Source: Methanolobus psychrotolerans
GTDB lineage: Archaea; Halobacteriota; Methanosarcinia; Methanosarcinales; Methanosarcinaceae
Length of the DNA stretch: 64,000 nucleotides
Assembly (NCBI RefSeq): GCF_002243045.1
Contig: NZ_MBKP01000001.1
Location: forward strand, 1-64,000
Reading direction: 5' to 3'
Within the stretch, counting starts at the first letter, position 1. Each line of letters starts with the position of its first letter. Below the pieces are notes generated by a model that saw nothing but the letters and a program-made list of their open reading frames with translations, was not told the DNA's origin and did no database searches. Shown here piece after piece: positions 1 to 64,000 of this stretch. A program made the translations under genes and the position numbers.

Positions 1-530
1 CATCTTTAGACACAGATTCCACAGATTCCACAGATTAACTAAAAGAGATAATAAGTAACCATTCATTCAAGGAAAGTAACTGCCATATTGGTGTAAAAAA
101 CCATTTAACGCAAAATCAGTGTTAATCAGTGTTAATCTGCGTCTGGAATATAGTTACAATCCACGATGCTCATCTTTAGACACAGATTCCACAGATTTAC
201 ACAGATCAACTAAAAGAGATAATAAGTAACCATTCATTCAAGGAAAGTAATTGCACATTGATGAAAAAAACCATTTAACGCAAAATCAGTGTGAATCAGT
301 GTTAATCTGCGTCTGGAATATAGTTACAATCCACGATGCTCATCTTTAGACACAGATTCCACAGATTTACACAGATTAACTAAAAAAGACAATAAGTAAC
401 CATTCATTCAAGGAAAGTAACTGCCATATTGATGAAAAAAACCATTTAACGCAAAATCAGTGTTAATCAGTGTTAATCTGCATCTGGAACATAGTTACAA
501 TCTACGGTGCTCATCTTTAGACACAGATTT
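1..530. repeat. Tandem direct repeat, about 170 bp x 3 plus a partial copy
   Basis: Units begin at 1, 171, 341 and 512 with the same words CATCTTTAGACACAGATT, so the period is 170-171 bp; the fourth copy breaks off after about 20 bp. Copies differ by scattered substitutions. Each unit carries CACAGATT-type words at its left and GTTAATCAGTGTTAATCTG at its right. The left ACAGATTAAC is the reverse complement of the right GTTAATCTG, so each unit could fold on itself. No convincing reading frame runs through it. The array is cut by the window start, so copy number is a minimum. Confidence 0.9.
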
Positions 531-795
531 GATCTAAATTCATTTTGTGCCCTGCGATAGGATATTTGTTATTGGGAATAAGCTAAGTTTCCAGTGTATC
601 TCTGTTCATATTTGGCCTGAATCTGTGTTGATCTTTTTATCTGGGTCTGAAAAACGAATGATACATTGCAAGAGATGTTACCCGCACGATGTAAAAGATA
701 ATCATAAATTAGTGCAGGGGATGATTTGTGTAAATCTTTAGCCATATCACTGAACGGGCCTCAGAGGATGTATACCCTAACCAAGAAGAGCGCAT
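531..795. other. Intergenic, no gene recognised
   Basis: A 64-codon open frame at 547-741 has no ribosome binding site and no recognisable protein pattern. Parts of the stretch (TGAATCTGTGTTGATC near 619) look like decayed versions of the upstream repeat. Read here as repeat-derived non-coding DNA. Confidence 0.5.
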
Positions 796-1032
796 TTAGT
801 TTTCGATCAGCCTCTTCCTGAATATCCTTGCAGCAATGAACATGGCAACCACTACAGTACTCATGTAAACAAAGCTAATGCCGGCTACAAGGAGGAATTT
901 GAAATCCTTCAGTATGAATGTGACCGCTACAATAATTCCGAAAAGGATTACAGAATAGGACACAAAGCTGAACAGCATTGCTTTTTGCCAATTCTTAAGA
1001 CTTCTAAAGAAATAATTGATCTCTGATAGCAT
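796..1032 (-). CDS. Small two-helix membrane protein, unknown
   Basis: A 78-residue protein not recognised as a named family. Two hydrophobic segments (about residues 18-42 and 46-69) are followed by a basic end (RIFRKRLIEN), suggesting a two-pass membrane protein with a cytoplasmic tail. It starts at ATG with a strong AGAGGTG ribosome binding site 6-7 nt upstream and lies 14 nt after the HtpX-like gene on the same strand, so the two are probably co-transcribed and may work together at the membrane. Confidence 0.7.
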   Translation of the reverse strand: MLSEINYFFRSLKNWQKAMLFSFVSYSVILFGIIVAVTFILKDFKFLLVAGISFVYMSTVVVAMFIAARIFRKRLIEN

Positions 1033-1046
1033 GATAACACCTCTGT

Positions 1047-1904
1047 TCAGTTTATGCCAGTTCCTTCGATTGCCCTCAATCTATGAGACAGGTCCGGTTT
1101 CATATTAAATAGGGACAGGTGAACATCCATAAAAGAATTCACTTTCACAGGGTTTATTGCAAAAAGGTGTACATGACCGGGGTTGAAATATTCCACACAG
1201 TTCAGGTTCATATCTGTTTGTGCTCTTTTCAGGGCCGAAATAAGTATTTTTTTATTTCCAAGCGTTTTGGCAGCCATCATGTCTGAGCGCAAGGTCATGT
1301 CAGCAGAACCCAGGTACACCACCAGGGCTGCCGGGAGCATCACAATGCCCATTGCAAGAAATCGTATGAATTTAGGCGCAGGATCGTTCTCCTGCCCAAA
1401 ACCACTAAGCAGGGACATCCACAGGATGATTGTAGAGAAAGATGCGATAATACCTGCAACAAGGGCTGCAAAAGTATTTTGGGGTACACTTCCCTCTGAC
1501 ACTCTTGCCATCTCACGTGCAAATAAGGCCTCCAGTTCTTCACTGTCCAGAAGATCCAGTATCCGGGGAGACATAACGATTTCACATTTCCTGGCAGATC
1601 CTACTGTAAAGAGAATTGGTACCGATGATCTTAACATATAGGGTATGGGACATTTAACATCAAACTTTTCTGCAAGCCTGTCAAGGGTCCGGTGTACGTC
1701 TGCATATTTAACAGGGGGCATCTTCTCACACTGGTACCATCTAAGGATAATGCGCGAAGCGCAAACATATAATTGCCTGTCCAGTATGAGCATGATCAGC
1801 AAGCTTGCACCTGCAGCTACAATCCCCAAAAAATAATATGCCAGAAGGATTACAGGCAGGGAAATTACAATGAACAGCAGATATATCCAGAGTTTATTTC
1901 TAAT
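1047..1904 (-). CDS. HtpX/M48-like membrane protein without the zinc-binding HEXXH motif
   Basis: The fold matches the M48/HtpX membrane peptidases: an N-terminal helix pair, a segment ending ILDLLDSEELEALF, two later membrane segments, and an HLFAINP...LSHRLRAI tail that aligns with the HtpX substrate region. The metalloprotease signature (normally HELxH after ELEA) reads AREMAR here, so both zinc-ligand histidines are gone and proteolysis is unlikely. A TTG at 1829 gives only 260 aa, but the frame stays open upstream and encodes another membrane helix (LWIYLLFIVISLPVILLAYY). A GAGGGG ribosome site sits 6 nt before an ATT at 1904, giving 285 aa; no ATG, GTG or TTG is available there. Possibly a pseudo-protease that binds membrane substrates. 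Confidence 0.7.
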   Translation of the reverse strand: MRNKLWIYLLFIVISLPVILLAYYFLGIVAAGASLLIMLILDRQLYVCASRIILRWYQCEKMPPVKYADVHRTLDRLAEKFDVKCPIPYMLRSSVPILFTVGSARKCEIVMSPRILDLLDSEELEALFAREMARVSEGSVPQNTFAALVAGIIASFSTIILWMSLLSGFGQENDPAPKFIRFLAMGIVMLPAALVVYLGSADMTLRSDMMAAKTLGNKKILISALKRAQTDMNLNCVEYFNPGHVHLFAINPVKVNSFMDVHLSLFNMKPDLSHRLRAIEGTGIN

Positions 1905-2054
1905 AGGAGACCCCTCTTTTATTTCATATGACGTATACCAATCTTAAGGATTAATACAATAGCACCCTATACTTATATATTTTAGCAAATAATTACATTA
2001 AATCTCTAAATTATTCATTATATATTAATCACTCTGCAAGGATATCGTGAACTG
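1905..2054. promoter_or_regulatory. Divergent promoter region
   Basis: This short AT-rich stretch separates the minus-strand HtpX-like gene from the plus-strand DUF1616 gene. On the plus strand CTTATATATTTT near 1972-1983 is a good archaeal TATA box, about 75 nt before the DUF1616 start. Confidence 0.45.
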
Positions 2055-4778
2055 ATGTTTGGCTCTAACAAATGTGCATATACCCAGGACCTTAAGCTAC
2101 TCTTAGCAGCATCGCTATTATCAGTTATATGTATCCTTGTCCCGCCTTTTAGTGATATAGCGCTTTTGAGGATAACCTTTGCCTTATTGCTGATATTCTT
2201 CATCCCGGGTTATGCATTCATATCTGCCCTGTTCCCGGGTAACAGGGAAATATCCGGAATTGAAAGGTTTACCCTGAGCGTTGGTTTTAGCATTGTCATC
2301 ATGGTATTTGATGGATTTATCATCAGTCTTACGGAATGGAAGTTCAGGCCCAATTCCATAACGATCTCACTTGTGGCCCTTACATTTATCTTCGTTATTC
2401 TTACATTCTTATCCAGGAAACGTATTCCTCAAGAGGAGCAATTCAGTTTTTCATACAATGCTTTTATCCAGTCGCTGAAATCTGAAGAGACAAACAATGC
2501 AGCAATAGAAGAAGAAACTCTGAAACCAAACCAAAATATCGAAGCTGAAAAAAGATTCTCTACAACTAACAGGAGAAAAGTCTCATCGGTACGTAAAAAG
2601 AAGGAGTGCCGCCCTACCTCGATAAACTCAACTATACATGAGATATCCCCCAGGATAACAAAAGCACTTATGATAGCAATGGTACTTTCGATAATCATTG
2701 CAGGTGCAATGTTTGCCTATGCAAAAGCAACAAGGGAAAAAGAAACATTCACCGCCCTCTATATTCTGGGACCTGACGGAAAGGCAGAAAATTATCCGCA
2801 GACCATCTCAGCTTCAAATCCTGCCCGCGTAATTGCAGGTATAGAGAACTATGAACATGCAGATGTGAACTACATACTGCAGGTGAAACTGGATGGCTCC
2901 GTACTGGAAGAGATCAAAATAACCCTGGGACATGAGGATAAATGGGAACAGGAACTTGTACTCACTCCGGAGAGGATTAAACAGGAAAGACAGAGACTCG
3001 AGTTTGCTCTTTATAAAGATGAAGTCAGAAATTTTGCTTATCGGTCAGTACACCTATGGATAACACAGGAGATAAGTACGGAAGATGTAGAATCCACTGT
3101 TTCCCAGATAATAGACTTTATCCAGATGGAAAACCCGGACATGGAAACAGATGAAGGATGGGAGTTCATTTCAAACAATGAGACAGCATTCTCTGGCTCA
3201 TACGTGAACGGTTCAGGTATTTACTCATCAAGGGCCTTTGTGATCAATAACACTTTTGAAGGAACGATGGGCCAGTTTGGTAATGACCAGTACTATCTGC
3301 AGCAGGAAATTTACAGTGATAAAAAAGAAGATGTATTGCTCTCGGTTTATCTCAGGGACAGTTATACAAAAGGCACCCCGAATAAAGAGGAATCTCAGTT
3401 CAAGAGAGTCATCTTTAATGATCAGCTGCTATGGTCCGATGGAATATATGGTGATGAAGGCTGGCAGCGCCTCATGGTACCTGTCACGATACAGGAAGGA
3501 AAGAACACACTAATATTTGCCCTGTCACAGAACCGCAACATGGACCTTAAAGCGGTCAAATTTACCATTGATGAAGTAAGCTTCATGCCACTATCAGCCT
3601 TATCCCCATACATCCGGGAAGACAACACCGTTGAATTTGACCTTCCGGTGTCCAAAGTGCTTCCGTTGCCAATAAGCGTGGGTAATAATAAATTCACTGT
3701 AAGCTGGAACGGCACTGATAGAACGTCAGGTATCTACTACTACGACATCGATTACAGCACAGATGGCAGCACCTGGAAAAGGTGGATAAGCAAGACCACT
3801 GCAACCTCGGCAGAATTTGAAGGAAAACAGGGCGAAACATACTACTTCCGATCAAAGGCAGTTGACAACGCCCTTAATGAGGAAGCAGTTCATCCTGTTG
3901 CAGATACCAGCACAAAGGTTGACAGCACAACACCACAAATAGAGCTTGACATCACACCAAACCCTACCAGCGATACAACTTACCTGACAGTGACAGCAAG
4001 CAAGCCTTTGAAAGAAGTGCAATGCCTGATGGTGCCATGGACCTTTGGAGATTCCGAGTCTGTAAAACTTACAACAACAGACAACCTGAAGTGGACTGCA
4101 AAATACACGGTCAAACTGCAGGATAACTACAATGTGGAGATCACTGCCAAGGATTATGCAAATAACACTGCCTACACATTTGGCACACTATATACAGATG
4201 AATCCCTGGAAGAGCTAACAATAGATGTAAAACCGGAGAAGACCTCCGTCGATGTTGAGATCATAGTGACGTCTTCCACAGCACTTAAGACAGAACCGAC
4301 CATCGTAGTAAGAGACCGAACTGGACGGACACTTGATGTCAGCTTCCAGAATATGGACGGGAACAAGTACATATATAAAGCAGAAGTGGACGATGACATC
4401 TATGACGGTGTTGCACGTGTAACAGCAACTGCAAAGACCATAGATTCGCAGAGCCTCTATGAAGAAGAAACATTTATCATCGACAGGGTAGATCCGACAA
4501 TAAAGAGCTTCAGCCCGGCCAATGGTGAAATTGTCAATACGAACAGCCCGTCTATAAGAGCTTCATTCTCCGATGACCGCGCAGGCATAGAAAGAAGCAA
4601 GATAACCATGCGGGTGAATGGAAATGATGTCACAAATAGTGCAGAGATCACTTACGCATCCCTATATTACAGCACAGCAGCACTTGACGAAGGAGAAGTG
4701 AAAGTGATTCTTAGTGTCACAGACCAGGCAGGAAACACTATTGAGAAATCATGGAGCTTTTATGTGTCAACAGGATAA
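2055..4778 (+). CDS. DUF1616 membrane protein with large extracellular beta-domains
   Basis: A 907-residue surface protein. Residues 1-130 carry four hydrophobic segments, including the FFIPGYAFISALFPG pattern of the DUF1616 family. A charged linker (about 131-205) and another membrane helix (about 208-228) follow, then roughly 680 residues that look extracellular: repeated beta-sandwich stretches rich in Asp, Thr and Ser, one resembling a fibronectin type III module (IYYYDIDYSTDGSTW, about residue 565) and Ig-like modules near the C-terminus (ending WSFYVSTG). No sorting signal is seen at the end. DUF1616 proteins are often found near archaeal glycan and envelope genes; the exact role is unknown. 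ATG start with AAGGATA upstream. Confidence 0.8.
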   Translation: MFGSNKCAYTQDLKLLLAASLLSVICILVPPFSDIALLRITFALLLIFFIPGYAFISALFPGNREISGIERFTLSVGFSIVIMVFDGFIISLTEWKFRPNSITISLVALTFIFVILTFLSRKRIPQEEQFSFSYNAFIQSLKSEETNNAAIEEETLKPNQNIEAEKRFSTTNRRKVSSVRKKKECRPTSINSTIHEISPRITKALMIAMVLSIIIAGAMFAYAKATREKETFTALYILGPDGKAENYPQTISASNPARVIAGIENYEHADVNYILQVKLDGSVLEEIKITLGHEDKWEQELVLTPERIKQERQRLEFALYKDEVRNFAYRSVHLWITQEISTEDVESTVSQIIDFIQMENPDMETDEGWEFISNNETAFSGSYVNGSGIYSSRAFVINNTFEGTMGQFGNDQYYLQQEIYSDKKEDVLLSVYLRDSYTKGTPNKEESQFKRVIFNDQLLWSDGIYGDEGWQRLMVPVTIQEGKNTLIFALSQNRNMDLKAVKFTIDEVSFMPLSALSPYIREDNTVEFDLPVSKVLPLPISVGNNKFTVSWNGTDRTSGIYYYDIDYSTDGSTWKRWISKTTATSAEFEGKQGETYYFRSKAVDNALNEEAVHPVADTSTKVDSTTPQIELDITPNPTSDTTYLTVTASKPLKEVQCLMVPWTFGDSESVKLTTTDNLKWTAKYTVKLQDNYNVEITAKDYANNTAYTFGTLYTDESLEELTIDVKPEKTSVDVEIIVTSSTALKTEPTIVVRDRTGRTLDVSFQNMDGNKYIYKAEVDDDIYDGVARVTATAKTIDSQSLYEEETFIIDRVDPTIKSFSPANGEIVNTNSPSIRASFSDDRAGIERSKITMRVNGNDVTNSAEITYASLYYSTAALDEGEVKVILSVTDQAGNTIEKSWSFYVSTG

Positions 4779-4828
4779 AATGCAAATATCATAATAATGA
4801 TGAGTATCATTTTAGGTTACATCCACAA

Positions 4829-4840
4829 ATGTTTATATAG
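4829..4840 (+). promoter_or_regulatory. TATA box of the PEF-CTERM gene
   Basis: TGTTTATATAGA is a strong archaeal TATA box. The start codon is about 70 nt downstream, leaving a leader of about 45 nt that ends in the ribosome site TAGGTGGT (4889-4896). Confidence 0.6.
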
Positions 4841-4902
4841 ATGAGAGATATAATAAGGTGTTTGACAGTAAAAAACCTTAACAATCAATAGGTGGTACGA
4901 AA

Positions 4903-5415
4903 ATGAAGAAATTAATAACTATAGCAATTATAGCGCTGATCGCTCTGGTTGGGACTGCAAGTGCAGGACTGACCCACGGAGCAGACATATGGAATGCACT
5001 AGGAAATGCACCTGCTGACAACCCACTTCAACTAAAGCCAGGACAAACAATAATACTTAGCTACCAGGCAACCAATCTGGTTAACCCATCTGGCAGTGAA
5101 GCATATACATATGCAGCAAGAGCCCTTAGTGGTGGACTTGACAGTGATGTCACAATAGTTTTCGATCATGACTTTGCACCAACAACATCACCAACATACA
5201 CAGATGTAGGCGTAATTGCACTCACCCTGGATGAGGGAGTCCTTAATGGCGCAACATATGAAGTAACTATACAGGTTGCTGACAATGATCCGGTATTCAT
5301 TTACGGACAGGCATCAAGAGAACTTACAGCAATCCCTGAATTCCCAACCATTGCACTCCCAGTAGCTGCAATACTCGGTCTTGCATTCTTCATGCAGCGC
5401 CGCAAGGAAGAGTAA
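4903..5415 (+). CDS. PEF-CTERM sorted surface protein
   Basis: A 170-residue exported protein. Residues 1-21 form a typical signal peptide (MKKLITIAIIALIALVGTASA). The middle is a predicted beta-sandwich without a recognised enzyme motif. The C-terminus has the archaeal PEF-CTERM tripartite signal: PEF (about residues 145-147), a hydrophobic helix (TIALPVAAILGLAFFM) and a basic tail (QRRKEE). Such tails are cleaved and lipid-linked by an archaeosortase, so the mature protein should be anchored at the cell surface. No archaeosortase gene is in this window. It has its own TATA box and an intrinsic-type terminator, so it is a single-gene unit, probably well expressed. Confidence 0.88.
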   Translation: MKKLITIAIIALIALVGTASAGLTHGADIWNALGNAPADNPLQLKPGQTIILSYQATNLVNPSGSEAYTYAARALSGGLDSDVTIVFDHDFAPTTSPTYTDVGVIALTLDEGVLNGATYEVTIQVADNDPVFIYGQASRELTAIPEFPTIALPVAAILGLAFFMQRRKEE

Positions 5416-5442
5416 GTTAACAAACTTACTTCTATCTTTTTT
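5412..5442 (+). terminator. Hairpin plus T-run after the PEF-CTERM gene
   Basis: GTAAGTT (5412-5418), loop AACA, AACTTAC (5423-5429) form a 7-bp stem. It is followed by a run of seven T at 5436-5442 and a second T tract. The stem overlaps the stop codon. Confidence 0.7.
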
Positions 5443-5527
5443 TATTCTTTTTTAATTATCTCATTCTTTTCTGACTCTAACATTTATATTCATTTAACCC
5501 CCATACGTCCCTGAATAGCATCAGAAG

Positions 5528-6583
5528 ATGATCGTCATGGAAAAATTAATCACAAAATTATCAAATGCTCACGGCATATCCGGTAGCGAAGGGAACATCA
5601 GGACCATCCTTGAGGAAGAGCTCAAGCCATACGTGGATGAGATGAGAGTTGACAAGATGGGCAATCTCATAGCTGTCAGAAAGGGTGAAGGACCATCCAT
5701 CATGCTTGCAGCACACATGGATGAGATCGGACTGATGGTCAAATACATTGATGACAAGGGATTTCTCCGGTTTGTGAAGATAGGCGGATGGTTTGACCCC
5801 ACATTACACAGCCAGAGGGTTGTTGTCCATACCACAAAAGGACCTATCCCCGGGGTTATCGGTTCAAAGCCACCACACGTCATGAAGGATGAGGACAGGA
5901 AAAAGCCGGTCAACGCAGATGATATGTTCATTGACGTCGGTGCAAATGACAAGGAAGATGCCATGAAGATGGGAATTATCATAGGCACTCCTGTATCCAT
6001 GGACCGTGAGGTCAAAAAACTTGCAAATGGCAAGATAACCGGCAAAGCATTTGACAACAGGGCAGGCTGTGCCATAGTCATCGATGCCATGCGCCAGCTT
6101 TCAAAACTGGACATTAAAGCAACCGTTTATGCTGTGGGTACCGTGCAGGAAGAAGTAGGCCTTAAAGGCGCACGTACAGCCGCTTTCGGACTCGATCCGG
6201 ACATTGCCATAGCCATAGACACCACCATTCCCGGAGACCACCCCGGCATCGATAAGAAGGATTCCGTACTGGACATCGGCAAAGGCGGAGCCATAACCAT
6301 AGCAGACGCAGCCGGACGGGGCATAATCTCAGCACCCCAGGTCGTCAAATGGCTCGTAGAGACCGCAGAGAAGAACAACATCCTGTACCAGACAGACGTA
6401 GGGGACGGCGGTACAACCGATGCAACAGCTATCCACCTTACAAGGGAAGGGATCCCATCCACAGTCCTCAGTGTCGCAACAAGATACATACACTCACCTG
6501 TAGAGGTCCTTGACCTTGCAGACCTTCAGCACTGCTCCGACCTTTTAGCAAAGGCAGTGCTCAGTGTCAACGACTATTTCTAA
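5528..6583 (+). CDS. M42 family aminopeptidase (tetrahedral aminopeptidase/glutamyl aminopeptidase type)
   Basis: A cytoplasmic di-metal peptidase that removes N-terminal residues from peptides; M42 enzymes form 12-subunit tetrahedral shells. The 351 residues match the usual length. Metal and catalytic positions are intact: H63 and D65 in AAHMDE, D176 in FDNRAG, E208-E209 in VQEEVGLKG, D231 in AIDTT, and H322 in RYIHSPVE. A second in-frame ATG at 5537 (MEKLITK) may be the real start, since the 5' TATA-like TTTATATT near 5484 is close and no clear ribosome site favours 5528. It stands alone between two terminators. The precise substrate cannot be read from sequence. Confidence 0.93.
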   Translation: MIVMEKLITKLSNAHGISGSEGNIRTILEEELKPYVDEMRVDKMGNLIAVRKGEGPSIMLAAHMDEIGLMVKYIDDKGFLRFVKIGGWFDPTLHSQRVVVHTTKGPIPGVIGSKPPHVMKDEDRKKPVNADDMFIDVGANDKEDAMKMGIIIGTPVSMDREVKKLANGKITGKAFDNRAGCAIVIDAMRQLSKLDIKATVYAVGTVQEEVGLKGARTAAFGLDPDIAIAIDTTIPGDHPGIDKKDSVLDIGKGGAITIADAAGRGIISAPQVVKWLVETAEKNNILYQTDVGDGGTTDATAIHLTREGIPSTVLSVATRYIHSPVEVLDLADLQHCSDLLAKAVLSVNDYF

Positions 6584-6586
6584 ACC

Positions 6587-6612
6587 GGGAGATGATCTCC
6601 CCTTTCTTTTTC
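6587..6612 (+). terminator. Hairpin plus T-rich tract after the M42 peptidase
   Basis: GGGAGAT and ATCTCCC (6587-6601) form a near-perfect palindrome directly after the stop codon, followed by TTTCTTTTT. Confidence 0.65.
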
Positions 6613-6946
6613 CGTGATGGGGTGTCAAAACAATGCAACAACCACGGCGAAGCCGGCACAGTCCATTGCTGCGGTTATAAAGAGAATGCATTGGTCTTCG
6701 GTTAAGGAGTTTTTTTGACTTATTGATAGTGGTTTCGGACAATAACGACCATTGGCACTTAGTAATTTCAATTAAGAAGTTATCGTATACTACCGGTTTT
6801 GTTACTCACACATTTTAGACGAAGTTGCAAAACTACATGCTATTTATCACGATTCATCTCTTAACCAATGACACATGAAAGAGAATGCATTTGTTTCAAC
6901 ATCAAAAAGCACCATCCTTAACACATAAAACTACCTCTCAATAAAT
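6613..6946. repeat. Repeat-rich spacer left of the DUF4143 ATPase
   Basis: No plus-strand gene is seen. 6636-6690 is an imperfect direct copy of 8364-8414 on the other side of the ATPase. Both copies keep CAACAACCACG and CAGTCCATTGCTGC; on the minus strand both read as TAAMDCA(G/A)F followed by valines, so this may be a decayed coding sequence. A 22-bp word at 6689-6710 recurs exactly, inverted, at 53899-53920. GAAAGAGAATGCATT at 6678-6692 is partly repeated at 6876-6889. The region reads as overlapping mobile-element scars. Confidence 0.6.
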
Positions 6947-7030
6947 TACCGATACAAAAAATAAGTATTCAGTAAAACTTACCGATACAGAAGTAAATTA
7001 TATATAATCTGGTTGTCCATGAGTAATATT
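6947..7030 (+). promoter_or_regulatory. Promoter with two TACCGATA boxes 33 bp apart
   Basis: TACCGATA occurs at 6947 and again at 6980, with TATATA at 7001-7006 just after. The TATA position predicts a transcript start near 7028, making a leaderless start at ATG 7031 likely. A diverged copy of the whole block lies at 8566-8646 with the same 33-bp spacing but no gene behind it. Two equally spaced boxes beside a TATA element suggest an operator for a dimeric or cooperative regulator. Confidence 0.6.
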
Positions 7031-8335
7031 ATGGAGAAAAAAGAAATATTAGAACTACTCATAGATTGGAATTTCTGGACAAAAGAGCAGTTTACTGGCA
7101 CGTTAAGGAATGAACTGTTGACAGAGATCGAAAGAAAATCCAAATCAAAAGAGATAATAATAATTACCGGCGCAAGAAGAACAGGTAAATCTACGATCAT
7201 CCTTCAATATTTGAAGAATAAGATAGATGCCGGAATAAAAAAAGAGAACATCCTCATAATAAACTTCGAAGATCCTCGTTTCAGGAATCTGGACCTTGGA
7301 TTATTGAATAAGATATATGAACTATATATGACTGAGATCAAAACAAATTCCGGCGAACAATATGTGGTTCTTGACGAAGTCCAGGTGGTAGACGGTTGGG
7401 AAAAATTCGCACGATATCTGCACGAAAACCGTCGGATTCATGTATTTGTGACCGGTTCGAGTTCAAAGCTATTAAGTTCAGAGTATTCAACAGTCCTTGC
7501 AGGTCGCCATATGGATACAGAAGTATATCCTCTGTCTTTTAAAGAATACCTGGAGTTCAAAGGAATAAGTATAAACTCAAATCTTGATATGATAGCGAAG
7601 CGTCACACAATAAAAAAGGAACTAAAAGAATACATAAGGATGGGGGGATTCCCAAAGGTCACGCTTGAAGAAGAGGAAAGAAACAAAAAAGAAATACTTT
7701 ACACATATTACAGGGATATAATAATAAAAGATGTTACAGTCAGATACAAAATAAAAGACATACAGAAACTGGAAGAACTCGCTAAATATTATATGACAAA
7801 TGTATCCGCCCCAAACTCGTACAACCGGATCAAAAACATCTTCGGCATGAGCCTTGACACAGTTGAGCGCTACTCTTCATACATTGAAAGCACTTACATG
7901 CTGTTTTTCATAAAAAAATTCTCTTACTCTCTAAAAGAGCAAGTGCTCAATCCAAGAAAAGTATATGCATTGGACACAGGCCTGAGGAATACTGTTGCTT
8001 TCTCATTCTCAGAAGATTATGGCAGGCTAGTTGAAAATGTAGTGTTCATGCATCTTAGAAGAGAATACACAGACATATACTACTGGAAAAATGAAACTCA
8101 GAAGGAAGTAGATTTCATAATCAACGAAAATAACAAAGTAAGTCTTGCAATACAGGTCTGCTGGGATATGAGCAACGAAAGTACAAGAAAAAGAGAGGTT
8201 GAAGGTCTTGTAGCAGCCATGGAAACATACTCAATAAAAGAGGGGTTCATACTCACCGATGACATCGAAGAAGAAATAGAGATGGATGATAAGAAAATAT
8301 TTGTAGAACCTATCTGGAAATGGCTGTTGACATAA
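7031..8335 (+). CDS. AAA family ATPase with C-terminal DUF4143 domain
   Basis: This belongs to a large archaeal/bacterial family of DUF4143 ATPases whose cellular role is unclear. The Walker A motif GARRTGKST, Walker B VVLDEVQ and sensor VFVTGSSS are intact, followed by the family hallmark AGRHMDTEVYPLSFKEYL. The C-terminal part carries a PD-(D/E)XK-like remnant (KEVDFIINENNKVSLAIQV) in which the usual Lys is Gln, so nuclease activity is doubtful. In-frame starts exist at TTG 7013 and ATG 7019, but the TATA box at 7001 is only 12-18 nt before them, so the ATG at 7031 (434 aa) is preferred. It is flanked by duplicated sequences, suggesting a tandem gene duplication followed by loss of one copy, or mobility. 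Confidence 0.9.
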   Translation: MEKKEILELLIDWNFWTKEQFTGTLRNELLTEIERKSKSKEIIIITGARRTGKSTIILQYLKNKIDAGIKKENILIINFEDPRFRNLDLGLLNKIYELYMTEIKTNSGEQYVVLDEVQVVDGWEKFARYLHENRRIHVFVTGSSSKLLSSEYSTVLAGRHMDTEVYPLSFKEYLEFKGISINSNLDMIAKRHTIKKELKEYIRMGGFPKVTLEEEERNKKEILYTYYRDIIIKDVTVRYKIKDIQKLEELAKYYMTNVSAPNSYNRIKNIFGMSLDTVERYSSYIESTYMLFFIKKFSYSLKEQVLNPRKVYALDTGLRNTVAFSFSEDYGRLVENVVFMHLRREYTDIYYWKNETQKEVDFIINENNKVSLAIQVCWDMSNESTRKREVEGLVAAMETYSIKEGFILTDDIEEEIEMDDKKIFVEPIWKWLLT

Positions 8336-8849
8336 CTGCTTCCACAACTGAATAGTTAGCAGTACAACAACCACGCAGAAGGCGGCGCAGTCCATTGCTG
8401 CTGTAGAAAGAATATCTTTTGTAGCATTAAACTTAAAATCAACAACATTTTATTCAACCGTCTTTTGTTAAGCTTAACATTGAAACCAGATAAGCACATA
8501 ATTCAAAATGGCATGCATTGGGCAGCTCGGCTAGTATGTTCTTGGTGGTGTGGCCCACCCATACTTACCGATATACAAGAGAAGTATTCTGCAAAACTTG
8601 CCGATATATAAGTGAATTTTATGTGATCGGGTCGTCTGATTAATATCCCGGGTTTGGCAGTTTTCACTTTCCTGATGTGAATTCATCCCCAATAATTTGA
8701 AAAAACAGGTTATACTATGAACTGAGTTTCAGAAAATAATATGGCATCCCCCATGAGGAATCATGATAAATTAATCGTTATACATATATAGCACTTCAGT
8801 GTATCCCTTTAGGCTGCTACCTAATGGCAGACAACTATCGTGAGGGATT
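8336..8849. other. Spacer with the second copy of the ATPase flanks and the leuA/cimA promoter
   Basis: 8364-8414 repeats 6636-6690, and 8566-8646 repeats the ATPase promoter block including both CCGATA boxes, but no ATPase gene follows. TATACATATATAGC at 8779-8792 is a strong TATA box about 60-70 nt before the synthase reading frame. CTGC and GCAG (8811-8827) could form a small stem in the leader. No leader peptide or attenuator was recognised. Confidence 0.55.
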
Positions 8850-10325
8850 ATATTATTCGAAAATGTCCGGTTTTTAGACACAACTCTTAGAGACGGCGAA
8901 CAGACACCAGGTGTAGCACTCACCAGCACAGACAAAGTAGCTATTGCTACAAAACTGGATGAACTTGGTGTAAACGTTATCGAGGCTGGTTCGGCCATCA
9001 CCTCTGAAGGTGAGCGCGAGTCCATAAGAGCAGTGGTTGCCCAGGGACTTAACGCAGAGATATGCAGCTACTGCAGGATAATGAAGCCAGATGTAGACTA
9101 TGCACTGGCATGTGATGTGGATTCTATTCACCTTGTAGCCCCGGTATCAGATCTTCATATCAATGTAAAGCTTAAGAAAGACAGGGAAACCGTAAGGCAG
9201 ATGGCTGTGGAGGTAACCGAATATGCAAAGGAACACGGCCTTATAGTAGAGCTTAGCGGAGAGGACGCTTCAAGAGCAGACATTGAATTCCTGAAGTCAT
9301 TATACAACGATGGCATTGAAGCAGGAGCTGACAGGTTATGCTTCTGCGACACTGTGGGATTACTTGTCCCTGAAAGGACAGAAGTCATTTTCAGCGACAT
9401 CTGCTCTGCAGTAAAGGCACCGTTAAGCATTCACTGCCATAATGACTTTGGCCTTGGAACAGCCAATACTATAGCAGCCTTAAGAGCAGGCGCACAGCAG
9501 GCCCATGTGACCATCAATGGCATTGGTGAAAGAGCAGGTAACACTGCCCTTGAAGAAGTTGTGATGACCATTGAATGGTTATACAAATGTAAGACCGGAA
9601 TCAATACTCAAGAGATCTTCAAGACATCCAGACTTGTAAGCAGGCTCACAGGCTTACCTGTGGCACCAAACAAATCACTTATCGGCGGTAACGCATTTAC
9701 CCACGAGGCAGGCATTCATGTACATGGCCTGCTGGCAGACACATCCACATACGAGCCGATAAAACCCGAGGTACTTGGCAGGGAAAGAAAGATAGTGCTT
9801 GGAAAACATGCAGGCAAGAGTTCAGTAACATTAGCTGTCAAGGAAATGGGATTTGAGACCGATGATGCACAATTGCATGAGATACTTAACCGCGTCAAGG
9901 AGCTTGGAGACCACGGTAAGAAGGTCACGGATGCAGACCTGCAGTCAATTACCGAAACTGTGCTCAATATCCAAAGGGAGGCAAGAGTTCTCCTTGAAGA
10001 GTTTACAGTCGTGTCAGGCAATAAGGTAACACCGACCGCTTCTGTCAAACTCATGGTAGACGGAAAGGAAATCGTGGAGGCAGCAACCGGAGACGGACCT
10101 GTTGATGCAACACTTGCAAGTATAAAAAAGGGCATATCAGGCATTGCCGATGTGCAGCTTGAGGAATATCATGTTGATGCCATCAGCGGAGGAACCGATG
10201 CACTTGTAGAGGTATTGGTGAAACTCTCAAAGGACGGGAAGATGGTTACATCCAGAGGATCACGCACAGACATAGTAATGGCATCTGTGGAAGCAATCCT
10301 TAACGGAATAAACCGCCTGATCTGA
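8850..10325 (+). CDS. (R)-citramalate synthase / 2-isopropylmalate synthase family enzyme
   Basis: Condenses acetyl-CoA with a 2-oxo acid: pyruvate in the CimA route to isoleucine, or 2-oxoisovalerate in leucine synthesis (LeuA). The two cannot be told apart safely here. The catalytic HMGL-like barrel has the family start [14 protein letters not shown], the metal site HCHNDFGLG and the GERAGN loop. The C-terminal part (about residues 365-491) is the LeuA-type regulatory dimer domain that senses the end product. The first ATG/GTG in frame is GTG 9033, which would delete the catalytic start. The frame is open back to 8844 and encodes [16 protein letters not shown], with GAGGG just upstream, so initiation is placed at ATA 8850 (491 aa). 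ilvB follows 78 nt downstream. Confidence 0.85.
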
Positions 10326-10403
10326 CCAATAAAATGTCAGAAACTTAAAGTCAGATAATATTCAATTTACGCGCAGATCAGAATTAACATTTAGAGGTTT
10401 TAT

Positions 10404-12101
10404 ATGACTGAATCGACGGAAAAAATGACAGGTGCACGAGCCCTCATCGAGTGCCTCTACAGAGAAGGTGTTGATACCATCTTCGGATACCCGGGAGGAG
10501 TACTGCTCCCCATATACGACGAACTGTATGATGCGAACATCCGTCACATACTTGTCCGCCACGAACAGGCTGCAGCCCACGGGGCAGAAGGATATGCAAG
10601 AGCTACCGGAAAGACGGGCGTATGTTTAGCAACCTCCGGACCCGGTGCAACAAACCTTGTAACCGGCATTGCAAACGCATACATGGACTCCATACCCATG
10701 GTCGTTTTCACCGGTCAGGTCCCAAGCAACCTCCTTGGCAATGATGCTTTCCAGGAAGCAAATATTACCGGCATCACGATGCCAATTACCAAGCATAATT
10801 ACCTTGTACAGGATGCAAATGACCTTCCAAGGATAATCAAAGAAGCATTTCATATCGCATCCACGGGCAGGCAGGGTCCGGTGCTCATAGACCTCCCAAA
10901 GGACATCACGCTTCAGGAAATTGAGTTTTATTATCCGGACAAGGTAGACCTGCGAGGCTACAAGCCCACATACCAGGGCAACCTCCAGCAGATAAAAAAG
11001 GCAGCTTCAGAGATAGAGATATCTAAATGTCCAGTGATCTACGCCGGTGGCGGCATCATCAGTTCAGACGCCAGCAAAGAGCTCCTGGAATTTGCAGAGA
11101 AGATCAAAGCACCCGTAACAACAACCCTTACAGGCATGGGAGGATTTCCTGCAGAGAACCCCCTGTTTTTGGGAATGCCCGGCATGCACGGAACAAAATA
11201 CGCCAACTATGCCATCCAGGAATCAGACCTTTTGATAGCCGTGGGCGTAAGATTTGATGACAGGGTCACAGGCAAACTGAAGGCATTCGCAGCCAATGCA
11301 AAGATAATCCATATCGATATCGACCCTGCAGAGATATCCAAGAACATAAAAGTGGACATACCAATTGTCGGAGATGCAAAATGGATATTGCAGAAGCTTT
11401 TGAAATATGCATCACCATCTCAATCCGAAGCATGGATCAAGAGGATAGACCACTGGAAGAAAGACAATCCGCTATACTACGTAGAACCTGCAACCGGCGA
11501 TGGGATCAAACCTCAGTACATAGTCGAGCAGATATGTGAGGCATGCAAAGATGCTATTATCGTTACAGAGGTCGGACAGCACCAGATGTGGGCTGCCCAG
11601 TACTTCAAATTCAGCAAACCAAGGACATTTATCACATCCGGTGGGCTTGGGACCATGGGCTACGGATTCCCTGCATCCATTGGAGCGAAAGTAGGAAGAC
11701 CTGACAAAGTGGTCTTTGACATTGCAGGTGATGGCTCATTCCAGATGAACTCACAGGAGCTTGCAACAGCAGTCCAGGAAAACGTACCGGTCATCGTGGC
11801 TATTTTCAATAACGGGTACCTTGGAATGGTCAGACAGTGGCAGGAACTGTTCCACAACAAGAGATATTCTTCAACCTGCATACAGAACAGTGTTGACTTT
11901 GTAAAGCTTGCAGAAGCCTATGGTGCACTGGGACTCAGGGCTACCAAACGGGAAGAAGTGCGTCCGGCCATAGAACAAGCAATTGCATCCGGAAGACCTA
12001 CGGTCATTGATTTCATCATCGAATGCGAGGAGAACGTATCACCGATGGTCCCGGCAGGTGCTGCTATTAATGAAATACTTGACCTGGAGAGGAAAGAATG
12101 A
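10404..12101 (+). CDS. ilvB: Acetolactate synthase large (catalytic) subunit
   Basis: Thiamine diphosphate enzyme that makes 2-acetolactate or 2-aceto-2-hydroxybutyrate, the first common step to valine, leucine and isoleucine. At 565 aa it is full length. The cofactor-activating Glu (E54 in [20 protein letters not shown]) is present, as is the metal/ThDP motif starting [11 protein letters not shown] (D443) and ending [11 protein letters not shown] start with AGAGGT upstream. It overlaps ilvN by 4 nt (ATGA), so translation is coupled with its regulatory subunit. Confidence 0.97.
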
Positions 12102-12583
12102 GACATACACTTGCAGTCCTGGTTGAGAACAAATACGGAGTGCTCTCAAGAGTCGCAGGCATGTTCTCAAGAAGAGGGTATAACATTGACAGCCTGACAG
12201 TAGGAGTTACTGATGATCCCACCATTTCCCGTATGACCATAGTGGTAAGAGGAGATGATGAGGTCCTGGAACAGGTCACAAAACAGCTCAACAAGCTTAT
12301 AGACGTTATCAGGGTCACAGACCTTAAATCAGAAGATTCCGTTGAAAGGGAACTGGCACTCATAAAGGTAAACTCTGATGTCAGCAACCGTTCAGAAATA
12401 ATGCAGATAGCAGACATATTCCGGGCCCGCATAATCGATGTTGCTTCAAAGTCCATGGTCATCGAAGTTACAGGCGATGAAAGCAAGATAGCTGCTATTG
12501 AACAGCTGCTCAGGCCATTTGGAATAAAAGAAATGGTCAGGACGGGAAAAGTAGCCCTGAGAAGAGGACAGAAGAGTTCTTAA
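12098..12583 (+). CDS. ilvN: Acetolactate synthase small (regulatory) subunit
   Basis: Regulatory partner of IlvB that stabilises the catalytic subunit and gives feedback inhibition, normally by valine. The 161 residues contain the N-terminal ACT domain ([20 protein letters not shown], residues about 3-75) and the C-terminal IlvN domain ending in a typical basic tail. Start overlaps the ilvB stop as ATGA; 44 nt precede ilvC. Confidence 0.97.
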
Positions 12584-12627
12584 TTATTCAGACGCTTATA
12601 GATATTTCACTTAAAGAGGTACATAAA

Positions 12628-13635
12628 ATGGCACAGATGTATTACGATAACGATGCAGATCTTAACTTACTGAAAGGTAAAAAAATAGCAGTAATGGGCT
12701 ACGGAAGTCAGGGACATGCACAGGCACAGAACCTGCATGACTCCGGACTTGATGTTACCGTAGGCTTAAGAAAAGGCAGCAGAAGATGGAAACAGGCAGA
12801 AGAGGATGGCCTTAAGGTCATGACTGTTGCAGAAGCCGCAAAGATGGCTGACATAATCCAGATACTGCTACCTGACGAAACACAGTCACAAGTCTACTAC
12901 AGCGAAATTGAGCCAGGACTTGAGCCGGGCAATGCAATAGTATTCTCACACGGATTCAACATCCACTACAACCAGATAGTTCCACAGAAGGACATCGATG
13001 TTTACATGGTAGCTCCAAAGAGCCCGGGACACCTCGTAAGAAGAACCTACAGGGACGGGGCAGGCGTACCTGGACTTATCGCAGTCTTCCAGGATGCGAC
13101 CGGCAATGCAAAGAACCTGGCCCTTGCACATGCAAAAGGTGTCGGATGTACACGCGCAGGAGTATATGAGACATCATTCCGCGAGGAAACAGAGACAGAT
13201 CTTTTCGGAGAGCAGGTGGACCTGTGTGGTGGAGTTGCTTCTCTTATCAAGACTTCCTTTGAAGTACTTGTGGAAGCAGGTTACCAGCCTGAAATGGCAT
13301 ACTTTGAAACATGCCACGAACTGAAACTCATTGTTGACCTCATCCATGAAGGTGGCCTTGACAAAATGTGGTACTCAGTATCCAACACCGCAGAATACGG
13401 CGGAATGACTGTCGGACCTAAGATCATCAACGAGCTTTCCAGGGAAGCTATGTACGAAGCTCTTGAGAGGATCCAGAACGGAGAGTTCGCCCGTGAGTTC
13501 GTACTTGAAGGCAAAGCAAACAGGCCGGTCCTTACCGCAATGGAAAGGCAGGACAGGGAACATCCTCTGGAAGTCATCGGTAAAGAGATAAGAGCCAAGA
13601 TGCCATGGCTGAACAGTGAATTGAACGAAAAGTAG
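12628..13635 (+). CDS. ilvC: Ketol-acid reductoisomerase, class I
   Basis: Isomerises and reduces acetolactate to 2,3-dihydroxy-isovalerate using NAD(P)H and magnesium. The 335-residue length is that of the short class I form. The Rossmann motif [13 protein letters not shown] (from residue 24), the cofactor-specificity loop GLRKGSRRW (46-54), and the magnesium and catalytic acids D191, E195, E227 and E231 are in place. The Arg/Ser-rich loop suggests NADPH use. A ribosome site AGAGGT lies 8 nt before the ATG. Last gene of the branched-chain operon, closed by a terminator that overlaps its stop codon. Confidence 0.97.
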
Positions 13636-13662
13636 GCCTTCAGGTCTACACAACCTTTTTTT
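13632..13662 (+). terminator. Terminator of the branched-chain amino acid operon
   Basis: GTAGGCC (13632-13638) pairs with GGTCTAC (13643-13649) with one G-U pair, loop TTCA, then a run of seven T at 13656-13662. The ilvC stop codon lies in the stem. Confidence 0.75.
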
Positions 13663-13720
13663 ATTCTTTATCCTAATATTATTCTTACAAGCTCATTCCC
13701 GCTAACCAGAGGTATCAAAC

Positions 13721-14242
13721 ATGCCTGAAGTAACTGACATAATCCTTTCAAGAAGAAGCGTAAGAAAATTCACAGAAGAGCCGGTTGAAAACAAGGAAAT
13801 CAAAACCATACTGGAAGCAGGCAGGTGGGCACCATCCGGCCTCAATAACCAGCCATGGAGATTCATCGTGATAAAAGACAAAAGCACCATGGAGGAACTG
13901 GCAACCTGTACACACTACGGAGATATAATCCAGAATGCACCTTTACTGATAGCAGTTTACCTTGATCTGGATGTAATGTACAACCGGACAAAGGACGTCC
14001 AGGCCATTGGCGCATCAATACAGAATATGCTTCTGGCATGCTGTGATCTGAAACTTGGGGCAGTCTGGTTGGGAGAGATACTGAATAACTCAAATAAAGT
14101 TAACTTGATTCTGAGTTGCCCGGATACTTTGGAACTCATGGCAGTACTTGCCATAGGCAAACCTGCAATAACTGTCACGGCCACAGCAAGAAAAGACCTG
14201 AAAGACATAGCATATTGTGAAAAGTACGGAATGGCATTTTAA
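13721..14242 (+). CDS. Nitroreductase family FMN-dependent oxidoreductase
   Basis: A small (173 aa) flavoprotein of the nitroreductase fold, soluble and probably dimeric. The FMN contacts SRRSVRKF (about residue 10) and APSGLNNQPWRF (residues about 37-48) are clear, as is the second half pattern LGAVWLGEI. Members reduce varied substrates with NAD(P)H; the natural substrate here cannot be inferred. The gene has its own spacing from ilvC (85 nt and a terminator), so it is probably a separate unit. Confidence 0.88.
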   Translation: MPEVTDIILSRRSVRKFTEEPVENKEIKTILEAGRWAPSGLNNQPWRFIVIKDKSTMEELATCTHYGDIIQNAPLLIAVYLDLDVMYNRTKDVQAIGASIQNMLLACCDLKLGAVWLGEILNNSNKVNLILSCPDTLELMAVLAIGKPAITVTATARKDLKDIAYCEKYGMAF

Positions 14243-14250
14243 TAAAAAAA

Positions 14251-14368
14251 GGAGGTAGAGACGAATTAATGGTAATTGGAGATATAAATGTGGTATATTG
14301 GAGGTAGTAGATTGCATGACCCATTTATAGTAGACTATGATCAGGAAATAGGTCGACAATTCGTCTCT
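14251..14368 (+). ncRNA. Candidate nested-hairpin RNA element with GGAGGTAGT loop
   Basis: An outer perfect 11-bp inverted repeat, AGAGACGAATT (14257-14267) and AATTCGTCTCT (14358-14368), encloses an inner hairpin: TATAAATG (14283-14290) pairs with CATTTATA (14322-14329). The inner loop holds GGAGGTAGT (14300-14308) followed by a four-codon ORF, ATG at 14316 (MTHL). A second GGAGGTAG precedes another tiny ORF, ATG at 14269 (MVIGDINVVYWR). The inner hairpin resembles the element at 23994-24066. It could be a 3' UTR structure of the nitroreductase mRNA or a separate RNA. Confidence 0.45.
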
Positions 14369-14428
14369 AAATCTTAAAATGGATGTTATAGTATATAAAA
14401 TTTTGCCAAACAATCGGTTAAATCAAGC

Positions 14429-14456
14429 AAAACTGATTTAGCCATAAATCAGTTTT
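14429..14456. terminator. Bidirectional terminator hairpin at the end of topA
   Basis: AAAACTGATTTA (14429-14440), loop GCCA, and TAAATCAGTTTT (14445-14456) form a 12-bp perfect stem. Runs of T (plus) and A (T on the minus strand) flank it, so it can serve both converging units. It overlaps the topA stop codon. Confidence 0.75.
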
Positions 14457-16791
14457 TGTTGATTGCGCCGGATCTCTGCTTTCTGCCGGCACATTGACGG
14501 TTGGCACAGAACTCCACAGCATCTTTATCCTTCTCTTTGACACGTAGTATGTGCCAGCCACAGTGCTCACACAAAGTGCTAAGGACAGTGAGCCTGCCAT
14601 CCTTTGGAATTGACTGCGTATGCCCACACCGGTTAGTACAGCCAAGAAAACGGGAATCCTTTACAGATATAAGAAAAATAGACCCGTCACATACCGGACA
14701 GGGACCAACTACCTCGGGAGGGAAACATTTCTTCTCCATCTCACAAGTAAAACAGGGACCAATTCCCACAGCCCAGTTGTATTTATTGCCAACCTTTAAA
14801 ACCGCAACCCCATCTTTGCTACACTGCTGGGAACGCAGGACAGTAAGAGCACCTGCCTTTGGCAGAGGATATGTATTTTTACATTCAGGATAACCAGTAC
14901 AACCCACAAACCTCCCCTTTTCGGTCTTGATCATATGCAGCATCCGTCCGCACTGCGGACAGGTCCCCACAAAGTTCTTCTTATCAGTTGACACCTGTTC
15001 ATCAGTTATAGTACCTGCCATTCTTGCAGCAATGGCATCTTTGCTTGATCTTAGCTGAGAATACATCTCCCTGATAAGCCCGGTCCCCTCAGCAAGCGCA
15101 TCATCAAACGTCTTTTTCCCATCTTCAACATCCTGTATAAGAGATTCTATACGAGACCTGATCTCCGGCTGTACAAGTATAGGAACTGTGGCATCCAATG
15201 TATCCATCAGTGTAAAACCCGTATCAAGGATTGAGATTGTCTTCCCCTTTGTTTCAAAATAACCTCTTTTCTTATTAGTTTCAATATGAGTTGGAGCTGT
15301 TGCTTTGGTACCAATACCATGCTTGTCCATCAAAGTAAGCAGCTCTGCCTCAGTAAGCCTTTTTGGAGGGGTTGTTTCTGATTTTATGTTCTTGATACCC
15401 TTGACATCAACCTCTTCCTTTTCTTCTACATAAGGCAGTAGTTTATCATTTTTCGTTTCAAAGGGATATACGTCAAGCCATCCGGCATCCTTAAGTACAG
15501 AACCCGTAACGTCAAAGATCTCCCCGCCAACCAGGATCTCAAACCTTGTCTTTTCAAATATTGCAGGTCCCATAAGATTTGCAAGAAAATGACGCACAAT
15601 AAGATCATACACCTTCCATGCATCCGGCATTCTGATACTCCTCTCCACATCATCCCTTGAAGCCGCCTTTATAGGATGTATAGGAGGATGGTCATGCCCA
15701 TCACGAGTACCGTTCCTGCAGGCAATTTCCCCGGCCGAAAGTATTGAAAGTGCATACTTCTGGTAAATGCCCGATGAAAAAGCCACCAGTTTTGACCTGA
15801 AATCAAAATCATCAGCATATTTGTTTGTCTCAGTCCTCGGGTAACTTGTAAAACCTGAAAGGTAGAGCTGTTCTGCGACCTCAAGAGCATTTTCAGGACT
15901 GACGTCCAGGAATTTGGAAGCGCGTTTCAGGAACTCAGTTGTATTCAAAGGATACGGAGGACTTGTAAGAGCCTCTTTTACGCTTTTTTTGTCTACAAGA
16001 CCTTTCTTGCAATTTTTGATCCTGGCAAATATCTCGTCTGCTTTTGCCTTCTCGGAAATGTGCCCTCCCCTGTGAGTGCCTGAAAAATCTGCGCCCCTTG
16101 CACTAAAAACAGCCTCTATCTTCCAGAAATCCTTTGACTGGAAGTTCTTTATGAGCTTCTCCCTCTCATAGACAAAACCGCACGTTGGAGTCTGGCAAGG
16201 GCCTATTGAAATAACACCCTTGGTGCGTGCCCTTTCCCGAACTGCCAGTGTTATGAAACGGGTAAATGCAGCGCCCATCTTCAGGTCAAGTATCTGGCGA
16301 GCCTCTGCTGACATTGCCATATTATAGTCCGGTTCAACAAGATTTGCAAAAGCATTTTTGATTTCACTGGCAGATAATGAAGAAAAACGAGCCCTTTTAA
16401 CCGGGAAAGAAGCTACCTTCTCTGCGATCGATTTTGCCTCAAATCCTATATTTTCCCCTTCCCTGTCAAAGTCACAGGCAAGGACAACTTCCTCAGCACC
16501 GCCTGCAAGAAGTGAGATAGCAGCAGCATATGGCTTTTTAGTAACATTTTTTACAGGATCGGTGTCAAGAAGGATGGCAGGATCATAGTCACGCCAGTTG
16601 TTGAACTGCTCAGGAAAATCATAGCCCATGATATGCCCGGCAAGACCCATTATCCTCCACTCTTTTCCGTTAAGTTTGAAATCGTACACAGGAACACCTT
16701 CCACCGATGCACGGTTGAAATGTCCACCGCTGAGAATGCCTGCTATCTGGGAAGCTGCCTTGTTCTTTTCTGTGAATACGACTATTGACAT
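14449..16791 (-). CDS. topA: DNA topoisomerase I, archaeal type IA
   Basis: Relaxes negative supercoils by single-strand cleavage. The Toprim domain opens with SIVVFTEKNKAASQIAG and keeps the acidic DFDREGE motif. The catalytic tyrosine is Y317 in SYPRTETNKY. The C-terminal third has zinc-ribbon modules, seen as CPQC...GCTGYPEC, CFTC, CPVC...CTNRCG and CEHC...CANRQC. The frame is open for 48 further codons upstream but that part is hydrophobic and unlike the family, so the ATG at 16791 (780 aa) is chosen. Divergent from thiC across a 161-nt spacer. Confidence 0.95.
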   Translation of the reverse strand: MSIVVFTEKNKAASQIAGILSGGHFNRASVEGVPVYDFKLNGKEWRIMGLAGHIMGYDFPEQFNNWRDYDPAILLDTDPVKNVTKKPYAAAISLLAGGAEEVVLACDFDREGENIGFEAKSIAEKVASFPVKRARFSSLSASEIKNAFANLVEPDYNMAMSAEARQILDLKMGAAFTRFITLAVRERARTKGVISIGPCQTPTCGFVYEREKLIKNFQSKDFWKIEAVFSARGADFSGTHRGGHISEKAKADEIFARIKNCKKGLVDKKSVKEALTSPPYPLNTTEFLKRASKFLDVSPENALEVAEQLYLSGFTSYPRTETNKYADDFDFRSKLVAFSSGIYQKYALSILSAGEIACRNGTRDGHDHPPIHPIKAASRDDVERSIRMPDAWKVYDLIVRHFLANLMGPAIFEKTRFEILVGGEIFDVTGSVLKDAGWLDVYPFETKNDKLLPYVEEKEEVDVKGIKNIKSETTPPKRLTEAELLTLMDKHGIGTKATAPTHIETNKKRGYFETKGKTISILDTGFTLMDTLDATVPILVQPEIRSRIESLIQDVEDGKKTFDDALAEGTGLIREMYSQLRSSKDAIAARMAGTITDEQVSTDKKNFVGTCPQCGRMLHMIKTEKGRFVGCTGYPECKNTYPLPKAGALTVLRSQQCSKDGVAVLKVGNKYNWAVGIGPCFTCEMEKKCFPPEVVGPCPVCDGSIFLISVKDSRFLGCTNRCGHTQSIPKDGRLTVLSTLCEHCGWHILRVKEKDKDAVEFCANRQCAGRKQRSGAINKN

Positions 16792-16888
16792 GCTGCATCC
16801 GTATGTCCTGATATTAGATAAGAATTGAGCTTGTAGAGTGAAAGTAATACAGAATGATAGAATCAACAAATATTCGATAAGTTCTGTG

Positions 16889-16901
16889 AAACATATATAT
16901 T
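16889..16901 (+). promoter_or_regulatory. TATA box of thiC
   Basis: AACATATATATTC gives a likely transcript start near 16922 and a leader of about 30 nt with CGGAG at 16943-16947. That leader is too short to hold a thiamine pyrophosphate riboswitch, and none of its conserved words is present. Confidence 0.5.
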
Positions 16902-16952
16902 CCCCAAGAATGTATCTGCACCTAAACAAAGACACTGCATACCGGAGTTACA

Positions 16953-18236
16953 ATGACATTAATGGAAGATGCAAAAAAAGGCATAATAACATCCCAGATG
17001 GAAACTGTTGCCAGGGACGAGGGTATTGACGCAAAGACCATCTGTTCATGTGTTGCCAGGGGACTCATCAGCATCCCCAACAACCCTGTAAGAGACTGCA
17101 GAGTTGTAGGTATAGGCAAATATCTCAGTACAAAGGTCAACGCTAATATCGGAACCTCCCGTGACTACATCAACATCGGGGAGGAAGTGGAAAAGGCAAA
17201 GACAGCAGAGGTATTTGGTGCCGATGCACTCATGGACCTGTCTACCGGCGGGGACCTGGACCTTATCAGGAAAAAAATAATGGATGCTGTAAACATCCCA
17301 ATAGGTTCTGTTCCCATATATCAGGCTGCAGCTTCGCAGAAAGCAGTTGTGGATATGACATCCGATGACATGTTCAACGCAGTACGCAAACACGCAAAGG
17401 ACGGTATCGACTTTGTCACCATACATGCAGGTGTGAACCAGGATTCCATTAAACGGATAAAGCAGAGCGACAGGATAACAAATGTTGTCAGTCGCGGCGG
17501 TTCATTCACCATTGCCTGGATGCTGCATAACGGAGAGGACAACCCCTTCTATAATGAGTACGATTACCTGATGGAGATCGCCCATGAGTATGATATGGCG
17601 ATAAGTCTTGGCGACGGCATGAGACCCGGATGCATCCACGATGCTTCTGACAGGCCATCATTTATGGAATTCATATGCCTGGGGGAACTGGTCAAACGCA
17701 CCAGGGAAGCGAACATCCAGTGTTTTGTGGAAGGCCCCGGACATGTCCCCATAGATGAGATAGAGCTCAGCGTTAAGGGAATGAAGAGCCTGTGTGACAA
17801 TGCTCCACTCTATCTGCTGGGTCCTCTTGTCACAGACATAGCCCCAGGATATGATCACATCACCGGAGCCATAGGGGGCACATTGGCCGGCATGTACGGA
17901 GCCGATTTCCTCTGCATGACCACCCCCGCAGAACACCTTGCACTGCCAACTAACGATGATATCCGCGAAGGGACCATTGTCACAAGAATAGCAGCCCATG
18001 CAGCAGACCTTGCAAAGGAAGGCCAGAAAGAGCGTGCAAGAGCCATTGATGATAAAATGGCATATGCCCGCAAGAACCTTGACTGGGAGACCCAGTTTGA
18101 CCTTGCCATTGACGGAGAAAAGGCAAAGCACATACGGGAAAGCAGAAACACAGGAAGCGATGCATGTTCAATGTGCGGTGACCTGTGCGCTATGAAAATA
18201 GTAAGCAAGGCTTTTGAGGAAGAGAAGAACAGGTGA
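16953..18236 (+). CDS. thiC: Phosphomethylpyrimidine synthase
   Basis: Radical SAM enzyme that converts aminoimidazole ribotide into the pyrimidine half of thiamine. At 427 aa it is the short archaeal/core form without the N-terminal extension of many bacterial proteins. Conserved segments include NANIGTS, the MDLSTGGD loop, [15 protein letters not shown] and EGPGHVP. The iron-sulphur ligands near the C-terminus read CSMCGDLC (residues 405-412). Start ATG 16953 has CGGAG five nt upstream. It stands alone here; other thiamine genes are not in the window. Confidence 0.97.
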
Positions 18237-18304
18237 CAGGATGCTCACCTATTGCTTTCCTGCAATGTAACTCTTTTAAATGTTAAATGACAAATTAAAC
18301 CAAT

Positions 18305-19141
18305 ATGAAACTTACAGTCCTTCTGGATAATAACACCTTCATTGACCGCTATTTCTTAGGTGAACCAGGAGTGTCCTACTTTATAGAAGACAATGGAAAG
18401 AGAATACTTTTCGATACTGGATACTCTGATGCATTTCTTAGGAATGCGCACAGGATGAAGATAGACCTGCTAGACCTTGAGCATATAGTCCTGTCCCATG
18501 GCCATCTGGACCATACATGGGGACTTGACTCCATGGTAAAATTATTCACAGAAGCAAAAATAGAAGGTTTTAAGCATTCCAAACCAACTGTTGTAGCCCA
18601 TCCGCTGGTCTTCAATACAAAGATCCATGCAGATCTTGGTGAAATTGGAAGTCTTTTCTGCGCAGAAAAACTATCGAGAATCTTCAAACTGCAACTAAGC
18701 AAGGAGCCTTTGTGGCTGACAGAGAACATAGTATTCCTTGGAGAGATCCCCCGGATATATGATTTTGAACTCAGTGAACCTGAAAGCAAAGTTATCATAG
18801 AAGAAAAAGAAGAAGAGGATAACCTTGTTGAGGATACTGCCCTTGCAGTTAAGACCGAAAAGGGTCTTGTTATTGTAACAGGTTGTTCGCATTCCGGGAT
18901 ATGTAACATGATCGAGTATGCAAAAAACGTCTGCAACGAGGATAGAATTATAGATGTAATAGGAGGATTTCATTTACTCCGGCCATCTGAAAAAAAGATC
19001 AACGGAACAGTTGAATACTTCAGGAAACTCAATGCCACAGAAGTTCATGCATGCCATTGCACAGATCTTACATCGAGGATAAAACTGTCAACGGTCTGTG
19101 AACTTAAAGAAGTAGGTTCCGGCCTTCAACTTGAATATTAA
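18305..19141 (+). CDS. MBL-fold enzyme, probable ribofuranosylaminobenzene-phosphate synthase-type (H4MPT pathway)
   Basis: A 278-residue metallo-beta-lactamase fold protein. The di-metal motif SHGHLDH (H65, H67, D69, H70), TGCSHSGICNMIEYA, GGFHLL and the C-terminal CHCT are all present. This combination is typical of the archaeal subgroup that includes the MJ0301-type enzyme joining dihydropterin pyrophosphate to ribofuranosylaminobenzene phosphate in tetrahydromethanopterin synthesis. That role fits a methanogen, but many MBL paralogues share the pattern, so substrate is inferred. It lies 68 nt after thiC and may be read through from it. Confidence 0.75.
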   Translation: MKLTVLLDNNTFIDRYFLGEPGVSYFIEDNGKRILFDTGYSDAFLRNAHRMKIDLLDLEHIVLSHGHLDHTWGLDSMVKLFTEAKIEGFKHSKPTVVAHPLVFNTKIHADLGEIGSLFCAEKLSRIFKLQLSKEPLWLTENIVFLGEIPRIYDFELSEPESKVIIEEKEEEDNLVEDTALAVKTEKGLVIVTGCSHSGICNMIEYAKNVCNEDRIIDVIGGFHLLRPSEKKINGTVEYFRKLNATEVHACHCTDLTSRIKLSTVCELKEVGSGLQLEY

Positions 19142-19200
19142 AATAAGGATGATAGAATTTCAACAGAGCCAAAAAAGGAAAGTTAAGAGAGAGGCCTCTA

Positions 19201-20052
19201 TTACTGTTTCTTAAAGCACATGAACCAGTCAAGACAGTATTTTCCCTCTTCCTTTGATTCAACCCTTTCCTTAGCAGTTCCACATGATCCAGGTGGCGGA
19301 ATTATCACATCTTCACCTGGCTGCCAGTTAGCAGGAGTTGCCACCTGTTCTGAATCGGATTTTTGCATGGCCAGCAGCAGTCTCTTGATCTCATCCATGT
19401 TTCTTCCGTTGGAAAGCGGATAATAGAGTATGGCCCTTATCTTTGCTTTCGGATCGATCATGAACACTGCCCTGACAGCCTGGGTGTCCGAGGCATTTGG
19501 CTGCAGCATACCAAACTTCTTTGCAATATCCATCTTAAGGTCTTCAATGACAGGGAAGTTCACTTCCACATTTTTCATGCCCTTATATTCTATTTTTTCC
19601 TTAATGGTCCGAAGCCATGCAATATGGGCATAGATACTGTCAATGGAAAGACCCAGCAGTTCAGCATTCAGTTTCTTGAAATCATCCTGCATACCTGCAA
19701 AGGTCATGAACTCCGTAGTACATACCGGAGTGAAGTCAGCCGGGTGACTGAAAAAAATTACCCACTTGCCCTTGTAATCCTTTGGGAAATTGACTTCACC
19801 TGCAGTAGTAACAGCAGTAAAAGATGGTGCATTATCACCTATCAAAGGCATATTCACAGGTGTTGCAGGAGTTTTATCACCTATTCCTGCTTTTAACTTC
19901 TTCATACTGCTGTCAAAATACTCATTGATATCCTTTACCTGCTTATCGAATTCCTTTTCCAGTTCCAGGTCCTTTATGTTCCTGGAAATGTATTCCCTCA
20001 TATCTTTGAACTGTTCTTCAAGATATTTTTTTGTGTCTTTTTTCTCATCCAT
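19201..20052 (-). CDS. Peroxiredoxin (Prx6/AhpC type) with an N-terminal helical extension
   Basis: Reduces hydrogen peroxide and organic peroxides. The core (about residues 66-270) has the peroxidatic cysteine C111 in DFTPVCTTEF, the upstream FFSHP strand and the C-terminal Prx6-like arm with NWQPGEDVIIPPP. Further Cys residues near the end (SCGTA, YCLDWFMCF) are candidates for resolving or intermolecular disulfides. Unusually, the first 65 residues are highly charged and alpha-helical, likely a coiled coil, and are not part of the usual peroxiredoxin. Start ATG 20052. In a strict anaerobe it fits oxidative-stress defence together with rubrerythrin at 52.2 kb. Confidence 0.92.
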   Translation of the reverse strand: MDEKKDTKKYLEEQFKDMREYISRNIKDLELEKEFDKQVKDINEYFDSSMKKLKAGIGDKTPATPVNMPLIGDNAPSFTAVTTAGEVNFPKDYKGKWVIFFSHPADFTPVCTTEFMTFAGMQDDFKKLNAELLGLSIDSIYAHIAWLRTIKEKIEYKGMKNVEVNFPVIEDLKMDIAKKFGMLQPNASDTQAVRAVFMIDPKAKIRAILYYPLSNGRNMDEIKRLLLAMQKSDSEQVATPANWQPGEDVIIPPPGSCGTAKERVESKEEGKYCLDWFMCFKKQ

Positions 20053-20303
20053 ATCAAATCACCATTTCTGAGAAGTGTAAACTACATGAACAGATCAAAA
20101 TATAGCAATATCTGTCCACACTCCATTAAATATTAAGGACTATGAACATAAGAACTTGATCATAAGAAAACGAATATTAATGATGTCAAAAGTGCAGCAT
20201 TAAATAGTAGAATAAATTATAAATACAGGCGTATACAAATGTTTTACTGCATACCATATAGAATATACCATTTTTTGATCACATCGACCTGAAACTAAAA
20301 AAG
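20053..20303. promoter_or_regulatory. Divergent spacer between peroxiredoxin and histidine kinase
   Basis: AT-rich with no gene. ATTATAAATAC near 20216-20226 is a plausible TATA box for the kinase (leader about 60 nt). No palindrome of note was found. Confidence 0.35.
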
Positions 20304-23300
20304 ATGACAACAAAGTATAACTTGAATGCAGATAACTCGCATGATCTGCCTGAGAAAAGTCACGATGGGTTTGAGAACCTGGTTGACCAGCTGCCCCTTG
20401 GCATACTTTCGTGTGACAGGGAAGGGAAAATAACTGCTGTAAATGATTTTCTCCTGCAGATATTAGGATCTCCTTCACCTGAAGATACAAAAAAAGTAAA
20501 TATGCTGACTTTTCCACCTCTTGTTGAATCCGGCATTTCTGCAACTATTGAAGAAACACTTGTCATCGGCAGCAATTCTTCGATAGTGACAACTTACAGG
20601 TCTATATGGAACAAGGAACTATTCTTAAGTTTCAATGCCTTTCCCAAAAGAGATGAAATGGGTGAGATTAACGGATGTCATGCCATTATTGAAGACCTGA
20701 CAAGTAAAAAGGAAATGTCTCTTGAACTTCAACAAAGCATGCGCAAGGACAGGCTCATAAATCAAATATCAAGCCGTTTTATCAACAGCAATTTCATGGA
20801 CATTGACAGAGATGTCAATATGACCCTTAAGGATCTGGCAAATTTCATACAGGCAGATCGTGCATCGTTATTCAGTGTGGACCAAGATACGGACTACATT
20901 ACAAAAACACATGAGTGGCATGTTGACGGAATCGTTTCGAAAATTCCACTCGATCAAAAAGTGGATTCGAAAAAAATCGTTTTTGAACAACTTGGCAATT
21001 TACAGATAGTCAACATTCCTGATGTCGATAAAATACCAGACGAAAAAGAATATTTAAAAAGGATACTCCAGGATCTGGGGATTAGATCCATTGCAATGAT
21101 CCCCCTTTCACGTTATGGGGTGTTCAAAGGTTTTATCAGCATTGATTCTAAAATAAAGAAAAGAGATTGGAATGATAATGAGCTCTATATACTAAAGATT
21201 GCCGGAGATATGATAACCAATGTCCTTGATCGTAAGAATACAGAGACAATACTACTTCAAAAAGAAAGGGATTTTGAGGAAGTCGTTAATTCTATAGATT
21301 CGATAATATGGAAAGCTAGCTTTGATAAGGACGGAAATGTACTGAGTACCTATATTTCAAAACCTGTTGATAGAGTACTGGGAATCCCTGATGGGACCAT
21401 CGGAAATAATTGGGGTAAATACTTTGCACACATACATCCCCAAGACCTTCCCAAAGTAAATGATACATTCAAACTTTCTTTTGTACAGCCCGATACCCCC
21501 ATTGATCTGGATTATAGATTGCTCTCTGATGACGGAAATACCGTATGGGTAAACTCCATAGGCTCTTCACATCTCCAAAATGACGGAACTTTCCTGACAT
21601 ACGGAACATCAGTGAACATCACCGAGCGCAAAATAGCCGAGGAAGAAGTCAATCGAAGTGAAAAAAAATATAGATCACTTATAGAACAATCAAATGATGC
21701 AATAGTTCTAAACACACTTGATGGACAAATAGTAGACGTGAACAACAGGGCCTGTGAAATTTTTGGATATTCCAGAGAAGAATTACAGAAAATGAATGTA
21801 GTTGATCTATTGATCCCGGAAGAGAGGGACCATGGCACAGAGGTTAAGAAAATTATTAGAATTAATGGTTTCATACGGGCTGATACAAAATACCTCACTG
21901 CAAACGGAGATGTCATTGATGTAGAGATCAATGCCAAGATCCTTGAGGGCTATAAAGGAATTGCACAGGCTGTTGTAAGAGATATAACAGAACGCAAACG
22001 TGCTGAAGAGAAAATGCGTGAAAGTGAGGAAATGCTAAGGCTGTTCATAGAGCATGCACCCGCCTCATTAGCGATGTTTGACCGCACTATGTGTTATATC
22101 GCTGTCAGTCAGCGCTGGCTCAATGATTATTCCCTTGGTGACCGGGATTTGCGCGGCCTGTGTCATTACGATGTATTCCCTGAGATCAGTGACGAATTGA
22201 AATCGATACATCGCCGGGTTCTGAAAGGAGAAGTTATCCGTAAAGATGAAGATTGTTTCCAACGAGCCGATGGGAGTGTACAATGGTTGCGCTGGGAAGT
22301 CCGGCCCTGGAAAGCAGCCGATGGTACAATTGGCGGTCTTGTGATCTTCACAGAAGATATCACCGGAGGTAAAGAAGCCGAAGAAGAACTCCAGCGCAAT
22401 GAAGAAAGATACAGGACACTCTTTGAGCAATCAAACGATGCTATATTCCTGAATCATGTTGATGGTCAGATAGTTGATGTAAATGAGAAAGCCTGTGAGA
22501 TGTTCGGGTACACTAAAGATGATTTGCAGAAGATGAATGTTGTTGACCTTCTGGCTCCCGGGCACATGCGTGCCGGTGTCATGGGAATGCAACTGTTCAA
22601 AGAGCAGGGATTTGTGTATGTACATACTGTATATGCAAAAGCAAATGGTGAAACTTTCGATGCAGAGGTCAATGCAAAGGTACTTGAAGGATATCCAGAC
22701 CTGGCGCAGGCCATTGTAAGGGACATTAGTAAGCAAATAAAGGCAGAAGAAGATATAATCAGAAGTGAGACTAAATACAGGAGCCTTTTTGAAAAGTCAA
22801 ATGATGGCATAATGATCCATCACATCAATGGATCGATAGTTGATGTTAACAAAAAGGCTTGTGAAATGTTTGGGTATACTGAAGAGGAGCTTAAACAAAA
22901 ATCAATTCTAGAATTGATCGTTCCAGATGAAAGAGAAGATAATATCACAAAAATGATGGAACTTCGATTGAAAGGATCCATACGTAATGAAACAAGAATG
23001 TTGGATTCTAATGGGAAGATCTTGTACATAGATGTCAGTGCTTCAGTACTCCAGACACAGAACAATCTGATCCAGGCTGTGGGAAGAGACATAACTGACA
23101 GGATACGGGCTGAAGCAGCCATGCTTCAAGCTAAGATCGAAGCTGAGACTGCCAACCGCACTAAAAGTGAATTCCTTGCCAATATGAGCCATGAACTGCG
23201 CACACCATTAAACTCCATCATAGGTTTCTCTGATGTCATGCTGGATGGCCTTGCAGGGAAACTTGGTCCTAAGCAGGAACACTACATGAATCATATATCT

Positions 23301-23855
23301 AACAGTGGATATCACCTGTTAAGCCTCATCAATGATATCCTTGACATTTCCAAGGTAGAAGCTGGGAAAATGGAACTTCATATAGAACTGGTGGATATGA
23401 CTGCAGCTGTGAATGAAATAGTAACTATGACAGAAACCCTTGCATCAAGCAAGATGATAAGTGTTAACGTAAATATGTGTGAGGACATGCCAAAGGTGAA
23501 GGCAGACAGATCAAAGCTCAAACAGATAATGTATAACCTTATAGGGAATGCGATAAAGTTCACAGACGATGGAGGTAATGTCACCGTAGTTACGTGTGTG
23601 AATGACAAGAAACTGCGTATATCCATTATCGATACCGGCATAGGCATCTCTCCGGAAGACCAGAAGAGTTTGTTTAAACCATTCAGCCAGATCGATTCAT
23701 CTATTTCAAGAAAGTACCAGGGAACAGGACTTGGACTTGCATTGGTCAAGGAACTTATAGAGCTGCATGATGGAAATATATGGGTCCAAAGTGAAATCGG
23801 AAAAGGAAGTAATTTCACATTTGAATTGCCAATAGCTGAAAAGGACCGCAGCTGA
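20304..23855 (+). CDS. Soluble PAS/GAF multi-sensor histidine kinase
   Basis: A 1183-residue sensor kinase with no membrane segment, so it senses cytoplasmic signals. Order: PAS (about 25-140), GAF (150-320), five more PAS domains (about 325-440, 450-565, 570-690, 700-815, 820-935), HisKA with phospho-acceptor H963 in NMSHELRTPLN, then HATPase with N-box NLIGNAIKF and G-boxes DTGIGIS and GTGLGLALVKE. PAS domains 3, 5 and 6 are close repeats of each other (each has QSNDAI or KSNDGI and IVDVN..ACE(I/M)FGY), pointing to recent internal duplication. No response regulator is adjacent, so the partner is elsewhere. Ligand or cofactor is unknown. Confidence 0.93.
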   Translation: MTTKYNLNADNSHDLPEKSHDGFENLVDQLPLGILSCDREGKITAVNDFLLQILGSPSPEDTKKVNMLTFPPLVESGISATIEETLVIGSNSSIVTTYRSIWNKELFLSFNAFPKRDEMGEINGCHAIIEDLTSKKEMSLELQQSMRKDRLINQISSRFINSNFMDIDRDVNMTLKDLANFIQADRASLFSVDQDTDYITKTHEWHVDGIVSKIPLDQKVDSKKIVFEQLGNLQIVNIPDVDKIPDEKEYLKRILQDLGIRSIAMIPLSRYGVFKGFISIDSKIKKRDWNDNELYILKIAGDMITNVLDRKNTETILLQKERDFEEVVNSIDSIIWKASFDKDGNVLSTYISKPVDRVLGIPDGTIGNNWGKYFAHIHPQDLPKVNDTFKLSFVQPDTPIDLDYRLLSDDGNTVWVNSIGSSHLQNDGTFLTYGTSVNITERKIAEEEVNRSEKKYRSLIEQSNDAIVLNTLDGQIVDVNNRACEIFGYSREELQKMNVVDLLIPEERDHGTEVKKIIRINGFIRADTKYLTANGDVIDVEINAKILEGYKGIAQAVVRDITERKRAEEKMRESEEMLRLFIEHAPASLAMFDRTMCYIAVSQRWLNDYSLGDRDLRGLCHYDVFPEISDELKSIHRRVLKGEVIRKDEDCFQRADGSVQWLRWEVRPWKAADGTIGGLVIFTEDITGGKEAEEELQRNEERYRTLFEQSNDAIFLNHVDGQIVDVNEKACEMFGYTKDDLQKMNVVDLLAPGHMRAGVMGMQLFKEQGFVYVHTVYAKANGETFDAEVNAKVLEGYPDLAQAIVRDISKQIKAEEDIIRSETKYRSLFEKSNDGIMIHHINGSIVDVNKKACEMFGYTEEELKQKSILELIVPDEREDNITKMMELRLKGSIRNETRMLDSNGKILYIDVSASVLQTQNNLIQAVGRDITDRIRAEAAMLQAKIEAETANRTKSEFLANMSHELRTPLNSIIGFSDVMLDGLAGKLGPKQEHYMNHISNSGYHLLSLINDILDISKVEAGKMELHIELVDMTAAVNEIVTMTETLASSKMISVNVNMCEDMPKVKADRSKLKQIMYNLIGNAIKFTDDGGNVTVVTCVNDKKLRISIIDTGIGISPEDQKSLFKPFSQIDSSISRKYQGTGLGLALVKELIELHDGNIWVQSEIGKGSNFTFELPIAEKDRS

Positions 23856-23961
23856 GCCTTATTGTAAACCACATAATTACTCTTTTAGTGTCAACCCTAA
23901 TTGTATACTTCTGGCTGAAGAAGATATCAACTGTAAAAGACCTTTTTATCCATGGGAAGTG

Positions 23962-24066
23962 ACCCTGGATAAACCAGGGTAACTTTGGAAGTGGGATGTG
24001 GTGGAGTTTTAAGGAGGTAGTTTGATGGAGAATCAAATGACCCACATCCGCAATACACCAGAGTAA
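23962..24066 (+). ncRNA. Candidate two-hairpin element with GGAGGTAGT loop and 13-codon ORF
   Basis: Hairpin 1 is ACCCTGG/CCAGGGT (23962-23980, loop ATAAA). Hairpin 2 pairs GGATGTGG (23994-24001) with CCACATCC (24042-24049); its loop has GGAGGTAGT (24013-24021) and, 3 nt later, ATG 24025 of a 13-codon ORF (MENQMTHIRNTPE, stop at 24064). Hairpin 2 and the inner hairpin at 14283-14329 share ATGTGGT, GGAGGTAGT and ATGACCCA while stem bases differ but still pair. The rest of 23856-24347 shows no gene. Confidence 0.4.
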
Positions 24067-24347
24067 TAATTCTCTGGCAATTCGCAGTTTTATAATTACT
24101 ACTATATAGATATATCGTCAAAATATAAATGCAGTATGCATTATTTGAGATTGTGCAACAAAATAGACAGAACCGGATGAAATTGCTATATATACCAAAC
24201 CTGGATCCAGGAGATTTATGTAAACCTTTCAAGACTAAAAATGACTCACGCACACTCAGGTAAATTTGCATAATGACATCAATAACCGCAACTCTTATGT
24301 ATGTCTGGAAAATACGTAAAGCAAGTTGAACAGGGGAGGGAACAAAG

Positions 24348-24980
24348 ACGGATAATATTGCATTTCTGATATACGCGTTCAGTTCCCTATTTGCCATAAT
24401 CAGCCCGGTCAGCGGAGTTGTCACATTCGTTTCACTGACTAGTGAACTGAAACTGGAAGAGAAGAATGCACTTGCTACCAAATCAGTGATTCTTGCCTGT
24501 ATCATCGCTTTATTTTTTGCGATATCTGGAGAAATGATACTGGACTTTTTTGGAATAAGCATCGATTCATTAAGAGTGGCTGGTGGAGTGCTGCTTTTTA
24601 CCGTAGCCTTTGACATGATGCTTGCAAAAGTTTCCCGCGAAAGTATCACCGAAAAAGAGATCGACAAATCAATGGACCGCAGCGATATATGGATATTCCC
24701 GATCGCGCTCCCTCTTTTGACGGGGCCGGGTGCAATCACAACAGTAATAGTCCTTATGGGAAGTGCATCTTCAATTTTGCAAAACATAGCAGTCCTTTTT
24801 GCAATACTACTCACATTCGCAATAACAATGGTACTATTCCGTTTTTCCAGGAGAATATACAAATTCCTCGGATACACCGGAATGCTGGTGTTCACACGGC
24901 TTATGGGTCTTTTACTTGCGGCAATGGCAGTTAATTTCATCTCCCAGGGACTCTGGAATATTTATGTCTCATTCCAGTAA
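24348..24980 (+). CDS. MarC family integral membrane protein
   Basis: MarC/UPF0056 proteins are six-helix membrane proteins of unknown transport role. The visible family features are AFSSLFAIISPVSGVVTFVSLT at the start (split across the first helix), a second-half ALPLLTGPGAITTVI motif and VLFRFSRRIYKFLG. The first ATG/GTG in frame (GTG 24486) would remove the first helix and the conserved ISPVSG motif. The frame is open upstream, and a strong GGGAGGG site (24334-24340) is followed after 7 nt by ACG at 24348, giving a normal 210-residue protein. Initiation at ACG is therefore suggested, or ATG was lost by mutation or sequencing error. Confidence 0.8.
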   Translation, partial: TDNIAFLIYAFSSLFAIISPVSGVVTFVSLTSELKLEEKNALATKSVILACIIALFFAISGEMILDFFGISIDSLRVAGGVLLFTVAFDMMLAKVSRESITEKEIDKSMDRSDIWIFPIALPLLTGPGAITTVIVLMGSASSILQNIAVLFAILLTFAITMVLFRFSRRIYKFLGYTGMLVFTRLMGLLLAAMAVNFISQGLWNIYVSFQ

Positions 24981-25065
24981 ACTATTTTGTAAGCGGATGA
25001 GAGAACCACAATCACAATGATTTTATGTTAGTACCCCATAAATATCAAAGAGTGCGGGTGACAGG

Positions 25066-27780
25066 GTGCCTGAAGAAAGGAACTTCCAATGCAAATCCCG
25101 TGGTGACGAACATAACATCTTGCGGGAGAAAATATTTGAAAGGCTTAATGCAACAGCTGAGGGCTTGTCTTCTGAAGAAGCAAGCCGAAGAATAGCCCTT
25201 TGCGGAAGGAACATTTTCGAAGAGACCGGAAAGGAAAGTCCCATAATCAAATATATCAAACAATATAATAACTTCTTCTCACTTCTGCTTCTATTTGGAT
25301 CTATACTATCATTTATTGCCGAGTGGCTTGACCCCGGACAGGGTAACATCTTCATAGCCATAGCCCTGCTTGGAGTTGTGATTCTTAACGGTAGTTTCAC
25401 ATTCATTCAGGAATACCAGGCTGAAAAGATAATGGCAAGTTTCAAAAACCTCATCCCGCCAAAAGCCCGGGTACTGAGGGATGGAGAGATCAAAGAGATA
25501 CTTGCCACTGAGATTGTTGTTGGGGATGTTATTTATCTGGAGGAAGGTGACAAGATACCTGCTGATGGCAGGCTCGTCGAAGAAAATTCGCTAAAGGTTG
25601 ACAACTCACCAATAACAGGAGAAGCTGAACCACAGCTGCGTTCCCTTGACTGCACTCATCCCAACATGCTGGAATGCAGGAATATGGTATTCTCAGGAAC
25701 GCTCGTCCAGACCGGAAACGGCAAAGCACTTGTCTTTGGTACCGGTTCGGATACACAGATAGGAAAGCTTGCAGCCCTGACCGAACAGACATCTTCCGTG
25801 GACACCCCTATACGCAGGGAACTAAATGATTTCATCAAGGTCATTTCTGCAATTGCCATGTTTCTTGGAGTTTCTTTCTTCCTGATAGGGTCCCTCATTC
25901 ATGACACGTTCCTGACAAATCTGATATTTGCCATTGGCATCATCGTTGCAAACGTACCTGAAGGTCTTCTGCCAACGGTAACGCTTGCCCTGAGCCTTGC
26001 ATCAAAGAGAATGGCAAAAAGGAACGCTCTTATAAAACAACTGGAATCAGTTGAAACACTTGGCTCCACAACTGTCATCTGTACCGATAAAACAGGAACC
26101 CTTACACAAAATAAGATGAACATACATTCTGTTTATACTGGTACCGGACATCTGGATGTGGAAAAAAAGGCAGAACCACCAGAAATGCTGTTACGTGTGG
26201 CGATCGTATGTAACAACTCAAGGCTCACAGAAGAAAAACCCGGATATAAAGGGGATCCCACCGAAGGTTCCTTGCTCGTTTATTCCAGTGGGTTCACAGA
26301 TATTGGAAAAATGAAAGATGAATATCCCAGGATGCAGGAATATCCTTTTGACTCCAAAAAACAGAGAATGCAGGTCATCTGTAAAACACCATCTGGAGAC
26401 ACGGAAGTATACCTTAAGGGAGCACCGGAAGTCATTCTTGACATGTGCAGCCACATACTGGTTGGAGGAAAAGAGGAAGCACTTGATGATAAACGGAAAA
26501 ATGTCCTTGAAGAAGAACATCTTTTAATGGCAAACAAAGGAGAAAGAGTGCTTGCCTTTGCTTACAGAAAAGCAGACAATGAAGACGAATATGATAATGG
26601 ATTCATCTTCCTTGGATTTGCAGGAGCTGTAGACCCTCCACGACCGGAGGCCAGAGAAGCCATCAGGAAGTGCCACCTTGCCGGCATCAAGGTTGTTATG
26701 ATAACAGGCGACCACCCGGTGACGGCCCGCTCAATCGCTGCAACTGTGGGCCTTACCGATGATCATATCGAACCTGTATTGATAACAGGTGCAGAACTTG
26801 AAGAACTCTCTACAGAAGAACTTATAACAAAACTGAAGGCACCAAGCATTGTATTTGCACGCACCTCCCCCGTGCAGAAACTTAAGATAGTGCGTGCCTT
26901 CCAGGCAGCAGGCGAAATTGTAACAATGACCGGAGATGGCGTGAATGATGCGCCTGCCATGAAGAACGCAGACATGGGTGTTGCCATGGGAAGTGGTACG
27001 GACGTTGCCAGGGAGGTAGCAGATATGGTACTACTTGATGATAATTTTGCAACTATTGTCAACGCCATTGAAGAAGGCAGGACTGTCTTTGATAACATCA
27101 AGAAATTCATAGCCTACATCCTTACAAGCAATATCCCTGAAATATTGCCATTTATCGCCTTTGTACTGCTGGCACTGCCCCTGCCAATGAACGTACAGCT
27201 CATCCTTGCAATAGACCTTGGAACAGACATACTCCCTGCATTGTCCCTTGCTGTTGAAAAAGGAGAAGGGGACATAATGAAACGTCCGCCACGCTCCAGT
27301 GAAGAAAAACTACTCACTTCGCCGTTAATGTTGACATCATACGGCATCAAAGGGCCAATTGAAGCTGCCGCTGGCTTTGCATGCTACTTTGCAGTGCTAT
27401 TTGACGGGGGATGGACATGGGGACAGCAGCTTCCATTCTCTGATAGCCTTTACATGCAGGCCATAACAGCATTTTTCGGAGCTGTTATTGTCTGCCAGAT
27501 AGCAAACGTATTCACATCAAGGACAAGGCGTCAGTCGGTGTTGACAAAAGGATTTTTCAGTAACAGAATGGTGCTTTTTGGTATTGCCAGCGAGCTTCTG
27601 ATACTATCCTTAATAATCTACAACCCACTTGTGAATCTGGTATTTAACACAGCAGCAATATCCCTGAGATATATACTCCTGGCAGTACCATTTGCCTTGT
27701 TACTACTAGCAGTAGATGAATTGAGAAAATATGCTATAAGGAAAGAATCGGTACTTGCTACTCGATTCTTAAAATGGTGA
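25066..27780 (+). CDS. P-type cation ATPase of the Na+,K+-ATPase-like (P2C) group
   Basis: A 904-residue ion pump. Actuator TGEAEP, phosphorylated Asp D341 in DKTGTLTQNK, and hinge TGDGVNDAPAMK are intact. The M4 ion-site motif reads VPEGLLPTVTLALSLASKRM (P298), and the M5-M6 region has TSNIPEILPF and IDLGTDILPALSLA. These are signatures of the Na,K/H,K-ATPase alpha subunit rather than the calcium pump type (PEGLPAVVT). Ten membrane helices are expected. No beta subunit is nearby, as in other prokaryotic relatives. The start is GTG 25066 with GGGTGA a few nt upstream. Likely role: sodium or potassium/proton homeostasis. Confidence 0.9.
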   Translation: MPEERNFQCKSRGDEHNILREKIFERLNATAEGLSSEEASRRIALCGRNIFEETGKESPIIKYIKQYNNFFSLLLLFGSILSFIAEWLDPGQGNIFIAIALLGVVILNGSFTFIQEYQAEKIMASFKNLIPPKARVLRDGEIKEILATEIVVGDVIYLEEGDKIPADGRLVEENSLKVDNSPITGEAEPQLRSLDCTHPNMLECRNMVFSGTLVQTGNGKALVFGTGSDTQIGKLAALTEQTSSVDTPIRRELNDFIKVISAIAMFLGVSFFLIGSLIHDTFLTNLIFAIGIIVANVPEGLLPTVTLALSLASKRMAKRNALIKQLESVETLGSTTVICTDKTGTLTQNKMNIHSVYTGTGHLDVEKKAEPPEMLLRVAIVCNNSRLTEEKPGYKGDPTEGSLLVYSSGFTDIGKMKDEYPRMQEYPFDSKKQRMQVICKTPSGDTEVYLKGAPEVILDMCSHILVGGKEEALDDKRKNVLEEEHLLMANKGERVLAFAYRKADNEDEYDNGFIFLGFAGAVDPPRPEAREAIRKCHLAGIKVVMITGDHPVTARSIAATVGLTDDHIEPVLITGAELEELSTEELITKLKAPSIVFARTSPVQKLKIVRAFQAAGEIVTMTGDGVNDAPAMKNADMGVAMGSGTDVAREVADMVLLDDNFATIVNAIEEGRTVFDNIKKFIAYILTSNIPEILPFIAFVLLALPLPMNVQLILAIDLGTDILPALSLAVEKGEGDIMKRPPRSSEEKLLTSPLMLTSYGIKGPIEAAAGFACYFAVLFDGGWTWGQQLPFSDSLYMQAITAFFGAVIVCQIANVFTSRTRRQSVLTKGFFSNRMVLFGIASELLILSLIIYNPLVNLVFNTAAISLRYILLAVPFALLLLAVDELRKYAIRKESVLATRFLKW

Positions 27781-27814
27781 TAAATATACAAATATAGTGA
27801 TCTAAAATAGGAGA

Positions 27815-28840
27815 TCATTCGACCCTCACAACTATTCCCCTGAGCAACCGGCCAAGTATATCCGAACCGGTTATGATGATCTTTTGAGGGTCATCCTGGT
27901 TCCAGTAGATGATCAGGTCATTATCAATGACATCATCCTCGGCATCCACTGGGTAGACCTTCATCTTATGAAGCACATCGCCTATCTTCTCTTTAGGATT
28001 ACTTACAACTATAGGATGATGACAGTGCCGATAGGGATTGAAATCCGTTTTCCTGCATGTAACATCCCTCAGGAAGGAACCCGAATCAATGGCCATTATC
28101 GGTTCATTGTTCTCATCCACCACTATGACCCATTTCTTTGAACTGGAAGCTATCTTTTCCAGTAACTGGTCAAAACTCTCTTCCCCAACGGGTGGAAATA
28201 TGATAAGACCATTGTAAGTAGGCAAAGAGATTATACTTGCAGGATCTATCAAAGACCCTTCCTGTTTGATGTAAAGGTCATCTATAGAAAGGAAATTCAA
28301 AGCACCAAGGCCTTCAAGACGATCGATGTCACTGCTCTCTGAAACCATATGTTTGCTAAGCATGATCCTAAGGGAGCGCTCTTTGAAGAACTCCATTTTC
28401 TCTTTTCCAAGCCACATATCCAGAAGCATTGAAGATGGTTTTGCAACCGGATACAACAAAGCTACATAGAATTTGACAACCGGAGAAAAGGCAGCTCCAA
28501 GTCTTAAGGAGTTACGTGTGAAATAAGCCTGTGGAGCTATCTCACCAAAGCAGGTAATCAGAACCGTGGAAAATACAAATGCTGAAGCACCAGACATTAT
28601 GGAATCCGTCAGCAACGCCAGAAGAACATTGATACCCACATTGCCCCACAGCAAAGTAGAAAGCAACAGATGGGAATTGTGCCTTAGTTCCAGTATTTTC
28701 CTTGCGTCCTCATTCTTAGCTTCAGCCTCTATCTCAAGACGAAGCCGACTCAATCCGAACATGCCTATTGTCAGTCCGGAAAATATTCCGGATTGAACCA
28801 GGCAGAGAACTATAAAAAACCATATTAATACGTCATTCAT
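27815..28840 (-). CDS. DUF21 (CNNM/CorC-like) membrane protein with CBS-like region
   Basis: Residues 1-135 form the DUF21 transmembrane domain (FSGLTIGMFGLSRLRLEIEAE, then FGEIAPQAYFTRN), the core of the CNNM/CorC family linked to magnesium or other cation transport. Residues about 190-341 resemble a CBS pair (WVIVVDENNEPIMAI, then HHPIVVSNPKEKIGDVLHKM), which in relatives senses adenine nucleotides. 341 aa. It converges with the P-type ATPase (34 nt gap) and is divergent from the glycogen cluster. Role in metal ion balance is inferred. Confidence 0.85.
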   Translation of the reverse strand: MNDVLIWFFIVLCLVQSGIFSGLTIGMFGLSRLRLEIEAEAKNEDARKILELRHNSHLLLSTLLWGNVGINVLLALLTDSIMSGASAFVFSTVLITCFGEIAPQAYFTRNSLRLGAAFSPVVKFYVALLYPVAKPSSMLLDMWLGKEKMEFFKERSLRIMLSKHMVSESSDIDRLEGLGALNFLSIDDLYIKQEGSLIDPASIISLPTYNGLIIFPPVGEESFDQLLEKIASSSKKWVIVVDENNEPIMAIDSGSFLRDVTCRKTDFNPYRHCHHPIVVSNPKEKIGDVLHKMKVYPVDAEDDVIDNDLIIYWNQDDPQKIIITGSDILGRLLRGIVVRVE

Positions 28841-28993
28841 ACGTTATTCCGCTAAGGTACTATTCAAAAACCTCAGCTTTGTTATGTATATAAAAGTAAT
28901 AATACTTTTCCATATATGACCGCTTTTTTTTAATGTAAATATAGCATACGCACTTTAGAGATAATGCTTGAATATGTAAGGAGCGGGAACTCT

Positions 28994-29020
28994 TTGCAGA
29001 TATTATAATATATAATTGGA
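28994..29020 (+). promoter_or_regulatory. Promoter of the glycogen cluster
   Basis: An AT-rich TATA element (TATTATAATATATAATTGG, about 29000-29018) lies 40-60 nt before the first gene, whose ribosome site is GGGGGAAAGG (29048-29057). No further clear promoter or terminator is seen until about 42.9 kb, so one long transcript is possible. Confidence 0.45.
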
Positions 29021-29058
29021 ACTCTATTTAGAAAAGGCGAATTTTCAGGGGGAAAGGA

Positions 29059-30861
29059 ATGATGTTAGAAAGCAAATGTATAATAATAGCAGGCGAAGAA
29101 GCCGGACCGAAGTCCAATAAGATGGGAGGCATATGGAATGTTATTGATGCCGAAGCAAAGAACCTTGCAAATCTCATCAGTAAAGGGATCATTGATGAAC
29201 AAAAAGTTCCCTATATCATTGTAGCAGGTCCTTACTATGGTCACACTGGTTCTGACTGGAATAAAGGGCAGAATCGTATCACCGATATGAGCGGACTTGA
29301 AGAGATAGAAAGCGAAGGCGAGATATTTGAGACCGTTGAAGAGCTTAAAAGAAAGGGTATCGATGTGCACCCCGGAATTGAATATGTAAGAGGTGTGAAA
29401 ATAATACACCTGATGTTCAGGACAGATGATTTTTGCCGGGTCAGCAGGGAATACAAGGGAAATGAAATGTGTCTGGCCAGCATGATAAAAGCGGAAGCAT
29501 TTGACTTTATAGGCCTGGATTCCATGACCTATGAGAGTATGGGCAATGGTATGGAATATACACATTATCTGAATTTATCCTATGCAATTTCCGAATTCGT
29601 AAGGACACTTGTAACGGCCCGGGAAAAAAGGTCCCAGAAATATGAAGATGAGGCAATATCGGAATTTGCCGCATCCCTCATGCCCGCAGTCCATGTTTCA
29701 CTTCATTGTCATGAATTCGGAGTATTCTATGCTCTTGCCCGTCTGAAGAAACTTGGATTAAGTGTTAAAACTGTTGCAACTTACCACGCAACACTTCCAG
29801 GCAGGTCATCAGGACATCGTTCAATTCAGAAAATAAGAGAGAACGACAGTTCATGGGACAGCGGCGTTCCGGTCAATCATGCAAAACTGGAGTCACTTTC
29901 AGCATATGCAGACGTTGTTACCGCAGTGGGGGACTCAACGCGTAAGGAAATAAAACTCTTCTACGGCATAGATTCGGTAGTCGTCCGCAATGGTATAGAC
30001 AAAGAAGATGAAGAAATAGAGTGGGAAAAGAAGACAATGTGCAGGCAGAAGATACAGAGTAGTCTGTCTGAAAAGATATACAATGTATTTGACAGCAAGA
30101 CTATACCACCTGACAGGATAATACCCATTTTTTCAATATCACGCATCGAAATAGAGAACAAAGGATATCCGGATCTGCTCGATTCCCTTTTATTACTTGA
30201 CAGGATGGTTAAAACTGAGATCGACGCTGGATATCTTGATGAAAACTACCGGGTAATCTGTTTTATTATTGCTGCACACGGACCAAAGACAAATCTACCC
30301 GACAACTTCCCGGTAAATCTTCCAGAAGAGATACTGGTTGGAGAAGAAATACGCCTTCAGCAGATGATCAAGGCCAGGGGACTGGAATGCTCTAAAATAC
30401 CGGATGGCAGCAGGCATGTTGCTGCAGTATTGTATCCGCAGTGGATATCCGACCATGATGGCGGGCTAAACCTGAGACCTGATGAATTCATGGCAGGTTG
30501 CATTGCCGGTGTGTTCCCTTCAAAGTATGAACCTTTCCTGCTTACAGGACTGGAAGCAGGGAAAGAATCAACCCCAAGCATTGTAAGCAAGATCTGCGGT
30601 TTCAGTGACGCACTTAAAACCCTCAAACGCCTTGTCATGGGGATGGGAGGAGTTATCGTTGTTGATAATATTAATAGCTCTTATCTGGAATCTATTGCAG
30701 ACTACGCCCTTGCCATGGACTATTTCATTGACACATACACAGATGACAAAGTAAAGTACAATCTTCTCTGCCAGGAAGCAAATCTTCTTGCAAGAGACAT
30801 GAACTGGGAAGAGCCCATCAAAACGTACTATGAGCTTCTCACCGGAACGAGGATGGAATAA
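29059..30861 (+). CDS. Glycogen synthase, GT3-like (eukaryotic/archaeal type)
   Basis: A 600-residue glycosyltransferase that should extend alpha-1,4-glucan from a nucleotide sugar. It has the GT3-type start KMGGIWNVIDAEAKNL, the central HCHEFGVFYALARLKKLGL, YHATLPGRSSGHRS, and the donor-site motif FPSKYEPFLLTGLEAG. Length and motif order fit glycogen synthase of the animal/yeast family (GT3) rather than bacterial GlgA (GT5), which begins with a K-x-GG-L motif. Donor preference (UDP- or ADP-glucose) is not visible. The next gene (galT) starts right after its stop, so they are co-expressed. Confidence 0.82.
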   Translation: MMLESKCIIIAGEEAGPKSNKMGGIWNVIDAEAKNLANLISKGIIDEQKVPYIIVAGPYYGHTGSDWNKGQNRITDMSGLEEIESEGEIFETVEELKRKGIDVHPGIEYVRGVKIIHLMFRTDDFCRVSREYKGNEMCLASMIKAEAFDFIGLDSMTYESMGNGMEYTHYLNLSYAISEFVRTLVTAREKRSQKYEDEAISEFAASLMPAVHVSLHCHEFGVFYALARLKKLGLSVKTVATYHATLPGRSSGHRSIQKIRENDSSWDSGVPVNHAKLESLSAYADVVTAVGDSTRKEIKLFYGIDSVVVRNGIDKEDEEIEWEKKTMCRQKIQSSLSEKIYNVFDSKTIPPDRIIPIFSISRIEIENKGYPDLLDSLLLLDRMVKTEIDAGYLDENYRVICFIIAAHGPKTNLPDNFPVNLPEEILVGEEIRLQQMIKARGLECSKIPDGSRHVAAVLYPQWISDHDGGLNLRPDEFMAGCIAGVFPSKYEPFLLTGLEAGKESTPSIVSKICGFSDALKTLKRLVMGMGGVIVVDNINSSYLESIADYALAMDYFIDTYTDDKVKYNLLCQEANLLARDMNWEEPIKTYYELLTGTRME

Positions 30862-30862
30862 A

Positions 30863-31840
30863 ATGTCTGAAATACGTAAGCACTATTTTCTTGACGAGCA
30901 TTGTATAATAGCATTCGGAAGAAGTAAAAGACCATCTGCTCCAAAGGCTTGTGGCGAGGATGTCAAATCTGAAAGCTGTTTTTTTTGTAACGGTCACGAG
31001 GATCAGACCCCGCCTGCAAATGCAGTGTACAAGAATGGTGAGATCCTCAGGGACACTGATGGACAGCGTGTTACAAACTGGCAGATAAGATGCATCCCAA
31101 ATCTCTATCCTGCATTATCCCCAAATGCCCCGGAAGTCGGACAGACTGTATTTGAAGTTGAAAAAGGATACGGATTCCATGAAGTGATCGTTGAGGATCC
31201 ACTGCATGAAAGCAAGCTCCATCTTTTTTCGGATGAAGAGATACTTCTCCTGATGAAAGTGTACAGGGACAGAGTAATGCACTACCAGTCACAGGAAGGG
31301 ATAAGGTACGTTTCACTTTTCAAGAACTGGGGGAAAAAAGCAGGCGCATCCCTGGAACATACCCACTCGCAACTAATAGCTCTCCCCATAGTTCCCTGCA
31401 CTATCACAAGAGAAAGGAAGGCAATGGAAGAACTGGGAACCTGCCCTTACTGCAGGATAGTTGAAAAGGAAATGGGAAAAGAAAGACTTGTGTACGAAAA
31501 CGATGCTTTCATCCTGATAACACCATATTTTTCCAGGGTTCCCTATGAGATGTGGATGCTTCCAAAACAGCATGTGAACCATATATCAGCTTTTAGTGAT
31601 GAAATGCTGCTATCTCTTGGAGACTGCATCAGGAAAACTGTTTCATTGCTGGAACAGACTATACCTGAACTGGCATATAATTACATGTTCTTCCAGGTAG
31701 AAAATGACCTGAGTTACCATTTCAATGTCCGCATATCACCCGTGACATCGATTGCTGCTGGTTTTGAAAAGAACACAGATATTTATATCAATTCAATGCC
31801 TCCGGAAACAGCTGCTGAGCACCTGCTTGGAAAATCATAG
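30863..31840 (+). CDS. galT: Galactose-1-phosphate uridylyltransferase family (sugar-1-phosphate nucleotidylyltransferase)
   Basis: A 325-residue HIT-superfamily enzyme. The catalytic motif is EHTHSQ (in GASLEHTHSQLIALP). Zinc ligands appear as CFFCNGHEDQTPP near the N-terminus and CPYCRIVEKE in the middle. It transfers a nucleotidyl group between a hexose-1-phosphate and a UDP- or ADP-sugar. Next to glycogen synthase it may feed or recycle the glucosyl donor; the ADP-glucose phosphorylase activity known for some relatives is an alternative. The ATG at 30863 is preferred over an upstream in-frame codon because it directly follows the glycogen synthase stop and has GAGGA upstream. Confidence 0.88.
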   Translation: MSEIRKHYFLDEHCIIAFGRSKRPSAPKACGEDVKSESCFFCNGHEDQTPPANAVYKNGEILRDTDGQRVTNWQIRCIPNLYPALSPNAPEVGQTVFEVEKGYGFHEVIVEDPLHESKLHLFSDEEILLLMKVYRDRVMHYQSQEGIRYVSLFKNWGKKAGASLEHTHSQLIALPIVPCTITRERKAMEELGTCPYCRIVEKEMGKERLVYENDAFILITPYFSRVPYEMWMLPKQHVNHISAFSDEMLLSLGDCIRKTVSLLEQTIPELAYNYMFFQVENDLSYHFNVRISPVTSIAAGFEKNTDIYINSMPPETAAEHLLGKS

Positions 31841-31859
31841 GAGAACATAAGGTGAAATA

Positions 31860-33026
31860 ATGAAAGAAAATTTAAGAATAGCCATGTTCTCATGGGAAAG
31901 CCTTCATTCTGTGAAAGTGGGAGGACTGGCCCCTCATGTGACCGAGTTATCAGAAGCTATGGCTTTGATTGGACATGAAGTTCATGTATTCACCCGAAAC
32001 AAGGACATGCTCCCATACGAAATAGTAAATGGGGTACATTATCATCGGGTATACAATGCACTTTACGGAGGCATAGTACAACAAATGGACAGTATGTGTG
32101 ATTCCATGCATACGGCCTTTGTTGAAGCTACCAGGAAATTTGGCGATTTTGATCTGACACATGTACATGACTGGCATCCCGTAAATCTGGTCTGCAGACT
32201 GAAAGAAGAATATGACATCCCTTTTGTTATCACCTATCATAGTACCGAATGGGGAAGGAACGGAAATAAACATGGTAACTGGTGGGAAGCCATGGAGATC
32301 AGTCACCGTGAATGGAGAGGAGGATATGAGTCGTCATGTGTGATAGTCACCTCCACTATTCTAAAAAACGAAATACAGCACCTTTACCAGATACCTGACA
32401 ACAAGATTGCCATCGTACCTAATGGAATACATGAGAACAAGATGAAAATGGATGTGGACCCGGGCAAGGTCAAAGCAGAATACGGAATACATCCATACGC
32501 TCCGGTAGTCCTTTTTGTGGGGAGGATGAGTTACCAGAAAGGTCCTGACCTTTTTATCCGGGCTATCCCGGATGTGCTTGCAAGCAGGTGGGATACAAAA
32601 TTTGTTATAATCGGTGAAGGTGAGATGAGACCAGAATGTGAACGCATAGCCCATGAACTAAACATTCAGGACAGTTGTCGCTTTTTAGGCTATGCGGATG
32701 AATCCGATAAAAAGAAATGGATGAATGCCTGCAATCTTATATGTGTTCCAAGCCGCAACGAACCATTTGGCATAATTCTTCTTGAAGCATGGGACATAAG
32801 TAAGAATATCGTTGCAACCAATGCAATATCGCTGATAGATAACTTCAGGGATGGGGTCATAGTTTACCAGAAACCTGAGTCCATTGCATGGGGAATTAAA
32901 TATGTATTTGACAATTTTGCAGATGGGCAGCTTGGGAAAGAGGGTAAGAAACTGATCGGAACCAGATATAACTGGAATAACATCGCTGAACTGACAGTGA
33001 ACCTTTACAAGGGTATTTGCCCATAA
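31860..33026 (+). CDS. GT4 glycosyltransferase, paralogue 1
   Basis: A 388-residue GT-B enzyme. N-terminal half opens RIAMFSWESLHSVKVGGLAPHV; the donor half has VLFVGRMSYQKGPDL, a GEGEMRPECE turn and the catalytic ExxE-type motif PSRNEPFGIILLEAWD. GT4 proteins with this start are often annotated as glycogen synthase or alpha-glucan transferase; acting on the same polymer is inferred from context. A close paralogue lies at 42958-44124 at the far end of the cluster. Start ATG with AAGGTGA ribosome site, 19 nt after galT. Confidence 0.88.
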   Translation: MKENLRIAMFSWESLHSVKVGGLAPHVTELSEAMALIGHEVHVFTRNKDMLPYEIVNGVHYHRVYNALYGGIVQQMDSMCDSMHTAFVEATRKFGDFDLTHVHDWHPVNLVCRLKEEYDIPFVITYHSTEWGRNGNKHGNWWEAMEISHREWRGGYESSCVIVTSTILKNEIQHLYQIPDNKIAIVPNGIHENKMKMDVDPGKVKAEYGIHPYAPVVLFVGRMSYQKGPDLFIRAIPDVLASRWDTKFVIIGEGEMRPECERIAHELNIQDSCRFLGYADESDKKKWMNACNLICVPSRNEPFGIILLEAWDISKNIVATNAISLIDNFRDGVIVYQKPESIAWGIKYVFDNFADGQLGKEGKKLIGTRYNWNNIAELTVNLYKGICP

Positions 33027-33082
33027 GAATTTATTGAGTATTCAAAATATTAACGATCTCAATCGCACAAGGGGTGAGGCAT

Positions 33083-34150
33083 ATAAAGGCATTTGGAAAC
33101 AGGGCTTCAAAGAAGGCAGGACTGGCACCTGGGACCCTGGTGCATGTTGGTGAGGAAAGGACTGAGAAACCAAAGATAACAATAATAGATTATGACAGGG
33201 ACAACTATCAGGAACACGTCGTTGAAAATGTAGAAGAATGCTTCCCCTTCAAGGATTATCCGACAGTTTCATGGATTAACCTTGATGGTATCCATCAGGT
33301 AGATATTATTGAAAAGCTGGGTAAACACTTTGGTCTGCACCCACTTGTAATGGAAGATATCCTGCACACAAGCCAGAGGCCAAAAATGGAGGATTATGAT
33401 TCCTACATTTATATAGTCCTTAAAATGCTCTGGTTTGCTGATGATGATGATAAAAATGTGCAAGCTGAACAGGTAAGTATAATACTTGGAAATAATTTTG
33501 TCCTGTCTTTCCAGGAGATAGAAGGCGACACTTTTAACTTTTTGAGGGAACGTCTGAGAAATGCCAAGGGCAGGATACGCCTGATGGGAGCCGATTATCT
33601 GGCATATGCACTTCTTGATTCCATAGTTGATAATTATTTTATAATAATAGAGAGGTTTGGAGAAATAATTGAGGACCTGGAAGACAAACTGATAGAGAAC
33701 CCATCTCCTGAAACCCTGCAAAGTATCCATGACCTGAAGAAGGAAATGATATACCTGCGCAAATCCGTATGGCCTCTTAGGGAAGTTATAAACGGGCTGG
33801 AAAGGACAGAATCACCTCTGTTCAAAGACACGACATCCGTATTCCTTAAAGATGTTTATGACCATACAATACAGGTTGCAGAAGCCGTTGAAACATATCG
33901 GGATATACTTTCCGGGATACTGGATGTATATCTTTCAAGCATTAGCAATAAGATGAACGAAATTATGAAAATGCTTACGATCATAGCAACTATATTTATA
34001 CCTCTTACCTTCGTTGCCGGAATGTATGGAATGAATTTTACTTATATGCCTGAACTTGATTGGAAATGGGGATATCCTGCCGTCTGGTTTGTCAATATAC
34101 TGATATTCCTGTCTATGTACACATACTTCCGTAAAAAGAAATGGCTTTAA
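33083..34150 (+). CDS. corA: CorA-type magnesium/cobalt transporter
   Basis: Homopentameric magnesium channel of the CorA/MIT family. Residues 1-290 are the cytoplasmic funnel; the last about 65 residues form two membrane helices with the invariant GMN (AGMYGMNFTYMPELDW) between them and a basic end (YFRKKKWL). A GTG at 33074 lies inside the ribosome-site-like GGGGTGAGG, so it is unlikely to be used. ATA at 33083, 6 nt after GGTG, gives a start KAFGNRASKKAGLAPGTLVH that matches the family. Magnesium supply for the glycogen enzymes is a possible reason for its place here. Confidence 0.88.
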   Translation: MKAFGNRASKKAGLAPGTLVHVGEERTEKPKITIIDYDRDNYQEHVVENVEECFPFKDYPTVSWINLDGIHQVDIIEKLGKHFGLHPLVMEDILHTSQRPKMEDYDSYIYIVLKMLWFADDDDKNVQAEQVSIILGNNFVLSFQEIEGDTFNFLRERLRNAKGRIRLMGADYLAYALLDSIVDNYFIIIERFGEIIEDLEDKLIENPSPETLQSIHDLKKEMIYLRKSVWPLREVINGLERTESPLFKDTTSVFLKDVYDHTIQVAEAVETYRDILSGILDVYLSSISNKMNEIMKMLTIIATIFIPLTFVAGMYGMNFTYMPELDWKWGYPAVWFVNILIFLSMYTYFRKKKWL

Positions 34151-34174
34151 TAACAAAACGGATACCGATGACAA

Positions 34175-34888
34175 ATGTTTGACATATATCAACCGCCATT
34201 CACCATTGAAACTGAAGATACTGTAATCACTGTTGAGAAACATGGAGATGACCTTATCTATAAACGCATGTTCCACGGGGAAGAAGAAACTGAACTCCTG
34301 TTGCTGAATAATGATGGAGATATCCTTATCAACCCAATTGAACCTGTGAATCTTCCAAAGAAACTTACTTCGTTCCTGCTTGTAGATTTTAAGCGGCCTG
34401 CCCTTATCCGTCCTGGTGACAGGAAAAAAATATACCTGACATTCCCGGTTGAGATAGGGGTTTTCATTTCAGATAAGTCAGGGAACCATGAAGTAATTGA
34501 TACTTTCACGTACTCAAAGATTAAGTTCACACTTTATGGAAGCCACAATCAGGGACTCATATGCAGGTACTGGGAAAGTGACGTATTCACCGAGCTTCCT
34601 CAGACAGACATCCTCTATGAAGGATACATTGAACTGGATATCATCAATGATTCCAGTCACATGATGGAGGTAACAAAAGCAGTTTTAAATGCTTATGGAA
34701 TGAAGATCTATTATGGGGACAAAAGACTTGGTATGAAAGCATCCATGAGGATAATCAATAAGCTGCTTGCAGAAACTGATTTCAGCACATACCCCACAAC
34801 TTCAAGGTTCAAAAGATCAATGGAGCTCTATACTTCACGTAAGTTCATGCCCATCGGAACAAAAGGCATCATGGAGTTCGGATTATGA
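34175..34888 (+). CDS. DUF432 family protein
   Basis: A 237-residue soluble, beta-rich protein of the archaeal DUF432 family, without catalytic motifs that I recognise. Seen features are the opening FDIYQPPFTIE and a central PALIRPGDRKKIYLTFPVE. Its stop overlaps the start of the MscS gene (ATGA), so the two are translationally coupled and probably interact or share a function in osmotic or membrane-tension response. Confidence 0.7.
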   Translation: MFDIYQPPFTIETEDTVITVEKHGDDLIYKRMFHGEEETELLLLNNDGDILINPIEPVNLPKKLTSFLLVDFKRPALIRPGDRKKIYLTFPVEIGVFISDKSGNHEVIDTFTYSKIKFTLYGSHNQGLICRYWESDVFTELPQTDILYEGYIELDIINDSSHMMEVTKAVLNAYGMKIYYGDKRLGMKASMRIINKLLAETDFSTYPTTSRFKRSMELYTSRKFMPIGTKGIMEFGL

Positions 34889-35760
34889 ACAGTACCGCAA
34901 TAACAAAATACATTCCTGCCCTTTCAGATCCTTTCCTGCAGATCATTACAGTTATTATAATTTTGTTCCTGACCATTGTGATAGGCAAGGCCATAACAAT
35001 ATACCTGCAGAGATCACTCAAGGACAAGATGGACAAAGAGCATCTGAATATACTGCTCAAAGTGACATATTACGGCATAATCTTTGCTTCAGTGATCGGT
35101 TTTATTTTCCCTGTGCTTCAAATCGATACCTCAAGCCTGCTTGTTGCAGGTGGTGTTTTGGGTATAATACTTGGTTTTGCCAGTCAGAGCATAGTAGGTA
35201 ACCTCATATCCGGCATTTTTCTTATGATTGAGCGTCCTATTAAGATAGGAGATACTGTAAATATAGATAATAACCTCGGATTTGTTGAGGATATAAATCT
35301 GATATCAACTATAATCCGTACATTTGATGGCCTCTATATGAGATTGCCAAATGAGACTGTGTTTACCACCAACATTACAAACTACGTGGCCAACCTGGGA
35401 AGAAGGTTTGAATATGTGATAGGTATCCGCTATAGTGATGATGCTGATAAGGCAATAAAGATAATACAGGACATCATCGATAAACAGCCATTTGCATTGG
35501 TAGAACCAGCACCCATGGTGTTTGTAGATAACCTTGGAGATAATTCAGTAAACATCATCGTCAGGATATGGGCTCCTGCCACCGAGTGGTATGACATGAA
35601 GAAAGAGCTTCTATGGGTAATAAAAAAGACACTGGAGAAGAATGGAATAGAGGTACCCTTCCCACAGAGGACCCTTTGGTTTGCCAACGAGCTTAATACA
35701 AAAAAAACCAATACATATAACGATGATAATAGAATCGTTCCGGGAACTGATCGAACATGA
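34885..35760 (+). CDS. MscS family small-conductance mechanosensitive channel
   Basis: A 291-residue membrane channel. Three N-terminal helices end in the pore-lining pattern GVLGIILGFASQSIVGNLI, followed by the beta-domain signature IERPIKIGDTVNI and a C-terminal alpha/beta domain. It releases solutes on osmotic downshock. Coupled to DUF432 upstream (4-nt overlap) and to the first GH57 gene downstream (4-nt overlap), so it is firmly within the glycogen operon; rapid polymer-to-sugar conversion would change osmolarity, which may explain the link (inference). Confidence 0.9.
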   Translation: MNSTAITKYIPALSDPFLQIITVIIILFLTIVIGKAITIYLQRSLKDKMDKEHLNILLKVTYYGIIFASVIGFIFPVLQIDTSSLLVAGGVLGIILGFASQSIVGNLISGIFLMIERPIKIGDTVNIDNNLGFVEDINLISTIIRTFDGLYMRLPNETVFTTNITNYVANLGRRFEYVIGIRYSDDADKAIKIIQDIIDKQPFALVEPAPMVFVDNLGDNSVNIIVRIWAPATEWYDMKKELLWVIKKTLEKNGIEVPFPQRTLWFANELNTKKTNTYNDDNRIVPGTDRT

Positions 35761-36887
35761 AAGCTGTCTGCGTTTGTTTTGAGGTACATCTGCCATTGCC
35801 ATTACGCTGGTACTGGCCACAGGAAGGGTATGGAGAAGCACATATTGAAAAATACTTTGATATGGAAAAAGCATTCCATAATTTCAAAAAGCTGGCTGAG
35901 AACCTGGAAACATTAAATGACACGTTATCAAGATCCATAGATAATGGAGGTAAATATACCCTGGATGTTTCTGGTGTGTTCCTTGAACAATGTAAATGGG
36001 CGCCTGAAGTGATCGATGGTTTCAGGAAACTTGACCCGGAATCTATTTCATTTGCTGCTTCACCTTATTACCATTCGGTCTGTTCACTGTTTCCTGACCT
36101 TACTGAATTCAGGGAACAGCTTGAGATGGATATCGAAATGATAAAGGAACTTTTCGGCCAGGAACCGAAGACATTTGTCAACACTGAACTTCTGTTTGAG
36201 CAGAGAACAATGAAAATGCTCAAAGAGATTGGTTTTAAATGTTTCATATCGGAAGGTTCCCATAACCTCATGAACGGTTATGACCCCACGCACGTTTACA
36301 GCAACGATGTTCCCACACTGCTTCGGCACATTAACTTAAGTGAGGATATGGAGATCAAATTCTCAGACAAAGGATGGCCCGGATATCCACTGATAGCCGA
36401 CAAATTTGCATCATGGATAGCAAGTATGGATGGGGATGTGATAACCCTGTACATAAAATATGATGCAATGAACACACACTTACAGAACAATAAAGAGATA
36501 CTTGAATTCCTGCAGGATATCCCTCTGAGCTTTGAAAAGCATGGAATAAAAATGCTTTTGCCTGAAGAAGCTGTGGAGATGTTCAATAAGACCGAATTAT
36601 CGTCCCTCGATTCAAAGATGACAGCACGCTATGGAATGCACAACCTTCTTGGAAATCATGCACAACACCTGTTCATGCATGAACTTGTAGATATTGCCAA
36701 GCAGCTGAAAATGGTCAAGCAAACTGAAAGAAAAACAGAACTGCAAAGAATATTCCGCTATTTGCAACAAAGCGAGATATTCCTGGAAATGAATTCTGAG
36801 GAAAGGCGTCTTGGATATGAAAGGGCGGTAAATGATCTATCGATACTTTCCGACATTGAGCGTGCCATACTGGAGGCAGGAAAATGA
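35757..36887 (+). CDS. GH57 family protein, probably catalytically impaired
   Basis: A 376-residue protein aligned end to end with the next gene. The nucleophile Glu is kept (E144 in NTELLF), but the acid/base Asp of the paralogue (FMDYETFGEHQ) is replaced: the matching segment is YIKYDAMNTH, with K234 at the Asp position. The N-terminal HQP motif is HLP. This suggests loss of normal GH57 hydrolysis or transfer, leaving a possible glucan-binding or regulatory partner. Starts in a 4-nt overlap with MscS and ends in a 4-nt overlap with the active paralogue, which favours equal production and a hetero-complex. Confidence 0.85.
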   Translation: MKAVCVCFEVHLPLPLRWYWPQEGYGEAHIEKYFDMEKAFHNFKKLAENLETLNDTLSRSIDNGGKYTLDVSGVFLEQCKWAPEVIDGFRKLDPESISFAASPYYHSVCSLFPDLTEFREQLEMDIEMIKELFGQEPKTFVNTELLFEQRTMKMLKEIGFKCFISEGSHNLMNGYDPTHVYSNDVPTLLRHINLSEDMEIKFSDKGWPGYPLIADKFASWIASMDGDVITLYIKYDAMNTHLQNNKEILEFLQDIPLSFEKHGIKMLLPEEAVEMFNKTELSSLDSKMTARYGMHNLLGNHAQHLFMHELVDIAKQLKMVKQTERKTELQRIFRYLQQSEIFLEMNSEERRLGYERAVNDLSILSDIERAILEAGK

Positions 36888-38080
36888 ATTCTATCTGTCC
36901 TTTCTTTGAAGTTCACCAGCCATACAGGCTCAGGTGGTTCTGGCCTGATGATAAACAGGGTTTTGACAGGTATTTTGATGAAGCTGTTAACAGAGAGATA
37001 TTCCGTAAGGTTGCCGGCAAGTGTTACCTTCCTGCAAACAGGACCCTGCTTGAACTTGTAGACAGCACGGATGGTGAATTCAGGGCAAGCATGTCGATTA
37101 CAGGTACCCTGCTTGAGCAGTGCCAGGAATGGGGGGAGGATGTGCTTGACTCTTTCTGCGACCTTGCACAAACAGGTTGTGTAGAATTCCTGGATGAAAC
37201 ATGCTACCATTCCCTTGCATCACTTTTCGAGTCAAAGGATGAGTTCATCGATGAAGTGAAAGAGCACCGTGAACTTGTTTCGGAACTACTTAGCGTCACT
37301 CCGCGCATATTAAGGAACACCGAGATGCTCTATAACAACAGCATTGCACAATTTGCAAGTCAGATGGGATACCACGCAATACTTACGGAAGGTATTGAAC
37401 GTATCCTGGAAGGGAGGTCTCCTGATCACGTATATAAAGCAAAAGGTAGTGATATAGCTGTCCTGCTTCGTAATTATAAACTAAGTGATGACATCGGATA
37501 TCGTTTTTCTTCCAGGTGGTGGGAAGAATATCCGCTTACTGCCGGTAAATGGGCAAACTGGGTATCCTGGCAGAAAGGTGAAACCATGAATATCTTTATG
37601 GATTACGAGACATTCGGTGAGCATCAATGGGAAGACTCAGGTATTTTTGATTTCCTCAAGGCGCTACCTGGCGAAGTAAAGGATAGGGGAATGCGATTCC
37701 TTACGCCGTCACAGACAATTGATACCTACATGCCTGCCGGCGAGATAGACGTAGGTGATTTTTCCACAATATCATGGGCAGATATAGAAAGGGACACAAG
37801 CGCATGGCTTGGAAATGACATGCAGCGTCGTTGTTTTGAGGAAATGAAAATACTTGAGACATATGTAAAAAGAACAAAAGATGCAGAACTGCTGAGAATA
37901 TGGAAACACCTGCTGACATCAGACCATTATTACTACATGAGTACAAAATGGCTTGGGGACGGGGATGTTCATTCATATTTCAGCATACACAGCAGTCCCT
38001 ATGATGCAGCGGTTAACTTCATGGCAGCACTGACGGACTTTAAGGCACGTGTCTTCAGGACCCTGACAGGAACAGAATAA
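36884..38080 (+). CDS. GH57 alpha-glucan enzyme (alpha-amylase/glucanotransferase family)
   Basis: A 398-residue GH57 enzyme with all expected motifs: HQPYRLRWFW (from residue 11), nucleophile E147 in RNTEMLYNN, and acid/base D240 in FMDYETFGEHQ. GH57 includes alpha-amylase, 4-alpha-glucanotransferase and branching enzyme; length and motif order fit the short amylase-like archaeal group, but activity cannot be assigned from motifs alone. Acts on intracellular glycogen, as no signal peptide is present. Directly coupled to the inactive-looking paralogue upstream. Confidence 0.88.
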   Translation: MNSICPFFEVHQPYRLRWFWPDDKQGFDRYFDEAVNREIFRKVAGKCYLPANRTLLELVDSTDGEFRASMSITGTLLEQCQEWGEDVLDSFCDLAQTGCVEFLDETCYHSLASLFESKDEFIDEVKEHRELVSELLSVTPRILRNTEMLYNNSIAQFASQMGYHAILTEGIERILEGRSPDHVYKAKGSDIAVLLRNYKLSDDIGYRFSSRWWEEYPLTAGKWANWVSWQKGETMNIFMDYETFGEHQWEDSGIFDFLKALPGEVKDRGMRFLTPSQTIDTYMPAGEIDVGDFSTISWADIERDTSAWLGNDMQRRCFEEMKILETYVKRTKDAELLRIWKHLLTSDHYYYMSTKWLGDGDVHSYFSIHSSPYDAAVNFMAALTDFKARVFRTLTGTE

Positions 38081-38117
38081 TTCATTTAAACCATTATTAG
38101 TTATCAGGAGGTAGTGT

Positions 38118-38927
38118 ATGGTACGAGACCTTTACATGTTCTCCAGGATCGATAAAGAAGCAGAAGTAGTCTGGTTCAAAATCACATACGAGAACACATT
38201 ACATTCAGAAGCCGATATAACATCTTTTTTTGCAGAAAAGGAGCTTGACATAAGGTTTGCATATCTGGACTGCTCGGAAGATCCTTCCAGAGGCAAATAT
38301 GTCATGTTCACTGAAGCTGAGAAAGGAAGAGACATCAAAATAGTCGCAGACGAACTTGAAGACATGGATGTAGTACTTGAACTTGACTGGGGATTTTCAA
38401 AGAACAGAGTAATTCAGTCTGTGGAATTCCCCCTTCACCTGCTAGGACAAAGGGCTGTTATTGTAAGGGCAAAAACCTTTGTGAACATTCTCAATATTAT
38501 AGCTGAGAACGTGCCACAATCCGAGGGATTGCTAACTATAATCGGATTGAAGAGCGGGACAGGTACTGTAAAATACCTGAGGGAGATCGTGGATGTAAAC
38601 GACAGCAATTTCTTTGACCTGCTTAAAGAGCTCCTGATGGCTGCAGGATGGGGAATTCTTGATTACGAAATGGACACTGTGGAATTGAAAGGAACTGTAA
38701 GGATTAGAGAATCGTTCATTGCTGATGAATACGGAGAAAGCGACGTTCCTGTATGTGGATATATAAGTGGTTTTCTTGCAGGATATATTTCCGAATCTTT
38801 AAGCCAAACGGTCCAGGTACGTGAAACAAGATGCAAAAGCATGGGTGACATTTTCTGCGAACACCTGGTTTCACCTGCTCCCAAAGGTGTTAACATAGAG
38901 CATTTACTCAGGGGAGAATCACAGTGA
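38118..38927 (+). CDS. V4R domain sensor protein
   Basis: A 269-residue soluble protein. The C-terminal half (about 115-260) is a V4R domain, with the Cys/Gly pattern VCGYISGFLAGYISESL and VRETRCKSMGDIFCEHL that in relatives binds a small molecule or metal. The N-terminal 110 residues resemble an ACT-like or other small ligand domain (VVWFKITYENTLHSEADI). Its ribosome site AGGAGGT is the strongest in the cluster. V4R proteins usually regulate or serve as ligand chaperones; here it may sense a glycolytic intermediate to control glycogen turnover. The stop overlaps the GH15 start (GTGA). Confidence 0.75.
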   Translation: MVRDLYMFSRIDKEAEVVWFKITYENTLHSEADITSFFAEKELDIRFAYLDCSEDPSRGKYVMFTEAEKGRDIKIVADELEDMDVVLELDWGFSKNRVIQSVEFPLHLLGQRAVIVRAKTFVNILNIIAENVPQSEGLLTIIGLKSGTGTVKYLREIVDVNDSNFFDLLKELLMAAGWGILDYEMDTVELKGTVRIRESFIADEYGESDVPVCGYISGFLAGYISESLSQTVQVRETRCKSMGDIFCEHLVSPAPKGVNIEHLLRGESQ

Positions 38928-40885
38928 TACGGCAGCCCAATGCCATTCTTGGCAATGACAGGTTGCTTGTGACCATCGGGAAAAAAGGCGAGATATTCGG
39001 ATATTATTATCCCGGAAAGGATTTTGCACAACATGTTGAAGAATCACAGGCCTGCCTGCATGACGGAAAAAAACTCATATGGTCAAATGACCCTGAGTGG
39101 GTAGCAGACCAGAAATACATAGAGAATACAAATATAGTCCGCACGGAGCTTATCCATCCCTCCGGGCTTACCATGAATATCCTGGATTTTGCTCATCCAA
39201 CACTGCCAGTGCTTATCCGCAAATATAAGATAAGTTCTCCAACGAAATTTAAAGGGAAGTTTTTCTATTACTCAAATCTCCAGGTTGGGGAGATGAAGAA
39301 AAAGAACTCAGCATTTTGTGATATTGATTCCGGTCTGCTGGCACAGTACTGGAAGAATTACTATATCGGTATAACTTCAAACCCGATGTTTGAGGAATGG
39401 CAGATTGGTAAGGCCATGGATACGATCTGGTGGATGGATGCAAAATACGACATGGAAGACGGTGAACTCCAGAGAAATAAAGAGGACATAGGTAATCTCA
39501 ACTGTGCTGTTGGATGGAAACTGGATATTGACATATTAAATCCTGCTGAAATAACAGTATTCATCGGTGCAGCTTCAAGAAGACCGGCCCTTTACAGAAG
39601 GATGCGTGAGGTACAGAAAGAACCTGTTGAAAGTATATATAATGAAACACAGGAGAAATTGATCAAATGGCTTTCAAGGAAAAAACTTCTTGAAATGCCG
39701 GAGTACCCGGGCTTTGAAACGTTCAGACAGGATCTTTTTAAAGCCTTTAACCGTTCACTGCTCACATTAAGTATACTCAACGACCCTGCCAAAGGCTCAT
39801 TTATCGCAGCTCCGGAATTTGACCATGAATTTGAGATGAGTGGAGGTTACGGATATTGCTGGAACAGGGATTGTGCAGAAATTGTCACTTCACTGATGGA
39901 AGCTGGATATCCGGAATATTGCACTCGTTTCTTCAAGTGGTGTAAGATCACCCAGCTGCAGGACGGTTCATGGTTCCAGCGCTACTGGCTTGATGGGAAC
40001 ACAGCACCCTCATGGGGAAACTTCAGTTTCTCTACTCAGATAGATGAGACCGGATCCACTATTTTTTCTATGGACTGTTTTTACAATACACTGGAACAAC
40101 CCATTAAAGCAGAATTCCTGGATAGCATATGGGCAACTGTATTATGTGCTGCTGAGTATCTCATGAGAAGAACTGCGCAAGGCCTTCATGAACCCTGTAT
40201 CTGCCTCTGGGAGACACATTCAGGAGTATTCACATACACAAACGCCGCCATATATGCAGGACTGATGGGGGCGGCAAACATGGCCAAGGATTACAACGAA
40301 AAGGAACTCGCTGACAGGTGGATAGAAAGGGCTGAGCTTATCAAAAGCACAACTATTGAAAAATTATGGCTTGACGAAGGTTATTTTGCCAGGGGAATAA
40401 CCCACGGTAAAATTGACACTGCCATTGATGCAAGTATAATTGGTACCTTTGTCCCTTTCAATATGCTCTCGCCCCATGATGAAAAAGAGAGAGAGATGAT
40501 CATGTCCATCATCAGAAATATAGAACATCAGCTAAGGGTACCTGTGAATGACCATTTCGGAATTAAGAGATATGTGAATGATAGTTATATAGACGGCAAT
40601 CCCTGGATAGTCACAACCCTCTGGCTCTCAAAAGCATTGCTTGAGATGGCAATTACCAGTGATAACAAAGATAATAACAATGAAGAGATAAAAACTCTGA
40701 CCAATGATGCCCTCAAATATATCAGATGGGCACTGAAAGGTGCTACCGGGGCAGGAATGCTACCGGAACAGGTCAACAAATATACGGGCAGGCCTGCATG
40801 GGCTATACCTCTTAGCTGGAGTTGTGCACTAATGCTTGATAATATCCTCCTGCTGGACAAACTCCAGAAGAACTTGTCAGCTTAA
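38924..40885 (+). CDS. GH15 glucoamylase-type glycoside hydrolase
   Basis: A 653-residue protein releasing glucose from non-reducing ends of alpha-glucan. An N-terminal beta-sandwich (about 1-260) precedes the alpha/alpha-barrel with SGGYGYCWNRDCAEIVTSL, the general-acid region LWETHSGVFTYTNAA (E430) and the general-base MLPEQVN (E615). No signal peptide, so it acts inside the cell. GTG start overlapping the V4R stop. Some archaeal GH15 enzymes act on isomaltose or trehalose instead, so specificity is open. Confidence 0.9.
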   Translation: MIRQPNAILGNDRLLVTIGKKGEIFGYYYPGKDFAQHVEESQACLHDGKKLIWSNDPEWVADQKYIENTNIVRTELIHPSGLTMNILDFAHPTLPVLIRKYKISSPTKFKGKFFYYSNLQVGEMKKKNSAFCDIDSGLLAQYWKNYYIGITSNPMFEEWQIGKAMDTIWWMDAKYDMEDGELQRNKEDIGNLNCAVGWKLDIDILNPAEITVFIGAASRRPALYRRMREVQKEPVESIYNETQEKLIKWLSRKKLLEMPEYPGFETFRQDLFKAFNRSLLTLSILNDPAKGSFIAAPEFDHEFEMSGGYGYCWNRDCAEIVTSLMEAGYPEYCTRFFKWCKITQLQDGSWFQRYWLDGNTAPSWGNFSFSTQIDETGSTIFSMDCFYNTLEQPIKAEFLDSIWATVLCAAEYLMRRTAQGLHEPCICLWETHSGVFTYTNAAIYAGLMGAANMAKDYNEKELADRWIERAELIKSTTIEKLWLDEGYFARGITHGKIDTAIDASIIGTFVPFNMLSPHDEKEREMIMSIIRNIEHQLRVPVNDHFGIKRYVNDSYIDGNPWIVTTLWLSKALLEMAITSDNKDNNNEEIKTLTNDALKYIRWALKGATGAGMLPEQVNKYTGRPAWAIPLSWSCALMLDNILLLDKLQKNLSA

Positions 40886-40919
40886 CGCATCTTAAACTAC
40901 AACATCAACAGGATGATAC

Positions 40920-42872
40920 ATGAACTATGCAGATTACACAGAAGGAACAGGCAATGAATGGCTCATTACTAATGGTCTTGGCGGATATGCTTCCTCCACG
41001 GTCATCGGAACTAACACACGCAAGTATCATGGTCTGCTGATAGCTTCTGTAAACCCTCCTGTTGAAAGAAAGCTCCTGCTTTCATCCCTTGATGAGGAAC
41101 TTATTAGTGGAACACATATTCACAAGCTTGCCGTACACAGATATCCTGATGTAATTTACCCACACGGCAACAGGCATATTGAAACGTTCAGCATAGAACC
41201 GTTTCCTACTTTTGTGTACAATGCTGGTGGAATGAAGATCAAAAAGCAGATAATGATGATACATGGTGAGAACACCACCATCGTAAGGTATAAGATCAGT
41301 AACCCTTCGGGAGAACACGGGATTTTCAGGATACTGCCGCTTGTAAATAACAGATCTATCCATCATATGACAAGTGCAAATGGACTTTCCTTCCAACAGG
41401 AAGTATTTCCGAGGGAAACTATACTTAATTCTGGCACATCTTCTCTAAAAATTTGCTCAGACCTGCCCTACAAAACAGATGAACACTGGTACTACAATTT
41501 TGAATATGAAGTGGAACTCTTAAGAGGATACCCACACAGAGAAGATAACTTCAATCCCGGATACTTCGACCTGGAAATAAATGGCACTGATACTTCCTGT
41601 TTTGTACTGGCATCCACAGAACTTGATAAAAAATGGGATATCCAGACTATTCCTGAACTGTTCACAGATGAGACAAAAAGGCAGGTTGAGCTTGTTAAGG
41701 ATGAGCTTAAAAGAGACCGTTTTTTCCGAAAACTTGCAATTGCAGGTGATTCATTCATAGTTCATCGCAGATCAACCGGATTAAGATCCGTTATTGCAGG
41801 ATATCACTGGTTCGGGGACTGGGGAAGAGACACCATGATCTCATTGCCGGGCCTGACACTTGTGACAGGAAGGTTCAGTGATGCCAGATCGATACTTTCC
41901 ACATTCGCGGCTCATTGTAAGGATGGGCTAATACCCAACCTGTTCCCTGAAAATGCACCCGGATCACCGGTTTATAATACAGTGGATGCATCCCTCTGGT
42001 TTGTTCATGCCATGGGAAGGTACTGGGATTATACAGGAGATCTTGAATTTACCGAAAGTATGTGGCCTGTCATTGAAAGCATACTGCACCATTATCATGA
42101 TGGCACTGCCTATAACATCAAAATGGATGATGACGGCCTGATAAAACATCCAGGACAACTTACATGGATGGATGCAAAGATCGGGGATATGGAAGTTACC
42201 CCAAGACATGGAAAAACATGTGAGATCAATGCTCTCTGGTACAACGCCCTGGTGTATGCAACCGAAATCGGCGGGAAGCTTGGAAGAGATGTTTCCGGTT
42301 ACCAAGAGATCGCAGGTTTAACAAAAGACAGTTTCAGGGAAAAGTTCTGGAATTATGACAAAAACTGCCTTTATGACTGCCTTCCATATCTTGGAGAAAA
42401 ATATGGAACAGATGCTTCAATAAGACCAAACCAGATCTTTGCAGTTTCACTTCCCCATACAATGCTTTCCAGCGAAATGGAAAAGGACATTGTTGACGTG
42501 GTCACGGAAGAATTGCTGACACCTTACGGACTCAGGACACTCTCACCTCATGATAACAGGTACAAAGGCCAGTACAGAGGTAACACGGAGATGAGGGATA
42601 GCGCCTACCATAACGGTACTGTCTGGCCCTGGATGCTTGGCCCTTACATAACGGCTTATGCAAAAACATACACAAATATGCCGGAGCTGAAGGAAAAACT
42701 AAGGACTTTCCTTCATATGATAGAAAAACACATGGATGAATCGTGTATCGGCACGATATCAGAGGTGTTTGATGGTGATATGCCATATAATCCGGGTGGT
42801 TGTGCATCACAGGCATGGAGCGTGGCTGAGGTTATGCGTTGCTATGTGGAAGATATTTTACCACAACGATAA
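40920..42872 (+). CDS. Glycogen debranching enzyme (amylo-alpha-1,6-glucosidase, GH133)
   Basis: A 650-residue protein with the GDE N-terminal domain (EWLITNGLGGYASSTVIG, NTRKYHGLLIA) and the C-terminal alpha/alpha-barrel of GH133: AGYHWFGDWGRDTMISLPGL, TVDASLWFVHAM and FAVSLPHTML. It hydrolyses alpha-1,6 branch points after shortening of outer chains. The pattern FGDWGRDT with its acidic residues is intact. Start ATG with GGATGATAC upstream, 34 nt after GH15. With GH57 and GH15 it completes a full glycogen breakdown set. Confidence 0.93.
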   Translation: MNYADYTEGTGNEWLITNGLGGYASSTVIGTNTRKYHGLLIASVNPPVERKLLLSSLDEELISGTHIHKLAVHRYPDVIYPHGNRHIETFSIEPFPTFVYNAGGMKIKKQIMMIHGENTTIVRYKISNPSGEHGIFRILPLVNNRSIHHMTSANGLSFQQEVFPRETILNSGTSSLKICSDLPYKTDEHWYYNFEYEVELLRGYPHREDNFNPGYFDLEINGTDTSCFVLASTELDKKWDIQTIPELFTDETKRQVELVKDELKRDRFFRKLAIAGDSFIVHRRSTGLRSVIAGYHWFGDWGRDTMISLPGLTLVTGRFSDARSILSTFAAHCKDGLIPNLFPENAPGSPVYNTVDASLWFVHAMGRYWDYTGDLEFTESMWPVIESILHHYHDGTAYNIKMDDDGLIKHPGQLTWMDAKIGDMEVTPRHGKTCEINALWYNALVYATEIGGKLGRDVSGYQEIAGLTKDSFREKFWNYDKNCLYDCLPYLGEKYGTDASIRPNQIFAVSLPHTMLSSEMEKDIVDVVTEELLTPYGLRTLSPHDNRYKGQYRGNTEMRDSAYHNGTVWPWMLGPYITAYAKTYTNMPELKEKLRTFLHMIEKHMDESCIGTISEVFDGDMPYNPGGCASQAWSVAEVMRCYVEDILPQR

Positions 42873-42957
42873 AAAATTCATTCGCAATCTTTATGACAGG
42901 TTAAATTCATTTTTATAATACAATTTGTGGGTTTTAATTGTAGAAGTGTGCGGGGAA

Positions 42958-44124
42958 ATGGAATCACTGAGAATTGCAATGTTCTCATGGGAGAGCCTTC
43001 ATTCTGCAAAAGTCGGAGGGCTGGCTCCTCATGTGACCGAATTATCAGAGCAACTGGTAAAGTTAGGACACGAGGTCCACATATTCACCCGGAGTGGGTG
43101 GTACAGGGACTACGATGAAATAAATGGTGTGCATTATCAGAGATGCAGGTTTGAAGAATCCGGGGATATAATCGCCCAGATGAATAAAATGTGCGATGCG
43201 ATGTACTCGAGATTCATCCAGGTATCAAAAGACTACGGAAATTTTGATGTTATACACGGACATGACTGGCATCCTGTAAATGTACTAAACCGGATCAAAC
43301 AAGAACTTGGTAAAAGCTATATAATGACATACCACAGTACTGAATGGGGACGCAATGGAAATATTGATCTTAAATCTCCGACCTCCAATGAAGTATCCCA
43401 CCGGGAATGGCTTGGGGGATATGAAAGTTCTAAAGTAATTATAACTACTGATAACTTCAAAAATGAAGTACAGGATATCTACAGTATCCCGGATTACAAG
43501 ATAACTGTGATCCCTAATGGGATATTCCCCGGTAAAATGAAGAAAGATGTTGATTCCGGATCTGTCAAAAAGGATTATGGCATCCATCCTTTTGCACCTG
43601 TAGTGCTGTTTACCGGCAGAATGAACTACCAGAAAGGACCGGACATGCTGGTGAAAGCGATCCCAAAAGCACTTGATGAAAACTGGGGCGCACATTTTGT
43701 ATTCATAGGTGAAGGAGAGATGAGGCATTATTGCCAGAATCTTGCAAATGATCTGAATATAAGCCAATCATGCCATTTTTTAGGTTACTCACCTGATGAA
43801 GTGCTCAAGGACTGGACAAACGCATGTGATGTGACATGTGTGCCAAGCAGGAATGAACCTTTTGGGATAGTTGTACTGGAATCATGGGATGCGAACAAGG
43901 CAGTCGTTGCAACAGATGCTGTGAACATAGTGGACAATTTTCAGAACGGCCTGATCAGTTACAGGACGCCGGAATCCCTAGCATGGGGAATAAATTATGC
44001 CCTTGGTGGTTTGGATTCTATTACACCCATCATGGGAAAAAATGGCAAACAGCTAGTGAGAACAAAGTTCAACTGGGACAACATTGCCAGAAAAACAGTT
44101 CATGTTTATAACAAAATTACATGA
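42958..44124 (+). CDS. GT4 glycosyltransferase, paralogue 2
   Basis: A 388-residue GT-B protein clearly related to the gene at 31860 (both open LRIAMFSWESLHS and share GGLAPHVTELSE, YHSTEWGRNGN, NYQKGPD/SYQKGPD and PSRNEPFGI). The in-frame frame extends upstream, but ATG 42958 gives the same start as the paralogue and is preceded by GCGGGGA. The two copies bracket the catabolic genes, suggesting that the cluster grew by duplication or that the two make different linkages. 85 nt and a TATA-like TTTTTATAATAC (42910) separate it from the debranching gene, so it may also have its own promoter. Confidence 0.87.
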   Translation: MESLRIAMFSWESLHSAKVGGLAPHVTELSEQLVKLGHEVHIFTRSGWYRDYDEINGVHYQRCRFEESGDIIAQMNKMCDAMYSRFIQVSKDYGNFDVIHGHDWHPVNVLNRIKQELGKSYIMTYHSTEWGRNGNIDLKSPTSNEVSHREWLGGYESSKVIITTDNFKNEVQDIYSIPDYKITVIPNGIFPGKMKKDVDSGSVKKDYGIHPFAPVVLFTGRMNYQKGPDMLVKAIPKALDENWGAHFVFIGEGEMRHYCQNLANDLNISQSCHFLGYSPDEVLKDWTNACDVTCVPSRNEPFGIVVLESWDANKAVVATDAVNIVDNFQNGLISYRTPESLAWGINYALGGLDSITPIMGKNGKQLVRTKFNWDNIARKTVHVYNKIT

Positions 44125-44134
44125 AGTGATATAA

Positions 44135-44368
44135 ATGGAAGAAATGTGTTTTAACATAGGCGAAGCAGCGGGTTATATTTACAGGCTGCTTGAAAATGGT
44201 GAATCGAACATGGCAAACCTGAAGAATCACCTCAAAAATAATGGTTTTGATTCACAGGTATCATTTATGGCAATCGGATGGCTTGCAAGAGAAGATAAGA
44301 TCTGCATGGCAAAGAATGGTAATTCCTGGTCATTGAAACTGAAGAGAGACAGTAATGTGTTAAAGTAA
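44135..44368 (+). CDS. Small winged helix-turn-helix protein (DUF2582 type)
   Basis: 77 residues matching the DUF2582/wHTH_10 pattern: an IGEAAGYIYRLLENG start, a LKNHL recognition-like stretch and the hallmark AIGWLAREDKI. Such proteins are small winged helices of unknown target. Ten nt after the GT4 gene and the last of the cluster, so it could be the local transcription regulator. Confidence 0.78.
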   Translation: MEEMCFNIGEAAGYIYRLLENGESNMANLKNHLKNNGFDSQVSFMAIGWLAREDKICMAKNGNSWSLKLKRDSNVLK

Positions 44369-44470
44369 GGTTAATGTTATTCTATTCCAGGATTGTCTGC
44401 CAGTCGACTTTACTTACCTTTGGGTAGAAGTACAACCTCTTTGTGAGATATATTTGATTAATATCTTTAG

Positions 44471-44495
44471 ATATCAATATAAATTACATTGATAT
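44471..44495 (+). promoter_or_regulatory. TATA box enclosed by a perfect inverted repeat, S-layer gene promoter
   Basis: ATATCAAT (44471-44478) and ATTGATAT (44488-44495) are perfect inverted arms around TATAAAT (44478-44484). A protein bound to the arms would cover the TATA box. The predicted transcript start is near 44506, leaving a leader of about 47 nt with GGGGGA before the GTG start. Confidence 0.55.
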
Positions 44496-44552
44496 AGAGG
44501 TACCTTGATAATTTAATGTACCATAATAATAAACTAAATGTGGGGGAATAAT

Positions 44553-47159
44553 GTGAGAAATAAGAATATATCGAATTTATCAGTATTATTAATAGCAATG
44601 CTGATAATGCTATCAAGCACTGCTATGGCTGCAAACAACAGCACTGGCAATAGAATATGGGATGCGGATGAGAACCTGTCCCTTGATTATACATGGACTG
44701 CCCTAAGCTACTCCGGGTTCTATTTTGATCTTGATTCTGGAGAAGGGTCTGAAACACTTACAATCAAACTGGACAGTAATAGTGACAGGAGTATAGGAGC
44801 CGGAGATCTCAAATATTCAACAGCCCCTATAGCTACGAGCTTTGAACAGGGGGACTGGGGGTCCTATCAGGTAATCGGATTTATGGCTGAGCGCTATTTT
44901 GCAGGATATACTGACACTACTGAATTTGCAGATGATGATGTGAGCCTGATATCTGACGGCATACTTACAAAAGTCCTGCTTGACGATGACGAGAAGCTTT
45001 CCCTGTATTCCGGCTCTTCACTTGTACTTGAAGAAGGATATGAGCTGAATATAGTAGAAGTGGACTTGAACGGTAACAGTGTGATGGTAACCCTGGAAAA
45101 GGATGGAACTAGTGTGGATACAGACATATTATCCTCGGGTGACAACTATGTATACGCAACGGAGATTGGAACTGATGATGAGGTACCTATAATAGCTGTC
45201 CGTTTCAGCAGTATATTCCAGGGAAGAGAAACCACTGCCGTATTTGTTGAGGGTGTGTTCCAGATCTCTGAGGACTACGTAGAAGTAGAATCGGGCGATT
45301 CCTTCGGCAGGATGGAAATTACATCCCTGAGCTCTGATGAGATAACAATGGAGAATTCGGGTTCTGTCAGCCTTGGCAGAGGTAATACCATAACGATCAT
45401 GGGCAAGCTGAAATTCATGGTTGCTGATGACAGCACTCTTAGGTTTGGTCCTGTGGTGGACATGTCAAAACCAGGCATCTATGAACTAAGAGGTACTGTT
45501 GCAGAGAATGAGAAACTCAAATGGACGCCAATGAACTTCGAAGGTTTCTACTACAACATTGATGAAGGCATTGGAACCGAATCCCTTGATATCACAGACA
45601 TCACTGGCAGAACCATCAACCGGGGAGACCTTCTTTATACCAGCAAACCCCTGGATGTCAATTTCGAGCATGATGAATGGGGTAAATTCCAGGTAATCGG
45701 CTTTATGGCAGAGAAATATTTTGCCGGCTATCCGGATAATGAATTCACAGACGATGTGAGCCTTCTGTCTGACGGCCAGCTCTCAAAAGTGCTTATTGAT
45801 GATGACAACAAGAAGTCCCTTTATACAGGTTCTTCACTTATGCTGGAAGAAGGATACCAACTCTACGTTGTTGAAGTTGACCTTAACGGCAACAATGTGA
45901 TGGTTAACCTTGTAAAGGATGGAGATAACATTGACACAGGAATCATTTCTGCTAATGATGACTATGTTTATGAGATGGACATCGGCTCAACAGATAATGT
46001 GCCTGTCATAGTGGTGCACTTTGCTGAGATATTCAGGGGAACCGAAACTAATGCCGTGTTCGTTGAAGGTATTTTCCAGATATCAGAAGACGTGATCGAG
46101 ATCGAGGCAGGTGAGAGGTTTGGAAGGATGGAAATAGCAAGCTTCTCTGAAAATGAGATAACCTTTGAGAACAGGGACTCTGTTTCACTGACAAGAGGAA
46201 ATACTATCAGTCTCATGGGAGATATTTCATTCAAGGTTGCAGACTCCACTGATGTACGCTACTATCCTTTCGTGGAAGTGTCCACACTACCTTCACAATC
46301 ACTTTCCATTGATATGCCTGCTGTTATAAGACAAAATGAGGTACTGGAAATTGAGGTCACCTCCAGAGGTGCAGCCGTAGACAATGCTGTTGTGATGTTT
46401 GGTAACATTGATATCGGCAGGACAGCAACTGACGGTACCGTATCCTATACCCCGCAAAGTGCAGGCACTTTTACGGTGACGGCTGAAAAGGATGGTTTTG
46501 TTTCAGCAAGTGAAAAAGTGGAAGTTATCTCACCTGAAGATGCGACAAGGAAACTTGTTATCGAAGTATCCCCTGAAACCGTTGTTGAAGGAGATGACAT
46601 TACCATTTCGGTGATGAAAGCTATCGGCGGGGATCCTGTGGAAGGTATCCAGGTCTACTATGACAGCAATCTCATAGGCAGTACAGACTCTGATGGTATG
46701 CTTACATACAATGTGAAGGAAACAGGCGTTCACAAACTGACGTCTTCATCAGATGAATACCTCGAAGCTGAACTCAACCTTGAAGTTCTTGCGCTGGAGG
46801 CAATGTTCTCATACTCCAACCTTCAGGTCACACCTCTTCTTGTAAAGACAGGAGAAGATGTTACAGTTACTGTTGATGTGATGAACACAGGCACTTCCGC
46901 AGGCCAGACCGATGTTCAGCTGCTTATCAATGGTTCTGTTGCTGACTCAAAGAGTGTGTTACTCGATGCAGGAGAGGAAACAACTGTCACCTTCACTGTC
47001 TCTGAAGATGAGGCAGGCAGCTATGAAGTACAGATAAGTAGTTTTACAGTAATCTTTGAGGTGGAAAAGAAGTTCCTGCCTGCACCTGGCATAATCGTTT
47101 CAATGACAGCAGTGCTTGCTGTTGCTTTGCTCATTCGCATGAATAAAAGAAAGGACTGA
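44553..47159 (+). CDS. S-layer protein with two S-layer duplication domains
   Basis: About 868 residues. Signal peptide (ISNLSVLLIAMLIMLSSTAMA), then two homologous S-layer domains of the Methanosarcinales type (about 25-305 and 306-575). Both contain QVIGFMAE(R/K)YFAGY, a GSSL(V/M)LEEGY turn and AVFVEG(V/I)FQISED. Ig-like carboxypeptidase-regulatory folds and a CARDB-like module (about 745-835) follow, and a C-terminal helix with basic tail (PAPGIIVSMTAVLAVALLIR) anchors it. GTG 44553 is chosen because GGGGGA lies at the right distance; ATG 44538 overlaps that site. Long relative to a lone lattice protein; a role in the MotA/DUF2149 machine downstream is possible. Confidence 0.9.
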   Translation: MRNKNISNLSVLLIAMLIMLSSTAMAANNSTGNRIWDADENLSLDYTWTALSYSGFYFDLDSGEGSETLTIKLDSNSDRSIGAGDLKYSTAPIATSFEQGDWGSYQVIGFMAERYFAGYTDTTEFADDDVSLISDGILTKVLLDDDEKLSLYSGSSLVLEEGYELNIVEVDLNGNSVMVTLEKDGTSVDTDILSSGDNYVYATEIGTDDEVPIIAVRFSSIFQGRETTAVFVEGVFQISEDYVEVESGDSFGRMEITSLSSDEITMENSGSVSLGRGNTITIMGKLKFMVADDSTLRFGPVVDMSKPGIYELRGTVAENEKLKWTPMNFEGFYYNIDEGIGTESLDITDITGRTINRGDLLYTSKPLDVNFEHDEWGKFQVIGFMAEKYFAGYPDNEFTDDVSLLSDGQLSKVLIDDDNKKSLYTGSSLMLEEGYQLYVVEVDLNGNNVMVNLVKDGDNIDTGIISANDDYVYEMDIGSTDNVPVIVVHFAEIFRGTETNAVFVEGIFQISEDVIEIEAGERFGRMEIASFSENEITFENRDSVSLTRGNTISLMGDISFKVADSTDVRYYPFVEVSTLPSQSLSIDMPAVIRQNEVLEIEVTSRGAAVDNAVVMFGNIDIGRTATDGTVSYTPQSAGTFTVTAEKDGFVSASEKVEVISPEDATRKLVIEVSPETVVEGDDITISVMKAIGGDPVEGIQVYYDSNLIGSTDSDGMLTYNVKETGVHKLTSSSDEYLEAELNLEVLALEAMFSYSNLQVTPLLVKTGEDVTVTVDVMNTGTSAGQTDVQLLINGSVADSKSVLLDAGEETTVTFTVSEDEAGSYEVQISSFTVIFEVEKKFLPAPGIIVSMTAVLAVALLIRMNKRKD

Positions 47160-47183
47160 ACAAAAAGCAATTGAATAATGCCG

Positions 47184-47216
47184 GTACCTGCTTTTCTTGC
47201 AGGTACTCTCTTTTTT
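47184..47216 (+). terminator. Strong terminator after the S-layer gene
   Basis: GTACCTGC (47184-47191), loop TTTTCTT, GCAGGTAC (47199-47206) form a perfect 8-bp stem followed by TCTCTTTTTT. Confidence 0.85.
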
Positions 47217-47230
47217 AAAAATAAATTGAT

Positions 47231-47352
47231 TCATTTTACTTCTTCTATATGTACTATCGTACCGTCCTCAAGATATGCTATCCTGTGGCAAACATGACGC
47301 AGGACTTCAATATTATGGGACAAGATATGAACAAGAGACCTACCATAGACAT
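47231..47352 (-). pseudogene. C-terminal remnant of an ABC transporter ATPase
   Basis: On the minus strand the frame reads ...ILSHNIEVLRHVCHRIAYLEDGTIV to a stop at 47231-47233 (about 38 residues). This is the H-loop (SHN/D) and the following C-terminal strand of an ABC transporter ATP-binding subunit. Walker A, signature and Walker B are missing, and no ATG begins the fragment. It marks deletion of a transporter that once lay here, probably linked to the MotA-type system next door or to an IS event. Confidence 0.75.
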
Positions 47353-47453
47353 ATTATAAAATTTTTAAAAATATATAGAGAAACTTAAGTAATTGCGTAT
47401 TAATATACTGTCCACCAAAAGTAATGCATCCGGCATACAAGAGGTTAATAAAA

Positions 47454-48077
47454 ATGGACGCAACTTCTTACATATTCTATATTCTCTACACATTCTCATC
47501 TGCACTACTGTGCCCGGTAGTTATCACGCTGATACTTCTGGCGGTTTATTCCCTGGTATTAATCGGGGAATTTGCTTCGGAATCTGCAAGGAGACACCGC
47601 GATATAGAAAAACTTGATTTTTACTGTAATAGTACCCGCAAGCATATTGTGAACCGGGATCTTGAAAAAGCTGCAAGTTCACTGAGGCTTGTCGGGCAGA
47701 ATTTCCTTGTAAGATCTTTTGCCATGGCTGCAGCAGACCACCTGGAAAAGAATATGATACCAGCTATCGAATGGATCTCACAGGACTATGAGATTAAGAT
47801 GGCAAAGAGACTTGAACAGACCAGGATTGTTGCAACTATCGCACCAATGCTGGGCCTGATGGGGACCCTGATACCTCTTGGCCCTGCACTTATAGGTCTC
47901 TCACAGGGAGATATCGTTCAACTTGCAAATAACCTGATGATAGCCTTTGCTACTACAGTCATAGGACTTTTCGCAGGATGTATCGGTTATGTACTCACAC
48001 AGATCAGAAAAAGATGGTACTGGCAGGATATGGCTGACATAGATTACATTCTCGACACTCTGGAGGTTGGAGAGTGA
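47454..48077 (+). CDS. MotA/TolQ/ExbB-like proton channel protein
   Basis: A 207-residue membrane protein. Three helices are visible, and the helix pair LEQTRIVATIAPMLGLMGTLIPLGPALIGLSQG plus NLMIAFATTVIGLFAGCIGY is the MotA/TolQ/ExbB signature. Such proteins use ion flow to drive a partner across the envelope. ATG 47454 has GAGGT 8 nt upstream and is preferred over an upstream in-frame ATG (47424). Its stop overlaps the DUF2149 start (GTGA). The pair occurs in methanogens near metal-cofactor genes, but here it follows an S-layer gene. Confidence 0.85.
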   Translation: MDATSYIFYILYTFSSALLCPVVITLILLAVYSLVLIGEFASESARRHRDIEKLDFYCNSTRKHIVNRDLEKAASSLRLVGQNFLVRSFAMAAADHLEKNMIPAIEWISQDYEIKMAKRLEQTRIVATIAPMLGLMGTLIPLGPALIGLSQGDIVQLANNLMIAFATTVIGLFAGCIGYVLTQIRKRWYWQDMADIDYILDTLEVGE

Positions 48078-48436
48078 AGAGACGAAAATATACCCGCATG
48101 AGGCTGATAGATAACGAAGAAGAGCAGAACCCCCTTACAGGGGTTGCCAACCTCTTTGACATTGCAATGGTGTTCTCTGTAGCACTGCTGGTTGCACTTG
48201 TCATGTCATACCAGCTTCCTGAACTGCTGAGTCCCACAGATGACATTACTATCGTGAAGAATCCCGGACAGGAAGACATGAAGATAATCATCAAGGAAGA
48301 AGGCAAGCCTATTGAAGTTCTGAACATGACCGACCAGATCGACGGTGGAACAGGAGAAGCTCTTGGTACGGCTTACAGATTGGCTGATGGCAGGATAGTG
48401 TATGTACCAAATGAAGAGAATGAAACTGTAGTATGA
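48074..48436 (+). CDS. DUF2149 protein, probable ExbD/TolR-like partner
   Basis: 120 residues with one membrane helix (about 28-47, VANLFDIAMVFSVALLVALV) and a short C-terminal extracellular part. Topology (cytoplasmic N-terminus, single helix, outside tail) matches ExbD/TolR, the partner of TolQ/ExbB channels, and the DUF2149 family is regularly fused or next to such channels. GTG start inside GGAGAGTGA, overlapping the upstream stop. No TonB is expected in an archaeon; the S-layer protein upstream is a candidate outer partner. Confidence 0.8.
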   Translation: MKRRKYTRMRLIDNEEEQNPLTGVANLFDIAMVFSVALLVALVMSYQLPELLSPTDDITIVKNPGQEDMKIIIKEEGKPIEVLNMTDQIDGGTGEALGTAYRLADGRIVYVPNEENETVV

Positions 48437-48451
48437 ACACATAAGAATGGA

Positions 48452-48676
48452 ATGTCTGAAATAAAAATTGGAGTATGCGGGATTGCCTGTGAGAAATGTC
48501 CCATAATGAAAAGAGCTGGTGTCCAAATGAGAAAAATGGCTGCATTGCAAAACCGAATAAAAAACCTAATCAAAGATTTAAGAAATAATTCGATATATGC
48601 TTCATGCTCATATGCTGACAAGGCCTGCTATGGCAAATACTGTAACGACCATAGTTATGTAAAGGAATACTATTAA
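48452..48676 (+). pseudogene. Frameshifted DUF3795 cysteine-rich protein
   Basis: The ORF begins like a DUF3795 protein (KIGVCGIACEKCP) but the expected second motif appears in a different frame: starting near 48511 the +1 frame reads SWCPNEKNGCIAKPNK, typical of the family, then hits a stop. The original frame regains a Cys pattern at the end (CSYADKACYGKYC). Two compensating shifts or a decayed copy explain this. As it stands, the protein (74 aa) would lack the central cysteines and probably does not bind its cofactor. Confidence 0.6.
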
Positions 48677-48813
48677 TCCTACTTTAGTCGCACTAATTAT
48701 AGCTTTATTATTCATTATTATGCCTCTGTTTTATATATGCACTGATAGAATATAACGATATTCGAACATTAAATATATACAATGAATTATATGATTGGGT
48801 GATATTTGGTTTG

Positions 48814-48872
48814 ATCGGGAAGTGTCCCGATTCGAGAGTAGTTATACAGCGATCTGCAAATCATGTTTGCAG
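48814..48872 (-). terminator. Two hairpins after the YbaY-like lipoprotein gene
   Basis: ATCGGGA/TCCCGAT (48814-48831, loop AGTG) and CTGCAAA/TTTGCAG (48854-48872, loop TCATG) stand in tandem just beyond the stop of the minus-strand gene at 48889. No long T-run follows, so they may protect the 3' end rather than terminate. The rest of 48677-48888 has no gene. Confidence 0.45.
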
Positions 48873-48888
48873 GGATTTTAGATTATTA

Positions 48889-49395
48889 TCAGATCATTTC
48901 CACATGAACATCAAGCTCATGTACGCCGGGTTCGGTAGGAACCGGGTTGTGCCAGGTACTATAATAATCACCATTTGAAAGACTACCGTCACCGTCTACA
49001 TCCACATGTACTGAAAGTGAATATGTCCTTCTTTCTTCAAGTTCGGGGTACTGGATAATGTATGGTACCGGCTGAATGTCATTGGTATTCATGGAAACTC
49101 CAATGATGGAGTCTTCTGATATTATAGTGGATGCAACATCCTGAAGACTGACATCCTCTACTTCCAGGTATACAGTAGCATTGGAGAAAGATTCCACAGG
49201 TTCATCAAAGATTATCATTCCCTGAATTGTATTTTCTTCAGAAACCTGATTTTCATCTAATTCATTAATTATACTATCATCTACTCCACCTGTTTCATTT
49301 GTAGGTTCTTCATTATCAGTTCCAGTACATCCCATTGAAAATGCAGAAGCCATTATTAGTAACATTGCCAGGCTGAATATAATATATCTACTCAT
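48889..49395 (-). CDS. YbaY-like lipoprotein
   Basis: A 168-residue exported lipoprotein: signal peptide with lipobox FSMGC (C23), an acidic linker (EEPTNETGGVDDSIINELDE), then a beta-rich domain with the YbaY pattern (GMIIFDEPVESFSNATVYLEV and PYIIQYPELEERRTYSLSVHV). In YbaY-type domains this fold is a small beta barrel of unknown ligand. It ends VHELDVHVEMI. Standing alone, divergent from the Cache-cupin lipoprotein gene with 283 nt between; both are surface proteins and may share regulation. Confidence 0.8.
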   Translation of the reverse strand: MSRYIIFSLAMLLIMASAFSMGCTGTDNEEPTNETGGVDDSIINELDENQVSEENTIQGMIIFDEPVESFSNATVYLEVEDVSLQDVASTIISEDSIIGVSMNTNDIQPVPYIIQYPELEERRTYSLSVHVDVDGDGSLSNGDYYSTWHNPVPTEPGVHELDVHVEMI

Positions 49396-49678
49396 CTCGA
49401 TTATTCCCTTTTTTTGAACTACATGAACAAATGGTTCTTTTGATATAATTCATTTATGTAAGCTACAAAATGATATGTAGTATTAAAAATCAGCGTCTTA
49501 ATCACTTTTTGAAGAAAAATGCAATGGAGATGTCAGTAATATTAATAAGTAAGATATAGTATTAACTAATTAGCATCGTTTGTAAATTATAATATTGGTT
49601 TTTATATGTCAGTTAACAAACACAATTGTAACGTGATTTGCATTTTAATTTTAATTTTAATTTTACAGGTGTTATAAT
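49396..49678. promoter_or_regulatory. Divergent spacer with a TTTTAA run
   Basis: AT-rich. TTTTAA is repeated about four times at 49643-49665, just before the ribosome site AGGTGT of the cupin gene. No gene is seen. Confidence 0.4.
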
Positions 49679-50626
49679 ATGAATGGTTTTAAAAAAATAT
49701 CATGTGTTCTTTTTGTCACAATTATGTTACTGGCAGTTGCTGGTTGTGTGCAATCAGAAAATACAACCCCAGATGAGCAGGATGCTGCTGACTCTTTTGA
49801 GCAGGAAGTTCAAACAACAGAAGAAGATACTGTCGGACTGGCTTTCCAGAAAGAGGCCACAATCTCTCTGGTCAATGAAGCTGTCGAGCTTATGAATGAA
49901 AACGGAGAACTTGCATTTGATGAGTTCAGGAAAAAAGACAGCAAGTGGTTCCATGATGATACATACCTTAGCATATGGACAACTGAAGGAATACGTGTAG
50001 CTTACGCTCCCAATGTCAGCTGTGAGGGCGAAAACGTATCCGGCCTTAAAGATTATGACGGTAATCCTCTTGGCAAACTTTTCATAGATACGGCCCTTAG
50101 TGAAGATGGCCAGGGATGGATCGATTACCAGTGGCCAAAACCTGGTGAGACTTCTCCTGCCCTGAAGTATACATTCGTCAAGAGAGCTTCGATCGGTGAT
50201 CAGGTATACCTTGTGACTTCCGGTTTCTATGTAGATGATTACGTCTACACCAATAATCTTCAAGACATTGATTATTTCACACGCTTTGGAACTGTATCAC
50301 TTGGAAATCTCCTTCATCCGGGAACAGTTGACAAAGACCTGGGTGTGGATTACAGCATTGCACATGTGATCATCAAACCGGGCGGTTCCATTGACCCTCA
50401 CATGATGACAAATCCTGAAGTTCATTATGTTCTTGCAGGTGAAGGTGTACTTTACATAGAAGATGTGCCATTTGAACTGAGTGAGGGACTAATTGTACTT
50501 GTGCCTGCAAACTCAAAGCAGCACACAGAGAACACAGGAGATTCTGATCTTGAGTTCTTTGCCATAGACCAGCCTGCGTGGGCAGAGGAGAATGAAGAAA
50601 TGGCGGAGTCAACTACCCACGACTAA
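49679..50626 (+). CDS. Lipoprotein with a Cache domain fused to a cupin domain
   Basis: A 315-residue exported lipoprotein (lipobox AVAGC, C23). Residues about 58-205 form a single Cache-type sensor domain: LVNEAVELMNENGELAFDEF, the ligand-pocket YLSIWTTEGIRVAY and GWIDYQWPKPGE. Residues about 225-300 are a cupin 2 domain (PHMMTNPEVHYVLAGEGVLY, then LVPANSKQHTENTGD). Cache domains normally sit on membrane receptors; a free lipoprotein with a metal-binding cupin is unusual and suggests an extracellular sensor or binding protein. The last residues and stop (STTHD) come from a transposon-end hairpin, so the original C-terminus was probably replaced. Confidence 0.85.
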   Translation: MNGFKKISCVLFVTIMLLAVAGCVQSENTTPDEQDAADSFEQEVQTTEEDTVGLAFQKEATISLVNEAVELMNENGELAFDEFRKKDSKWFHDDTYLSIWTTEGIRVAYAPNVSCEGENVSGLKDYDGNPLGKLFIDTALSEDGQGWIDYQWPKPGETSPALKYTFVKRASIGDQVYLVTSGFYVDDYVYTNNLQDIDYFTRFGTVSLGNLLHPGTVDKDLGVDYSIAHVIIKPGGSIDPHMMTNPEVHYVLAGEGVLYIEDVPFELSEGLIVLVPANSKQHTENTGDSDLEFFAIDQPAWAEENEEMAESTTHD

Positions 50627-50645
50627 AGTCGTGGGCTTCTTTCCT
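50611..50645. mobile_element. Solitary IS200/IS605-type end hairpin
   Basis: CCCACGAC (50616-50623), loop TAAA, GTCGTGGG (50628-50635), with flanks AACTACC on the left and GGCTTCTT on the right. The TnpB element at 55.4 kb has the same flanks (AACTACC, AGGCTTCTT) around its own hairpin (55445-55467), but different stem bases. This is therefore a lone right end or MITE-like scar, fused to the Cache-cupin gene. Confidence 0.65.
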
Positions 50646-50667
50646 TAAACCGTCGTGATTTTTATGG

Positions 50668-50910
50668 TTTGATGTTTCGTTAGAACAAGCACCAAAAGAT
50701 ATTGGAACTTCTGATGTTGTTGAGGAAGAATTCCTTGTGCTGCGATAAACAAAAAATGAATATCATGATTCATGGAACGATATCAAGGTCAATATCTGCA
50801 GAAGACCGAGAACAAGACCTATTGAAGTTCTCGCCAATCCCGATTATATCGATGTCGATATAAGGTGGTATCTTAAATGCAGAGCGATAATAAGCAACAT
50901 ACCCCATCAA
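50668..50910 (+). pseudogene. Decayed ORF with an internal stop, unrecognised
   Basis: In one plus frame the sequence reads WFDVSLEQAPKDIGTSDVVE...FLVLR, a stop at 50747, then KNEYHDSWNDIKVN and RTRPIEVLANPDYIDVDIRW to a stop near 50910. The composition looks protein-like on both sides of the stop. No family was recognised, and there is no start codon or ribosome site. It probably is the end of a gene broken by the IS end at 50616. Confidence 0.4.
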
Positions 50911-50963
50911 TAGAAGGAATAGTAAGCGAAAAAAAAGAGATTGACCAGATGGTCAATCGCTAA
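50844..50963 (+). CDS. Candidate 28-residue small ORF with palindromic upstream site
   Basis: ATG 50877 opens a 28-codon ORF (MQSDNKQHTPSIEGIVSEK...). It has a good ribosome site AAGGTGGT 8 nt upstream, and just before that a perfect palindrome TTATATCGA-TG-TCGATATAA (50844-50863). The peptide is charged and has no membrane segment. The 3' part overlaps the terminator of the minus-strand gene. No homologue is recognised; the arrangement of palindrome, ribosome site and ATG is the only support. Confidence 0.3.
50929..50958 (-). terminator. Terminator of the MscS-like gene
   Basis: GATTGACC (50939-50946), loop AGAT, GGTCAATC (50951-50958) form an 8-bp stem followed, on the minus strand, by a run of eight T (50929-50936). 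Confidence 0.8.
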
Positions 50964-50985
50964 ACAAAAGACACAATGTGGGACT

Positions 50986-51906
50986 TTATTTCTTTTCTTT
51001 TGCATAGGCTACAAGGGCGTCTTTTATACCCCACTTGAATGCTACAACAATTGCCACACCCCATGCAAGCGGACCTATCAGGATATAGAATATACTGGTG
51101 TCTATGAGCATTGCATCCAGTGCAAGCAGTATTATCACAAGTGAAAGAAAACCCCTAAGTGCGGGTATCCATATGTTTGCACCTTCCACATTCACATTTT
51201 TCATCATGTTTCCTATGTAATCTGCAAACAGATCTATTGCCAGAAGTCCTATCAACAATATCAGTACTCCTGCGAACAGGTTGGGCAGGTAGGTCAGAAT
51301 AGCTTGTACTATTCCTGCAATCATTTCCAGTTTCAAGATGTCTAGTGCAGCAATAATGAATATCAGGTATCCAAACAGTTTCACAATTCCGGCTATAACT
51401 CCTGAAGAAGTCAGATTACTGCTCTTCATTGCAGCACCCATGGATGTTCGTTCTACACGTTCGTCCAGACCTGCTGCTATGAGGACATTCTTGAGAAGAT
51501 CTGTAATGAAATCAACAACAAGCAATCCTATTATCAGTACTACCAGTGAAGAAAGTATTAGTGGTATGTACAGGATGATCTGCGTGATGAAAGCTGCAAC
51601 GATCTGTATCTGGAGAAGGTCAATAATAATTACGGCAAAGATGAAGTAAATAAACCATTTAATGACACTTTCAAACAGTCCTACTGTAGTTATTCCCGTC
51701 CTCGCTATCATTCCACCAATCGATGTTTTATCGATCAGGTCATCAAGTCCGATCTTATCCAGAACTTTTGCACCTATTTTACCAAGAGCTTTCCCTGCAA
51801 TCAGACCGACTACAAGAAGTACGATCACTGCTATTAAGGTTGGAAGGAAAGCGATCATCTGATCAAACATATCGTATACACTACCCATTATCTGCGATGT
51901 TGCCAT
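50986..51906 (-). CDS. Multi-pass membrane protein with conserved TM-helix (MscS-related) repeats
   Basis: 306 residues from ATG 51906 (MATSQIMGSVYDMF), which has AAAGGAGTG upstream; an in-frame upstream start would add 16 residues without support. Hydrophobic segments alternate with the conserved-TM-helix repeats, e.g. AGKALGKIGAKVLDKIGLDD, VDFITDLLKNVLIAAGLDE and LFADYIGNMMKNV. This is the MscS-related domain found before many mechanosensitive channel pores; here it occurs without the beta-domain. The likely role is a small channel or a regulator of one. Ends with a terminator hairpin. Confidence 0.82.
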   Translation of the reverse strand: MATSQIMGSVYDMFDQMIAFLPTLIAVIVLLVVGLIAGKALGKIGAKVLDKIGLDDLIDKTSIGGMIARTGITTVGLFESVIKWFIYFIFAVIIIDLLQIQIVAAFITQIILYIPLILSSLVVLIIGLLVVDFITDLLKNVLIAAGLDERVERTSMGAAMKSSNLTSSGVIAGIVKLFGYLIFIIAALDILKLEMIAGIVQAILTYLPNLFAGVLILLIGLLAIDLFADYIGNMMKNVNVEGANIWIPALRGFLSLVIILLALDAMLIDTSIFYILIGPLAWGVAIVVAFKWGIKDALVAYAKEKK

Positions 51907-52121
51907 CTTTAACACTCCTTTTGATTTATTTTGTATGTAGATGCCACAACCCACGAGACATCTTTCCCGTTTTACATACTAAGTAACCATTGTATACTAT
52001 TCTATTTAAGTTAGTTCCCTTATGCAATCCTGAATCAGCAAACAATATTCTCTTGATTTTGTTATCCTTCTTTTTCAATCCTGAAATCATCATCGATATA
52101 GCTTAAACACCATTGAACTTT

Positions 52122-52143
52122 AACTTATAATCTGATGTCAGAT
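52122..52143 (+). promoter_or_regulatory. Rubrerythrin promoter with palindrome
   Basis: TTATAA (52125-52130) is a TATA candidate followed at once by ATCTGA-TG-TCAGAT (52130-52143), a 6-bp inverted repeat with 2-nt spacer. The palindrome centre GATGTC is the same as that of the palindrome at 50844-50863. An operator at this position could block transcription. The rest of 51907-52229 holds no gene. Confidence 0.4.
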
Positions 52144-52229
52144 GCCAGTCAAAATTGTTTACAGATAGCTGCTAATCTAATATGTGCATGAACTATTGGT
52201 AATAAGATAACAGATTTAAGGAGATATAT

Positions 52230-52721
52230 ATGAGTTCAAAAGATAATCTTAAAGCAGCCTTTACTGGTGAATCGATAGCAAACAGGACATACCTAGCTTT
52301 TGCAAAAAAAGCAGATGATGAAGGCTATCCACAGGTTGCTAAACTATTCAGGGCTACTGCTGCTGCTGAAACAGTCCATGCTTTTAATCACCTCCAGTGC
52401 ATGGGTGGGATTGGAACTACAATGGAGAACCTGAAAGAGGCCATAAATGGGGAAACATACGAATTTGAAGAAATGTACCCTAAATTCATAGAAGAAGCAA
52501 AAACCGAAGGTGACAACAGAGCTCTCTGGAGCTTTGAAGTTGCAAACAAAGTAGAAAAGATCCATGCCAGATTGTATAAAAAAGCTCTTGAAGAACTCGG
52601 AAGCAATGAAGAGGTCGATTACTACGTATGCAGTGTCTGTGGCCATACTCACGAAGGTAAACCTGAAGATAACTGTCCTATTTGCGGGGCACCTGCCTCT
52701 AAGTTTGATAAGATCGAGTGA
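52230..52721 (+). CDS. Rubrerythrin
   Basis: A 163-residue non-haem di-iron peroxidase that reduces hydrogen peroxide in anaerobes. The four-helix part has the Glu/His iron ligands (FTGESIANRTYLAFAKKADD, then AAAAETVHAFNH and a later KVEKIHARLY), and the C-terminal rubredoxin-like zinc/iron site reads CSVCGHTHEG...CPICGAP. ATG start with AGGAGATAT ribosome site. A T-rich hairpin-like end (GAGCT/AGCTC then TTTTT near 52786) is the likely terminator. With the peroxiredoxin at 19.2 kb this is the oxidative-stress set of the window. Confidence 0.95.
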   Translation: MSSKDNLKAAFTGESIANRTYLAFAKKADDEGYPQVAKLFRATAAAETVHAFNHLQCMGGIGTTMENLKEAINGETYEFEEMYPKFIEEAKTEGDNRALWSFEVANKVEKIHARLYKKALEELGSNEEVDYYVCSVCGHTHEGKPEDNCPICGAPASKFDKIE

Positions 52722-52922
52722 ATACTTAAAGTGCAATGTATAGAATAGTGCAAAAACTGAGGGAGCTGACAGATGAGGAAAAGCTCTCTTTTTGTTACAA
52801 TTTAGGTAACTATTCAGCCGGATTATTGCTAATGAGACAAAAAATACTATGACTTCATTATAAGCATTAAACAAATATTTCCTTCATATCATAAAAACAT
52901 CTACTGATCGGAGGGGATTTGC

Positions 52923-53048
52923 ATAGACTGCAAAGAAATACTTGCAGTTTATGAAGCTGGTCCTGAAGCAGTAGTCGAACTTGTAACTCGATTATTTGGA
53001 GTTATTGAACAACAAGCTCTCCAAAATTACAGAGTTGATTGTGAATGA
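52923..53048 (+). pseudogene. N-terminal fragment of an IS66-type transposase
   Basis: 41 codons reading DCKEILAVYEAGPEAVVELV...LFGVIEQQALQNYRVDCE, then stop. The pattern K-E-(I/L)-L-x-(I/V)-Y-x-x-G-P-E-A-V is the N-terminus of IS66/TnpC transposases. GAGGGG lies 6 nt before an ATA where ATG is expected (52923). The catalytic part is absent, so this is a dead remnant. 53049-53258 has no gene. Confidence 0.7.
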
Positions 53049-53258
53049 AGAAATAAGCTTGCCGGAAGTAAGCCCTGCTGAATAGTTACAAAATAAATTG
53101 TTGAAATCACATATTGTTGTTCATTTATATCAGATTTGCACTGGTCATGCAGCCACATTGAGAACAATAATATATAGAATTCATGCCAAGTTTCTGTTTT
53201 TTTAATGGATTCCTGCAATATTTACAGGACTTTTTTGATTCTTGTTCCATTTTCCCCC

Positions 53259-53420
53259 TCACTCGTATAACATTACAGCTTCATCACACAACAATACGAA
53301 TTCTACGCTTGCTGTGTTTTTCTTAGTCCAGTAATCACAGACCTTGCAGATCTGTATGTCTCTTGGATCATCGGCATACAATGTGTTATGACATTCCGGA
53401 CATTTTGTTAATAATCCCAT
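53259..53420 (-). CDS. Small zinc-ribbon protein, 53 residues
   Basis: ATG 53420 with GGAGAT ribosome site 5 nt upstream. The residues start MGLLTKCPECHNTLYADD and continue ICKVCDYW, giving a CxxC-CxxC zinc ribbon, then an acidic C-terminus with FVLLCDEAVMLYE. Soluble, possibly a small nucleic-acid- or protein-binding factor. Function is unknown. It follows the candidate RNA at 53455-53655 in the same direction, and could share its transcript or be terminated from it. Confidence 0.75.
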   Translation of the reverse strand: MGLLTKCPECHNTLYADDPRDIQICKVCDYWTKKNTASVEFVLLCDEAVMLYE

Positions 53421-53454
53421 TTTGATCTCCTTTCGAAAGAAACTATAATTAAAA

Positions 53455-53655
53455 ACTCACAGCAGAAAGAAGGATGAAGCAGTACCATACAGTTAGCAAC
53501 ATCCTTCTCCCTTAAGGCCCTTCATCAAGCCTTGCAGTGAGTCCACTCCCATATTTGTGCCGCTCTACCTACATCTCACGCCTGCTTAAGAAAACCCCCG
53601 TTTCCAACCCGCACGCATGTACGATTGAGAATATCTTTCAATTCCCGATTCCTTT
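53455..53655 (-). ncRNA. Candidate structured non-coding RNA or leader
   Basis: A GC-rich block within AT-rich DNA, transcribed toward lower coordinates. A TATA box (CTATAAATAAAAG, complement of about 53667-53679) precedes it. The 3' end has a 9-bp hairpin AGAAGGATG/CATCCTTCT (53467-53508 region, complement) and a T-run (GAGTTTTTAATT). Other pairing includes AAGGC/GCCTT and GTGAG/CTCAC. It does not fit archaeal SRP RNA, RNase P RNA, 5S rRNA or a tRNA, whose conserved words are missing. It may be an independent RNA or the leader of the zinc-ribbon gene. Confidence 0.5.
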
Positions 53656-53659
53656 TGTG

Positions 53660-54213
53660 TTATTTCTTTTATTTATAGATTATCTTTAAGAATTTATTAC
53701 ACGATAGTAAATTATAACGCCATTATAATTTCAACCATAAATTTATTAAAAAATTCCCAGAAGTCAATAACTATATTTGTTTAACGGTATTTTAAAAATC
53801 GAGTCCAAATTTGCCTGAACATGTTATTGATTTTATGAAAATTAGCCATAACTTGAGGCAGACATCTGGTGTAAAATCGATAGCTTTCAGGCAAGAATAC
53901 TCCTTAACCGAAGACCAATGAACTTTCTTTAAAATATCGGTTCTTCTTCAGCCCTTCTATCCATTTGTAGAACCTTTATAAACACTGCTTACTGTCGTGT
54001 TTCGCCCAAACGGGGCCTTATCTGACCTTTCAACAGATTCAACATATAGTTGTGATAAATACTTCAAAACTCATACTGTAGTTAGGCATTTAACGAACTG
54101 ATTAATTCACGGTCATAAAGGCATACTTTCACAACTAATTTGTTATTAGAAAAACGCTAACATAGCAAATTGAAAGCAATCTTCAACCTGTCGGCTTTAG
54201 AATTAGAACAAAA
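53660..54213. other. Intergenic scar region with a repeated 22-bp word
   Basis: AT-rich with no intact gene. 53899-53920 is the exact reverse complement of 6689-6710. On the minus strand the surrounding frame reads KKVHWSSVKEYSCLKAIDF and LKLWLIFIK, a protein-like fragment of unknown family that may be a transposase remnant. No ribosome site or start is seen. Confidence 0.4.
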
Positions 54214-54285
54214 AGCCCCCGGGGGGATTTGAACCCCCGACCTGCTGATTACGAATCAGCCGCTATACCCCTAAGCCACAGAGGC
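54214..54285 (-). tRNA. tRNA-Thr (anticodon CGT)
   Basis: On the minus strand the acceptor GCCTCTG pairs with CGGGGGC, with U as the discriminator base, usual for archaeal threonine tRNA. The anticodon arm is GCTGA-TTCGTAA-TCAGC (anticodon CGT), and the T arm is GGGGG-TTCAAAT-CCCCC. About 72 nt, no intron, CCA not encoded. Confidence 0.95.
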
Positions 54286-54334
54286 AATATGAACGACTCT
54301 ATAATCGTATATAATGATTTAACGATTTCGCTTA

Positions 54335-54423
54335 TAACTACCTAACTAATAACTACCTAACTAATAACTACCTAACTAATAACTACCTAACTAATAACTA
54401 CCTAACTAATAACTACCTAACTA
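54335..54423. repeat. 15-bp tandem repeat, six copies, ending inside trm5
   Basis: Unit TAACTACCTAACTAA begins at 54335, 54350, 54365, 54380, 54395 and 54410; the last copy is one base off and overlaps the final codons and stop of trm5. On the minus strand each unit has stop codons in more than one frame. The unit contains AACTACC, the same word that borders the IS200/IS605-type hairpins at 50.6 and 55.4 kb. Confidence 0.92.
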
Positions 54424-55421
54424 TATACCCTCACTTCAATGCAGACATTGAACTGGTGTGGGGCATAGGAACGGACGATCCTCGTATCAAAAACATCGGT
54501 TTTTCTGCCTGCCCTTTCTGCTGCTTCCATGATGAGCTTCAGGGAGCTAGCGAAAAGATCGCCCTCTTGTGTGATACCATAATAGTGAATAATTGCATTT
54601 GAGGCGCACAGTTTCATGGCAGCGTCAAGGAACTCGTGAGCATTGTGAGGAAGATTCATGATTACATGGTCGGCCATCGAGGCGAACTTTTCAGCTTCCA
54701 GGTTTGCATCACCTTCTATTGCCATTACGTTGACAGTGGAGTTAAGCCCGATGTTACGGCGCAGAAACTCCACTGCATCAGGGTTCTTATCGATGGCAAT
54801 AACCTGGATTTCAGGGCTTTTTTTTGCGATCATGATGCTGTAAGGACCAACGCCTGCAAACATATCCACTACTGTCTGGCCTTCCTTTACCTGTGCCAGG
54901 ATACGTGAACGCTCCGTAGCCAGGCGGGGAGTGAAGTATGCCCTCTCCAGATCGATGTAGTATCTGCAACCATATTCCCTGTGGATGGTGGAAGTTCTGT
55001 CCTCGCCGGCAACCGTTCTGAACCTGCGGGTCCTGAACTCTCCCTCAACAGGTCCCAGGGCAGCAAGCACTGTCTTAACGTTCTTCTTAACCTGCATGAT
55101 AGCATCGGCAACCTTCATTGGCTCATATGTACCATCTTCGATGAGTGCGATATCTCCTATCACTTCAAAATGTGGCACTTCATCTAGCAAGTCCTCAAAC
55201 TTAAGCTGCCCCTCCTGCTCCTCAAAATCATATTCAGTAAACTCGAGTTCTCCGGGAAGCTCCTGAAGTATTTCCTCCTGCGGTTCTTCTATCAGAGGCA
55301 GATACAAAAACTCTTCTTCTGAACAGATTCTGCATGAATTATCGAGCAGGTTCATTTCCAGAAGTGCTCTGCGTATGGGTTCGCCTTCTCTCTTTAAAAC
55401 CTTGATGCAACTTTTTCTCAT
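54417..55421 (-). CDS. trm5: tRNA (guanine37-N1)-methyltransferase, archaeal Trm5
   Basis: Methylates G37 next to the anticodon using S-adenosylmethionine, preventing frameshifts; in archaea it also starts wyosine synthesis. 334 residues from ATG 55421 (a GTG two codons earlier is less likely; AGGT lies upstream of the ATG). N-terminal D1/D2 regions recognise the tRNA, then REYGCRYYIDLERAYFTPRLATER, SAM motif VVDMFAGVGPYSIMIAK, AIDKNPDAVEFL and the active-site IMNLPHNAHEFL. The last three residues (VYS) and stop lie in the 15-bp tandem array. Confidence 0.95.
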   Translation of the reverse strand: MRKSCIKVLKREGEPIRRALLEMNLLDNSCRICSEEEFLYLPLIEEPQEEILQELPGELEFTEYDFEEQEGQLKFEDLLDEVPHFEVIGDIALIEDGTYEPMKVADAIMQVKKNVKTVLAALGPVEGEFRTRRFRTVAGEDRTSTIHREYGCRYYIDLERAYFTPRLATERSRILAQVKEGQTVVDMFAGVGPYSIMIAKKSPEIQVIAIDKNPDAVEFLRRNIGLNSTVNVMAIEGDANLEAEKFASMADHVIMNLPHNAHEFLDAAMKLCASNAIIHYYGITQEGDLFASSLKLIMEAAERAGRKTDVFDTRIVRSYAPHQFNVCIEVRVYS

Positions 55422-55439
55422 GTTCACGTACCTATGGTG

Positions 55440-56837
55440 AACTACCTCTCAGCTAAAGACTGAGAGGCTTCTTGCTTCATTCCCTGAACTAATGTTCATG
55501 AGTCCACAAGCTCTTCCCGCAGTTCCTGCGGTGCTTAAGTTATTCAATGCTATTTTTTTGATATTAATACTAGCATTAAGATCTCTGTCATGGAATGTCT
55601 TGCAATCAGGACATTCCCATTCTCTTATCTTGAGAGTAAGATCATCTTTCTTGTATCCACAAACATTGCAGATCTTTGATGAAGCATCAAATCTACCTAT
55701 CCTTAGAATGGTCTTTCCATACCATTCTGCTTTGTAGATAAGTTTCCTGATGAATTCAGACCAACCCACATCACTGATTGCCTGAGCAAGCTTGTGGTTT
55801 TTGATTAATCCTTTTACATTAAGGTTTTCGACAGCCACTGCTTGGTTTTCGCGAATTATTCTGATAGTGACCTTATGCTGGAAATCATTTCTCTGGTTAT
55901 TAATTAATTGATGTTGTTTTGCTAGTTTAACGATTGCTTTTTTCCTGTTCTTAGAACCTTTCTGTTTTTTACTCACATTTCTTTGTAGTTTCTTCAACTT
56001 CATGAGTGATTTCTTCAGGAACTTAGGATTTTCAATAACTTCTCCTGTTGACAAAACAGCAAAAGATTTGATTCCAACATCAATTCCTACTGTAGTCTCG
56101 GAATCAAATTCAACAAGTTTTGGTTCGGGAACATGGTCATCAATAAGTAGACTTATGTGATATCTTCCAGCTGATGTTCTGGAAACAGTCAGAGTCTTCA
56201 GAATATTGAACTTCCTGTTAAGTTTCTGGTCAAGAATTACTTCTCCGTTGACTCCTTTTGTAACAAGGTTGTTCTCAATGAATTCCTTATCAAGAAAGTC
56301 TCGATGAAGAACTATCTTTATCCAACCAATCTTAGGCAGGTAAATTTTTGAACTGGTTAAGTTAATCTGGTAATTCTGAGGAACCTGAAATGAATAATTG
56401 TTGTTCTTCTTCCTCTTCTTTGTAGGATAGGATCCTCTTCCTTCAAAGAAGTTCTTGAATCCAGTCAACAAGTTCCTGTTTGCTTGTTGTAAAGATTGTG
56501 AATTTAAGTCTTTCAACCATGAATGATGTTCTTTCAACAAAGTCAAGTTGGTGTTCAGGTTGATCTCACTCACATTGATCTTGAACTTCTTATACATTAG
56601 ATTCTTGATGAAAAGTGACCGGTTGTACATGAATCGACTTCCACCGAAATGTTTTTCGAGAAGAGAGCATTGCTCTTTGTTAGGGTATATTCGATATCTA
56701 TAACCTTTTTTCATCAAGATCACTCATGTTTCAAAAAGCAATTTTTAGTAACAAATATTAAGATTTTCATACTATATATGCTTTTTTTGTTGTAGTGAAA
56801 CGCTTACATCCCCTGAGCTAAAGACTCAGGGGTTTTT
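55440..56837 (-). mobile_element. IS200/IS605-type element carrying tnpB only
   Basis: Bounded by two hairpins with the same loop CTAAAGA but different stems: right end CCTCTCAG/CTGAGAGG (55445-55467) and left end CCCCTGAG/CTCAGGGG (56810-56832). No tnpA (Y1 transposase) is present, so it depends on a helper. Inferred: an omega RNA would run off the 3' part of tnpB and the right end, with its guide beginning just outside at about 55444 toward lower coordinates. Confidence 0.85.
55449..56714 (-). CDS. tnpB: TnpB RNA-guided nuclease/transposon accessory protein
   Basis: 421 residues from ATG 56714 (MKKGYRYRIYPNKEQCSLLE). N-terminal helix-turn-helix (FGGSRFMYNRSLFIKN), then RuvC-like nuclease with GIDVGIK, VENLNVKG, and DRDLNAS acids, and a zinc ribbon CNVCGYKKDD...CPDCKTFH. 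TnpB proteins are RNA-guided DNA endonucleases that keep the transposon in place. All three acidic positions are intact, so it may be active. The ORF ends in the right-end hairpin region. Confidence 0.95.
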   Translation of the reverse strand: MKKGYRYRIYPNKEQCSLLEKHFGGSRFMYNRSLFIKNLMYKKFKINVSEINLNTNLTLLKEHHSWLKDLNSQSLQQANRNLLTGFKNFFEGRGSYPTKKRKKNNNYSFQVPQNYQINLTSSKIYLPKIGWIKIVLHRDFLDKEFIENNLVTKGVNGEVILDQKLNRKFNILKTLTVSRTSAGRYHISLLIDDHVPEPKLVEFDSETTVGIDVGIKSFAVLSTGEVIENPKFLKKSLMKLKKLQRNVSKKQKGSKNRKKAIVKLAKQHQLINNQRNDFQHKVTIRIIRENQAVAVENLNVKGLIKNHKLAQAISDVGWSEFIRKLIYKAEWYGKTILRIGRFDASSKICNVCGYKKDDLTLKIREWECPDCKTFHDRDLNASINIKKIALNNLSTAGTAGRACGLMNISSGNEARSLSVFS

Positions 56838-56976
56838 CGCTCCAAATTATAAACCATGACCCGAACAGGACAAGAAACAGACCACAAGATGTTGTAACCA
56901 TAAAAGGTACTGATTTTTTTGAATTATAATAGTCATTGTTAATAATCCTTTTGATATTTGGTGCTTCAATTTTCAT
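56818..56976 (-). CDS. Small membrane protein truncated by the IS left end
   Basis: 52 codons from ATG 56976 (MKIEAPNIKRIINNDYYNSK), with a hydrophobic segment (VTTSCGLFLVLFGSWFIIW) and a stop inside the IS hairpin loop (56818-56820). The last six residues (SEKPLS) come from the transposon. A TATA box (CAATATATCCC, complement of about 56990-57000) is about 24 nt from the start, suggesting a leaderless message. The original function is unknown. Confidence 0.6.
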   Translation of the reverse strand: MKIEAPNIKRIINNDYYNSKKSVPFMVTTSCGLFLVLFGSWFIIWSEKPLSL

Positions 56977-57356
56977 ATAAGGCATAGATGGGATATATTG
57001 TTATTAATGATTTCAGTCAAGTTTGTAAAAATGGTTTTGGATGACCACACCAAGAATGATTTACACCCATTTTAAAATGATGTAGAATTGAGCAGATGGC
57101 ATTATCAGGGCGTAAGGCATACACTTACACCTCTACAACATTTTTTCATTTACCAGATTATTTCAGTTAAGTAGAAGTCGCCATTTTAAATTAGTTCTAA
57201 CTGTCATCAAATAAGTTTGAATTTTTCTATAGTGGACATACATTATATCTTCATTTAAAAAGAAATAATAAAAATTATGTGGAAGGTATTGGGTTAAGAT
57301 GCCAGTAGAAATTCCACATAATTCCTACAATCGATTATTTTGTATTTTTGATATAT
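56977..57356. other. Intergenic, no gene recognised
   Basis: AT-rich stretch between the IS-truncated gene and the recombinase. Contains GATGTAGAATTGAGC and an A/T-rich tract; no ribosome site plus start with a protein-like frame was found. Confidence 0.4.
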
Positions 57357-57968
57357 TCACACCATTTGCATAGGTTCATCATATTTCAGTAATTCACGCT
57401 GTAAATCTTCAATTGAATAATGAAGATAATGCATAGTGGTTTCAATATTCTTATGCCGGAGATAGCGTGAAACCGATATCAGGGGAACGCCGGAATCAAG
57501 CAAGTGCTGGGCACGGCTTCTTCTGAAGGTATGAGTTCCGATTTTTTTATTTATTCCTGCTTTTTTACATAATTCATTAACAATTACATATACATGTGAA
57601 CGATTAACCTGTTTAGATTTATTGGAGAACATGATAAAATCACCATCTTTTAATTTATTATGTTGAATGTACCGATTAACTCTTTTAAGAAAATCGGATG
57701 TGACAGGAGCTTTCCTTAAATCTTTGTTATCCACACCTTTCGCATTCCATATCTCAATGCACTTGCCATGAATGTCAATATCCCTTACACGTACATTAAT
57801 CGCTTCTGAAACCCTTAAAGCAGGTATGTACATCATCAACATCCATATCTCATGTTTCTCATCGATATCGGGCATTGATAATATTTGGTTCAGTTCACTC
57901 ACCTTGAGCCATTCCTTACTATATGGGGTGACCTCTTTCTTTGCTTTTTTGGCATTTACGTTTTTCAT
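57357..57968 (-). CDS. Short tyrosine recombinase (integrase)
   Basis: 203 residues from ATG 57968, with a TATA-like element about 25 nt upstream suggesting a leaderless start. Only the catalytic domain is present (typical XerA/integrase proteins also have an N-terminal SAM-like DNA-binding domain). Arg is in ALRVSEAINVR, Lys in the strand after WNAKGVDN, HTFRRSR supplies the His and second Arg, and the Tyr is in HKNIETTMHYLHY. Likely excises or integrates the AT-rich region to its right; short single-domain forms are common on archaeal plasmids and viruses. Confidence 0.88.
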   Translation of the reverse strand: MKNVNAKKAKKEVTPYSKEWLKVSELNQILSMPDIDEKHEIWMLMMYIPALRVSEAINVRVRDIDIHGKCIEIWNAKGVDNKDLRKAPVTSDFLKRVNRYIQHNKLKDGDFIMFSNKSKQVNRSHVYVIVNELCKKAGINKKIGTHTFRRSRAQHLLDSGVPLISVSRYLRHKNIETTMHYLHYSIEDLQRELLKYDEPMQMV

Positions 57969-58203
57969 ACAAACCACAATATAAAAATATAACAGAAGCT
58001 ATTTAAATGTTTTTAGACATTTTGCTATATTTTAAAATGAGCACCGGTCAGATGCTTCGTGTTATGAGGAGAAAGTCTAGATATTTGAAAACATAACAAA
58101 ATAATAAAATTGTTAGATTTTTGATGTAAGGAAAATTGCCATTTAATATGAAATGCATCAAAATGTACCTTTTCTATCATTTCAGTACTCATGTATTTTT
58201 ACT

Positions 58204-59313
58204 TTATTGGGCATCATAGAAAAAAAGATACTCAACGTATTCATCATTACCGAAGCCTATGCGTTCACATTTAATCTTGTAATATCCACTTGATAAAACA
58301 GAAGAATTTATTGAAATTTGATAGCAACCCATATATGAGGTGGTTCCTATCATATGATTATATTGACTAATAGAAATATTTGAGGAACGATCATCAGCAA
58401 CCATCGTCAAATAATCAATACGGCTTACATTAAAATTTGAATCTACTTTTAATAAACTTATATTCAAATTAGAAACCGGTCCTGTTACATAAACAGTGAA
58501 AGGAATTGGATTTGTATTAGTTAACGAAGTACTTTCCATTTCGATATTCATACTCCCATGCAAAAAAGGTAAATTGCCAATAATAAGACTATAAGGAGTT
58601 GTCGATGCCATTCCAAAAAATACAAATACTATAAGAAAAATCCCTATGGATATTTTTAGTATTGAATCCCATCTTATTTCAAAATTATTAAAATAATTAA
58701 GGATGCCAAGAGTGCTTTCTGATAGGTAATTCCTTCTCTTTAATGTTTCCTTAAAATAAAACGGTAGCAGAAATCCAAAAAGTAATATGACTCCAAGAAG
58801 TACATCGATTTTAACTAAAACATATGCAATTACCATCGCAGCAATTATAAATAATGCTTCTACTTTTGCATTAAATAATATTAAATACCAACCTATAGAT
58901 ACCAGAATAATGAGTATAATCACAATAAGTTGATAGTAGGGAAGAATTTTTAATTGAACGAATATAATATATATGTAATATAATGTAAAAGTGCTCAATA
59001 ACAAGGTTATTGACATTGCAATGGCACTATAAGAGTTTTCCAAAACATAATTATTATCTTTATTAAACAAGCAAATTACATAGAAAGGAAAAGAGATTAC
59101 GATTAATACGGAGAGAATGAAAATCATTGCCAAAAGCAAAACCAGTACCGAATACATTTCAAAATTAAAAGCGGTTGTATGTGTATAATCTAGTATTCTA
59201 TGAACTATATATGAAAATAGTCCAAGGAGTATTAATAAAAAGCTAAAAACGTTTTCACGCTGATTGACATCTTGGTCTCTATCTTCGGCGGATTCATTTC
59301 CGTGTTCACACAT
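58204..59313 (-). CDS. Multi-pass membrane protein, unknown
   Basis: 369 residues from ATG 59313; a TATA box about 25 nt upstream (TTTTATAC) supports a leaderless start, and an upstream GTG (59361) would lie before it. About nine hydrophobic helices fill residues 20-260, followed by an extracellular beta-rich domain (about 270-369, ending NDEYVEYLFFYDAQ). Not recognised; no catalytic motif seen. Divergent from the small protein at 59641 across a region with a large inverted repeat. Confidence 0.7.
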   Translation of the reverse strand: MCEHGNESAEDRDQDVNQRENVFSFLLILLGLFSYIVHRILDYTHTTAFNFEMYSVLVLLLAMIFILSVLIVISFPFYVICLFNKDNNYVLENSYSAIAMSITLLLSTFTLYYIYIIFVQLKILPYYQLIVIILIILVSIGWYLILFNAKVEALFIIAAMVIAYVLVKIDVLLGVILLFGFLLPFYFKETLKRRNYLSESTLGILNYFNNFEIRWDSILKISIGIFLIVFVFFGMASTTPYSLIIGNLPFLHGSMNIEMESTSLTNTNPIPFTVYVTGPVSNLNISLLKVDSNFNVSRIDYLTMVADDRSSNISISQYNHMIGTTSYMGCYQISINSSVLSSGYYKIKCERIGFGNDEYVEYLFFYDAQ

Positions 59314-59355
59314 TAATTTATGAATAGAAATAAATGTATAAAATACTTCCGTATG

Positions 59356-59567
59356 TCTCACATTCCGCAGGTAGATAACAAAAACTCATAATTTTGCTTG
59401 ATGATGGTTTTGATTGTATTTATGGAGAAATCTAGTTTGTTGATTCGGTACGAATGCTGCAAAAACAGGTCTTTTTCCAGATATAAATATGGACTATAAT
59501 AGTCAGATTACAAAAACGCTAGCAAGCAAAATTAGTCAAAACAAATTAGTACCTGTGGAATGTGAGA
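59356..59567. repeat. 45-bp imperfect inverted repeat between divergent membrane genes
   Basis: Left arm 59356-59400 starts TCTCACATTCCGCAGGTA and ends ATTTTGCTTG; right arm 59523-59567 is its imperfect reverse complement (17 of the outer 18 bases match). A 13-bp palindrome GACTAT-A-ATAGTC (59492-59504) lies between. The arms face the two divergent promoters, so they may bind the same regulator, or may be ends of a small element. Confidence 0.75.
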
Positions 59568-59640
59568 TTATTGTCATCTACGAAATTCAAATAAGCATCT
59601 TAACATGAATTGATACTTATATTGCTTACAGGTGTTTAAA

Positions 59641-59775
59641 ATGGGTAAATTAAAGATTTTAAATAATAGAGAACTTAAAAAAACATCTAACCTTATATTT
59701 ATGTTTACCTTTTTCATCTTAATAATAATTGTACTTTTCACTGTAATAATGTTTGCAATTACACATTTTTGGTGA
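59641..59775 (+). CDS. Small single-helix membrane protein, 44 residues
   Basis: ATG 59641 with AGGTG 7-8 nt upstream. The sequence starts MGKLKILNNRELKKTSN and continues into one long hydrophobic helix, LIFMFTFFILIIIVLFTVI, with end FAITHFW. No homologue recognised. It is divergent from the 369-aa membrane protein and might be its partner. A TATA-like element CTTATATTGC lies at about 59611-59620. Confidence 0.6.
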   Translation: MGKLKILNNRELKKTSNLIFMFTFFILIIIVLFTVIMFAITHFW

Positions 59776-59929
59776 AATAATGGTGGATGAAGGCAATACA
59801 AGAAAATTAAAAGACTTGTATTGACTTTATGACGTTTATAAATCAATCTATTTATATTTAAATATTTTTTATAATATCAAATAGAAAAGGATTTAATGCA
59901 GTAATTCTTTTTTGAATATACCTACAATG

Positions 59930-60068
59930 TCCTGAAAGGTATGTCACTCAACTGAATTTGGAGGTTCAATTCGTAATTCCTACCATTCAGGATAGGTATT
60001 TCAATCCCTGAAAGGCGTGTGTATTCATCTGTAGCAGGAAGAATATGTTGAAACTATCGCCTTTCAGG
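59930..60068. repeat. Two consecutive related stem-loops
   Basis: Stem-loop 1 pairs TCCTGAAAGGTA (59930-59941) with TACCATTCAGGA (59981-59992), 11 of 12 positions. Stem-loop 2 pairs CCTGAAAGGCG (60007-60017) with CGCCTTTCAGG (60058-60068), perfect. The arms are variants of the same words, with TTCAGGATA following both 3' arms, so the two are a tandem duplication of period about 76 bp. The rest of 59776-60163 has no gene. Confidence 0.75.
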
Positions 60069-60163
60069 ATAAGGCACTTAAAACTTCAAGATTAAGCACC
60101 TTACTCTTCATTATTTGTTTTTTAATAATACAACTACAGCATCAAGTTTAATATAATAACTGA

Positions 60164-61039
60164 TTAATAATTCAGGTTTTTACCGTTGAAATACATTTTA
60201 TATTCAGAATTATGTTTATCGTTTATTCTTATATACGTGGATTCGACCTTTGTAATTTTTAATTCTAAATCTAATATTTTTCTGTCATCTATTATTTGTT
60301 CTGCCAAATTCAATTTAAAGTCTTCATGATTCATTTGCATAATTCGTAATTCATTCGTGTATGATACTTTTCCATGCATATTTATTGTCTTTGACCTAGC
60401 AGGTATCACATTTTCCCAAGTTTTAAAGAAATACTGATTTAAATATAACTTATTTTTATAATACCTATGTGCTATATCAATACGAATGTCCCTTAATTTC
60501 CTTGTTTTTTGCTTTACTGGTTTAGATATGGGTAGAGGTGTTCTGCCTACAGGCATTGATATTTTTATTTCTTGAGGCGGATTGTCGTACAGGTATTCAA
60601 TTTGTTTATCTCTTTCAGATAACTGCTTTTGTAATTCGGCAATCAGGGTGTCTTTGTCGTTATCAATGTCTACGTTAATCAATCCTATTAAATCACATGT
60701 AGGTATGTTAATTTCAGATGAACCATCACAATTAACGTTAAAAACTGCATTATTTTGATAATTTCCCCTTCCAACTTTTTTATAACCAGCGTCAATATCA
60801 CTCAACAATCGGATGCCCATTTTATCAAGATGATATGATTTCCTATTAGATTGATGTACAAGTGATGATTTTAACAACTTCCGTCTGACCATCATGGAAA
60901 GGGCGGCGCTAAATTCTTTTTTTGTACCTATGTACGATATAGTTTCCCGAATTTCATTTGCAAAATGTGTCCCTTTGGATATTTGATCGGCCACTAGAAC
61001 AAATAGTTCCCTATTTTCGTAACTTCTTAATTTCTTCAT
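60164..61039 (-). CDS. Winged-helix/coiled-coil DNA-binding-like protein, unknown
   Basis: 291 residues. The N-terminal 85 residues look like a winged helix (RKLLKSSLVHQSNRKSYHLDKMGIRLL), followed by a coiled-coil stretch (DTLIAELQKQLSERDKQIEYL) and a basic C-terminal half. ATG start with GAGGT 6 nt upstream. A 19-bp palindrome (61070-61088) covers the region between TATA box and start, so it probably represses itself. It may be a regulator or replication/segregation protein of the mobile region. Confidence 0.65.
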   Translation of the reverse strand: MKKLRSYENRELFVLVADQISKGTHFANEIRETISYIGTKKEFSAALSMMVRRKLLKSSLVHQSNRKSYHLDKMGIRLLSDIDAGYKKVGRGNYQNNAVFNVNCDGSSEINIPTCDLIGLINVDIDNDKDTLIAELQKQLSERDKQIEYLYDNPPQEIKISMPVGRTPLPISKPVKQKTRKLRDIRIDIAHRYYKNKLYLNQYFFKTWENVIPARSKTINMHGKVSYTNELRIMQMNHEDFKLNLAEQIIDDRKILDLELKITKVESTYIRINDKHNSEYKMYFNGKNLNY

Positions 61040-61069
61040 CCTTAACCTCAGTAATTTTATTCTGTATGT

Positions 61070-61096
61070 ACTAACGCTAAGTGTTAGTTTATATAC
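61070..61096 (-). promoter_or_regulatory. Palindromic operator next to the TATA box
   Basis: ACTAAC-GCTAAGT-GTTAGT (61070-61088) with inner matches, immediately downstream of a minus-strand TATA box (complement of 61087-61096, GTATATAAA). The predicted transcript start lies near 61066, inside or just after the palindrome. Confidence 0.55.
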
Positions 61097-61157
61097 TTAT
61101 GGTAAATAGGGAATTAAGAAACAGGATGCTAAGGCATTGTAGTTATCAAAATAATTG

Positions 61158-61282
61158 AATTAATACCCTATGCAAGATTAAGGTAAATTGAGTAACTAGA
61201 TTGAATTAAGTAACATTTACAATAGAGGTAGGGTATTAATTATTAAAAATTCGATATGTTAAAGATTGATTTGATACCCTAC
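61158..61282. repeat. Perfect 13-bp inverted repeat with additional TACCCTA copies
   Basis: AATTAATACCCTA (61158-61170) and TAGGGTATTAATT (61229-61241) are exact reverse complements; ATACCCTA recurs at 61274-61281. ATTGAGTAAC and ATTAAGTAAC (61187-61213 region) are short direct repeats between them. This could be an origin/partition-type cluster or operator array. No gene is present. Confidence 0.6.
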
Positions 61283-61343
61283 TTGCTAGAGAGAATTATA
61301 AAGGTTGTGAAAATCACAAAAGTTATAGACTTTATAATAACTA

Positions 61344-61934
61344 TCAATACACAGTTTTATCACTTTGTACTGTTTTTTTGACAACTCTCATGTCTTCATG
61401 TCCACAATATTTGCATTTATAATATCGAGTGATTTTTATCCTAGTTCCCTCCAAAATTTTATCTTCTTTTATCTTTGGTTCTCTGGATTCAATATAAGCA
61501 AATTCTTGTTTGCATTCTTTACATTGACTCATATCATAATACGAACGAACATTCAAAAACCACGCACCAATAATTATTAAAAAGAAACTAACTACCATCC
61601 AGTATGGGTTTAGAATGTCAATATGAGGAATAAATGGAATAATATTACTTTTCGTTACAGAGATTATCCCAGTGAATATAGTAATTATGCCAGAAAGAAA
61701 TGAAACGATTCCCACTAAGCCTATATTTTGTCGTCCATATTTTTTGATTAGAACAGGAGCATATTTTTGAGTGAAAATATTCTTCTCTTTATCTCCTTCA
61801 TAAGTTACAGTGTTTCCTTGAATGATTGTAACTCCCTCAATATTATGTCCAATAACATTTCCATTTCCAATTGTAGTAGAATCTCCTATCATTGTAGAAG
61901 ATTGAATATTAGTTTTTTTCATAATATCACACAT
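61344..61934 (-). CDS. Membrane protein with glycine/asparagine-rich N-terminus and zinc ribbon
   Basis: 197 residues from ATG 61934; ATG 61922 is also possible and an upstream start (62003) is unlikely as a TATA-like element sits in between. The N-terminus has SSTMIGDSTTIGNGNVIGHN, a repeated G-(D/N)-x-T/N pattern seen in some defence-associated effectors. Two membrane helices follow (about residues 65-90 and 105-125), then a zinc ribbon CKECKQEF...CKYCGHED. Function unknown. Confidence 0.6.
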   Translation of the reverse strand: MCDIMKKTNIQSSTMIGDSTTIGNGNVIGHNIEGVTIIQGNTVTYEGDKEKNIFTQKYAPVLIKKYGRQNIGLVGIVSFLSGIITIFTGIISVTKSNIIPFIPHIDILNPYWMVVSFFLIIIGAWFLNVRSYYDMSQCKECKQEFAYIESREPKIKEDKILEGTRIKITRYYKCKYCGHEDMRVVKKTVQSDKTVY

Positions 61935-62176
61935 TAATTCCGTACAATTGTATGAACTTAAATAAAGCATAGAGATTCTAGTATTTATTTTTGCGGTAAA
62001 CACAGTGAAAGTAATCTATTAAATTGTGTTATATTATTAATATATTTTATTAAAGCACTTGATTTCAAATAAATTCAAAAACATCCTAGAATTGTATCTA
62101 GATATATACTAATTTTTATATTCAAATCAATAAACTATATATTGTTTAGTAGTTGAATTACTTATTGGTGTTTATT

Positions 62177-62365
62177 TTGCCAGTAAAAAGTACTACAACT
62201 AAGTCTATAAAATGTCCAACGTGTAAGGGCAAAGGTACTGTGAAATGTCAAGTATGTTCTGGTAAAGGGAAAATCGATGATATATTATCTACTTATGTTT
62301 GTAAAACATGCAAAGGAAGCGGATTGCTCAAATGCCCGAACTGTAAAGGTAAAGGAATACTTTAA
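62177..62365 (+). CDS. Small DnaJ-like zinc-finger protein
   Basis: 62 residues from TTG 62177 (MPVKSTTTKSIKCPTCKG), with TTGGTG 6 nt upstream. Four CxxCxGxG-type motifs (CPTCKGKG, CQVCSGKG, CKTCKGSG, CPNCKGKG) match the zinc-binding centre of DnaJ, here without a J-domain. Such free zinc centres bind unfolded proteins or pair with nucleases. The gene opens a run of three small plus-strand genes and a nuclease gene. Confidence 0.8.
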   Translation: MPVKSTTTKSIKCPTCKGKGTVKCQVCSGKGKIDDILSTYVCKTCKGSGLLKCPNCKGKGIL

Positions 62366-62374
62366 AAAGGTGGT

Positions 62375-62503
62375 ATGATGGCAGGAACAAGTAATAATGA
62401 TTCCCCAATTGCCAGAGTTGTGCAAGCATTTGTTTTTATTGCTGTGCTAATGGCGTGTGGATATGCTTTGATGAATATTGCAAAAATAATAGGGATATTA
62501 TAA
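62375..62503 (+). CDS. Small membrane protein, about 41 residues
   Basis: Start ATG 62378 (or 62375), with AAGGTGGT upstream. Reads MAGTSNNDSPIARVVQAFVF and continues as a hydrophobic helix ending NIAKIIGIL. No homologue recognised. It lies 9 nt after the zinc-finger gene and 11 nt before the nuclease gene, so all are probably one operon. Confidence 0.6.
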   Translation: MMAGTSNNDSPIARVVQAFVFIAVLMACGYALMNIAKIIGIL

Positions 62504-62514
62504 TGGAGTAATAT

Positions 62515-63099
62515 ATGGATTTTAACACCATTATTTATTTTATAATATTTATTCTACTTATTTTAGTTGTTTCAAAGTTCATGAATACTAGTGCATCTGA
62601 ACATAATCATCAGAGTAAGCCCAATAGCAAGATACAATCATATCCTCAAAATCAGTGTGCTGATGAGAGGATTTCAAAAACAGAGAGAGAATTCAAGAAT
62701 GTAGTAAATTTCTTACAAAATGAAGTTTCACTTAGATATGGTAAAAACAAAAATGAAAAAGGTTATCAACAGGAATTAGATGGGAGATTATCTGTTCTAA
62801 ATGAAAGGTATGGATATGATGTACACTATGAAGCTGTAAATGGCAAACATAGAGTAGATTTTGTCGTAAATAGAAATATTGGAATTGAGATGAAAGTACA
62901 TCGTGGTGGTACTCAGGTTCAGAAAGAGTTGTTTAGTCAGATTACCGATTATGCACAATACTGTACTAAGATGATAGGATTGGTTGTGAATGTCACCAAT
63001 GATGATGCAGATGTATTAAGATTGGAAATTCTGGATAAATTGAAGTATCAACATGCAATCACCTCCAAGAATTATGAAATCATTGTTCTAAATGTCTAA
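62515..63099 (+). CDS. Membrane-anchored PD-(D/E)XK nuclease-like protein
   Basis: 194 residues. One N-terminal helix (about 5-22, TIIYFIIFILLILVVSKFM) is followed by a restriction-endonuclease-like fold: E87 (QQELDGRL), D115 in RVDFVV, and the E125-x-K127 in GIEMKV, i.e. the E...D...ExK core. The rest resembles archaeal Holliday/restriction nuclease domains (ERYGYDVHYEAVNGKHRVDF). A membrane anchor on such a fold is unusual and suggests action on incoming DNA at the membrane. TATGGAGTAAT provides the ribosome site. Confidence 0.8.
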   Translation: MDFNTIIYFIIFILLILVVSKFMNTSASEHNHQSKPNSKIQSYPQNQCADERISKTEREFKNVVNFLQNEVSLRYGKNKNEKGYQQELDGRLSVLNERYGYDVHYEAVNGKHRVDFVVNRNIGIEMKVHRGGTQVQKELFSQITDYAQYCTKMIGLVVNVTNDDADVLRLEILDKLKYQHAITSKNYEIIVLNV

Positions 63100-63121
63100 T
63101 AGGTAAACATGGAATGATATA

Positions 63122-63343
63122 ATGTCATTGATAAAACCAATATTAATAATTGTATTCTTAATTATTGCATTCATACTTGCTTCAGTGGGTGCAAATATAA
63201 TTGATGAAGGTGCTGATTCTGTAGGATTAAAGCCATCAGAAGATTCTTCATTTTCTGATATCAATACCAGTGGAATGGTAACTATTGTGCTTTTTGGCAT
63301 GATTGTTCTAGGTGGTGTAGCGTTAATTAAAGGAAAGGGTTGA
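63122..63343 (+). CDS. Small two-helix membrane protein
   Basis: 73 residues: helix 1 (PILIIVFLIIAFILASVGA), an outer or periplasm-facing loop of about 28 residues rich in Ser and Asp, and helix 2 (MVTIVLFGMIVLGGVALI) with a KGKG end. ATG start, 22 nt after the nuclease gene. No homologue recognised; gene order suggests a joint function with the nuclease. Confidence 0.6.
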   Translation: MSLIKPILIIVFLIIAFILASVGANIIDEGADSVGLKPSEDSSFSDINTSGMVTIVLFGMIVLGGVALIKGKG

Positions 63344-63771
63344 GAATATCCAGAATAACCCTTTCCATATCCTCATTATATAATATAATAGGAACGAAAA
63401 TATTGATATACATCATTCTGTTCAAATATATTCAGATTTAATCGTTCTTTAAAATCCCCTTCTGTTACTCAAATATTTTTAGAATTTTTAAGGATGAAAT
63501 CATCAAAAAGTTCTATTTCATAATTTGATAAACAGTTAATTATAACTTCAAGAAAACTGTTCAGAAGGACTATTCTATTTTTATTTAATATCCAGTATGC
63601 TATTTGCTAAAAAGGTTCAATGTGAATAGGCATTTTTGAGGGGTTTTCCTATTTCATTTTTAGACAGTTCCAGTTATTATCGGAGAACTATATTGATGTT
63701 CCTCAAATCAAACTATATTTCTAATGTTGGGTTGGAACGAATTCTCACTCATGAGTTTAGACAGTTTCTAG
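63344..63771. other. Intergenic, with a short direct repeat
   Basis: AT-rich, no intact gene. TTTAGACAGTTCCAGTTA (63657-63674) and TTTAGACAGTTTCTAGTTA (63755-63773) are near copies, the second overlapping the end of the next gene. Confidence 0.4.
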
Positions 63772-64000
63772 TTACTCAATTTCCTTAAGAGTGAATTCAT
63801 CAAGTAATCGTTGGGAAATGTTGTTCCCGAACCAATGAATTACTACATCTGCGCCATCCTTTCTTTTTTGCAATGGTCTTAAACGATGTACGGAGTCATA
63901 GACATCATTCTCTATCAGTTCTTCATAGAACTTTCTTAATTTGGGATCTTTGGGTTTAAGAATGCCATCTTCTTTCGTAAAATCACTAAAATCTGGGAGG
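63772..64000 (-). CDS. C-terminal part of a protein cut by the window end
   Basis: The minus-strand frame is open from the window end to TAA at 63772-63774 (75 codons): LPDFSDFTKEDGILKPKDPK, later ENDVYDSVHRLRPLQKRKDG, VVIHWFGNNIS, and end LDEFTLKEIE. The HRLRPL motif recalls helicase/primase-type replication proteins of plasmids and viruses, but the fragment is too short to assign. Start lies outside the window. Confidence 0.6.
   Translation of the reverse strand, partial: LPDFSDFTKEDGILKPKDPKLRKFYEELIENDVYDSVHRLRPLQKRKDGADVVIHWFGNNISQRLLDEFTLKEIE

Follow-up and report, generated by a model that had tools for sequence, protein, structure and literature searches.

A MotA/ExbB-like and DUF2149 gene pair beside a Methanolobus S-layer gene is most likely a duplicate from a CobN operon

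The window analysed here (the whole 64,000-nucleotide stretch of Methanolobus psychrotolerans DNA) carries an S-layer gene followed by a pair of genes for a MotA/ExbB-like channel subunit and a DUF2149 protein. Judged from sequence comparison, this pair is most likely a Methanolobus-specific duplicate of the pair found in CobN operons. Comparison across archaea and bacteria supports CobN, and not the S-layer protein, as its usual conserved partner. The features of the locus are as follows.

44471 to 44495, no strand: inverted repeat ATATCAAT-N9-ATTGATAT, proposed as an operator; present, at chance level, left arm unconserved
44489 to 44496, forward strand: TTGATATA, TATA-like element of the S-layer gene, conserved among 14 aligned upstream regions from Methanolobus
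44538 to 47159, forward strand: S-layer protein, 873 aa (Pfam, NCBIfam, PDB 3u2g)
47183 to 47216, forward strand: terminator-like hairpin and U-run 3' of the S-layer gene (RNA fold -14.9 kcal/mol, z -4.9)
47234 to 47353, reverse strand: 40-codon scrap, weakly like the end of an ABC ATPase (best PDB match E 0.026; no Pfam match)
47378 to 47406, forward strand: conserved promoter region preceding the pair, GAGAAACTTAAGTAATT then a TATA-like stretch (element kept in 8/10 loci)
47454 to 48077, forward strand: MotA/TolQ/ExbB-like channel subunit of the HmuU type, 207 aa (PF01618, TolQ chains, conserved threonines)
48074 to 48436, forward strand: HmuV-type DUF2149 protein of 120 aa with a single TM helix and a small outer domain (PF09919, D29, TM helix prediction)

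The product of 44538-47159 comprises a signal peptide, two PF07752 domains, a CARDB-like domain and a C-terminal TM anchor. PF07752 matched in two stretches (E 1e-198 for the whole protein), TIGR01567 matched in NCBIfam (E 1e-145), and the PDB search found a resemblance to the MA0829 structure 3u2g (E 1.6e-37). The true start of the gene is probably the GTG at 44553, preceded by a GGGGG ribosome site, instead of 44538. Downstream on the same strand, the adjoining genes of the pair matched PF01618 (E 2e-11) and PF09919 (E 3.5e-34). Pfam thus confirmed what the initial annotation had described, a protein with double S-layer domains followed by MotA/ExbB-like and DUF2149 genes. The most likely start of the channel gene is 47454 and not 47424, because relatives start there, and the GTG start of the DUF2149 gene overlaps the MotA stop.

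The channel subunit also matched TolQ chains (E 0.002), and its T138 and T168, invariant in 54 homologues, aligned on conserved ExbB threonines. D29 of DUF2149 was invariant among 47 archaeal homologues. Structure prediction placed a TM helix confidently at residues 20-46 and the outer domain without confidence (mean pLDDT 57), and the DUF2149 profile had no match among PDB sequences. The pair shares with ExbB-ExbD-TonB and TolQ-TolR-TolA a MotA subunit related to TolQ/ExbB and a one-TM partner with a helix aspartate, but the window locus contains no ExbD family member, and neither a TonB-type transducer nor an outer-membrane receptor was seen there. In hhalign, DUF2149 met ExbD with a probability of 0.8% (E 0.07) and Asp aligned on Asp, a result that does not establish homology or a common outer-domain fold. 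No ExbD family protein was detected in any of 60 relatives or in the own genome, while positive controls were detected. These data support an energised channel that is ExbB/ExbD-like in organisation and of the HmuU/HmuV type. These archaea are not known to have an outer membrane.

The own genome encodes a paralogue of the pair in a DUF2162-MotA-DUF2149-CobN operon (contig 89, 828-7896); at the window locus there is no DUF2162 and no CobN-like gene in the same operon. The tree showed that window-type pairs descend from CobN-operon pairs, with 8/10 in one clade (bootstrap 99). Among ten species, the window-type pair had a dN/dS of ~0.08, which indicates purifying selection. Synonymous sites were saturated between the two own-genome copies, and recent gene conversion between them was thereby ruled out. 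The DUF2149 outer domain has diverged in five species, so the partner of the duplicate may have changed there.

DUF2162-MotA-DUF2149-CobN operons occur throughout Methanosarcinales and beyond. Among 80 named loci, 51 had all parts and 58 had CobN, and the S-layer gene was present at only six, all in Methanolobus. In 60 relatives, DUF2149 and CobN were both found in 46 and neither in 10; four had DUF2149 only and none CobN only. CobN pieces lay at contig edges in two of the four, and the corrected table (48/2/0/10 for both, DUF2149 only, CobN only and neither) gave a Fisher p of 9e-10, which ignores relatedness. Genomes carrying the duplicate had more CobN copies (Mann-Whitney p 0.03), but some of the counts differ from those of the survey of relatives and phylogeny was ignored, and we did not count this as evidence. 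All 77 archaeal CobN proteins checked had a C-terminal TM, whose outer edge carries an acidic residue in 57 of them. In Bacteroides and Prevotella the gene order is HmuY-TBDR-CobN-HmuT-MotA-DUF2149, and bacterial relatives of the pair adjoin CobN in Aureibacter, Trichlorobacter, Runella and Azospirillum. On the Trichlorobacter plasmid pGLOV01, the cluster with the pair beside CobN holds a separate ExbB-ExbD-TonB as well, so the pair there is not simply a Ton energiser. This suggests that the role of Ton energiser, which published Hmu models assume for the pair, is not a necessary one.

Within the genus, the S-layer gene-pair neighbourhood was conserved in 10 Methanolobus genomes, and the duplicate adjoined the S-layer gene in all 10 where it could be placed. 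The expectation of a conserved neighbourhood therefore held inside Methanolobus and not outside it. Genes flanking the locus were shared among relatives too, so plain synteny explains the adjacency. In four close relatives the S-layer gene had no intact pair beside it (cleanly absent in G004, G005 and G022, decayed to fragments in G002). The pair was present with no PF07752 match in three genomes of Methanomicrobiales and in a Methanophagales bin. The C-terminal anchor and tail of the S-layer protein were unchanged whether the pair was present or absent, being near-identical in G005 and G019, and an acidic residue at the outer edge of the anchor was found in 0/14 S-layer anchors.

The S-layer gene and pair appear to be transcribed as two units, because the former has its own terminator, with hairpins of similar form in relatives, and the latter its own conserved promoter. 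These signals in the DNA argue against the co-regulation that had been supposed. ACTTAAGTAATT has one further copy in the genome, within a polymerase-like gene, and no second promoter-like copy of the pair's element was found there. The conserved upstream elements of the CobN operon differ from those of the window pair, and no regulatory site common to both was found. Codon bias as a proxy for expression was uninformative. The gap from the S-layer gene to the pair holds the ABC ATPase-like scrap, whose likeness is weak.

We think it probable that the pair is ion-driven and energises CobN-like (de)chelatases outside the cytoplasm, and that the window copy is a duplicate from a DUF2162-MotA-DUF2149-CobN operon. 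The pair at 47454-48436 was most likely copied from the MotA-DUF2149 genes that normally lie between DUF2162 and CobN, and is the archaeal counterpart of bacterial HmuU/HmuV. By analogy with ExbB, the MotA-like subunit is probably a pentamer, which may form an ion-driven motor with DUF2149 through its single TM helix, ExbD-like aspartate and small outer domain. We infer that this motor mechanically works membrane-anchored CobN-like tetrapyrrole (de)chelatases outside the cytoplasm, as their physical partner; these enzymes cannot draw on the ATP-driven CobS/CobT or ChlI/ChlD motors of the cytoplasm. The metal or tetrapyrrole could then enter via a DUF2162-type permease or other transporters. 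In Methanolobus, the duplicate landed 3' of a syntenic S-layer gene, has a promoter of its own and is kept by purifying selection; it probably serves, under different conditions, the several CobN proteins that other loci encode.

The Bacteroidota Hmu system (HmuU/HmuV, HmuS, HmuT; PMC10100974, PMC12583661, PMC13227078) uses the same MotA/ExbB-type and DUF2149 families, and the window DUF2149 is 42-43% identical to Bacteroides/Prevotella copies. In both sets the pair is accompanied by a CobN-like protein with an anchor and by one other membrane protein, but the archaeal set has DUF2162 in the HmuT slot and lacks HmuY, a TonB-dependent receptor and an outer membrane. The window copy further differs in having an S-layer gene and no CobN or DUF2162 as neighbour. 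HmuS strips iron from heme in vitro and HmuUV is not required (PMC12583661, PMC13227078), so energisation may be unnecessary for the chemistry itself. Many archaeal HmuS/CobN homologues of unclear use have been reported, complete hmu operons being absent from archaea (PMC12583661). The archaeal operon resembles the inner part of the hmu operon without the outer-membrane part; the energiser's role is therefore separated from TonB, which allows a clean genetic test of HmuU/HmuV-type function in cultivable methanogens, whose need for Co, Ni and Fe is high. A wider proposal, which we put forward tentatively, is that in archaea and bacteria alike MotA-DUF2149 might be an ion-gradient motor reserved for CobN-type (de)chelatases outside the cytoplasm, where it would take the place of the ATP-driven motor that cytoplasmic chelatases use. 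Published Hmu models with HmuU/HmuV as Ton energiser would in that case be mistaken or incomplete, and the Methanolobus copy, set apart beside the S-layer gene, may be specialising for surface use.

Power for a DUF2162/HmuT-type permease carrying metal or tetrapyrrole across the cell membrane, and not for CobN itself, is a rather unlikely alternative. Most operons have DUF2162 or some other membrane protein in the same slot, Cys and Pro-Cys positions are invariant in DUF2162, and the own-genome protein that weakly matches its profile is of the NicO/DsbD_2 type. However, the window copy has no DUF2162, the pair co-occurs no less tightly with CobN, and the incomplete annotation of Azospirillum shows CobN-MotA-DUF2149 without a permease gene among them or immediately next to them. 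The initial annotation had instead seen a resemblance to a Ton-type system built on the S-layer in place of an outer membrane; in such a system the pair would supply energy to the S-layer protein or to passage through the S-layer. Its support is the adjacency kept in 10 genomes despite saturated synonymous divergence, together with the diverged outer domains and G020, a 93% complete draft with the S-layer-linked pair but no detected CobN or DUF2162, which counts against the CobN reading. We nevertheless regard that system as improbable: the transcription signals are separate, the S-layer gene persists without an intact pair, its anchor is the same either way and lacks the CobN-type acidic residue, synteny suffices for the adjacency, pairs exist in genomes without the S-layer family, and CobN is the usual partner. 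Decay in G002 and absence in three more close relatives might suggest a functionless hitchhiker on its way to loss, but this is very improbable given the low dN/dS, the conserved promoter element and the intact channel-type residues.

Upstream of the S-layer gene, a perfect palindrome around the TATA box had been taken as a sign of tight control. The perfect repeat exists at 44471-44495, with 8-bp arms and a 9-nt spacer, but the TATA element is its right arm and not its spacer. Equally long inverted repeats arose in 181/1000 dinucleotide shuffles of the same intergenic region (61/1000 with a spacer up to 9). In the 14 aligned Methanolobus upstream regions, relatives keep only the right arm TTGATATA and not the left, so the palindrome is ruled out as a conserved S-layer operator and does not point to tight control.

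The window protein shares two PF07752 domains, a signal peptide and one TM anchor with the Methanosarcina DUF1608/PF07752 family (MA0829, MA3556; PMC3361143), and differs in its 873 aa and extra Ig/CARDB-like domains. In size it is near the minor MA3556 (868 aa) and unlike the major MA0829 (671 aa). The hairpin at the gene end is common to the window gene and the major S-layer gene of M. acetivorans, which is not co-transcribed with its neighbour (PMC3361143).

The window is contig 35 within the 3.16-Mb draft genome of M. psychrotolerans, genus Methanolobus. The domain search found all genes named in the initial annotation.
44538-47159, (+), S-layer gene; PF07752 domain present twice, plus a CARDB-like domain and an anchor at the C-terminus
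47454-48077, (+), MotA/ExbB-like gene, PF01618 (MotA/TolQ/ExbB)
48074-48436, (+), DUF2149 gene, PF09919
The MotA and DUF2149 reading frames overlap at GTGA, which suggests translational coupling of the pair. A secreted protein with a Cache sensor domain fused to a cupin domain is encoded at 49679-50626.

The order GH15–GDE–glycosyltransferase–wHTH–S-layer–MotA–DUF2149 was found in complete or near-complete form in the window and nine relatives' genomes of Methanolobus: G001, G007, G009 (M. bombayensis), G011, G014, G016 (M. profundi), G019, G020 and G025 (M. vulcani PL 12/M). The conserved neighbourhood expected by the initial annotation thus holds for part of the genus and is confined to that part; in the remaining half, the S-layer gene lies at another location without the pair. 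G002 retained the S-layer gene and only fragments of the pair (residues 12-49 of MotA and 86-118 of DUF2149). The upstream block was retained with no adjoining pair in G004, G005 and G022, and was mostly retained in G003, which carries an extra pair elsewhere. Genomes that carry the pair and genomes that lack it have the genes past it in common; a 575-aa gene, for instance, lies immediately 3' of the S-layer gene in G005 and 3' of the pair in G001, G016, G019 and G025. Because these flanking genes are shared, the adjacency is what plain synteny would predict, and is not on its own evidence of a functional link. In G011 (L081, about 8460-8816) and G020 (L095), a separate secreted, anchored protein of ~160 aa, similar to the S-layer protein's C-terminal part, is encoded between the S-layer gene and the pair.

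Sequence signals pointed to separate units and not to shared control, and the S-layer gene and the pair would not form one transcription unit. RNA folding gave a terminator-like hairpin with a U-run at the S-layer gene end (-14.9 kcal/mol, z -4.9), similar in form in relatives. The major S-layer gene of M. acetivorans likewise has a 3' hairpin and does not share a transcript with its neighbour (PMC3361143). Upstream of the pair lies a separate element, GAGAAACTTAAGTAATT followed by a TATA-like stretch, that is conserved at 8/10 loci; its core occurs once more in the genome, within a polymerase-like gene. The S-layer promoter palindrome, formerly read as tight control, occurs at chance level and is not conserved.

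By gene context, the usual archaeal partner of the pair is CobN, a membrane-anchored, putative tetrapyrrole (de)chelatase. A second intact pair on contig 89 of the own genome lies in an operon DUF2162–MotA–DUF2149–CobN, in which DUF2162 is a permease-type membrane protein. Among 80 named DUF2149 loci, taken from 84,980 scanned genomes, DUF2162, MotA and CobN all surround DUF2149 in 51, and 7 more have CobN with one other part missing. The S-layer gene was present at 6 of the 80, every one Methanolobus, and PF07752 had no match in three Methanomicrobiales genomes and one Methanophagales bin, all pair carriers. In 60 relatives, DUF2149 and CobN were both present in 46 and both absent in 10; 4 had DUF2149 only (2 with CobN pieces at contig edges) and none CobN only (p 9e-10 after contig-edge correction, relatedness uncorrected). 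G006, a 99% complete genus member, jointly lacks DUF2149, DUF2162 and CobN and keeps the S-layer gene.

A tree of 54 concatenated MotA-DUF2149 pairs placed 8/10 S-layer-linked pairs in a single clade with ultrafast bootstrap 99. This clade is nested among CobN-operon pairs of the genus; the remaining two S-layer-linked pairs lie near it with weak support, beside a second CobN-operon type. Because of this nesting, the window pair is, by tree position, a genus-level duplicate of a CobN-type pair. Median dN/dS was 0.08 for S-layer-linked pairs vs 0.045 for CobN-operon copies in the same genomes, and the window-type pair is under purifying selection. The DUF2149 outer domain of the S-layer-linked pair is altered in five species. 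That the pair works with the S-layer protein, the Ton-type system proposed initially, has a low probability: S-layer anchors look the same with or without the pair. In its favour, the 93% complete draft G020 has an S-layer-linked pair and neither CobN nor DUF2162 was found in it; if this absence is real, its pair serves something else, and the S-layer idea survives as an unlikely one.

Several related loci were also observed. In the own genome, a 331-codon open frame (contig 80, L005, 6357-7352) fuses an N-terminal part resembling CobN with the final 50 residues of DUF2149, apparently both ends of a collapsed CobN/energiser locus. On contig 50 (L123, 2146-15381), a second S-layer-domain/CobN neighbourhood has a 436-aa S-layer-domain protein with a weak PGF-CTERM-like end, in line with an apparent oligopeptide/nickel-type ABC transporter set and adjoining a CobN gene. 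An extra DUF2162-MotA-DUF2149-CobN locus in G007 (L075, 1864658-1872008) is in decay: both DUF2149 and CobN contain stops. Cys26, Pro108-Cys109-Pro110 and Cys112 are invariant in the DUF2162 family (e.g. L004, 7222-7896) and may be thiol or metal sites like those of NicO/DsbD-type membrane proteins. In CobN operons of Methanolobus (e.g. L063, L072, L101), the region 5' of DUF2162 conserves CCGAAAGGTTTAATA...TGTTTGCATATATTAGT...AAACAAACA; it contains TGTTTG/CAAACA as an inverted repeat and is a candidate operator at which a metal or corrinoid regulator would bind.

MotA T138 and T168, invariant in 54 homologues, align with conserved ExbB threonines, and DUF2149 D29, invariant in 47, aligns with the ExbD aspartate. 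This conservation supports an ion-driven stator-like complex; homology of DUF2149 to ExbD is not proven, and structure prediction gave no usable model of the DUF2149 outer domain. Each of the 77 archaeal CobN proteins examined ends in a C-terminal membrane anchor; the outer edge of this anchor carries an acidic residue in 57/77, vs 0/14 S-layer anchors. We believe that the motor would act on anchored CobN outside the membrane, out of reach of the ATP-driven subunits that partner chelatases in the cytoplasm, and that it may drive chelation, release, or transport through DUF2162. The increase of two CobN-like proteins of M. barkeri on Fe(II)/cysteine and pyrite (PMC10846266) fits a metal role.

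In bacteria, tblastn against plasmids found the pair adjoining CobN in Bacteroides, Prevotella, Aureibacter, Trichlorobacter, Runella and Azospirillum. Of these, the loci in Bacteroides and Prevotella are the Hmu heme operon, in which HmuV is DUF2149 and HmuU the MotA-like protein (PMC10434189); in published models, HmuU/HmuV provide the energy for the TonB-dependent receptor HmuR. Unlike Hmu, the archaeal sets exist without an outer membrane, and ExbD was found in 0/60 archaeal relatives. The Trichlorobacter lovleyi plasmid pGLOV01 (L226) carries, in one cluster, DUF2162–MotA–DUF2149–CobN followed by a separate ExbB–ExbD–TonB. Because archaea without an outer membrane or ExbD retain the pair with CobN and pGLOV01 has its own ExbB–ExbD–TonB, receptor energising does not appear to fit as the basic HmuU/HmuV role. 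Neighbouring genes hint at different metals by lineage: those in Trichlorobacter are for corrinoids, those in Runella for hydrogenase maturation and those in Bacteroidota for heme. The Runella slithyformis plasmid pRUNSL01 (L227) encodes a NicO/DsbD_2-like permease, MotA, DUF2149 and CobN within a hydrogenase-maturation (hyp) cluster, a setting that suggests nickel.
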